From Treponema sp. (GTDB lineage: Bacteria > Spirochaetota > Spirochaetia > Treponematales > Breznakiellaceae): a DNA stretch of 33,285 nucleotides. Within the stretch, counting starts at the first letter, position 1. Each line of letters begins with the position of its first letter. The notes below the pieces were generated by a model. That model was not told where the DNA came from and ran no database searches. It was given only the letters and a program-made list of their open reading frames with translations. This document shows, one piece after another, positions 1-33,285 of the stretch. The stretch covers positions 1 to 33,285 of the forward strand of contig JAISSH010000061.1 in NCBI GenBank assembly GCA_031273265.1, given 5' to 3'. A program made the position numbers and the translations under genes.

Positions 1-2
1 CC

Positions 3-191
3 GCTCTTCGTGAAAAGGGAGCGGCGGTGGTTTTAATTTCAACTAACATGGAAGAAATTTTATCTCTTGCGGATCGAATAATAGTAATGTACAGGGGCGC
101 GATTGCGGGCGTTTTTGAAAACAACGGCGATGATTCAATCAAGGAAAAAATTGGAAATTGCATGCAGGGGCTTGGAGGGGAAGGGCAGTGA
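3..191 (+). CDS. ABC transporter ATP-binding protein, C-terminal end (partial)
   Basis: Only the last 62 codons lie in the window; the gene starts upstream. The frame beginning at base 3 reads ALREKGAAVVLISTNMEEIL and continues through a LADRIIVMYRG-like segment. This is the usual end of the second nucleotide-binding half of sugar/nucleoside importer ATPases (RbsA/YufO type), just after the H-loop region, where STNMEE replaces the usual STELDE. The stop codon overlaps the GTG start of the next permease gene (GTGA), so the two are translationally coupled. With the two permeases that follow, it forms a BmpA-type importer that energises uptake across the inner membrane. The substrate cannot be read from this fragment. 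Confidence 0.85.
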   Translation, partial: ALREKGAAVVLISTNMEEILSLADRIIVMYRGAIAGVFENNGDDSIKEKIGNCMQGLGGEGQ

Positions 192-1285
192 AAGAAATAG
201 CCAAAGTACAGGGTCCCCCCGAAGCCGGTACAATTGAACGCGACTCGGAGCTTTCGCGCTCTTTTCCTTTTTCACCGGCGGCGCTTTTCATCCCTGTTAT
301 TTCGCTGTTGGCGCTTGTTATCCTTGTTTTTTTTGTAAGCGGCAGTCCCGCAAGAACGCTTTACTTTTTCTTTGCGGGACCATTTAAGAATTTGTACAGC
401 TTCGGCAATATGTTAAACGCCGCTATTCCTTTGATATTGGGAGCGTTGGGCGTAACCGTCGCGATGAAGGCGGGATGTTTTAACCTTGGCGGTGAAGGGC
501 AGATTTATCTTGGCGCTTTTGTTACAACTGCCGTCGCTTTGGCGCTCCCGCGCTTTGGCGTAATTGGCGCGATTCTTGCGGCTCTTGCGGGAGGGCTCTG
601 TTCCGGCGCGTTGGCGGCGATAAGCGGCTTTTGCAGGGCAAAGTGGAATACAAGCGAATTGATTACCACATTCCTGCTTTCAACAGCGGTTATTCCTGTC
701 GTGAATTTCTTTGTTACGGGTCCATTTCTTGACCCTGAAACATCGCTTCAGTCTACGGGAAAAATCGCGCAAACCATGCGCCTTCCGCTCATATTAAAAC
801 CGTCCAATTTAAGCGCAGGTGTTTTTATCGCTCTTGCCGCCGTTTTCCTTGTTCATATTTTCCTTACCAGGACAAAAACAGGCTATGAATTCAGAATGGC
901 GGGTAACAATGAATTATTCGCGCGTTACGGCGGAATTAACACAAAATTTAATACTGTGCTGTCAATGTTTATAAGCGGCTTCCTGTACGGTCTTGCCGGA
1001 GCGTTTGCCGTTATGGGAACTTATTACGCCGTCGTAAAAGAATTTTCCGCCGGGCTTGGCTGGAACGGTCTTGCCGTCGCCCTTATCGCGGGATTCAGCT
1101 CTCCCGCCGTGATACCTGCCGCTCTTTTTTTCGCGTGGATAGGCGCGGGAGCGCGTTCCGCCATGCAGAACACGGGTCTTACTTTTGAGACAGCTTCGAT
1201 AGTACAGGCGGTTATCTTCTTTCTTTCAACGAGTCTTTTGATTCGCAATGTTTTTTCACGAAGGAGGAAAAACTTCAATGGATAA
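188..1285 (+). CDS. ABC transporter permease (nucleoside/riboflavin-type, BPD_transp_2)
   Basis: Integral inner-membrane permease of the branched-chain-amino-acid/sugar permease superfamily (BPD_transp_2), like YufP, PnrD or RfuC. About eight to ten hydrophobic helices are visible, the first around residues 30-50. The motif MKAGCFNLGGEGQIYLGAF and the later GLGWNGLAVALIAG are characteristic of this permease group. I chose the GTG at 188 because it has a strong GGAGGGG ribosome site at 174-180 and overlaps the ATPase stop as GTGA; a TTG at 158 lies inside the ATPase gene. It pairs with the next permease as a heterodimer. In Treponema pallidum such pairs belong to the purine-nucleoside (Pnr) or riboflavin (Rfu) importers; which applies here is not determinable. 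Confidence 0.9.
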   Translation: MKEIAKVQGPPEAGTIERDSELSRSFPFSPAALFIPVISLLALVILVFFVSGSPARTLYFFFAGPFKNLYSFGNMLNAAIPLILGALGVTVAMKAGCFNLGGEGQIYLGAFVTTAVALALPRFGVIGAILAALAGGLCSGALAAISGFCRAKWNTSELITTFLLSTAVIPVVNFFVTGPFLDPETSLQSTGKIAQTMRLPLILKPSNLSAGVFIALAAVFLVHIFLTRTKTGYEFRMAGNNELFARYGGINTKFNTVLSMFISGFLYGLAGAFAVMGTYYAVVKEFSAGLGWNGLAVALIAGFSSPAVIPAALFFAWIGAGARSAMQNTGLTFETASIVQAVIFFLSTSLLIRNVFSRRRKNFNG

Positions 1286-2108
1286 TTTAAGCTCCCTCCT
1301 TCGCGGTTCCCTAACAATAATGACGCCGCTCTTGTTCGCCGCGGCGGGAGGGCTTTTCCCCGCGCTTGCGGGAACTCTCAATATAGCCCTTGAAGGTCTG
1401 CTCCTTGCCGGCGCTTTTTCATCTCTTGCGGTTTTCTACCACACAGGCAGCGCGACAGCGGCTATCGCGGCGGCAATTCTTTCGGCGACCACGCTTTCGG
1501 CTCTTCACGCGTTTACCGCTTTCAAACTCCGCGCGAATATTTTCATTACCGGGCTTGCGGTAAATTTATTTTCAAGCGGGCTTTGCGTTGTAATTTCCGA
1601 CAAGCTTTTCAAAACGAGAGGGGTAGTTGCCGCGAATAGTATTCCGGGACTTTTAAAATGGTATTTCATTGCGGGCTTGCTTCTCCTCATTATCTCGTAT
1701 ATCGCAATTTACAAAACTCCGTTTGGCTACAGACTGCGCGCCTGCGACAAAAATTCCGACGCGTTAATTTCACTCGGTATAAATCCGCGTCTTTACCAAA
1801 CCGCCGCGCTTTTACTGTCGGGAGCTTTCGCCGGAATTGGCGGCTCCTTCCTCAGCCTTAACCTTGGCGCTTTTGTACCCGGAATGTCGGCGGGAAAAGG
1901 GTGGATCGCCCTTGTGGTAATTTATCTTGGATGGCGCAAACCACAGGGAGTGCTTGCGGCGGCTTTTGTTTTCGGTCTTGCCGAGTCTTTTTCAAATTAC
2001 GCGCAGGGTTTTTGGAATATTCCCGCCGATTTCATTCTTGCCTTCCCCTATTTTTGTACATTAATCGCTATGATTGCCGTATCAGTTAAAACACGACATA
2101 ATTTCTAA
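1278..2108 (+). CDS. ABC transporter permease, second subunit (nucleoside/riboflavin-type)
   Basis: Second membrane subunit of the same importer, like YufQ, PnrE or RfuD, 276 residues from the ATG at 1278. That ATG follows AAGGAGG at 1261-1267 and overlaps the first permease by 8 bp; an in-frame ATG at 1248 lacks such a site. The sequence is strongly hydrophobic, with the family motif GTLNIALEGLLLAGAF near residue 30 and GKGWIALVVIYLG near residue 210, matching the NLGGEGQ and GWNGLAVALIAG motifs of its partner. No substrate-binding lipoprotein gene is visible, so it probably lies upstream of the window or elsewhere. Confidence 0.9.
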   Translation: MDNLSSLLRGSLTIMTPLLFAAAGGLFPALAGTLNIALEGLLLAGAFSSLAVFYHTGSATAAIAAAILSATTLSALHAFTAFKLRANIFITGLAVNLFSSGLCVVISDKLFKTRGVVAANSIPGLLKWYFIAGLLLLIISYIAIYKTPFGYRLRACDKNSDALISLGINPRLYQTAALLLSGAFAGIGGSFLSLNLGAFVPGMSAGKGWIALVVIYLGWRKPQGVLAAAFVFGLAESFSNYAQGFWNIPADFILAFPYFCTLIAMIAVSVKTRHNF

Positions 2109-2118
2109 ATATAAACCA

Positions 2119-2147
2119 TTGAAAATATCAAATTTACCTGATATTAT
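2119..2147 (+). promoter_or_regulatory. Sigma-70-type promoter for the kinase-surE operon
   Basis: TTGAAA (2119-2124) and TATTAT (2142-2147) are separated by exactly 17 bp, in the 90-bp gap between the permease gene and the kinase start at 2199. It would make transcription of the kinase, surE, TPR and NHL genes independent of the transporter. No terminator was seen for the transporter genes. Confidence 0.6.
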
Positions 2148-2198
2148 ACTGTAAATGCGTATATTTTGAGATTTTTATTATAAATGTGAGGTTTTTTA

Positions 2199-3422
2199 AT
2201 GTTGGATATCGGTCAAATCCACCGTGCTGAATATGAGCTGGACACAAGCCGATCCTTGCGCGGCAAGAACCCTCGCAAGACCGCCAACAAGCGCCCTGAT
2301 GAAAAGCCGCCTGTCGTTATAGCCGAAGCGCCCGGCAGAATTCATATTTTGGGCGATCAGGGAGATCCGGTAAGCGATAGTTATTTGTCGGCGGCAATAG
2401 ACCGCTATATTCATGTGGCGGTTAGTCCGAGGAAGGACAATTCATTTCGTTTTTACGCAGCCGATCTTGGAGAACGAAAAAGAAGCACGCTTGTCAATTT
2501 AAAATACAGACGCGAGGACAGGTGGGCGAACTATCTTAAAACCGCGATTTATCTTTTTTCCGGCATGGGTTGTTCCATGAAGGGAATGAATTTTTCTTTT
2601 TGCGGAAATATTCCGCAACAGATAGGGCTTGCGTCCTCAACGGCTATCGAATCCGCCGCGGCAGTGGCGTTGAAAAATTTACTGCGTATCCAGATTAGCG
2701 ACATGGAACTGGCGCAAAAACTCCATGAGGCTCATCAGGAATTTTTTTCAAGCGCGGCGCCGGCGGTGGATTATTATGTTTGTCTCTTGGCGCGAAAAGA
2801 TCATTTCCTTTTTGTTGATATTTCCGGCGGAGTATTTGAAAAAATAAAATCGCCTTTTTCCCTTTTCAGATTTCTTGTCATTGATTCGCGCGTTCCAAGA
2901 CTGGGCGCGGAAAACGAAATGGCGTCCCGCAAAGCCGACGTATTGAAAGGTCTTGAGCTTCTTTCGCAAAAATTTGACGGCGCGAGTTTTAAGGACTTTG
3001 CCGCCGCGGACATTCTTGAAGCGCTGGGAAATCTTCCCGAACAGGTACGGCGCAGAAGCATGCACATCGTGGAGGAAATTCACAGGGTGAATGACGCTGT
3101 GGAAGCTTTACAGCGCAGTGATCTCGCTTCTCTGTCAAAAATAATTTTTCATTCGCATGAAAGCCTGAGAGACCTCTTTGAAATAAGCTGTCCAGAGCTT
3201 GACTGGCTTGTTAAACGGGCGCAGGAGCTTGAGGGAGCCGCCGGCGCGAGAATGACAGGTCACGGTTTTGGCGGGTGCACATACACAATTATCAGAAAAG
3301 AACTTGTTGAAGAATACAAAAGACGGCTGGAAGAATACGAACGTATTTTTGGTTTCCGTCCGGTAATATACGAAGTTAAAATCGCCAAAGGAGCGAGGGT
3401 TATTCCAAACAAGGGGGGCTGA
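2199..3422 (+). CDS. GHMP-family sugar kinase (galactokinase-like)
   Basis: Cytoplasmic small-molecule kinase of the GHMP superfamily, 407 residues. After an unusual charged N-terminal extension of about 40 residues comes EAPGRIHILGDQGD (43-56), a galactokinase-style substrate signature in which the usual GEHTDY is altered. The ATP-binding motif IPQQIGLASSTAIESAAAV spans about 138-156, and a C-terminal GHMP motif AGARMTGHGFGGCTYTII is near residue 350. The altered signature suggests a sugar other than galactose, but that is inference. ATG 2199 is preceded by GTGAGG. The stop overlaps the surE start (TGATG), so a phosphorylated product and a phosphatase are made together. Confidence 0.8.
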   Translation: MLDIGQIHRAEYELDTSRSLRGKNPRKTANKRPDEKPPVVIAEAPGRIHILGDQGDPVSDSYLSAAIDRYIHVAVSPRKDNSFRFYAADLGERKRSTLVNLKYRREDRWANYLKTAIYLFSGMGCSMKGMNFSFCGNIPQQIGLASSTAIESAAAVALKNLLRIQISDMELAQKLHEAHQEFFSSAAPAVDYYVCLLARKDHFLFVDISGGVFEKIKSPFSLFRFLVIDSRVPRLGAENEMASRKADVLKGLELLSQKFDGASFKDFAAADILEALGNLPEQVRRRSMHIVEEIHRVNDAVEALQRSDLASLSKIIFHSHESLRDLFEISCPELDWLVKRAQELEGAAGARMTGHGFGGCTYTIIRKELVEEYKRRLEEYERIFGFRPVIYEVKIAKGARVIPNKGG

Positions 3423-4198
3423 TGCGGATACTGCTTACTAATGACGATGGAATTTCCTCACCGGGACTTAACCTGCTGGCGAAAGCTCTGCGGGAGGCGG
3501 GGCACAGGGTTTTTGTGGTTGCCCCCGATACTGACCGTTCGGGCAGTTCCCATTCAATTCGTTTTCTTAATGAACCGTGCAGATTAATTGAAATTGAAAA
3601 AGATACATGGTCATGTTCCGGTACGCCTGTGGACTGCGTTGTTATCGCTCTTTTGGGCGGTATTCCCGAACTCAGCCTGAAGACCAAAGAGGCGGCTGGC
3701 GGCGACCCTCCTGATCTGGTTTTATCGGGGATAAACGTTGGGGCGAATATGGGAACGGATATTATCTATTCGGGAACCGCAGCCGCGGCAAGGCAGGGGA
3801 GTTTTTTCGGGATTCCGTCCGTCGCTTTGTCTTTGGTTGAAAATCACGGAATTTGGCATTGGGAGCCTGTAATCGCCTATATCACGGAAAAACTCGGCGA
3901 AATAGTGGGTTTTTGGAGGGACGGGGTCTTTGTAAATGTCAATTTCCCAAATAGCGGAAAAACGCCTTCCGCCCTTGTTCATGTTTTTCCTTCCATAAGG
4001 TACTATAACGATAGTATAATAAATTATGATGCCCCGGACGGCGGGACGTACTGTTTTTCCAAGCCCGGCAAGACCACTTCGACAGGTGAAAACGGCAGGG
4101 CGCAGGACGGTTCCGATTGGGCTGAGGTTTATAAAAATAACGCCGCGTTGAGTTTGATTTTGTCTCAGCCGGCTGCTGTTTCGCAGACGCAAGTCTGA
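3422..4198 (+). CDS. surE: 5'/3'-nucleotidase SurE
   Basis: Metal-dependent phosphatase acting on nucleoside 5'- and 3'-monophosphates. All landmarks are present: N-terminal MRILLTNDDG with the metal-binding Asp8-Asp9, PDTDRSGSSHSI with Ser40 as a metal ligand, and SGINVGANMGTDIIYSGTA supplying the conserved Asn and substrate loop. At 258 residues it has the usual family length. The start ATG overlaps the kinase stop and follows an A-G-rich site (AAGGGGGG, 3411-3418). The C-terminal 40 residues are less conserved. It probably works in nucleotide salvage or overflow control; a link to the upstream kinase is inferred only from the coupling. Confidence 0.93.
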   Translation: MRILLTNDDGISSPGLNLLAKALREAGHRVFVVAPDTDRSGSSHSIRFLNEPCRLIEIEKDTWSCSGTPVDCVVIALLGGIPELSLKTKEAAGGDPPDLVLSGINVGANMGTDIIYSGTAAAARQGSFFGIPSVALSLVENHGIWHWEPVIAYITEKLGEIVGFWRDGVFVNVNFPNSGKTPSALVHVFPSIRYYNDSIINYDAPDGGTYCFSKPGKTTSTGENGRAQDGSDWAEVYKNNAALSLILSQPAAVSQTQV

Positions 4199-4223
4199 AG
4201 GCTTTAAGGGGGGAATGAGCCAG

Positions 4224-4961
4224 ATGGCGGAAGAAAAAACCGGTGAGGAAATTATAACCGGCGGAGAAAACGAAGAACGCGTCTTTGAAAAACTTCAGGA
4301 AGGAGTGCGTCTTTACCGTATGAAAGACTGGAATAAAGCCCTGGAGGAATTTTTGTCAAAAGAAGAGGTGTGTTTTGACGAAGAAGAGCGGATGGAAATT
4401 ATTTATTACCTTGGGTTGTGTTATACGAAACTTGGACAGTACAGCGAGGCTTTGAATTATCTGGAACAGGTTGTAACGTCGGGAAATAATATTATTCGCA
4501 TTTATCAGTGCAGAATGACGCTTGCGTATATCTATGTTATTACCAAGCGGATAAGGCTTGCCGAGTTCGAACTCAGGAGACTGCAAAACTGCGGATTGGA
4601 ATCGCCTCTGCTTTACAATACTCTTGCTTATGCCGCGTGGTCGCAGAAAAAAAATAAAAACGCCGTCGAACTCTATGAAAAAACTCTGGATATAGACACC
4701 AACAACGCTACCGCGATGAACAGCATGGGATATATTCTTGCCGATACCGGTCTTGATATTTTACGCGCCCTGCGCCTTTGCAAAAAAGCCGTGGACATAA
4801 GACCGCAGAGCGCGGCATATCTTGACTCTCTTGGCTGGGCGTACTACAAGAGCGGTGAAGTTGTGGAAGCGCGTACATGGCTGCGCAGGGCGCTGGAGCT
4901 TGCGCCTGATGAGCAGGAAATACAAAGACATTTCAAGATTGTTACGGGAGAGCCGCTGTGA
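4224..4961 (+). CDS. Tetratricopeptide-repeat protein
   Basis: Soluble TPR protein of about 245 residues with no signal peptide. Repeats run from about residue 25 to the end; the clearest are the helix pairs around YLGLCYTKLGQYSEALNYL and YLDSLGWAYYKSGEVVEART. The acidic N-terminus is followed directly by repeats, so it probably acts as a protein-protein scaffold. Start choice: an ATG at 4215 is only 1-2 bases from the AAGGGGGG ribosome site (4206-4213), while ATG 4224 has normal spacing, so I prefer 4224. Its last bases overlap the GTG start of the NHL gene (GTGA), which suggests the two products are made in step. No specific function is recognisable. Confidence 0.8.
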   Translation: MAEEKTGEEIITGGENEERVFEKLQEGVRLYRMKDWNKALEEFLSKEEVCFDEEERMEIIYYLGLCYTKLGQYSEALNYLEQVVTSGNNIIRIYQCRMTLAYIYVITKRIRLAEFELRRLQNCGLESPLLYNTLAYAAWSQKKNKNAVELYEKTLDIDTNNATAMNSMGYILADTGLDILRALRLCKKAVDIRPQSAAYLDSLGWAYYKSGEVVEARTWLRRALELAPDEQEIQRHFKIVTGEPL

Positions 4962-7030
4962 GAAAAAGTTTTTCTTTCTGTCTGCTTTTTCTCTTTATTT
5001 CCGTTCTGCTCTTTGCGCAAAGCGGCAATAATGACCGCCCCGGCGGCGTAACCGGAACAGGAGTCGCCGCGTTTACGGCTGCCGAAGAGTTCAGGCTTGG
5101 AATTCACGCTTACAACCGATTTGCGTATAACGAAGCGATTCTCTGTTTTGAACGCGCGCTGTCCTTTGTGCCCACGGAAGCGGTAATTCTTGACTGGCTG
5201 GGAAGGGCGTACTACCGTTCCGGCTTTGAGGAAATCGCCGTCAGACAGTGGCAGTCGGCTTTGAGCATTTACGGCAGAAATTCAGGCGCGGGAATGTTGC
5301 TAAGTTCCCGCATCGAGACAGTCTCCAACCGCCGCTTTCTTCTGCCCATAGCCGACGACGGAGTGCGTTATGTGGAAGCCGGACGCTATCCGGGAAAATC
5401 AGGGGAAATTGTACTTTACCGCCAGCCTGTTTCGGTTTTAGGAAACAGCGACGGCTCGGCGTGGGTTACAGCGTACGGCAGTAACGAAATTGTCAAGATT
5501 GACGTAAACGGAATAGTGAGGGACAGAAAGAGGGGACCGCTTAACGGTTTTGACCGTCCCTATGATATAGTGCGCGGAACTGACGGCAGAATGTATGTTT
5601 CCGAATACCGAGGCGGAAGGGTGAGCGTTTTGGATAATGGGGGGAATTGGCTTGCGTACATCGGGTCGAAGGGGCTTGGGGACGGTCAGTTTGTCGGTCC
5701 TCAGAATCTCGCGGTTGACGAGGACGGATACCTGTATGTTGTCGATTACGGAAACAGGCGCATCTGTAAATTTGATCCGGACGGAAAGTTTATCATTTCT
5801 TTCGGAATGAGAAACGCGGTTTTTCCCGGCTTGCTCTCTCCCACTGGAATAGCCGCAGGTAACGGAAAAATTTACGCCGCAGACAACGCGGCAAAAGCGA
5901 TTTATATCTTTGACCCCAACGGCAATTATATTGGGCGTCTTGCGGCTAACGGACTTGGAAATATCGAAAGCATGAGGTTTCTTTCTACAAAATCGATCCT
6001 CGCCGTAGACGGCAACAAAATTCTTTTAATTGAACCGGAAGCCGCGATTGTCCGCGAGCTGGGGCTTGCGGGCAATGAAAGAGTTCGCGTAACGTGCGCC
6101 GACATGGACAGCAACGGCAATATACTGGCGGCGAAATTTTCCGACAGCGAAGTGGCGGTGATGACCCGCTTTGACGATCTTGCTTCCGGTCTTTTTGTAC
6201 AGATACGCAATATTTACGCCGAGCGTTTCCCGACTGTTACTGTGGAATTCACCGTGGAAGACAGACTGCGCCGCCCAATAACCGGGCTTGATGATTCAAA
6301 TAATTTTAAATTATATGAAGGAGGAGCACCGGTGTCCGGACAGATTTTCCTTTCTCCGGGAAACCGTTATTCAGGAGCCGATATTTCCATTCTTGTTGAA
6401 CGCTCTGAAAAAACCGCGAATATGCGCGACGATTTTACCTCGGCGGCGCGCGACATAGGAAACGCTATAAAAGAAATGGGCGGCTCAAAAGTTGTTTCCG
6501 TCATTTCTGCCGGGGTTCAGCCGCGCCGCGAACAGCACGAATTGTCTCTGGAGAACGCCGTAAGGGGAACCGCCGATTCTTTCAACGCCCGCTGGCGTTT
6601 TGATCTTGGACTGCGCCTTGCCGCCACCGATCTTCTGTCAGCCGCCCCAAAGCGCTCTGTTGTGTACGTCGGTTCGGGCAGTTTGGGAGAGATGGCGTTT
6701 GAGCAGTACAGCCTTTCCGAACTTGCCGCGTATCTCGCGAATAACGGCGTGGTTTTTAACGCCGTCATAACAGGACAAGGACAAATTTCCGCCGGAATTG
6801 AGTACCTGTGCAGGGAAACCGGAGGAAGCGCCGCGCGCCTTTACCGTCCGCAGGGCATCGGCTCTCTGATAAAGGGCATAGCCGACACTCCGTCCGGGCT
6901 TTACAGTTTTTCGTTTAATTCCCAGCTTCCCACCGATTTTGGAAGAGCATGGCTTCCTTTAGAGATTGAAGTCTACATGCTTGAAAGATCAGGACGCGAC
7001 AGCGCGGGCTATTTCCCCCCGCTTGATTAA
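4958..7030 (+). CDS. Secreted TPR/NHL-repeat/VWA-like protein
   Basis: A 690-residue exported protein. The N-terminus MRKSFSFCLLFLFISVLLFA is a typical signal peptide. TPR-like helices follow (about 45-95), then an NHL beta-propeller (about 130-410) with repeated units such as PYDIVRGTDGRMYVSEYRGG and NLAVDEDGYLYVVDYGNRRI. The C-terminal part (about 430-690) resembles a von Willebrand A or periplasmic VWA-like fold; DISILVERS, KRSVVYVGSGSLGEMAF and the following alternating helices support this, but a clean DxSxS metal site is not evident. It starts with GTG overlapping the TPR gene. The build suggests a periplasmic or outer-surface binding scaffold. No enzymatic residues were recognised. Confidence 0.8.
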   Translation: MRKSFSFCLLFLFISVLLFAQSGNNDRPGGVTGTGVAAFTAAEEFRLGIHAYNRFAYNEAILCFERALSFVPTEAVILDWLGRAYYRSGFEEIAVRQWQSALSIYGRNSGAGMLLSSRIETVSNRRFLLPIADDGVRYVEAGRYPGKSGEIVLYRQPVSVLGNSDGSAWVTAYGSNEIVKIDVNGIVRDRKRGPLNGFDRPYDIVRGTDGRMYVSEYRGGRVSVLDNGGNWLAYIGSKGLGDGQFVGPQNLAVDEDGYLYVVDYGNRRICKFDPDGKFIISFGMRNAVFPGLLSPTGIAAGNGKIYAADNAAKAIYIFDPNGNYIGRLAANGLGNIESMRFLSTKSILAVDGNKILLIEPEAAIVRELGLAGNERVRVTCADMDSNGNILAAKFSDSEVAVMTRFDDLASGLFVQIRNIYAERFPTVTVEFTVEDRLRRPITGLDDSNNFKLYEGGAPVSGQIFLSPGNRYSGADISILVERSEKTANMRDDFTSAARDIGNAIKEMGGSKVVSVISAGVQPRREQHELSLENAVRGTADSFNARWRFDLGLRLAATDLLSAAPKRSVVYVGSGSLGEMAFEQYSLSELAAYLANNGVVFNAVITGQGQISAGIEYLCRETGGSAARLYRPQGIGSLIKGIADTPSGLYSFSFNSQLPTDFGRAWLPLEIEVYMLERSGRDSAGYFPPLD

Positions 7031-7095
7031 AACGGACGCATAAAAAATAATTTACGCGCCAAGTAAACTCTTTAGGCATATATTTCTGCAGTCCC

Positions 7096-7168
7096 TGACC
7101 GAGGAGAGAATCGAACTCCCGACCAGTTGCTTAGAAGGCAACTGCTCTATCCACTGAGCTACTCGGCC
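7096..7168 (-). tRNA. tRNA-Arg (anticodon TCT)
   Basis: On the - strand a 73-nt cloverleaf starts GGCCGAGTAGCTCAGTGGAT and ends CTCGGTCA. The acceptor stem GGCCGAG/CTCGGTC pairs with one G-U. The anticodon stem GTTGC/GCAAC encloses CTTCTAA, giving anticodon TCT (reads AGA/AGG). T-loop TTCGATT is normal. CCA is not encoded, so it must be added enzymatically. Confidence 0.95.
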
Positions 7169-7176
7169 CTTTGGCT

Positions 7177-7205
7177 ATTATAAATTTTTTGCCGTATAAG
7201 GGCAA
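7177..7205 (-). promoter_or_regulatory. Promoter of tRNA-Arg
   Basis: On the - strand TTGCCC (7205-7200) and TATAAT (7182-7177) are 17 bp apart, and TATAAT lies 8 bp before the mature tRNA 5' end. The -35 box touches the stop codon of the upstream ppGpp synthetase gene. Confidence 0.6.
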
Positions 7206-8450
7206 TTACATACGCAGTTTCTCATGGAGCAGATCCCTGAATTTGGCGACTGATTTGTTGTTTGGCTCAAGCGCGAGGGAGTTTTCGCAGTCGGATAAGC
7301 CCTGGGGGTAATCGCCGATGTGGTAGAATGCCTGACCGCGCCTGAAAAGACAGAAGGACTGATAGGGATTTATCGAAAGGGAGAGGGTATAGTCGTCTAT
7401 CGCGGCTAAATACTGCTTTAATACCGAGCGCACCACGCCGCGGTAATAGGCGGCTTTGTATGATTTTTCATCGAGTTCAAGGGCGTGGTTAAAGTCTTCA
7501 ATTGCTTCATCGTAGCGGGAACATGCGAAGTTCGCCATGCCGCGGTGTTTGTAAATTGTCGCGCATATATCCCGCCTTGGATTTAAAGCCAGAATTTTGC
7601 TGTATTGGGAAATCGCGTCATTAAAACGGTTTTGATTATGAGCGGTAAGGGCAAAGATTAAAAGATCGTCAATGGAAACCTTATCGCCGGAAGCGGCTTC
7701 CCTGCCGGCATCGAAAACAGGAATCGCGCTTTTTTTATCGGCTTCTTCGCTAAAGAGAAGGTCGTCCGTCGATTCTTCAATTTTCTGATAGAAACTTCCC
7801 CTTCTTTTTTCAAGCTCTCTTGAGTATTTACGCTGATAAGTCCTGATCTCCTGAAAAATTATGTCCGCAAGAGAAAGGCTTGCGTTAACAGCCGCCAGTT
7901 TTCGTTTCATAGGTTCGTCAAAGGGGCTGAATTCCGCTTTGTAAACAAGCTCATGCTCAACTTCCGCCCAGGCATCCTGCAAAATTGTCCGTATTTGAAT
8001 CTCCGCGATTTCTATGCCGGGGTTGCCGTGTTTTTCTATTATTTCCTTCGGGATTGATATAAGAATGTGGGTAGATTCATAGCCGAATTCCTTAAAAGTG
8101 TAGTGTCCCTTTCTTTCCTCTTCGACAATGTCAAAGTTTTTCCTTATCAGTTCTTCCGCTTCGCCTAAATCCTCAATGAAAGGGCAGATGATCCGCACTC
8201 CCATAAGGTCTGTAATCTGCGGGTCGTCAACCCCGTTTTTCAGAAAGCGCAGGTATTTGTAAAAATAACTGGAAAAACTTTTATTCCTGCCGCTGACGAC
8301 CGGATTTGAGTTAAGAGAGACAACAATACTCTCCACGCGCAATTTTAAGTCGTTAACGATATGATGGCGCGTTTCAGAATATTTTTCAAATTCCTCCCGC
8401 ATCTTATCCTGATTTGGGGAAGAAACACTGTTATTTGTTACATTATCCAT
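7206..8450 (-). CDS. RelA/SpoT-domain (p)ppGpp synthetase fused to TPR repeats
   Basis: The N-terminal half is a RelA/SpoT nucleotidyltransferase domain of the small alarmone synthetase kind. It has DPQITDLMGVRIICPF (about 76-91), FGYESTHILI (about 122-131) and EIQIRTILQDAWAEVEHELV (about 150-169), the last being the conserved helix that closes the active site. There is no HD hydrolase domain, so it should only make ppGpp or pppGpp. About 90 variable residues then lead to three or four TPRs (about 265-414) such as AIEDFNHALELDEKSYKAAY. I use ATG 8450 (MDNVTNN); an ATG at 8480 would lie in the loop of the flaA terminator hairpin. Neither has a clear ribosome site. TPRs probably sense or anchor a partner. 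Confidence 0.85.
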   Translation of the reverse strand: MDNVTNNSVSSPNQDKMREEFEKYSETRHHIVNDLKLRVESIVVSLNSNPVVSGRNKSFSSYFYKYLRFLKNGVDDPQITDLMGVRIICPFIEDLGEAEELIRKNFDIVEEERKGHYTFKEFGYESTHILISIPKEIIEKHGNPGIEIAEIQIRTILQDAWAEVEHELVYKAEFSPFDEPMKRKLAAVNASLSLADIIFQEIRTYQRKYSRELEKRRGSFYQKIEESTDDLLFSEEADKKSAIPVFDAGREAASGDKVSIDDLLIFALTAHNQNRFNDAISQYSKILALNPRRDICATIYKHRGMANFACSRYDEAIEDFNHALELDEKSYKAAYYRGVVRSVLKQYLAAIDDYTLSLSINPYQSFCLFRRGQAFYHIGDYPQGLSDCENSLALEPNNKSVAKFRDLLHEKLRM

Positions 8451-8456
8451 AGCTAT

Positions 8457-8500
8457 AAAAAAAGGCTGTCTGAAAAACATATGTTCTTCAGACAGCTTTT
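8457..8500 (-). terminator. Rho-independent terminator of flaA
   Basis: Perfect 10-bp inverted repeat GCTGTCTGAA (8465-8474) / TTCAGACAGC (8487-8496). On the - strand it is followed after one C pair by seven T (8463-8457). It lies about 35 bp past the flaA stop and ends only 6 bp before the synthetase ATG at 8450. Confidence 0.85.
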
Positions 8501-8531
8501 AATAATTTGAAAGCTCTAATTAGGCTTCCTG

Positions 8532-9584
8532 TTATTGTTGTTCCTGCTGTCTCTCAGGGCTGCCAAACGGAGGTTCGCTGGCTTGTTTCTGCTGTTCCAG
8601 ATAACGAAGAACCTGAGTTTGACCAAAGCGTTCCATTTCCCAAACCTTGCGGGCGGTTTCACGGGTAAGAATGATATTCCACAGGGCTTCATCATCAATA
8701 TCGCGATCAACATCAAGAACCGCTTTATCGTAGATAATCCTTACATCTTTGAAGTAGGTGATAAAATCCCCGCCTTCTCTAGCGGCATCGCGCTGTAGCA
8801 GGAATCCGCCGAACTTTACAAACGGAGTGGAAGTCGGATAAAGAGGATAGAGCCTGATATCGCGGTTTCTTACTTCCTGAATGTAAGCGGGGTTGTTCCA
8901 GATGAGTTCTCCCCATCCGTCGTGCAGCAGGTAACCCATAAACACGTTTTTATGGATGCCCCGGCTGTCGATAAGGATCGTTGAGAGACCGTGGGGGAAT
9001 TGAAGACCGTAGACATTCACGGCTACCGACTTAATAACGGCGACGTTCTTTACAACGCCGTACGCCGGTTGTCCTTCTTCCTGAGCCTCAAAACGGCTTG
9101 TACCGGTGATACCGTCGCTGTCCGGCGGATCGATACTGCCGTCGTCGTTGACCTTCGCTTTCGGTTCAAACGCCGGAATCTCAAAAGGCGGTCTAACAAT
9201 TGCCCATGAGTTGAACGGTTCAACAGGGAAATGCACCCTTACGCCCATTACAGTTTCAAACTGTTTGGAAGGCGCTTCTTTGGTGTAGCTTAGACCGATA
9301 TTTTCCACTGTTCTGGACGAAGACGCCAGTTCAACTTCCCAGTTTTCAATTGCGAGAGAAGTTTTCATAACCCGCTTCTGCTGGGTTGTGAAGCTTCCGC
9401 CGGCAACAGAGGAAAAATCCATCATGGTTTGACGATTATGGTTCGGCGTATCGCTCGTATCATTTTCGCCTAAACTAACATGAATATCCGCTTTAAGTAA
9501 TGTAAAGTCGATGAGGGTAGCCTCCTCGGCAAACAGCGGACCCGCTAACATCGCAATAACGACAAGAATGAGCATTTTTTTCAT
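8532..9584 (-). CDS. flaA: Periplasmic flagellar filament sheath protein FlaA
   Basis: Sheath protein of the spirochaete periplasmic flagellum. It has 350 residues, the length of the well-known treponemal FlaA. A cleavable signal peptide is obvious (MKKMLILVVIAMLAGPLFAE, cut near residue 19-20), followed by a beta-rich body that includes NWEVELASSSRTVENIGLSY and MGYLLHDGWGELIWNNPAYI, as expected for the FlaA family. The Gln-rich tail (RQQEQQ) is probably disordered. ATG 9584 is chosen because AAAGGAG stands 7 bp upstream; an earlier in-frame start at 9626 would spoil the signal peptide and lie in the promoter region. It is monocistronic by its own promoter and terminator. Confidence 0.95.
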   Translation of the reverse strand: MKKMLILVVIAMLAGPLFAEEATLIDFTLLKADIHVSLGENDTSDTPNHNRQTMMDFSSVAGGSFTTQQKRVMKTSLAIENWEVELASSSRTVENIGLSYTKEAPSKQFETVMGVRVHFPVEPFNSWAIVRPPFEIPAFEPKAKVNDDGSIDPPDSDGITGTSRFEAQEEGQPAYGVVKNVAVIKSVAVNVYGLQFPHGLSTILIDSRGIHKNVFMGYLLHDGWGELIWNNPAYIQEVRNRDIRLYPLYPTSTPFVKFGGFLLQRDAAREGGDFITYFKDVRIIYDKAVLDVDRDIDDEALWNIILTRETARKVWEMERFGQTQVLRYLEQQKQASEPPFGSPERQQEQQ

Positions 9585-9631
9585 GCACAGCTCCTTTAAA
9601 AACACATGTTTCAAAATTTCAATCATCTCTG

Positions 9632-9660
9632 ATTCTAATAAATTTACAATGTTTTGTCAA
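9632..9660 (-). promoter_or_regulatory. flaA promoter
   Basis: On the - strand TTGACA (9660-9655) and TAGAAT (9637-9632) are 17 bp apart: perfect -35 and five of six bases at -10. Transcription would start about 40 bp before the flaA ATG. This is a housekeeping-sigma promoter rather than a flagellar sigma-28 type. Confidence 0.8.
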
Positions 9661-9671
9661 CGGCAAAACAT
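9649..9671. repeat. Inverted repeat over the flaA -35 box
   Basis: ATGTTTTG (9649-9656) and CAAAACAT (9664-9671) form a perfect 8-bp dyad with a 7-bp centre. It covers the TTGACA box of flaA. It lacks a T-run in either direction, so a repressor or activator operator is more likely than a terminator. That role is inference. Confidence 0.45.
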
Positions 9672-9732
9672 GAAATTTTTTTATTTTTTACGAATTTACC
9701 GATTTTTAAGAAAACCCGGTAAATTCCCCTTT

Positions 9733-10248
9733 TTAGGCTCCCTGACGCCCCGGCTGGAATTCCTCATAAAACGCAGTTTCGCCGTCTATAAAAAACCGCA
9801 CGTCCCTGACGTATGAAAAATTCCTTAAAATACCGGCGTAAAAGGTGCGGAAGTTGTCAAGCGTCCTTCCCCCCTCTTCCGGCGGCAAAACCGCTTCCCC
9901 CGAAAAATTGGCGTATACAACCCCGTTCCGGTACAAAAGCGAATTAAGCCTGGTTCCACGCGGGAAAAGCGGCAGCAAACCCGGGGCTATAGGCCCCAGA
10001 AGCGTTTCCTCCGTATAACGGATAATGTCAATTTCCCGTGATGGGGACCGTTTCAGCATCCGGTCTTCTACTACAATACCCCCGTCACTTATAGTATAGA
10101 ATACAAAAGTCCTTCGCGCAAGCCCTAAAATAAGAAATTCCGCCAAAGCCGCAACCGCCAAAAGGCAGAGCAAAAGAGTACGCCGCCTTGCTTTTATCGC
10201 CAGAAATTCAACGGCTGGTCTTAATATCATGTTTGTAACAGCGTTCAT
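9733..10248 (-). CDS. GerMN-domain membrane-anchored protein
   Basis: A 171-residue protein with one transmembrane helix near the N-terminus (about 24-44, TLLLCLLAVAALAEFLILGL) and a periplasmic GerMN domain (about 95-160). The domain is recognised by GTRLNSLLYRNGVVYANFS and FRTFYAGILRNFSYVRDVRF, which match the family pattern of a short beta strand, a V-Y-V-(N/D) strand and a VxxVxxL-type segment. GerMN domains occur beside cell-wall amidases and lipoproteins and probably bind peptidoglycan or partners. ATG 10248 overlaps the stop of the amidase gene (TGATG), so the two are coupled. It is the last gene of the operon. Confidence 0.75.
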   Translation of the reverse strand: MNAVTNMILRPAVEFLAIKARRRTLLLCLLAVAALAEFLILGLARRTFVFYTISDGGIVVEDRMLKRSPSREIDIIRYTEETLLGPIAPGLLPLFPRGTRLNSLLYRNGVVYANFSGEAVLPPEEGGRTLDNFRTFYAGILRNFSYVRDVRFFIDGETAFYEEFQPGRQGA

Positions 10249-11294
10249 CAACGTTCAAAAATACCGATAAAATTTGTTATCCCATTGTACAATGAATCGA
10301 TGAGCCTTTGCAAGCCCTCGTCGCTTGTCATAAGAACGGCGTCCTGCGGGTTGGAAACAAAACCCAGTTCCACAAGCACCGCCGGCATACGGCTGTTTCT
10401 TACCACAAACCAGTCGTTTGCCTTTCTGCCCCTTGAGGGCACAGATTTGCCGAATTCCTGACCAAGTCCGAGAAGTATTGAATCCGCCAGAAGGATGCTT
10501 TCGGTCGTGTATTCTTCCTCCAGCATGGCGTTCAGTATTGCCGTAATATCGGCGGAATAGTTGTGTTTGGATTTATCCAGAAGCGTCCTGCGGTATCCTG
10601 AATTTATGTGCCATACTTCGTAGCCGCGGGCGTTGGAATTGACGCTTGCATTGGCGTGTATGGAAATGAAAATGACGGCTTCATTGTCTTTTACCGATAC
10701 GGCGTTTGCCATGTCCGCGCGCTGTTCCAGACTGGGAAAGACATCTGAGTCCCTTGTCATCATAATGCGTTTATCGGGATAGGTACGGTTCAGCATATCT
10801 CTTAATATTAACCCGGCTTTCAGAACAATATCTTTTTCGACTACCTGAACAGTTTTTCCGTTTAATACCATATTCCTTGCCGCTCCCGAATCGCGTCCCC
10901 CATGACCGGGATCGATTACAATGGTCGTAATCCTAAAACGGGAAGAGTCATTTTCAAGGGATTTTGAAAAAGCGTTTTTCAGAGTAACGACAAAATTTTC
11001 GGGGAAAATCAATTTGCCGTTGTCGTTGTACGGCATGGGAACATTGAAAAGCTCCCTGTTGTCGAAAACGAGAAAACCGGTTTCCCCTTCTTTGGCGGTT
11101 GTTGAAAAAACTCCGTAATGATCGCCCATGTTGAAAACGCCGTCCCGCAAAAGCGGGTCCCAGCGGAACTGCGCTTTGTTATCCGATATAGCCGAAAGCG
11201 TGTCAAGAGTTTCATCAAGGGTGAGGGCGGGCAGGGAATGGAAAGCGAGGAGAAGGAAGCAGAAGAGGAAAATTATTTTGAGAGCTTTTTTCAT
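10248..11294 (-). CDS. N-acetylmuramoyl-L-alanine amidase (Amidase_3, AmiC-like)
   Basis: Zinc amidase that cuts the bond between MurNAc and the stem peptide in the periplasm. A signal peptide (about 1-23) leads into a 90-residue region of unclear fold (possibly an AMIN-like targeting domain), then the catalytic domain (about 122-346). Zinc ligands are in place: DPGHGG with His131, VEKDI with Glu153, and SIHANA with His213. The catalytic Glu is Glu309 in LVELGFVSN. At 348 residues the length is usual. The start ATG overlaps the ATP-grasp stop as ATGA. In spirochaetes such enzymes serve cell separation, and possibly passage of the flagellar rod through the wall, which would suit the neighbouring flaA. 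Confidence 0.92.
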   Translation of the reverse strand: MKKALKIIFLFCFLLLAFHSLPALTLDETLDTLSAISDNKAQFRWDPLLRDGVFNMGDHYGVFSTTAKEGETGFLVFDNRELFNVPMPYNDNGKLIFPENFVVTLKNAFSKSLENDSSRFRITTIVIDPGHGGRDSGAARNMVLNGKTVQVVEKDIVLKAGLILRDMLNRTYPDKRIMMTRDSDVFPSLEQRADMANAVSVKDNEAVIFISIHANASVNSNARGYEVWHINSGYRRTLLDKSKHNYSADITAILNAMLEEEYTTESILLADSILLGLGQEFGKSVPSRGRKANDWFVVRNSRMPAVLVELGFVSNPQDAVLMTSDEGLQRLIDSLYNGITNFIGIFER

Positions 11295-12883
11295 TTTTTT
11301 CCCGCGCGGTTATCAATGTAATAGACCGCTCCCTGATAGGAGCCGCGGATAAGGGCGTTCCAGAAGGAGCGTCCCAATCTTACTTTATTTTCGGCATTTT
11401 CAGGGCTTAACGGAAGGGAAAAACCAGTTAAGAGGCGGACAGCTTCGAGAGTTTCTTCGACGGTTCTGCCCATGTAGTCCCGCAAACCGGAGGAGGTAAA
11501 AAACGGAAAGGGAATGATTGAATATTCCGCGCCATTCGCCGGAGGGTCGGGGATTTGGGAGAGAGCGGATTTTAGTTCGTCTGTCAGTTGAAAGGCGTCC
11601 GGCGGGAAGGACTTTCTTCCGGCGGGGAGGGAGATAAAGTCCGCTGTCCGCGGATCTGAGGGATCGAGTCTTACAAGGAGAGAGCGGGCGGCGGCTTCGG
11701 CTGTTGATACGGCGGTCTGTCTGTCCGGCGCGGAGGCGATGATGTTGCCGCACTTTGTTACGTTGTTTTCCGGGAAGGAAACCTTGCCGCCTTCCTCAAT
11801 ACGAAGGAAAAGGTCTTTTACGTAGGGCTTGTTTCGCGCCTGTTCAACGCCGAAAATCTGTTTGACCGTTCCCGGAATGGAAATAAAGGCGCGTTCGGCG
11901 CAAGTCCAATTTTTTTCCGGGACAAGACCGTCCGGCGCTCTGCCCATAGCGGCAAGAATAGCCGCTCTTATCGGCTGGACGCCGGACGAATACGGATATG
12001 TCCAGCCGGACATATAACCGCCGGAAAGCCGTGCGGCTATTTCGCCGATCATGGGTCCGCGTGATGTGAATTTGATGTCGCCCTTTGCCGCGCCTATGCT
12101 GTCCTTTCCCGCAAGCCCAAGGGAGCGAACCCCGGCGCGGAAGGTTTCGAGCATAGCGTCCTGTTTTTCCTTTTCTATGACAGTCGGCATCGTATGTCCC
12201 ATTTCGATAAAGTACGGCGGGAAAAAAATGTGCCTGTCAGCCAGTCCGCAGATTGTAATTTCGCCGTGGTAGACAATCGCGTCCACCGAGAATTCCGGTC
12301 CGTCCATAAAAGCTTCCACAATCGCCCTTCCTGAGCGGGAAAAACTTATCGCCGATTGAGCCGCTTCATCAAATTCTTCAACAGCGTTTACGCGGCGGCA
12401 GCCCCTTCCCCCCATGTTGTCTACCGGTTTAATCACAAGTGGGAAGGGCATATCAGGCGTCAATTTATCCGCTTCGGTGATGGTAATAAAATCAGGGGAG
12501 GGAAGCCCGTCTTTTTTGAAACAGGCGCGCATTCTTGACTTGTCAGAGGCGTTAAGCGCGGATTCGTATGGAATACCGGGCAGTCCCAATTTTTCGGCGA
12601 CCCACGCGACGCTTGCGGAAAAGTCCGTTCCCGCCGTCAATATCCCCAAACGGGAACTTGAACTTTGAATTGAGCGGGCGAAGGCTTCAATTTCTTCCTT
12701 GTTTTTAAGATCGATTTTTTCAAATTGATCCGCCATGGAAATACAGGGTGCCTGAGAACTTCCGTCAAGTACGATTGAATAAAAACCCAACTCTCCGGCT
12801 ATTCTTATCGCCGGTCCCTGCATGACGCCCGCGCCTAAAATTATCAGGCGTTCTTTTTCATTTTTTTTCGGCGTAAACTTCAA
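11291..12883 (-). CDS. ATP-grasp ligase (carbamoyl-phosphate-synthase-L-chain-like)
   Basis: About 530 residues with an ATP-grasp fold. The N-terminal Rossmann-like part begins ERLIILGAGVMQGPAIRIA. The ATP-binding loop is in FPLVIKPVDNMGGRGCRRV (about 150-168). Metal and ATP ligands follow in GDIKFTSRGPMIGEIAARLSGG (about 275-296). Such enzymes join a carboxylate to an amine through an acyl phosphate. The substrate is unknown; the neighbourhood of sugar-modifying genes suggests an amino acid or amino sugar. The last 100 residues are not assigned. No ATG is available: TTG 12883 has GGGAG at a 6-bp spacing and is preferred over TTG 12901. It overlaps the upstream fusion gene by 26 bp. Confidence 0.8.
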   Translation of the reverse strand: MKFTPKKNEKERLIILGAGVMQGPAIRIAGELGFYSIVLDGSSQAPCISMADQFEKIDLKNKEEIEAFARSIQSSSSRLGILTAGTDFSASVAWVAEKLGLPGIPYESALNASDKSRMRACFKKDGLPSPDFITITEADKLTPDMPFPLVIKPVDNMGGRGCRRVNAVEEFDEAAQSAISFSRSGRAIVEAFMDGPEFSVDAIVYHGEITICGLADRHIFFPPYFIEMGHTMPTVIEKEKQDAMLETFRAGVRSLGLAGKDSIGAAKGDIKFTSRGPMIGEIAARLSGGYMSGWTYPYSSGVQPIRAAILAAMGRAPDGLVPEKNWTCAERAFISIPGTVKQIFGVEQARNKPYVKDLFLRIEEGGKVSFPENNVTKCGNIIASAPDRQTAVSTAEAAARSLLVRLDPSDPRTADFISLPAGRKSFPPDAFQLTDELKSALSQIPDPPANGAEYSIIPFPFFTSSGLRDYMGRTVEETLEAVRLLTGFSLPLSPENAENKVRLGRSFWNALIRGSYQGAVYYIDNRAGKK

Positions 12884-14645
12884 AGGTATCTCCCAAACCA
12901 AAGAGTTTGCTGATCAATAAGAGAAGCAGATACGCGATGCCTTTGCTTTTTTTCGCCATTTTTCCAAACGCGGGGAATCGTTCTGGATGATGTCCTGTTA
13001 TAATTATTTTTTTTACCTTAAAGCCCATTCGCTCAAGATTTTTTTTGCATACCGACGGCGACCAGACAGTCCAGTGATCCGCGGGGCTTGCCTCAAGGAA
13101 TTTGCCGATTGATTTCCGTCCGCTGATTCCTGAAAAAGACGGAGTTGAAAAAGCGAGAATTCCCCCCGGTTTCAGAATGTCTTTGATTTTTGCCAGAGCC
13201 GCTTTACAGTCGGGAAAATGCTCCAGAACCAGCCAGAGTGTTATTACGTCAAAGGGAGGATCGGCAGGATAGGGGCAGTCCCCGAAGAAGCCCTGAACGG
13301 CGGGAATGTGGAGTTCTTCATTCACATAGTTGACGGCTCCCTCCCACGGATCAATACCGGAAACGGAAAAGCCTTCGTCAGCCGCGGCTGAAAGGAAGGG
13401 TCCGTAAGCGCAGCCTATATCGAGAAGTTTGCGGATCTCTTCCTCTCCCAACGGGGGAAGATAGGATTTAATCCGTTTAAGACGGCGTTTTCCGACGGCT
13501 TTAATATTCGGGAAATCCTCAAGGTAGGTTTTTCCGTACTGCTGCGCGTATGTTTCGTAAAAGTACTCGCGCGTGTATTCAAAGGGCGGCGGGCAGGTTC
13601 TGTCCATGTAAATTATGCCGCAGTTTGTACAGCGGCGGTAGGTACGTTCGCGTTGGCGCTGAACGCTGTTTGGCGGCTCTTTTTCCCCGCAGACAGGACA
13701 GCGGCGGCTCACCTTTGGATCTAACTCGCCGCAGAGGACGGCAAGGCGGTTTCCTTCCCTCAATCTGTACCATTCCGCCAGAGTTTCGCTCTTTTTTTTC
13801 ATTATTTTAAAGAAAAATTTTATTAATAAAATTTTTAATAAAAAAAGTTTTTTTATGCTGATAAATCCGGCTGTTCCGGCAAGTTTCGCGTGATGGTCGG
13901 TAGGCGGAACCAAAAGAACAGTCGTGTGGTTGTACAGCGCTTCATAGGCGGTGATGCCGTAGTGGGTAATAACAAGATCGTATTCGTCAAGATGTTCAGA
14001 CAGTTGTGGAATTTTCTCAATAACGCGGACATTCGGAAATGTTTCTGTAATTTTCTTTGCCAGACTTCCCTTGAGCAATGTTATATCAAGATTGCTCTTG
14101 TTTATCCCGGAAAGCGCCTGCGCGACTGTAACGCCGAGATTTGCCGAATCTTCCTGTCCAAAAGCCACAAGAACTTTTAAGATGCCGCCTTCGGCTTTTT
14201 TAGCCATGAGCGGTTTTGCCGGGAATTTCAACAGAGCCGGATCAATTATATTCGCGCGCGGGCGGCTGAGTTTTTCGGGGATAAGTATATCGATAAGAAA
14301 ATCAAAGCTGTCGCGGCTTTTACCGCCCTCGTCAATGCCGATTACAGGCGCGATTTCCTTCCAGCGGGGAAGCTCGTCGTCCTGCGTTTTATAACGGTCC
14401 AAAATGATAAAATCAACACCGTCTGCCGCAACGCGCCGAACATCTTCATCAGTTATGCGCCACTGCGGATCGAAACTCATGGAATTAAAAATATTTTCAA
14501 CGTCTTCTGTCTTTGCGGACAGCACAAGAAAAGCCTTTTTGTTCATTGCCCGCAGATCGTTTACAAGGGTTATGCACCTGCAAAGATGTCCGCCGCCCCG
14601 TCCGGGCTCAAACGAAGGGACTATTAATATTTGACCTTGATTCAT
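12858..14645 (-). CDS. PseG-like sugar nucleotide hydrolase/glycosyltransferase fused to SAM methyltransferase
   Basis: Two-domain protein of 595 residues. Residues 1 to about 260 resemble PseG/SpsG, the GT-B-like enzymes that remove UDP from a diacetamido-trideoxy sugar: PGRGGGHLCRCITLVNDL near the N-terminus is the glycine-histidine loop, and YDLVITHYGITAYEALYNHT the second nucleotide-binding region. A lysine/leucine/phenylalanine-rich, very AT-rich linker (about 263-282) follows. Next is a zinc ribbon (CPVC at about 316, CTNC 22 residues later), then a class I methyltransferase with KLLDIGCAYGPFLSAAADEG, VSGIDPWEG and FDVITLWLVLEHFPD. ATG 14645 overlaps the nucleotidyltransferase stop (ATGA). 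It probably builds and methylates an unusual nonulosonate-like sugar; the exact product is unknown. Confidence 0.85.
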   Translation of the reverse strand: MNQGQILIVPSFEPGRGGGHLCRCITLVNDLRAMNKKAFLVLSAKTEDVENIFNSMSFDPQWRITDEDVRRVAADGVDFIILDRYKTQDDELPRWKEIAPVIGIDEGGKSRDSFDFLIDILIPEKLSRPRANIIDPALLKFPAKPLMAKKAEGGILKVLVAFGQEDSANLGVTVAQALSGINKSNLDITLLKGSLAKKITETFPNVRVIEKIPQLSEHLDEYDLVITHYGITAYEALYNHTTVLLVPPTDHHAKLAGTAGFISIKKLFLLKILLIKFFFKIMKKKSETLAEWYRLREGNRLAVLCGELDPKVSRRCPVCGEKEPPNSVQRQRERTYRRCTNCGIIYMDRTCPPPFEYTREYFYETYAQQYGKTYLEDFPNIKAVGKRRLKRIKSYLPPLGEEEIRKLLDIGCAYGPFLSAAADEGFSVSGIDPWEGAVNYVNEELHIPAVQGFFGDCPYPADPPFDVITLWLVLEHFPDCKAALAKIKDILKPGGILAFSTPSFSGISGRKSIGKFLEASPADHWTVWSPSVCKKNLERMGFKVKKIIITGHHPERFPAFGKMAKKSKGIAYLLLLLISKLFGLGDTFEVYAEKK

Positions 14646-15349
14646 GTTCTAAAAATCTCCCTGTACTTTTTTATTATTATATCACCATAGTAGCGGTTTG
14701 GGGTAGTTTTCAAGGCGTCATACAGTTTTTTTGCGCGTTCAAAGTCCTCCGCTGTGTCTACGGTAACGCGGATAGGGCTGTTTTCCGCCCCGGAGGCTTC
14801 GGCGCGGCAATCCTGCCAGCGCAGGGGGGCAAGCGGGCGGTGGAGGCGGAAAATTTCAGGGTGGTTGTAAAGGTAGGGGCAGACGTGTTCGCGCTCACAG
14901 GGAGAGGACGCTTCCGCCCCGGCTCGCAAAAGGGCGGCGGCGCTGACAGATTCCACTCCCGCGCCATAGGGGATTCCGCCGTAACCGGCATAATCGGCGT
15001 TTAACGCCGCCGCTTCCGCGCTGATTGCCGATGCCGCGTCCGCGAAAACAAAGGGGTTGTCGCCAGTTGCCCTGATTACGCGGCTGATTGAATAACGGCG
15101 GATTGCGATGCAGAAGCGCTCAAGAACGTCCTCTTTTGGACCCGCGATTATTTCAAAGCCCGCTTCGGCGGCAATGGGCGAGAAGGCGGAAAGCGAGTCT
15201 TCGGGGCAGGCGAGAATTTTCAGTTCTGAGGGAACATTGTTTAACGCTTCCATTACCCGAAAAATGAGCGGTTTCCCGTCAAGGGGAAGAAGGGCTTTTT
15301 GCGGAAGCCTTGTAGAATCAAGACGCGCCTGAAGTATAATCGCCGTCAA
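14642..15349 (-). CDS. SpsF/NeuA-like cytidylyltransferase family protein
   Basis: A 235-residue member of the CTP_transf_3 (SpsF) family. The N-terminal nucleotide-binding loop IILQARLDSTRLPQKALLPL is almost textbook (QARxxSTRLPxK), and RVIRATGDNPFV (about 91-102) holds the metal-binding Asp of the activation site. Such enzymes load a sugar, commonly a nonulosonate, onto CMP, or act in spore-coat style glycans. The start is TTG 15349 with GGGAG at a 6-bp spacing, one base after the upstream stop. It ends in a 4-bp overlap with the PseG-like fusion gene. That pairing of PseG-like and NeuA/SpsF-like enzymes is what pseudaminic or legionaminic acid-type pathways use. Confidence 0.87.
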   Translation of the reverse strand: MTAIILQARLDSTRLPQKALLPLDGKPLIFRVMEALNNVPSELKILACPEDSLSAFSPIAAEAGFEIIAGPKEDVLERFCIAIRRYSISRVIRATGDNPFVFADAASAISAEAAALNADYAGYGGIPYGAGVESVSAAALLRAGAEASSPCEREHVCPYLYNHPEIFRLHRPLAPLRWQDCRAEASGAENSPIRVTVDTAEDFERAKKLYDALKTTPNRYYGDIIIKKYREIFRT

Positions 15350-15350
15350 C

Positions 15351-16373
15351 TTATTCTCCCGGTTCTGTTACGGATATATTGTCCCAGCGGCTTGTTACGG
15401 CGTGGGCGTCGCATTTCCACCTGTATTTGTTTTTTATCACCCATTTTCTGCTTTCCGTAAATTCTCCCCAGGCGGTAATGAAATCTTCACCGGATTGAAA
15501 TAGAAAACGCGGAAAGCGGTAGAACGGCAGATGCGCGTAATCGCCTCGGAATACTGGAGCAAGATTTTTCAGATAAAAGCGGCTGTAGCTTTCCTCGACA
15601 GTGTAGTCTTCGGCGGGAAGTTCTCCCTCGCATTGAAGTTTCAAATGAAGGCTTAGGGCAATTTCCTCTCCCCAAAGGTGGGCGCGAAAACCGAAATCCA
15701 TAAACTGCCAATATGTGTTTTTTATTGTTATGTCAAATCCGCCGGACTGAATAAAACGCTGGCGGTCGTATATTCCCACTCCGTCAAAAGGATAGAGGCT
15801 TAAAGTCCCCTCGTCCTGCGCTTCCATAAAACTTGTTTTAATTTTTCTTTTATGCGTCATCGGAATAACGAGCGTGGGAAGGTTTTCATAATTTGAATTC
15901 ACTATAACCGGAACTGTGCAGAGTCTTTTAAAACCTGTGTTTTGCTCTCCCGCGCCGCGAGTTTCCTCACCGTTCTCTTCCCGGCTGATTGTCAGCCTTT
16001 CCGCCATCCGCCTTGCTATTCCTCCTGAAATAATTTTCATATCACTGCGAAGGACAAAGAAGAGCGGGCTTTCAATTTCGCAAGCCGCAAGGTTGATCTG
16101 TTCGCCAAGGTTAATTTCCTTTTCCGGCAGAATAAAACGCACAGAAGGAAAACGCCCCGACAGTTCTTCAATATCGTAATGCGGCGCGGAAGACTCAATC
16201 GAAATAACATTGTCAAATCCTGTTTTTTCAAGTTCCTGAAAAAAAGAACGGCGCTGGAAACCCGAACGGTTCAGGACGACGGCGGAAATACCGGTGGAAG
16301 CTATGCGCTCCTTGCCGCCCACAGCCGTATACGGCGTTATTTTTTCGTTAAAAGTTGTAGGTATAGTATTCAT
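15351..16373 (-). CDS. GT-A-like glycosyltransferase-related protein
   Basis: A 340-residue protein with remote resemblance to family-2 glycosyltransferases. The N-terminal strand-helix pair ISAVVLNRSGFQRRSFFQEL looks like the nucleotide-sugar fold, and SPLFFVLRSDMKII (about 102-115) sits where the acidic DxD-type metal motif normally is, here RSD. FDGVGIYDRQRFIQSGGFDI resembles the acceptor-side region of such enzymes. It overlaps the spiro-SPASM gene by 26 bp. ATG 16373 lies inside that gene and no strong ribosome site is seen, so translation probably depends on coupling. Donor and acceptor are unknown. The relationship is reasonably likely but not certain. Confidence 0.6.
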   Translation of the reverse strand: MNTIPTTFNEKITPYTAVGGKERIASTGISAVVLNRSGFQRRSFFQELEKTGFDNVISIESSAPHYDIEELSGRFPSVRFILPEKEINLGEQINLAACEIESPLFFVLRSDMKIISGGIARRMAERLTISREENGEETRGAGEQNTGFKRLCTVPVIVNSNYENLPTLVIPMTHKRKIKTSFMEAQDEGTLSLYPFDGVGIYDRQRFIQSGGFDITIKNTYWQFMDFGFRAHLWGEEIALSLHLKLQCEGELPAEDYTVEESYSRFYLKNLAPVFRGDYAHLPFYRFPRFLFQSGEDFITAWGEFTESRKWVIKNKYRWKCDAHAVTSRWDNISVTEPGE

Positions 16374-17904
16374 CGCAGTTCACGCAAAGCCCCGTATAGT
16401 TTTTTTGGCAGTGTTCTTTGTAATGCCGCTCTCCCCTTTGCCAGATGTTTTCAAGGGAATCGGTAAACACATTTCCCAATATATAATCATTGCCTTCTTT
16501 TTTCAACGCCGCAAGGTTTTCCCGGCAAAGAGGCACGTCTCCGTCCGTTAAGACAGGCATGTCCCGCATTATGTGCCAACAACTCCGGCGTATAAGAGGC
16601 GATATGTCCGAAGCCTGTTTCTTTTCCAAAACGCCGCAGAAATCATCGTACTTTTGAATGATGATGTTCGCGCCGGAAGGAGACGCTTCCTTCCATGTGC
16701 GGTAAAATTTTTCCGTATCCTCTTCCTCGCCCTTCATGCGGACAGCCTGCACATAACAGTCTTTTGGAAAGAGCGAAAAAAGTTTTTTGGCACATTCATT
16801 GGCTTCGGCAAAACCCTGTCCCCTGATTTCCATATACCGCTGAGGGCTGTTAGTGTCAAGGGACACGATCCATGAAAGCGGCGCAAGGGAGTTTTTCCTC
16901 TTTTTCGCGTTAAGTGAAAGTCCGGCGCATTTTTCCAGTTCTTCGGCTTTCCAGCCAAGACCGGAAGTTTCGATAATCAGGGAAAGCTCGCTTCGCGAAA
17001 CGACAGCCTCAATTAGTTTCATTTTTTCGGGGTGAAGGCTCAATTCCCCCCAGAGGGAAAGGTCTATAACCGCGTCCCCCGAAAAGGCGGCGATTTTGTC
17101 CAGCAGGGATTCGAATTTTCCGCTCTCCATAAAATCTTTTCGCTCAATGACATTTGTAACATGAGGGTAGGGACAATAGGCGCATTTTTGCGGACAGCCG
17201 CCGTAAACTTGAATAGGGTAGAAGCTCGGAAGCGTCCTCAGGATTTCAGGCTTTTCTTCGACTATCCGCTCAACATCGGCGGCGGTAGGGATTTTTGCGT
17301 CCGCCGCGTCAATAAAATTTTTCAGTAACAAGAGGTTTCGTTTTGAATCCGCGCAGAAGTTCAATCTGTGACAGCGCAGGTCTACGGCGGAAATTTCAGC
17401 CTCGATATCAAAGGCGTTGATGTCCTTTTGAATGACCGAAAACAAAATGTCCCTTTCGACAGCGCCGTCGTCATCACCCAAAATTTTCGCCAAAATGCCC
17501 GCTGTTCCGGGGGACAGCATTTCAGGCGCGAGACCGTAGGGCAAGCCGTCGGCGTAGGAATATTCGGCGGTATAGCGAAGATGCCGCCCGGCGACTGCCT
17601 GCGCAAGAGCCGGGTCAAGGAACGGACAGTCCGCGAAGGCAAAAAAGACGCAGTCAAAACCCGCCTGAAGCTCCGAAATTTTTTCCAGCAGGCTTCGTTT
17701 TGTCCAAGAAGCCCTTTTTTCGATTTGAATTCCCGAAAAACCGGAAAAATCTCCGTGTTCACAGGCAAGAAGAACCGTTTTTCCCACACTTGGGAACTTT
17801 TTTGCCTGTTCAATAGCCAAATTCACGGCGTTTTTCCCGTTAAAAAGCGGCTGGAAAGCCTCGTTTGACAGGTGTCCGCCGTATAATATCAAAATCGCGT
17901 TCAT
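16348..17904 (-). CDS. spiro-SPASM protein: nucleotidyltransferase-like domain plus radical SAM/SPASM
   Basis: A 518-residue protein in two parts. Residues 1 to about 200 look like a MobA/CTP-transferase fold (FADCPFLDPALAQAV near 90-104, as in nucleotidyltransferases). Residues from about 230 form a radical SAM enzyme with CPQKCAYC (Cys237, Cys241, Cys244) binding the catalytic 4Fe-4S cluster. A C-terminal SPASM-type region follows, with cysteines in SCWHIM, VPLCREN, HCQKNY, LCVNCDEYY, for auxiliary clusters. This layout matches the family named spiro-SPASM, known from spirochaetes with no assigned reaction. It is first in a seven-gene coupled operon. A radical modification of an activated sugar or a peptide is plausible but unproven. 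ATG 17904 has no clear ribosome site. Confidence 0.85.
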   Translation of the reverse strand: MNAILILYGGHLSNEAFQPLFNGKNAVNLAIEQAKKFPSVGKTVLLACEHGDFSGFSGIQIEKRASWTKRSLLEKISELQAGFDCVFFAFADCPFLDPALAQAVAGRHLRYTAEYSYADGLPYGLAPEMLSPGTAGILAKILGDDDGAVERDILFSVIQKDINAFDIEAEISAVDLRCHRLNFCADSKRNLLLLKNFIDAADAKIPTAADVERIVEEKPEILRTLPSFYPIQVYGGCPQKCAYCPYPHVTNVIERKDFMESGKFESLLDKIAAFSGDAVIDLSLWGELSLHPEKMKLIEAVVSRSELSLIIETSGLGWKAEELEKCAGLSLNAKKRKNSLAPLSWIVSLDTNSPQRYMEIRGQGFAEANECAKKLFSLFPKDCYVQAVRMKGEEEDTEKFYRTWKEASPSGANIIIQKYDDFCGVLEKKQASDISPLIRRSCWHIMRDMPVLTDGDVPLCRENLAALKKEGNDYILGNVFTDSLENIWQRGERHYKEHCQKNYTGLCVNCDEYYTYNF

Positions 17905-17936
17905 ACTTTTCTATATATCGGCGGATTCTGGGGACA

Positions 17937-17969
17937 AATAAATGCGCCCTGAAATTAGGTGCGTTTATT
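17937..17969 (-). terminator. Possible terminator after the phosphoesterase
   Basis: AATAAATGCGCC (17937-17948) and GGTGCGTTTATT (17958-17969) can form a 12-bp stem with two G-U pairs, overlapping the phosphoesterase stop. The T-rich arm ends it on the - strand, without a long T-run. It separates the phosphoesterase from the spiro-SPASM operon. Confidence 0.4.
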
Positions 17970-19032
17970 GGTTGCCCAATAACTTAATCTTCGCGAAAAC
18001 GTAGTCCAATTTGTTTTTGTTCAGGACGGCGCGGAAGTACGGTTTTCCGGGGATGCCTTCCAATTCGTAGCCGCCGCGTTTTACGAATTTTTTGCTTTTT
18101 CCTTCGGTGAACCAGTAAACAAGGGCGATGTCTTCGGTTGTTATTTCTATCGCGTTGAGTCCTTTTTTACCGAGGGCGCACCCTGAGTTGAAAAGGCAGG
18201 GGACGGGCAGTTCGTCTCCGTAAAGACTCTGGCGTATACTGTCGCGTCCTTCCTTGCGTTTTAATTTGCCCAGTTCCTTGCGAAGGGCGTTAACTTCGTT
18301 TTCGATACGGCTGCGATCCTCGCCCTGGGAAGCGGGGTAGTCGCGGCAAAGGCGCTCAATTTCAAATTTGATGTATTCAAAGCGCCCCAACGATTCAAAA
18401 AGCGGGCGGTGAGTGTGCCCGATTATCGTGAGGCAGTGGTTCTGCAGAGAAAAAGCGTAGGCTTTTTTTTCTATGTGAAAACGTCTGTACGGACTGCGGG
18501 CGTCGGTAATATTTTTAATACCGAAAGGTTTCAAAATATAGCGCACTCCCACACCCATTAATCTGTTAAACATGACGTAGATCTTTGACAACTGGTGACC
18601 GTGGTAAACATAGGCGGGAAACGCGCCTGTCTCAATTTTTACCACGCTATGCAGAGGATAAGGATATGAGCCGTACTTTTTCATTAGGAGCTGTTCGTCA
18701 TGGTTGCCTATGGTTTTGTAAAGCCTGTTTTCCGCCGCGAAAAGGTTGAAAACCCTGTACAGCCCCGCCCATTTTTCACGTATTTTATCGAGTGAATATT
18801 TCTGGAGTTCTTCAATGTCGCCGTTCAGAATAAGAACCCAGCCGTTCTTGAAATAATATTCCTCAAGCAGACAGGTGAGCATTTCTCCGTTGTTGTTAAG
18901 GTCGTCGCGGAAGCCTGTTCCCATGTGGAGATCGCTTATGACTAAAACCTTGCCGCCTTTTGAGATGTCCAGAATTGAACTTTTTGGAAATTCGCTGTCT
19001 GCTAATCGACTGAAAAAAACTCTATCCGCCAT
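17965..19032 (-). CDS. Calcineurin-like metallophosphoesterase (LpxH-like)
   Basis: Cytoplasmic dinuclear-metal phosphoesterase, 355 residues. All motifs are visible: ISDLHMG (Asp34, His36), LNGDIEE (Asp72), GNHDE (109-113), YHGHQ (143-147) and IGHTHRP (204-210). The order and spacing resemble UDP-2,3-diacylglucosamine pyrophosphatase-type enzymes, but a charged coiled-coil segment (about 215-265) is inserted after the last motif. Treponemes lack classical lipopolysaccharide, so the substrate is open. Its ATG stands immediately after the last base of a tRNA gene, with no room for a separate leader, and no other start codon occurs before the first motif. It is probably made from a transcript shared with the tRNA. 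Confidence 0.87.
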   Translation of the reverse strand: MADRVFFSRLADSEFPKSSILDISKGGKVLVISDLHMGTGFRDDLNNNGEMLTCLLEEYYFKNGWVLILNGDIEELQKYSLDKIREKWAGLYRVFNLFAAENRLYKTIGNHDEQLLMKKYGSYPYPLHSVVKIETGAFPAYVYHGHQLSKIYVMFNRLMGVGVRYILKPFGIKNITDARSPYRRFHIEKKAYAFSLQNHCLTIIGHTHRPLFESLGRFEYIKFEIERLCRDYPASQGEDRSRIENEVNALRKELGKLKRKEGRDSIRQSLYGDELPVPCLFNSGCALGKKGLNAIEITTEDIALVYWFTEGKSKKFVKRGGYELEGIPGKPYFRAVLNKNKLDYVFAKIKLLGNQ

Positions 19033-19106
19033 TGGGCCATCAAGGACTTGAACCTCGGACCAAGAGATTATGAGTCTCCTGCTCTAACCAACTGAGCTAA
19101 TGGCCC
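19033..19106 (-). tRNA. tRNA with anticodon CAT, probably tRNA-Ile2 (lysidine-modified)
   Basis: A 74-nt cloverleaf on the - strand. The acceptor stem GGGCCAT/ATGGCCC has seven perfect pairs, the D-arm is TAGCTCAGTTGGTTAGAGC, and the anticodon stem GGAGA/TCTCT encloses CTCATAA (anticodon CAT). The anticodon arm and variable loop (AGGAGACTCATAATCTCTTGG) closely follow bacterial tRNA-Ile2 rather than elongator Met or initiator Met, whose acceptor and anticodon arms differ (the initiator also has three G-C pairs in its anticodon stem). The discriminator is A and CCA is not encoded. The next base is the A of the phosphoesterase ATG. A TTGACA at 19146-19141 is a possible -35 box, but no good -10 follows. 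Confidence 0.9.
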
Positions 19107-19176
19107 CTTTCAGAGATACAATTACAAAAAAATACAGGAATGTCAAGGGAAGGCGGTATCTCAGAGCGGACCCGTT

Positions 19177-19542
19177 TCAATTATTCATGTGCTTTTGCAT
19201 TTTAGTTATCAATTCCGGAAAATTCAGAGGTTTGCGGATGTGGTCGTTCATTCCCGCGGCGAGGCATTTTTCGATGTCTTCTTCCGAACTGTTGGCGGTC
19301 ATGGCTATTATCGGTATTTTCCTGCCCATGTCCCCCAAAGCGCGTATTTTCCTCGCTTCCGCCAAGCCGTCCATTTCGGGCATATTTACATCTGTCAAAA
19401 TAAGATCGTATTTTAAGGGTTTTTTGCTGAAAATATCCAACGCCGCCTTGCCGTCATAAACAAAATCCAAATCCACCCCTGTTTCTTTCAGAGCCATATT
19501 GAGTATTTCCCGGTTAATTTCTATGTCTTCGGCAACAAGCAC
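19177..19542 (-). CDS. Response-regulator receiver domain, 5' end uncertain
   Basis: A receiver domain with its acidic pocket (VAEDIEIN), phosphoacceptor Asp51 in LILTDVNMPEMDG, the Thr in IIAMTANS and Lys in IRKPL. No output domain follows; it ends KHMNN. The only usual start codon in frame is the GTG at 19542, which would cut the first beta strand. The frame stays open for 34 codons upstream (to a TAA at 19644-19642) and reads FKGVFSGKSVLVAED, the linker-plus-strand form typical of receivers at the end of hybrid histidine kinases. So it is either a stand-alone receiver with a non-standard start (an ATA at 19605 follows a GAGGG-like site) or the remnant of a hybrid kinase. Confidence 0.75.
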   Translation of the reverse strand: MLVAEDIEINREILNMALKETGVDLDFVYDGKAALDIFSKKPLKYDLILTDVNMPEMDGLAEARKIRALGDMGRKIPIIAMTANSSEEDIEKCLAAGMNDHIRKPLNFPELITKMQKHMNN

Positions 19543-19693
19543 CGATTTTCCTGAAAAAACGCCCTTAAAACTGACGCCTTCCGTATTTTTACCTGAATCT
19601 TCTATTTTGCTTCCCTCTCTTTCTGATTTGGAGATAAGATATTAGATTTTCACTATACCAAAAATGTCTTTTTTTGTATATAATATATACATA

Positions 19694-20467
19694 ATGTGGA
19701 ATCCTTCTGCTGGAATAAGGAAAATTTTATATAATTTAGGGTTTTTTGCCAGAACTTTAAGAGGCGTCGGCTATTTTATACGACATTCGCAGGCTTCTTT
19801 TAAGATTCTTGTCATGCAAATACTCTTTACATTCGTTCACGCGATGGGGATTTCCACCCTTTTGGCGCTGACAATAGGGGCGGCTGTTAATATAATCGGG
19901 TCGCCGTTGTTGACGCAATTTTCCCAGCAGCAGCTTATTTATTCAATTTTGATTACGATTATACTGAGGGAACTGGGTCCGCTTCTGACCGCGTTTATTG
20001 TTATTGCCCGTTCCGCGACAGCTATTGCCACCGAAATTGCCGGTATGGTAATATCACATGAGGTTGAAGCCTATATTTCTGTCGGCGTTGACCCGATTGA
20101 ACATCTGGCTGTCCCGCGTTTTTTGGGAGTTACGGCTTCGCTTGTACTTTTGAACATTTACTTTGCCGTTTTCGGGCTGGCTGGGTCTTATATTGTAGCC
20201 CAAGTTTTTAACAGTACGCCGATGGATTATTATTTTTCAAACCTTCTGCAGAGTTTAAATATTCGGGATATACTGGTTACCATTATCAAAAGTATATTTT
20301 TTGGGGCGATTATTTCCATAGGAGCGGTGATTGAGGGCTTTTCTGTTGAACGCGCCACTACGGAGGTTCCCATCGCCGGTCTTAGGGCTGTCAGCGGGGC
20401 TTTTGCCCTTTGCATATTGGTAAATGTTGTTTTATCGGTATTATACTATATAGTAACGGCGGCATAA
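19694..20467 (+). CDS. mlaE: MlaE-type lipid-transport permease
   Basis: Inner-membrane permease of an MCE/Mla phospholipid transporter, 257 residues from ATG 19694. An ATG at 19664 would add ten hydrophobic residues of no family likeness, and neither has a ribosome site. Landmarks are the long hydrophobic helices, ILRELGPLLTAFIVIARSAT (about 95-114) and the ending motif FSVERATTEVPIAGLRAVS. EMVISHEVEA-like segments (here AGMVISHEVEAYISVGVDPI) are the coupling region of MlaE proteins. A TATAAT at 19679-19684 is a possible -10 box, but no -35 partner is convincing. The stop overlaps the ATPase start (TAATG). Confidence 0.9.
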   Translation: MWNPSAGIRKILYNLGFFARTLRGVGYFIRHSQASFKILVMQILFTFVHAMGISTLLALTIGAAVNIIGSPLLTQFSQQQLIYSILITIILRELGPLLTAFIVIARSATAIATEIAGMVISHEVEAYISVGVDPIEHLAVPRFLGVTASLVLLNIYFAVFGLAGSYIVAQVFNSTPMDYYFSNLLQSLNIRDILVTIIKSIFFGAIISIGAVIEGFSVERATTEVPIAGLRAVSGAFALCILVNVVLSVLYYIVTAA

Positions 20468-21201
20468 TGGCGGAAATTATTGAATTGAAAAACGTGTATT
20501 TTTCGGCGCAGGACAGAGATGTGGTTCAGGATATATCGCTTGAATTTGAAGAAGGCAAAATCACCGCTATCATCGGACCTTCGGGCAGCGGTAAAAGCAC
20601 CGTGTTGAAAATATCCGCCGGGCTTTTGGTTCCCAACGACGGAGAAGTTTTTTACAGGGGAAGAAATATAGCGCATATGAGCCACAGTGAAAACCTTGAG
20701 TTTCGCCGGGAAAGCGCGTTTGTTTTTCAGGATTCGGCTCTGTGGGCGAATCAAAATCTGGATCAGATTCTGGAACTTCCTTTGAAGATTCATTATCCGC
20801 AGATGACCAGATCCCAGCGGATGAAGAGGATAAAGGAAGTAACCATCGAGGCTGATTATAGGAAGGATCTGGGCATCAGACCGTCCAGACTTTCGATGGG
20901 GGAGCAGAAGCTGATTGCATTCGCGCGGGCGATGCTGTGCAATCCCAAACTTTTGTTTCTTGACGAATGGGTAGAATCGCTTGATGAGACATCGGCTAAC
21001 AAGCTGATTGAAGTTGTCAAGCGCAAAAAGAAAGAGGGAGCTTCGGTAATTTTTGTGTGCCATGATATGCGAATAATAAGGGACTTGGCAGATTCTGTAG
21101 TTGTAATTGTAGACGGCAAGGAAGCGTTCGAGGGAACAAAGGAAGACCTTCTCAATTCCCCGGAACTCAGTAATTTCCTGAAAATGGAGATAGCGGTATG
21201 A
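20467..21201 (+). CDS. mlaF: MlaF-type ATP-binding protein
   Basis: ATPase of the lipid transporter, 244 residues. Walker A GPSGSGKST (37-45), Q-loop VFQDS (86-90), Walker B LLFLDE (162-167) and the H-loop VCHDM (198 onward) are all intact, so it should hydrolyse ATP. Two departures are visible: the signature is LSMGEQ (142-147) instead of LSGGQ/LSGGM, and the residue after Walker B is Trp (DEWVESLD) where nearly all such ATPases have Pro. Whether these are lineage-typical is unknown. ATG 20467 shares a base with the mlaE stop. It is followed after 28 bp by the MCE-domain gene. Confidence 0.9.
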   Translation: MAEIIELKNVYFSAQDRDVVQDISLEFEEGKITAIIGPSGSGKSTVLKISAGLLVPNDGEVFYRGRNIAHMSHSENLEFRRESAFVFQDSALWANQNLDQILELPLKIHYPQMTRSQRMKRIKEVTIEADYRKDLGIRPSRLSMGEQKLIAFARAMLCNPKLLFLDEWVESLDETSANKLIEVVKRKKKEGASVIFVCHDMRIIRDLADSVVVIVDGKEAFEGTKEDLLNSPELSNFLKMEIAV

Positions 21202-21229
21202 AACAGTGTTATATTATACTGAGGTTATT

Positions 21230-22231
21230 ATGAAATTTTCTATTCGTTTCGCGGATCAAGTTGTAGGAGTGCTGGTAATTCTGGCTCTTGCGATACTGGT
21301 TGTCGTGATTTTTATGCTCGGAAAAACCCAGCGCTGGTTTGTAAAGGATTATCAATATACCACATATTTTAATTCCGCGTCGGGACTGAGCTCCAACATG
21401 GCTGTAACATACAAAGGTTTTACTATGGGTCATGTTAAAAAAATCATGCTGACGGAAGACGACAGGGTAGAGGTAGTTTTTACAATCTTTAACGAACATA
21501 ATTACAGAGTAAAACAAGGCTCGCTTGTCGAGCTTCAGGCGAGTCCCATTGGACTGGGAAATTCATTTATCTTTCATCCGGGAAAGGGAAGCATAGTGCT
21601 GCCGGAAGGGTCTGTGATTCCTGAGGTAAATTCCTCGCAGGCAAAACAGCTTGCGTCGATGGGGTTGACGGACAGACCTGAGTCAACAGACAGCATCAAC
21701 AACATTATCAACAATGTTAATATGTTGATTGATACCATAAACAGGTCTCTTGCCGGTATGGAAGGAGCGGACGAACTCACTCTTGGTCAAATTATTTCCG
21801 GTCTTAATAATACCGTACAGACTATTTCGACCCGGATTGATCCGATAATGAATAATTTACAAATTGCGACCGGAGGTATTTCCGGTCAAATCGATCCCGT
21901 TATGACAAATATTCATACGCTTACGGATCAGATGGCAAAACCGTCCGGTACGGCGATGTCGATTTTGGATGCTGAAGGACCGGTTTTTACGAGCATAGCG
22001 GGGGTTCTTGAATCAATCAACGGCATTATGAAGAATCTGGATAAAACCGCCGAATTCATTCCCGCTCAGCTTCCGCAGATTTCGCTGTTGATCTCCGATT
22101 TGAAAAGCGCCGTTGTTGAAATTGAAAAAATGGTTATCGCGCTTAACAACAATCCTCTGCTGAAAGGCGGAGTTCCCGAACTTAAGGAAACAGGTCCCGG
22201 AGCCGCGACGCCCAGGGATTTGGAATTTTAA
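21230..22231 (+). CDS. mlaD: MlaD/MCE-domain periplasmic subunit
   Basis: Membrane-anchored periplasmic subunit that carries lipid between the membranes, 333 residues. One N-terminal transmembrane helix (about 12-32, VVGVLVILALAILVVVIFML) is followed by the MCE domain (about 38-120; YTTYFNSASGLSSNMAVTYK then VELQASPIGLGNSFIF). The rest is a long, helix-prone region with heptad-like spacing (INNIINNVNMLIDTINRSL), as in MCE proteins whose helices form a needle or channel. ATG 21230 has GAGG five bases upstream; an earlier GTG at 21206 has none. Confidence 0.9.
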   Translation: MKFSIRFADQVVGVLVILALAILVVVIFMLGKTQRWFVKDYQYTTYFNSASGLSSNMAVTYKGFTMGHVKKIMLTEDDRVEVVFTIFNEHNYRVKQGSLVELQASPIGLGNSFIFHPGKGSIVLPEGSVIPEVNSSQAKQLASMGLTDRPESTDSINNIINNVNMLIDTINRSLAGMEGADELTLGQIISGLNNTVQTISTRIDPIMNNLQIATGGISGQIDPVMTNIHTLTDQMAKPSGTAMSILDAEGPVFTSIAGVLESINGIMKNLDKTAEFIPAQLPQISLLISDLKSAVVEIEKMVIALNNNPLLKGGVPELKETGPGAATPRDLEF

Positions 22232-22247
22232 CGGTGGATGGTAATGT

Positions 22248-23114
22248 ATGAAAAGAGCCGTTAAAAATATTATAACAGGTTTTATTTTAGCCGTATTACT
22301 GACAGCGGTTTCATGTTCTTCAAAGCCGAAAAATTCCGGCGATATTTATGACACGCGCATACGGACGGAAAAAGAGCTGGTTGTAGGCAACAGGGAAGCG
22401 GGGCGCGGCAATTTTGAGATTGCGTTAGGTGTAATAAAAGAGTGCAAGCGCAAGGCAATTCTTGTCGATGATGAATGGCTGATTATTCGCAGCGCTCTTT
22501 CGCTTGGAAACGCGCTTTTTACCGTCGGACGCAGGGACGATGCGTTTGTCGAGTGGGAAGAGGCGCTTACCCTTGCCGAAAGGCAGGAAAACAAGGAATA
22601 TCTGTCTGTTGCCAGAGTTTATTACGCAAGGGGAAGACTGCTTTCCGGCAAGACCGGCGCGGGACAGGTTTTGGAAGAGGTAAACCGCGAATCGGCAAAC
22701 ATAAAAACCGACGCGCTTTTTGTCGCTTTTTCGTGGCAGGTGAAAGGTCTTGCCCAACGTGAACTTCGCTCTTACCGTGAAGCCGAAGACGCGGTAAAAC
22801 GCAGTCTTGAAATTCATGAAAAAGAAAAGTACCTTGAAAATGCTTCGTACGACTGGTATATTATAGCCTCCATTCGTTCTTTGGCGGGCAATTTTCCGGA
22901 CGCTTTGCATGCGCTGGAATCGTCGATTGCCTTTGATCGCCGCACTGAAAATCCGTGGGGGCTTGCCGCCAACTGGAGCGCGATGGGAGACGTTTATCGC
23001 AAAGCGGGAAAAACCAGAGAGGCAATGGAAGCGTACCGCCGCGCCAGAGCGATCTATGAAGCGATGAAATATGATAAAGAAGTTTCGGAAATTGACAAGA
23101 AAATGCAGAATTAA
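22248..23114 (+). CDS. TPR-repeat lipoprotein of the Mla operon
   Basis: Predicted lipoprotein, 288 residues, with a signal peptide ending in the lipobox LTAVSC (Cys23). Six or so TPR helix pairs run from about residue 50 to the end, for example LSLGNALFTVGRRDDAFVEW, GLAQRELRSYREAEDAVKRS and GDVYRKAGKTREAMEAYRRA. A GGTGGATGG site precedes ATG 22248, which starts 16 bp after the mlaD stop. No mlaB, mlaC or mlaA homologue is seen here, so a lipoprotein with repeats may take the place of the shuttle or act as an outer-membrane contact. That role is inferred from position only. Confidence 0.85.
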   Translation: MKRAVKNIITGFILAVLLTAVSCSSKPKNSGDIYDTRIRTEKELVVGNREAGRGNFEIALGVIKECKRKAILVDDEWLIIRSALSLGNALFTVGRRDDAFVEWEEALTLAERQENKEYLSVARVYYARGRLLSGKTGAGQVLEEVNRESANIKTDALFVAFSWQVKGLAQRELRSYREAEDAVKRSLEIHEKEKYLENASYDWYIIASIRSLAGNFPDALHALESSIAFDRRTENPWGLAANWSAMGDVYRKAGKTREAMEAYRRARAIYEAMKYDKEVSEIDKKMQN

Positions 23115-23129
23115 AAGTTTGGAGAAAAA

Positions 23130-24335
23130 ATGAATAACGCTTTTATGGATACGTATCACAGGCTGCCTGTCACTTTTTCAAGAGGCGAAGGCTCATGGTT
23201 ATATGATATAAACGGAAAAAAATATCTGGATTTTGGATCGGGTATCGCGGTAAATCTGCTCGGTCATAATTACCCGCCGCTTGTACGGGCTGTTACCGAG
23301 CAGGCGGCGAAGTATTTTCATGTCTGCAATTACTACCAGAGCGATGTAAGCGCCGCCTTCGCGGAAAAACTGGTAGAAGCCTGCGCGCCCGCCGGAATGA
23401 AAAAAGTGTTTCTCGCTAATTCCGGGGCGGAAGCAAACGAGGGAGCGTGCAAACTCGCAAGAAAATATTCGCTTTCAAAATACGGTCCCGGCAGACACAC
23501 AATAGTTACTTTAACGGGAAGTTTTCACGGCAGAACAATAACCACGTTATCCGCAACAGGGCAGGATAGATTCCACCGGGACTTTGGTCCTTTTACCGAG
23601 GGCTTTATTCACATACAGGGCGGGGATATTGAAGCGCTGGACAGGGCGTTAGACGCAAAAACCACGGCGGGACTGCTTCTTGAAGCCGTTCAGGGCGAGA
23701 GCGGGATTGTTCCGCAGTCGCAGGAATTTATCGCGGCTGCCGCGAAGTTATGCGCGCAGAGAGACATTCTGCTTATGTTTGATGAAATTCAATGCGGACT
23801 GGGAAGGACGGGAACTTTTCTCGCGCTTGAACAGTACAGCGACGAAAACGGCAATCCGATAAAAGCCGACATTATCACCCTTGCCAAAGGACTTGCGGGC
23901 GGCATTCCGGCGGGCGCGGTTCTTGCCGGTGAAAAGGCTTGCGATGTTTTTACGATAGGGGATCACGGCAGTACCTTCGGCGGAAACCCCATTGCCGCCG
24001 CCGCCGGACTTGTTGTACTAAAAACCATAAATACTCCCGATTTTCTTGAGGAAATCAGGCGGAAGGGAGAAATGTTAACGGCGGCGTTAAGCGCCCATCC
24101 CAAGGTGAAAGCGATACGGGGTAAAGGTTTTATTATAGGTTTTGATATTGAAGCGAACGCCTGGCCTCTGCTGGAAGCCGCTTTATCAAGAGCCGACATT
24201 ACCAAAAATCAATGCGGTCTTTTATTACTGTCCGCGGGGGTGAACACAATCAGACTGCTGCCGCCGTTCACTCTCAACGACGGCGAGATAGAGCAGGGGC
24301 TGTCAATTATTTCGGAACTGCTGAACCAATCCTGA
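23130..24335 (+). CDS. argD: Acetylornithine aminotransferase
   Basis: PLP-dependent class-III aminotransferase of the arginine pathway (N-acetylornithine to the semialdehyde, with glutamate as partner). It has 401 residues, usual for ArgD. Recognisable parts are GSGIAVNLLGHNYPPLV, VFLANSGAEANEGACKLAR (phosphate binding), TGSFHGRT, LLMFDEIQCGLGRTG (Asp of the FDE motif) and the PLP-binding Lys253 in ITLAKGLAGGIP. Related enzymes (succinylornithine, GABA or lysine aminotransferases) cannot be fully excluded, but the length and HGRT/DEIQCGxGRTG pattern fit ArgD best. TTGGAG stands 6 bases before the ATG. No terminator separates it from the convergent GH30 gene 6 bp away. Confidence 0.88.
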   Translation: MNNAFMDTYHRLPVTFSRGEGSWLYDINGKKYLDFGSGIAVNLLGHNYPPLVRAVTEQAAKYFHVCNYYQSDVSAAFAEKLVEACAPAGMKKVFLANSGAEANEGACKLARKYSLSKYGPGRHTIVTLTGSFHGRTITTLSATGQDRFHRDFGPFTEGFIHIQGGDIEALDRALDAKTTAGLLLEAVQGESGIVPQSQEFIAAAAKLCAQRDILLMFDEIQCGLGRTGTFLALEQYSDENGNPIKADIITLAKGLAGGIPAGAVLAGEKACDVFTIGDHGSTFGGNPIAAAAGLVVLKTINTPDFLEEIRRKGEMLTAALSAHPKVKAIRGKGFIIGFDIEANAWPLLEAALSRADITKNQCGLLLLSAGVNTIRLLPPFTLNDGEIEQGLSIISELLNQS

Positions 24336-24341
24336 TTTGCT

Positions 24342-25901
24342 CTATTTTACAACAGTCCCATATAAAGTTGTTACCGATTTAGGCGGAAGACTGACATTCG
24401 CCGTGTTACGGGAAACTTTTTGCCTTCCGACAGAGGAAAGCTTTTCTTTTTCGGATGTCCGCCAAATATCGAGCTGGGAAAATTCCGCGCCTGATAAATT
24501 CAACGAAACAGAATCCGCTGTCATTTTGTTGTTGATTATTACAATGGCAATCTCGTCGGTTTTGGGGTTTCTATACGCGCTGGAATAAACGCTGTGGGAC
24601 GGAGAAGTGTCGCAGTCGATTCTGTACCAGCCGGGACGGATAAAGCGGGAGTATTGACCCATCGCGAAAAGACGCTGGGCTGTGATTACCGTGTCTCCGT
24701 CCAGAACCTGTATTAAGCTTCCGGGGAAATTGTCGTCGGCGCGTCCTGTCCAAAGCCACCAGTACAGGAACGCGTTTGTCTGAGCCATAGTCATATCAAA
24801 GTGAATCATTCTCGCGTAGTAGAGCGCGTTGTCAATGCCTGTTCCGGCGGGAAGTTGAGGACCTGAACCGGAAACTTCGGTCTGCCAGAATCGTTTGCCT
24901 GTTTCGATAATTTCCGGGAAAGCTTTTGAGCCGGCATAAGGAGACGAATCGTAGGCTCCGTTGTACTGGTGCAGAGCGATATGCGTAATGATTTTTTCAG
25001 AGTCCGGGTCGTCAATAGACGGCTTTATCATACTGTTATAATTAACGCCGAAATTTTCATATTCCGGCATCATTATCCCGATACCTCCCTCGCCGAACGA
25101 AACGCCCTTCTTGGGAAAACGCTGTTCCATTATTTTAATAAAATCGCGAAGGTCTGTTCCGCTCCAGTAAGCGGATTCATAATTTACTTTATAGTTCGGT
25201 TCGTTTTGTATGGAAAGAATAGACAGAGGATGCCCCATATTCGATTCAAAATTTTTCGCGTAATCGGCAAGGAGATCGGCGTAATCCTCATATTTGTCTT
25301 TTTTCAGCCTTCCCCAGACATCGGGCAGGTTCCAGTTGATTTTTCCGTTTATTCTGTCGTTTACGCCGGCAACGTCTTCCTTCCACTGCGTTACGCGATT
25401 ATTAGGCGGAGTCCACGGAGCGCTCATTACGACCAGTTTTTCCGGTCCGTCGCCGCCAAGATTTTTGATCTCTTCTATGAGTTTTTTACTACCGGCGATG
25501 TCCCAGCAGTTCCAGTTCAGGTTAAAAGTTTTTGTTTTATCGGCATTTACTGTGTAGTCGTAAGCGTTATCGCTTTTCCTTACGATAAAACCGTCGTTAT
25601 GACTTGGAGTGTTGTCGTCCTGCAGGCGTTCCCGAAACGGAATGCGGGTGCGAAGAATTGTAAAACCCATTCCTTTGGTTCTGGAAAAGAGAAGATCAAC
25701 TACCTCTTGCGCGGCTTCGCTGTCCTGCGGCAGTCTTGTCCACGCGTTTGAGCCGCCGAAGCCGTCAATTTCCTGACGGTATTCATCGTAGTTGATGTTC
25801 AATGTCTTTCCGCTTCCGACCGTTGAAGTTACGCAGGAAAAAAGAAAAAATAACGCCGCCGCGGTTACAACAATATTTTGTACAAATTTCATTTTTAACA
25901 T
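24342..25901 (-). CDS. GH30 glucuronoxylan endo-1,4-beta-xylanase (lipoprotein)
   Basis: Secreted glycoside hydrolase, most like GH30 subfamily 8 enzymes (XynC), which cut xylan next to methylglucuronic acid branches. It carries a lipoprotein signal with FSC (Cys23 from the ATG at 25901). GFGGSNAWTR (47-56) is the conserved beginning of GH30 enzymes. The acid/base is Glu234 in LSIQNEPNY and the nucleophile Glu342 in FWQTEVSGSG. The last 100 residues form the beta-sandwich side domain. ATG 25901 and 25892 are both possible, without a clear ribosome site. It begins 12 bp after the GH11 gene and is probably co-transcribed with it. Confidence 0.88.
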   Translation of the reverse strand: MLKMKFVQNIVVTAAALFFLFSCVTSTVGSGKTLNINYDEYRQEIDGFGGSNAWTRLPQDSEAAQEVVDLLFSRTKGMGFTILRTRIPFRERLQDDNTPSHNDGFIVRKSDNAYDYTVNADKTKTFNLNWNCWDIAGSKKLIEEIKNLGGDGPEKLVVMSAPWTPPNNRVTQWKEDVAGVNDRINGKINWNLPDVWGRLKKDKYEDYADLLADYAKNFESNMGHPLSILSIQNEPNYKVNYESAYWSGTDLRDFIKIMEQRFPKKGVSFGEGGIGIMMPEYENFGVNYNSMIKPSIDDPDSEKIITHIALHQYNGAYDSSPYAGSKAFPEIIETGKRFWQTEVSGSGPQLPAGTGIDNALYYARMIHFDMTMAQTNAFLYWWLWTGRADDNFPGSLIQVLDGDTVITAQRLFAMGQYSRFIRPGWYRIDCDTSPSHSVYSSAYRNPKTDEIAIVIINNKMTADSVSLNLSGAEFSQLDIWRTSEKEKLSSVGRQKVSRNTANVSLPPKSVTTLYGTVVK

Positions 25902-25913
25902 AGTTTATTATTC

Positions 25914-26690
25914 TTAACGGAAGGTAAGATATGACGCGTCAAACCATCCTGTTCCGCCGCCAGCTTCGACAAGGAACTTGCACTCGTACATATTACCCAG
26001 AGGCATGCCTAATTCTCCCCACTTCTTGAAATGCTCCGTAACGGAAATCGCCCCGCTCTTGCGCGGAGATTGACGAACGCTGAAGTATTGGGTAAAAGTC
26101 GCAGTCCCATCAATTGAAGGAGCGTTGGTTCTGGTGGCTTTGTAAATTATATAATTGGATCCGTCCACAGTAAAATTTCCCTGCACAGTTCCCTGAGTTG
26201 TACCGGCGCCCATGGGTTCAGTATCAGATTGCCACTGGTTGCCGTACCAGTCTTCCACGATGTAGTATTCAATCAACGGATTTCTTGACCAGCCGTAAAT
26301 TCCTATGTATGAATAGCTTCCCGCAGTGCTCCTTCCCGATCTGGCAAATGTAAAGTCGCAGTAAATATTTCCGTAACTTGCGTATGTGCCTCCGTTACCC
26401 CAATAATACCCTACGCGTCCCAGAAAATCATCCGGGTTGTTCCACTCCGCTCTGAAAGCCGCCCCCCCCCGTTGTTTTGGTCCGTACCAAATAAGTTTGT
26501 TGTTATTTCCGCCCTGAGTCCACATTTCATAACCGTAGGGCGAACCCGGAAGCGGCTGGTTGCCTCCGCTGTTTTCTGTATATGTTTTCCACTCGCCTTT
26601 ATCTTCTGACTCTTCATCATCATCACAAGATACAAAAAGACAGAAAACCAATAACATTATAAAGACGCTTGTTAATAATTTTTTTTTCAT
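25914..26690 (-). CDS. GH11 endo-1,4-beta-xylanase (lipoprotein)
   Basis: Surface or periplasmic xylanase of the beta-jelly-roll family GH11, 258 residues. The N-terminal signal ends in FVSC (Cys22), followed by an acidic tether (DDDEESED). The nucleophile Glu141 lies in YGWSRNPLIEYYIVEDW and the acid/base is Glu242 in FLVEAGGGTGW, both in normal GH11 positions. No carbohydrate-binding module is attached. The codons for residues 73-77 contain a run of nine G on the coding strand. ATG 26690 has GGAGG five bases upstream. The strong promoter at 26752-26724 drives it, with GH30 as second gene. Confidence 0.92.
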   Translation of the reverse strand: MKKKLLTSVFIMLLVFCLFVSCDDDEESEDKGEWKTYTENSGGNQPLPGSPYGYEMWTQGGNNNKLIWYGPKQRGGAAFRAEWNNPDDFLGRVGYYWGNGGTYASYGNIYCDFTFARSGRSTAGSYSYIGIYGWSRNPLIEYYIVEDWYGNQWQSDTEPMGAGTTQGTVQGNFTVDGSNYIIYKATRTNAPSIDGTATFTQYFSVRQSPRKSGAISVTEHFKKWGELGMPLGNMYECKFLVEAGGGTGWFDASYLTFR

Positions 26691-26723
26691 TTTATCCTCC
26701 CCGAAAAACTGTTTGTTATAAGT

Positions 26724-26752
26724 ATTATATATCCAAATAACGCGTTTTTCAA
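26724..26752 (-). promoter_or_regulatory. Promoter of the GH11-GH30 operon
   Basis: On the - strand TTGAAA (26752-26747) and TATAAT (26729-26724) are 17 bp apart, a near-consensus sigma-70 promoter 35 bp from the GH11 ATG. The 109-bp divergent gap to the GH2 gene leaves room for a shared regulator site, but no clear operator is visible. Confidence 0.8.
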
Positions 26753-26799
26753 GGATTTATTTTGTTTAAAATATGATAATATTATCAGAGGGGGGAATC

Positions 26800-29181
26800 T
26801 TGAAAGATAGTTCAACGACATTGTTTAACAAGGACTGGAAATTCTTGCTTGGAGACGCGAAAAACGCCCAAGCGGTGAATTTTTGCGACCGTACATGGAA
26901 GCGCATCGATCTGCCGCACGACTGGGTAATAGGACAACCGTTTAACCGCGGGGAGGGGAGCGGCTATACTTCACAGAACATGCAGGGATTTTTCGCGTGG
27001 GAAGGCGTTTGCTGGTACCGCAAGGAATTTTCGCTCGCAGACATAGCCGGAAAAACGGTCTATATCTACTTTGGCGGCGCGTATCGCAACAGTACGGTGT
27101 ACGTTAACGGAAAGGAAGCCGGGGGACGCGCCTACGGCTATTCAAGTTTTCAGATTGATATAAGCGCTTTTGTAAAAGAGGGGAAGAATTTTATCGCGGT
27201 GCGGCTGGATAACGGTCGTGAAAAACCTGAACCTCAGCCAAGCTCGAAGAGCGAAGGTTCCCCTCCTGACCGCTGGTATTCGGGGTCGGGTCTTTTCAGG
27301 AACGTGTTTCTAAAAGTTGTCCCCCAGACGCACATTAAAACATGGGGCGTTCATGTTGTGTCAAAACTTTCGGCTGATAAAAAACAGGCGGAAATTACAG
27401 TAACAACGACAATCATCGGCGGCGGAAAGGCAAAAAACGGCATCGTTAACCTGCGTCTGCTGGAGGTTAACGGAAAAATCGTAACAGAAAATTCCGCGCC
27501 TTTTATTTGCGGTAAAAGCATCGGCGGCTTGACAGCCGGCGGTGAAATCACAGTGAAACAAACACTGCGTATTAAAAACCCCGCGCTTTGGTCGGCGGAA
27601 ACTCCGGCTTTGTACCGCGCCGTCGTCAGTCTTGATGAAGCGGGGCAGTCTGTAGAAGTGAGTTTCGGGGTGCGCGAAGTGGAAATCGCGTATAACAAAG
27701 GAATGACAGTTAACGGACAGAAAGTGAAGCTGAAAGGCGTGTGCCTTCACCATGACGGCGGCATTACAGGCGGCGCGTATTATGACGCGGTGTGGCGGCG
27801 CAGGCTTGCCGTTCTTAAAAACATCGGGTGTAACGCTGTAAGGACAAGCCACAATCCGCCGGCGGAAGAATTTCTTGACCTTTGCGACGAGCTTGGCTTT
27901 TATGTTGTTGATGAGTGTTTTGATAAATGGAAGAGCGGCTATTACGCCGCGCTTTTTGACAAGGACGCCCAGCGCGACCTTACGGACATGATTCTGCGCG
28001 ACAGAAACCATCCTTCGGTCATTATGTGGAGCATAGGCAACGAGGTGGAAAATCAGGGCGCGGACAGTATGCTTGCTTTGCAGAAAAAACTTGCCGCGAT
28101 TGTACACGCCCTCGACGAGCGCCCTGTAACCTGCGCCCTCGCGCCCCACGCGAATCCGCGCAGTCTTGTAAACGCTCCTGTGAGCGAACTTGTCAAGTTA
28201 ACAAAAAAACTTGCAAAGGATGTTGACATTCTGGGTCTTAATTACCATGAGCCGTTGTATCCGTATTACACAAAAGAAATTGAAAAGCCCATTCTTGGAA
28301 CCGAGTGTTACGAGTATTATTCAAGCGTAGGGACAAATTATGAAGATGTCTGCGATAAAAACCCCTGGCGTTATGTGCAAGAAAGCGATAATGTGATAGG
28401 ACAGTTTATCTGGGCGGGAATTGATTATCTTGGCGAAAGCCCATGGCCGGCGAAGGGTTGGACGGGTTCAATTCTGGATATATGCGGGTTTATGAAACCA
28501 AACGCGTTTTTTCGAAAGAGCCTTTGGTCGGACGAGCCTTTCGTTTACCTCGCTTTTTACGACCAAAACATCAAGCCGGATTACGCGAGAGGACGCTGGT
28601 CGTTCCCAAAAATGTCTTCGCACCTTAACCACGAGCATTTTCAGCGAATGAATGTAAGCGCGGCTATTTTTACAAACTGCGAAGAGTGCGAACTTTGGAT
28701 TAACGGAAAAAAAATGGGACGGCGAAAGCGGGATGATTTTGAAAACGGAATAACGTGGGCTATTGAATACACCTACGGCAATGTTGAAGTAAAGGGGTTA
28801 AATGAAGGCAGGGAAGTGTGTTCCTATTCTTTGAAAACGGCGGGACAGGCGCAGAAGATAAAATTGTCGCCGGACAGGACTGACATTGAATCGGGCGGCA
28901 TCGCCCATATCGAAATAAACGTTGTTGACAAAAACGGTTTGCTCTGTCCTAATGAGGAAGCGTTGATAGAACTCGCGCTTACAGGAGACGGGGAAATCCT
29001 CGGCGCATGTTCTCCCGATTTATGCCAAAGTCTTGGGTTTACACAGCCGAAAGTCGTTACATCCGGCGGAAAGGCGCTGGCAATTATTAAAGCGGGGGAC
29101 TCAGGGGGAACTTTGGAGTTACGCGCATATTCCGAAAAACTTAAAAACGCTCTTCTGCGTTTCAAGGTAAAGCGGGCATAA
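26800..29181 (+). CDS. GH2-family glycoside hydrolase (beta-galactosidase-like)
   Basis: Cytoplasmic glycosidase of about 793 residues with no signal peptide. Order of domains: sugar-binding jelly-roll (FNKDWKFLLGD and LPHDWVIGQPF at the start), immunoglobulin-like domain, TIM barrel (about 300-600), and C-terminal beta domains. The acid/base is Glu415 in WSIGNEVENQ and the nucleophile Glu502 in ILGTECYEYY. NAVRTSHNPPAEEFLDLCDE is typical GH2. It probably cleaves beta-galactosides or another beta-glycoside from xylan oligomers. The start is TTG 26800, with GAGGGGGG four bases upstream; an ATG at 26773 has no ribosome site. It is followed one base later by the uxuA gene. Confidence 0.88.
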   Translation: MKDSSTTLFNKDWKFLLGDAKNAQAVNFCDRTWKRIDLPHDWVIGQPFNRGEGSGYTSQNMQGFFAWEGVCWYRKEFSLADIAGKTVYIYFGGAYRNSTVYVNGKEAGGRAYGYSSFQIDISAFVKEGKNFIAVRLDNGREKPEPQPSSKSEGSPPDRWYSGSGLFRNVFLKVVPQTHIKTWGVHVVSKLSADKKQAEITVTTTIIGGGKAKNGIVNLRLLEVNGKIVTENSAPFICGKSIGGLTAGGEITVKQTLRIKNPALWSAETPALYRAVVSLDEAGQSVEVSFGVREVEIAYNKGMTVNGQKVKLKGVCLHHDGGITGGAYYDAVWRRRLAVLKNIGCNAVRTSHNPPAEEFLDLCDELGFYVVDECFDKWKSGYYAALFDKDAQRDLTDMILRDRNHPSVIMWSIGNEVENQGADSMLALQKKLAAIVHALDERPVTCALAPHANPRSLVNAPVSELVKLTKKLAKDVDILGLNYHEPLYPYYTKEIEKPILGTECYEYYSSVGTNYEDVCDKNPWRYVQESDNVIGQFIWAGIDYLGESPWPAKGWTGSILDICGFMKPNAFFRKSLWSDEPFVYLAFYDQNIKPDYARGRWSFPKMSSHLNHEHFQRMNVSAAIFTNCEECELWINGKKMGRRKRDDFENGITWAIEYTYGNVEVKGLNEGREVCSYSLKTAGQAQKIKLSPDRTDIESGGIAHIEINVVDKNGLLCPNEEALIELALTGDGEILGACSPDLCQSLGFTQPKVVTSGGKALAIIKAGDSGGTLELRAYSEKLKNALLRFKVKRA

Positions 29182-29182
29182 A

Positions 29183-30253
29183 ATGAAAATGACGATGAGA
29201 TGGTTCGGTCCCGGTTTTGATCCTGTAACGCTGGATAAAATACGGCAGGTTGCCGGCGTTAGTGGAGTCATCACAACGCTGTACGGCGTTCCGCCGGGAG
29301 AGGAGTGGAAAAGGGAAGAACTGTTCGCGCTTAAAAAAATGGTTGAAGACGCGGGGCTGGAAATCGCCGGAATCGAAAGCGTTAATGTTCACGATTCGAT
29401 AAAAACCGCGGGAAAAGACCGCGACAAATACATCGAAAGATATATCAATACGCTGAAGGTAATCGCGGACGCCGACATTCATCTTGTCTGTTACAATTTT
29501 ATGGCGGTCTTTGACTGGACGCGCTCCGATTTGGCAAAACCGCGTCCCGACGGCGCAAACGTAATGGCGTACGATCAAAAACTTATCGATCAGGTTACGC
29601 CTGACAATATGTTCGATGTTATGAACGAAAAGGCGCAAGGTCATCTTCTTCCGGGCTGGGAACCTGAGCGGATGGCGAAACTAAGCGAATTGTTTAAGCT
29701 GTACAGCGAAGTTGACGAAGAAGCGCTGTTTTCAAATTTGGAATATTTTCTTAAAGCGCTCATGCCGACCTGCGAAAAATACGGAATAAAAATGGCAATT
29801 CACCCCGACGACCCGGCGTGGTCTGTGTTCGGGCTTCCGCGCATTATGAAAAACAAAGAAAACCTCACAAGGCTTGTCAAAATGGTAGACAACCCGCACA
29901 ACGGCATAACGCTCTGTACCGGAAGTTTAGGCTCAAGCCCCGCCAACGACATTCCCGATATTATCCGCGCTTTGAAAGGGCGCGTACATTTCGCCCATGT
30001 CCGCAACGTAAAGCACAACGGACCCGGCGATTTTGAAGAATCCGCGCACATCTCAAGCGACGGCTCTCTTGACATGTACGCGATAATGAAGGCGTTACAC
30101 GACACCGGCTTTGACGGACCAATCCGCCCCGATCACGGAAGGAGTATCTGGGGAGAAACTTCAATGCCCGGCTACGGTCTTTACGACCGCGCTTTGGGAG
30201 CGAGCTACCTTTGCGGACTTTGGGAAGCGATTGAAAAGGGCGCGGAGAGCTAG
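29183..30253 (+). CDS. uxuA: Mannonate dehydratase
   Basis: Converts D-mannonate to 2-keto-3-deoxygluconate in glucuronate breakdown, 356 residues. Characteristic stretches are MKMTMRWFGPGFDPVTL at the N-terminus, VCYNFMAVFDWTRSDLA (about 97-113), AIHPDDP (about 208-214), and GPIRPDHGRSIWG near residue 310, which carry metal and active-site residues of the UxuA fold. ATG 29183 stands one base after the GH2 stop, so the two are surely co-transcribed. Together with the GH30 glucuronoxylanase it points to use of methylglucuronic acid side chains. uxaC, uxuB and an alpha-glucuronidase are not in the window. Confidence 0.93.
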   Translation: MKMTMRWFGPGFDPVTLDKIRQVAGVSGVITTLYGVPPGEEWKREELFALKKMVEDAGLEIAGIESVNVHDSIKTAGKDRDKYIERYINTLKVIADADIHLVCYNFMAVFDWTRSDLAKPRPDGANVMAYDQKLIDQVTPDNMFDVMNEKAQGHLLPGWEPERMAKLSELFKLYSEVDEEALFSNLEYFLKALMPTCEKYGIKMAIHPDDPAWSVFGLPRIMKNKENLTRLVKMVDNPHNGITLCTGSLGSSPANDIPDIIRALKGRVHFAHVRNVKHNGPGDFEESAHISSDGSLDMYAIMKALHDTGFDGPIRPDHGRSIWGETSMPGYGLYDRALGASYLCGLWEAIEKGAES

Positions 30254-30304
30254 TTTACCCACATAAAACTGTTATATTCCATATTTTATCCCCCAATTTT
30301 ATAC

Positions 30305-30333
30305 TTGACAAAATGAAAAAAACATAATAATAT
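30305..30333 (+). promoter_or_regulatory. Promoter of the antitoxin-toxin pair
   Basis: TTGACA (30305-30310) and TAATAT (30328-30333) are 17 bp apart, about 30 bp before the antitoxin ATG. The -35 box is perfect and the -10 box moderate. Confidence 0.6.
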
Positions 30334-30361
30334 GTGATTATTGATACATTTTGGAGAAAAT

Positions 30362-30616
30362 ATGCCTGTTATAAAAGAAAGCGCCGATTTTGGAAATTCT
30401 TATTTTAATATTTCTGAATTTTGCCATAAATATCAAGAACCTGTAATTATTACCAGAAATGGAGAAAGTGATCTTGCTGTAATGAACATAGGGATATATG
30501 AAGAAATTACAGGAATCAGAAATTTAATAAATTTATTGGAAGAAGCGGATAATGATATAGAGAATGGTAATTTTCTAACAGAAGACGAAATGGATAAAAA
30601 ATTAGACTTATTATAA
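30362..30616 (+). CDS. Phd/YefM-family antitoxin
   Basis: An 84-residue antitoxin from ATG 30362, with TTGGAG six bases upstream (an upstream ATG at 30341 lacks a ribosome site). MPVIKESADFGNSYFNISEF followed by EPVIITRNGESDLAVMNIG is the Phd/YefM DNA-binding fold, and the acidic tail ENGNFLTEDEMDKKLDLL is the toxin-neutralising region. It should repress its own promoter and bind the toxin encoded 5 bp downstream. The surrounding DNA is more AT-rich than the xylan genes, a hint of horizontal acquisition. Confidence 0.85.
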   Translation: MPVIKESADFGNSYFNISEFCHKYQEPVIITRNGESDLAVMNIGIYEEITGIRNLINLLEEADNDIENGNFLTEDEMDKKLDLL

Positions 30617-30621
30617 AAACA

Positions 30622-30759
30622 ATGTACGAATTAAAATTTTCAAATTATTTGTATGAAGACGTGAAGTCCTCTGTAAATTATATAAAATATGTTTTACAAA
30701 ATCCAATGGAAAGCTATAGAGATTTATTTGATTTATTGGGCATTGATTATGGAGCCTAA
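30622..30759 (+). pseudogene. Truncated RelE/ParE-family toxin
   Basis: ATG 30622 opens a 45-codon frame, five bases after the antitoxin stop. It reads MYELKFSNYLYEDVKSSVNY and continues IKYVLQNPMES. This is the first two helices of RelE/ParE toxins, which normally have 90-105 residues. After that the match stops: the frame runs RDLFDLLGIDYGA to a TAA, and no beta-strand core with catalytic residues or RVLYG-like end is found in any frame of the next 130 bp. The toxin is probably inactive, leaving an orphan antitoxin. A small functional peptide cannot be excluded. Confidence 0.65.
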
Positions 30760-30888
30760 ACAGGCAAAATAGAAAACCATTACAAATGGGGTTAATATTC
30801 TTAGCAAGCGGTCTAAATATGATGCCAAACCAATTGTACATTTAAATTCAACACAAATTAAAAGTAAGTTATACTACAATACTGTTTA

Positions 30889-31407
30889 ATGCAGATGAAA
30901 TCTGTTTGTTACGTGCAAAACCATCCCCTTCGCCTCTTTTTTTACGACTTTGACGGCGTTCTTACGGATAACAAGGTATTTGTCAGCGAAGACGGCAAAG
31001 AAAGCGTCTGCTGCAACCGCTCGGACGGCTTGGCAATAAAGAAGATTAAAGAAATGGGAATAGCCCAGATGATCATTTCAACCGAAACAAATAAAATAGT
31101 TTCCGCGCGCGCCGCCAAGCTTGATATTCCAGTAATACAGGGTGTTGCGAATAAAAAGGAAACTTTACTTGAATACTGTGAAAAATTATCTGTCAATCTC
31201 AAAGAGACGCTTTATATCGGGAACGACATAAATGATTTGGAAGCAATGCTGGCGGTTGGTTTCCCGGTATGCCCGAAGGACGCGTATCCTGAAATAAAGA
31301 AAATCGCGAAACTTGTAATTCCTGTTTCCGGCGGCGATGGTGTGATCAGAGAATTACTATATTATTTGGAACTGAGAGTAGATTCAGGTATTTCCGATAG
31401 TGGGTAA
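30889..31407 (+). CDS. KdsC/NeuA-C-terminal-type HAD phosphatase
   Basis: A 172-residue HAD-superfamily hydrolase of the Kdo-8-phosphate phosphatase kind. The motifs are LFFYDFDGVLTDNKVFV (motif I, DFDGV), MIISTETN (motif II), a Lys in NKKETLLEYC (motif III) and YIGNDINDLEAM (motif IV). RSDGLAIKKIKEMGI is shared with the C-terminal domains of bifunctional CMP-sialate synthetases. So it may be a stand-alone phosphatase for an acidic sugar phosphate, or the domain left when the cytidylyltransferase half was lost. ATG 30889 and 30895 are both possible, with no clear ribosome site; the frame is closed by TAA at 30865. Confidence 0.75.
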   Translation: MQMKSVCYVQNHPLRLFFYDFDGVLTDNKVFVSEDGKESVCCNRSDGLAIKKIKEMGIAQMIISTETNKIVSARAAKLDIPVIQGVANKKETLLEYCEKLSVNLKETLYIGNDINDLEAMLAVGFPVCPKDAYPEIKKIAKLVIPVSGGDGVIRELLYYLELRVDSGISDSG

Positions 31408-31593
31408 ATATGCTTGCGCAACTTGGTCTTTTTTGAAAGGGAAAGGCAAAAATCGTTAATCCTTCTGCTTACATTAGGGGCATTGATGTTGATGAATGAT
31501 TTATAAAAGGAGAATTATATGTTACTCCAATCATGTCTTCTTTTATCCAACCATCTGTACTGGCTTAGCAAAGAAAAGCCCGCCGGTCATTAT
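31408..31593. other. AT-rich intergenic stretch with a possible small ORF
   Basis: No confident gene. A clear AAAGGAG site (31506-31512) precedes ATG 31519, which opens a 26-codon frame (MLLQSCLLLSNHLYWLSKEK, ends at 31599) running into the repeat array. In another frame, NPSAYIRGIDVDE, a stop, then FIKGELYVTPIMSSFIQPSV suggests an old gene broken by a stop codon, but I do not recognise it. Confidence 0.3.
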
Positions 31594-31690
31594 TACTAGG
31601 TGTGAACTCACACCTAGTATTAGTGTGGGTCCTCACTCAGGTTAGGTGTGAACCTTCACCCGGCATTAGTGTGATCCCTCACCTGGCTTA
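31594..31690. repeat. Tandem array of four dyad-symmetric ~23-bp repeats
   Basis: Units start at 31598, 31622, 31644 and 31668 (24, 22, 24 and 23 bp). Each has AG(G)TGTG, a short centre and (C)TCAC with a CC/GG-rich end. The first is a near-perfect palindrome: arms TACTAGGTGTGA (31594-31605) and TCACACCTAGTA (31608-31619) around AC. Units 1 and 3 share AGGTGTGAAC, and units 2 and 4 share AGTGTGxxxCCTCAC, so a 46-47 bp higher-order period is visible. It sits between the convergent HAD and DUF4469 genes. Confidence 0.8.
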
Positions 31691-31704
31691 AGTGCGCGGG
31701 CAGG

Positions 31705-31731
31705 GAAAAAAGCCGCCCTTGCGGGCGGCTT
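31705..31731 (-). terminator. Strong rho-independent terminator of the DUF4469 gene
   Basis: AAGCCGCCC and GGGCGGCTT enclose TTGC (31710-31731): nine base pairs, G-C rich, followed on the - strand by a six-T run (31711-31706). It lies about 50 bp past the stop of the DUF4469 gene. In the other direction only a TT follows, so it is mainly for - strand transcripts. Confidence 0.9.
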
Positions 31732-31782
31732 CTGCAGGTTAGTATTTTGGATTAGTCCGGGTTATGCCAAGAACTGTCAAGT

Positions 31783-32535
31783 TCAGGCTTCTTCAAGTAT
31801 AAATGTACTGGTTATAATCCGGGGCTCCTTTAAAAGAGCGCTGCCCGGAGAATACTGTGTACGGATTTCAACCCGGTTTTGAGAGTATCCGGTCTGCGGA
31901 GCGATACCGATTATCTTTGAAGAGGTGTTTTCGGCTATGCGCGTTGCTTTGACAGCCGCGGCGGGATTGTCTACCGGTACAAAGTAAAGCCCTACATCCG
32001 GATCGTCTCCCTTTATCTTTATTCTGCTGCCATGTATTACAAACAATTCACCCGGAACAAATATAGAGTTTGACTCATCAGACTCGGCGTTGATAAACAC
32101 GTCAATCCAGCCGTTGTTATCGGCAAGCCCTTCAACCAAGACTTCGATGTCCTCAATTAAGCGTTTCAGTTTGGAGCGGGCGCGAAACCTGAAGGTAATT
32201 GGCTGCTTTTTATGATTGTGCGTTTCCTTTACACTGTCAAAAGTTCCGCCAATATTCGGGTGGATCGAGAAATACCCCGTATTTACCGCGAAGCCGTCGC
32301 AGAGCTGGTACGCCATTTCGTCAAAGAACTGCCTTACGTTCTCTGTCAAAACCTCGTAGTTGCCTGTAAAGCCCCCCCGGTGTTTAAGCGCGGCGCATAC
32401 GTCGTTAATTGACAAAACCGCCTCGTTGATCGTACGCGCAAGGTAGGTTCCCAGGGCTTTTGGAAGATAACTCGGGAATAATTTAACCCGGATCCGGTGA
32501 AGCACTTCTAGTACTTCCTTGATTTTAGTAACCAT
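31783..32535 (-). CDS. HU-like DNA-binding protein with DUF4469 Ig-like C-terminal domain
   Basis: A 250-residue protein from ATG 32535. The first 125 residues contain an HU/IHF-like fold, recognised by LSINDVCAALKHRGGFTGNY and GFAVNTGYFSIHPNIGGTF. The last 100 residues form the DUF4469 domain, which has an immunoglobulin-like fold (ESNSIFVPGELFVIHGSRIK, TSTFILEE at the end). Such proteins are found in several gut bacteria and treponemes, often in many copies, with no settled role. ATG 32535 has AGGAG seven bases upstream. The same frame stays open to a CTG at 32784 that has a perfect ribosome site, so a longer form may exist. A consensus promoter and a strong terminator bracket it. Confidence 0.85.
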   Translation of the reverse strand: MVTKIKEVLEVLHRIRVKLFPSYLPKALGTYLARTINEAVLSINDVCAALKHRGGFTGNYEVLTENVRQFFDEMAYQLCDGFAVNTGYFSIHPNIGGTFDSVKETHNHKKQPITFRFRARSKLKRLIEDIEVLVEGLADNNGWIDVFINAESDESNSIFVPGELFVIHGSRIKIKGDDPDVGLYFVPVDNPAAAVKATRIAENTSSKIIGIAPQTGYSQNRVEIRTQYSPGSALLKEPRIITSTFILEEA

Positions 32536-32801
32536 TGTATTCTCCTGAATACAGCAGGGAGTGTCACTGCCCATGATGGCGGCCATCTTACCATTGGCAA
32601 GACCCCTTATAGGGAAAACTTCCTTATAAGGCAGGCCGCCTGAGGCGAATACGGGGTTGAATGTTTTTAAAGGATTCCGGCTTATTGATACTACTATTAG
32701 CCTATTGCTATCTACTAACCTACCGCAATTTACTATCAGCCTGATACTATTTTTTGCCTTATCCTTATAAACACTATTTCCCAGCTTTCACCTCCTCTTA
32801 T
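32536..32801 (-). other. 5' leader of the DUF4469 gene; open in frame, repeat-bearing
   Basis: About 260 bases of - strand leader. AGGAGG (32796-32791) is followed six bases later by CTG 32784, from which the frame runs without a stop for 83 codons into ATG 32535. An in-frame TGA at 32790-32788 closes it upstream. The first part holds degenerate repeats (ACTATTAGCCT at 32693-32703, ACTATCAGCCT at 32732-32742 and a weaker copy near 32712). The second part has short inverted repeats (CCTTATAAGG, CAGGCCGCCTG, TCTTACCATTGGCAAGA on the + strand), which may fold. It is either a coding extension or a structured untranslated leader. Confidence 0.5.
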
Positions 32802-32830
32802 ATTATATCAAAGCAAGAAGAAAATGTCAA
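32802..32830 (-). promoter_or_regulatory. Consensus promoter of the DUF4469 gene
   Basis: On the - strand TTGACA (32830-32825) and TATAAT (32807-32802) match the consensus perfectly and are 17 bp apart. The start of transcription is expected near 32795, inside or beside AGGAGG. Confidence 0.88.
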
Positions 32831-32849
32831 TATATTGCAATATATGACA
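32825..32849. repeat. Palindrome overlapping the -35 box (possible operator)
   Basis: A 16-bp perfect palindrome ATATATTGCAATATAT (32830-32845) is flanked by TGTCA on each side (32825-32829 and, inverted, 32845-32849), with a single extra A in one arm. It covers the -35 box of the DUF4469 promoter, the usual place for a repressor. Confidence 0.6.
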
Positions 32850-32905
32850 GCCTACTCGGGGCGTATTGCCGGAAAAGCATACGCACATAGAGTTACCCCG
32901 CCTGT

Positions 32906-33285
32906 TTAATCCATTGGCTTCTTAAAAAACCTGCCGTTTATATGCTCAGTCTTTAAGACATTGATAAAAGCGTCGCTGTCAATGGCATGAATCTCCTTAA
33001 TCAGCGGGGTTACTTCATCGGAATAGACCACCGAATACAGGATGATTCTGTCCTGCGAGTTGAACAGTCCTTTCCCTGTAATGGCGGTTACCGCGTGATG
33101 TGTCCGCTCGCGGATAAGGTGATAGACCTCGTCAGGCAGGCTGGTGATGATGAGAAGGGTTTTCTGATGGTATGCGCGGTACAATGAGTTGAGAACCATC
33201 GTCGACGTAAACTGAAAAATAATCGAATACAGAGCTTTGTCCAGATCAAAAAGACACGCCGTAATTGCAAGGATTACGCAGTTCC
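32906..33285 (-). CDS. YitT/DUF2179 membrane protein, C-terminal part (partial)
   Basis: The gene begins beyond the window. The frame is open from its edge (first full codon 33283) and reads NCVILAITACLFDLDKALYS, the end of a YitT (DUF161) membrane region. The cytoplasmic DUF2179 domain follows: TLLIITSLPDEVYHLIRERT, HAVTAITGKGLFNSQDRIIL and VLKTEHINGRFFKKPMD at the end. GKGxF...DRxILYSVV is the core of DUF2179, a small ferredoxin-like domain that may bind a ligand. An ATG at 33199 is not a believable start because the frame upstream has the right family sequence. Function of the family is unknown. Confidence 0.85.
   Translation of the reverse strand, partial: NCVILAITACLFDLDKALYSIIFQFTSTMVLNSLYRAYHQKTLLIITSLPDEVYHLIRERTHHAVTAITGKGLFNSQDRIILYSVVYSDEVTPLIKEIHAIDSDAFINVLKTEHINGRFFKKPMD

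Follow-up and report, generated by a model that had tools for sequence, protein, structure and literature searches.

What product is made by seven tightly packed genes that lead into flaA in a Treponema sp., and which structure of the cell receives it, are the questions raised by positions 9733-17904 of the window, the whole 33,285-nucleotide stretch of DNA analysed here. Seven open reading frames lie there on the minus strand (Table 1), at exactly the positions given in a preliminary description of this DNA, which had reported seven same-strand genes overlapping or one base apart; the junctions, in transcription order, are a 26-nt overlap, a 1-nt gap, and overlaps of 4, 44, 4, and 4 nt. The 44-nt overlap joins genes 4 and 5, and the TTG start of the ATP-grasp gene is uncertain. 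Profile matches bore out the families previously named for the seven genes, with the PseG match below its cut-off and gene 2 without a family. From gene content, gene order, active-site conservation, and co-occurrence, all of which were observed, we infer each chemical step and the target: genes 1-5 probably constitute a spirochaete branch of the nonulosonic-acid (NulO) pathway that supplies a modification of the FlaB flagellin core of the periplasmic flagellum, with the amidase, GerM, and FlaA as a second module.

Table 1. Coordinates of the genes of the locus within the window and the matches by which they were assigned.
Feature	Position	Strand	Basis
Gene 1, spiro-SPASM protein	16348-17904	-	TIGR04321 595 bits, cut-off 250, residues 4-518
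Gene 2, GT-A-fold glycosyltransferase-like protein	15351-16373	-	Fold of model
Gene 3, SpsF-like cytidylyltransferase	14642-15349	-	CTP_transf_3, PF02348 106 bits
Gene 4, PseG-like + zinc-ribbon class-I methyltransferase	12858-14645	-	PseG 44 bits; Methyltransf_23 79 bits
Gene 5, ATP-grasp ligase with L-amino-acid-ligase C-terminal domain	11291-12901	-	ATP-grasp_3/_4, LAL_C2
Gene 6, exported N-acetylmuramoyl-L-alanine amidase	10248-11294	-	Amidase_3 149 bits
Gene 7, GerMN-domain protein	9733-10251	-	Germane PF10646 31 bits
flaA, periplasmic flagellar sheath protein	8532-9626	-	PF04620 228 bits; 106-nt gap after gene 7
RelA/SpoT-TPR gene	7206-8480		Next after flaA

Gene order was compared across the class with one genome per family (n = 40 families). 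The order was rearranged in none of the 40 family representatives, which argues that the grouping of the seven genes is not due to chance and disposes of the earlier reservation that no relative might share it. By domain-level count, all nine domains stood in order through flaA in 28 families; in four further families the short GerM was the one domain that the single-sequence test did not pick up, giving 32/40 when profile-only GerM matches are counted, and the remainder were mostly loci that were split or cut by contig ends. This count supersedes an automated gene-level count of all eight genes in order (17/40), which was low because profiles from fused proteins cross-labelled open reading frames. 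Gene 2 came directly after gene 1 in 39 of the 40 family maps, the GerM gene always followed the amidase gene immediately, and in at least 32/40 families the cluster closed with flaA, its conserved terminal gene. A viral collection yielded a single relative only.

The enzymes at the centre of the operon retain the residues of their families. Gene 3 carries the SpsF signature (QAR..STRLP.K and GDN), its active-site residues Q7, R9, S12, R14, K18, D97, N98, and D198 are intact and invariant in 41 sequences, and among solved structures Leptospira 6oew is nearest to it (E 6e-38). Gene 4 combines a PseG-like domain (residues ~1-300; G17xGHxxR23, E235, H252) with a zinc ribbon (C316, C319, C339, C342) and a methyltransferase domain (~385-550), and SpsF-PseG-methyltransferase fusions occur in several other lineages. 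Its PseG match does not reach the curated cut-off (44 versus 153.6 bits); the PseG profile matched 13/13 relatives at E ≤ 0.001 (best 1.5e-11), and G17, G19, H20, and R23 of the donor/catalytic signature GxGHxxR are invariant in 41 sequences, so that the missing active-site residues for which the preliminary description had allowed in the PseG-like and SpsF-like domains were not encountered. Gene 5, which matches the L-amino acid ligase 3vot (E 5e-40) and has conserved or invariant ATP-grasp active-site residues, is a candidate amide-bond (N-acyl) ligase. A loss of this gene from T. denticola and T. pallidum, considered since the maps of the locus in these species do not show it, proved wrong: the orthologue lies elsewhere in both genomes, is likewise kept unlinked in Brachyspira-like genomes, and is absent from 5/5 operon-less genomes (Borreliaceae-like and flagellin-less). 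For gene 2, which matched no Pfam or NCBIfam family and returned nothing in a sequence search against the PDB, the fold alone was informative; the best PDB matches of its model (pLDDT 85) were GT27 polypeptide GalNAc-transferases (Z 19.4 over 263 residues). The protein has a conserved start (MNTIPT) and an invariant W222-Q223..D226..R230, and, as read from sequence alignments, its DxD position reads S-D111-M and W222-Q223-K-M-D226 replaces the usual acidic pair, so that the usual GT-A catalytic motifs look altered.

The distribution of the genes points to the flagellum. As raw counts uncorrected for shared ancestry, spiro-SPASM exceeded its family cut-off in 127 of the 198 genomes of the class, every one of them with flagellin, and in 0 of the 41 flagellin-less genomes. 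The sole flagellate clade without the protein is Borreliaceae-like, and ten other flagellate genomes, most of them fragmented or incomplete, have no full match. Maf, the flagellin nonulosonic-acid transferase, is present in 127/127 operon genomes and 0/20 Borreliaceae-like ones, and NeuB synthase in 123/127 operon genomes. The genome under study, a MAG that is 87% complete, encodes two Maf (MptE-like) proteins and, away from the operon (L001:1396-2493; G000:C84), a NeuB-like protein (214 bits), and has weak PseB and PseC matches only. In most relatives these matches are clear and below cut-off; T. pallidum has an adjacent PseB/PseC-like pair, and other operon-bearing genomes have such pairs at a distance from the operon. 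The synthase, which had been described as absent, is missing from the operon but not from the genome.

Our best reading of these sequences is that genes 1-5 would supply FlaB with a CMP-nonulosonic acid that is methylated and amide-modified. PseB/PseC-like enzymes encoded elsewhere would provide a UDP-4-amino sugar, from which the PseG-like domain would strip UDP; the NeuB-like synthase, also encoded elsewhere, would condense the sugar with phosphoenolpyruvate, SpsF would convert the product to a CMP-sugar, a methylated acyl group would be attached in amide linkage by the ATP-grasp ligase together with the methyltransferase fused to the PseG-like domain, and Maf proteins would place the product on Ser/Thr residues of flagellin prior to export. 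Amidase, GerM, and FlaA would act as a second, periplasmic module. The pseudaminic- or legionaminic-type route proposed earlier is supported as one of nonulosonic-acid type, given the invariant SpsF and PseG residues and the co-occurrence of NeuB and Maf. Against the pathway we counted the PseG score far under the family cut-off, the want of strong PseB/PseC matches in the MAG, and the ten flagellates without a full spiro-SPASM match.

A sugar of this kind could instead be destined for the cell surface or wall, as part of a polysaccharide, a lipid-linked glycan, or a modified peptidoglycan. A wall amidase within the same operon, the service of SpsF, PseG, and NeuB relatives in spore-coat glycans, and the few flagellin-less genomes that lack the cluster yet have a NeuB serving other ends are in keeping with such a target. 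Flagellin-less spirochaetes need walls and envelopes too, however, and it is because they are without the genes that we consider this target distinctly unlikely; Maf accompanies every operon and no Borreliaceae-like genome, and the cluster is kept even in a 1.14-Mb T. pallidum-like genome. Of the flagellar, wall, or surface targets originally envisaged, the flagellar one is supported and the wall is unlikely. The amidase, from which a cell-wall link had been suggested, and GerM, which judging by its sequence has a single membrane segment at the N terminus, look instead like a separable module of the periplasm that belongs with flaA and not with the sugar genes: in T. denticola and T. pallidum, amidase, GerM, and flaA form one group and the sugar genes lie elsewhere. 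This separation also counts against attachment of the glycan to the sheath protein FlaA instead of FlaB, which the position of flaA as the conserved final gene might suggest. The title of Wyss 1998, as it appears in PMC13144727, states that treponeme flagellins, not sheath proteins, are glycosylated, and a FlaA target is very unlikely because Borreliaceae-like genomes have FlaA and none of the pathway.

With FlaB as the preferred target, the role of gene 1 remains to be placed. Its residues ~1-229 form a degenerate SpsF-like cytidylyltransferase domain, a paralogue of SpsF (hhalign against the SpsF alignment, Prob 96, E 3e-9), and residues ~222-517 a radical SAM region with a one-cluster SPASM/twitch domain. 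The structure model (pLDDT 90.8) gave Z 21.6 to 6oew, and its nearest structure by Z is the peptide maturase SuiB (22.8), with BtrN (4m7t) close at 20.8. Peptides are frequent substrates of SPASM enzymes, and within a real operon the protein might accordingly be a RiPP-like maturase of a peptide or protein; but the sequence profile fits BtrN far better than SkfB (7e-14 versus 2e-4), an SpsF-like domain stands in place of a peptide-recognition domain, and no precursor-peptide gene was seen within the cluster, making this alternative unlikely. BtrN, a radical SAM dehydrogenase of butirosin biosynthesis, resembles the radical half over 232/246 residues and shares one auxiliary cluster site, the last three cysteines being aligned at spacings of 47 and 3 in spiro-SPASM and 45 and 3 in BtrN, whereas the SpsF-like N-domain is extra in spiro-SPASM and the radical cluster has been lost in many of its lineages. 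The window protein has both an intact CxxxCxxC (C237-PQK-C241-AY-C244) and the SPASM cysteines C442, C460, C507, and C510; among 81 family representatives the former is gone in 36, through no fewer than 15 changes along the tree, and the four SPASM cysteines are kept in all. Loss of the radical cysteines was not tied to local loss of the ATP-grasp gene, which is still in the locus in 12 of the 16 members of the class set that have lost them.

Because the cluster motif has been lost in many lineages, the radical SAM step cannot be required by the shared pathway. The unusual sugar earlier predicted from a radical SAM enzyme, a methyltransferase, and an ATP-grasp ligase keeps, in our reading, its methylated and amide-modified character, without the radical step as an essential one. 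In the window lineage, spiro-SPASM would probably oxidize the sugar or its acyl moiety by radical chemistry, since the sequence of its radical half is nearest to that of BtrN, a sugar-alcohol dehydrogenase; in the many lineages without the motif it can act only by other means, perhaps in partnership with SpsF by way of the SpsF-like domain. We suggest, tentatively, that spiro-SPASM is a radical SAM enzyme that has been decommissioned time and again and has an indispensable role in flagellin glycosylation, exerted through its SPASM Fe-S site and SpsF-like pseudo-nucleotidyltransferase domain, probably by steering SpsF as its partner, radical chemistry being an optional, lineage-specific decoration. 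If true, the nonulosonic-acid pathway would contain an Fe-S pseudoenzyme of a new class. The analysis singles out a radical SAM family that has retained the auxiliary cluster site and lost the radical site many times; our literature search found no paper using the term spiro-SPASM.

Parts of the scheme recur in known systems. The sps genes of Bacillus subtilis lead to spore-surface CMP-Leg, and flagellin, for its part, receives NulOs from Mafs (PMC13317340). The sps set shares the SpsF-type cytidylyltransferase, a PseG-like protein, and a NeuB-like synthase with the spirochaetes, and differs in target and linkage. To our knowledge, no spiro-SPASM, flaA, or ATP-grasp module accompanies it. The Campylobacter-type Pse/Leg pathway (PseB-C-H-G-I-F + Maf) has in common a PseG-like hydrolase, a CMP-transferase, a NeuB-like synthase, Maf, the flagellin target, and the PseB/PseC-like pair that spirochaete relatives encode away from the operon. 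The spirochaete operon, in contrast, has a CMP-transferase of SpsF type, a PseG fused to a zinc-ribbon methyltransferase, and additional ATP-grasp, GT-A-like, and spiro-SPASM proteins, and it ends in flaA rather than lying among flagellin genes. The small, conserved, and testable gene set named here extends across the phylum, T. pallidum included, and predicts that Borreliaceae are without such a flagellin glycan.

In Leptospira, flagellin glycan densities lie between core and sheath (PMC13144727), and the FlaBs of T. denticola bear a 450.2-Da glycan that filament assembly and motility require (PMC9481697). T. denticola has all five sugar-pathway genes, NeuB, and four Maf matches, and differs from the window in its unlinked ATP-grasp gene and in a spiro-SPASM protein without the radical cluster motif. 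We found no paper in a literature search that assigns the operon genes to the T. denticola glycan or to the unusual part of its sugar. That glycan is said, in 2017 work by Kurniyati, to be a pseudaminic-type NulO with a 2-methoxy-trihydroxyhexanoyl group at N7, which would fit a methyltransferase and an amide ligase.

The window, part of a termite-gut Treponema-type MAG (87% complete), carries seven ORFs whose order and junctions, as given in the preliminary description, were borne out by the ORF coordinates, and whose family content agreed gene by gene with profile matches (see table). The nearest named contigs to gene 1 were at 75% identity.

Features of the window and positions of genes noted in related loci (L numbers)
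Feature	Content	Position	Strand	Match or remark
Operon	genes 1-7	9733-17904	-	
gene 1	spiroSPASM		-	TIGR04321, 595 bits
gene 2	orphan protein		-	without sequence family
gene 3	SpsF		-	CTP_transf_3
gene 4	PseG domain + methyltransferase		-	PseG score below cut-off
gene 5	ATP-grasp ligase		-	ATP-grasp with LAL_C2
gene 6	amidase		-	Amidase_3
gene 7	GerM		-	Germane
flaA	flaA	106 nt beyond gene 7, same strand	-	PF04620
RelA/SpoT-TPR gene	RelA/SpoT-synthetase domain + TPR repeats	7206-8480	-	directly after flaA
Upstream gene	metallophosphoesterase	17965-19032	-	60 nt upstream of operon start
tRNA gene	tRNA-Met	19033-19106		metallophosphoesterase gene just after
RelA/SpoT-TPR gene, T. denticola		L179:1643-2875		474 bits to profile
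Upstream genes, other classes	SurA/PpiC-type-like	L208:1894-2859; L214:1834-2907		
NeuB and following gene	137-aa gene	L171:7517-9073; L172:7886-9645		PVPPEL.EDF motif
Long proteins	ATP-grasp	L236:3670-5841; L237:4921-7074; L238:3413-5659; L239:3317-5650		

When every domain was mapped in one locus from each of 40 class families, the order of the seven genes, conservation of which had been proposed as a check, differed in none (0/40). All nine domains (spiroSPASM, GT-like, SpsF, PseG, methyltransferase (MT), ATP-grasp, amidase, GerM, FlaA) stood in sequence in 28 loci; four more missed GerM only (single-sequence test), two with a short locus stretch missed FlaA only, two were interrupted by contig ends, and in loci L114, L115, L149 and L151 this mapping did not find a complete cluster. 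Cluster genes mostly overlapped or almost touched, except at GerM-flaA (median gap about 100 nt). The operon order is ancient. Outside the class a spiroSPASM-SpsF-PseG(-MT) core was common, with amidase-GerM-flaA following it in a few families, and no recognised pathway partner adjoined spiroSPASM in Brachyspira-like and Turneriella-like genomes (these names and Borreliaceae-like being presumed identities). SpsF, PseG and MT formed a single fused protein in several lineages (881 aa, T. denticola-like; 862 aa, T. pallidum-like). By eye, a SurA/PpiC-type periplasmic chaperone-like gene lay just upstream of spiroSPASM in several other classes (L181-L220).

The preliminary description had asked whether presence follows flagellin or wall modification; spiroSPASM followed flagellin in a tally over one set of 198 class genomes in which counts ignore shared ancestry: it scored above cut-off in 127, every one with flagellin (127/127), and in 0/41 flagellin-less genomes. 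In families f14 and f12, flagellin-bearing members had spiroSPASM and flagellin-less members did not. The flagellates lacking it were every Borreliaceae-like genome (20/20) plus 10 more, of which most were fragmented or incomplete. Of the spiroSPASM genomes, 123/127 had the nonulosonic acid (NulO) synthase NeuB at strong scores and 127/127 the flagellin NulO transferase Maf, which was found in 0/20 Borreliaceae-like genomes. The ATP-grasp orthologue was kept where unlinked, in T. denticola (G186, which we take to be ATCC 35405; 555 bits), Brachyspira-like genomes (521-525 bits) and T. pallidum (presumably G077; three pieces in one frame); two Borreliaceae-like genomes and three without flagellin gave background matches or none. 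Genome G063, a 94% complete flagellate with NeuB and four Maf matches, had no spiroSPASM match and is a possible natural loss; G078, of the same genus, had one.

The predicted model of gene 1 (pLDDT 90.8) splits into residues 1-229, nearest in structure to Leptospira cytidylyltransferase 6oew (Z 21.6), and 222-517, nearest to SuiB (Z 22.8) and BtrN (Z 20.8 over 232 residues). Profile comparison matches the N-terminal domain to the operon's own SpsF (Prob 96, E 3e-9), yet the gene 1 alignment does not conserve the SpsF catalytic residues R9, R14 and K18; the domain is therefore a degenerate SpsF paralogue. By sequence the radical half was nearest (7e-14) to BtrN, a sugar-alcohol dehydrogenase with a single auxiliary cluster and four cysteine ligands (PMC9012708); their cysteines agree within the aligned part. 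The window protein retains CxxxCxxC, which is absent from 16/119 spiroSPASM proteins of the class set and from 36/81 sequences phylum-wide (mostly one per family); C442, C460, C507 and C510 are kept in 81/81. The motif changed state at least 15 times on a tree made without its region, direction not being inferred and loss assumed. Its absence is no assembly artefact, since several losers are complete genomes.

Gene 2 matched no sequence family; its model (pLDDT 85, GT-A fold) came closest to the polypeptide GalNAc-transferases of GT27, at Z 19.4 over 263 residues (rmsd 3.9) against Z 16.3 for the next group. Glycosyltransferase activity is uncertain because S-D-M occupies the DxD position and W-Q-K-M-D replaces the usual acidic catalytic pair. 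SpsF, PseG and ATP-grasp domains look active from their alignments: the SpsF-like and PseG-like active-site residues, whose loss would have counted against the first reading, are invariant (SpsF Q7, R9, S12, R14, K18, D97, N98, D198 in 41 sequences; PseG G17, G19, H20, R23, N132, H252), as are dozens of ATP-grasp residues in 36 sequences (including K121, K158, E196, D275, E287). In Brachyspira-like and other non-class genomes the ATP-grasp protein was 720-780 aa long and carried a further ~300 aa at its C-terminal end.

PseC, PseH and PseI had been noted as absent from the seven-gene row. A NeuB-like synthase gene lies elsewhere in the own genome, between yebC/ruvC and ilvN (neighbours named by eye), and the genome has two Maf matches; for PseB and PseC a profile search of the 87% complete MAG gave weak matches only, which may reflect incompleteness. 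PseC-like and PseB-like genes were clear yet below cut-off in most relatives, and in some genomes, among them the T. pallidum-like one, the two lie next to each other. In T. denticola, as in T. pallidum, the gene immediately after NeuB is conserved and encodes 137 aa.

We assign genes 1-5 to a putative sugar pathway and regard genes 6-7 as probable periplasmic companions of flaA because in T. denticola and T. pallidum the sugar genes, with genes 1-4 together, lie apart from an intact amidase-GerM-flaA trio, because of flaA co-transcription, and because, judged from sequence, amidase and GerM have segments for export or membrane insertion and the products of genes 1-5 look cytoplasmic. The amidase sequence shows the customary H/E zinc motifs. 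Around flaA in G186, four co-directional genes upstream and then a divergent gene match the order of the T. denticola TDE1716-TDE1712 cluster, where flaA is co-transcribed with four upstream genes (PMC9481697), amidase and GerM among them per the locus map.

A spirochaete NulO pathway for flagellin is the simplest account. A methyltransferase and an amide ligase would fit a methoxy-bearing N-acyl group; Kurniyati in 2017 reportedly found the T. denticola glycan to be a pseudaminic-type NulO with an N7 2-methoxy-4,5,6-trihydroxyhexanoyl group. That the methyltransferase and ATP-grasp act on this group is possible, at slightly under an even chance. Both filament assembly and motility in T. denticola require its flagellin glycan of 450.2 Da (PMC9481697). 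In proteins that have it, the radical step may be an oxidation; without it, spiro-SPASM may act through its SpsF-like domain. This kind of pathway is already known; our searches brought up no description of this gene set, of its coupling to flaA or of the repeatedly lost radical site.

The metallophosphoesterase gene upstream recurred in only 13 related loci. The RelA/SpoT-TPR gene, likewise directly after flaA in T. denticola, occurred in 45 of the loci searched, and within the order alarmone signalling may be linked to flaA.
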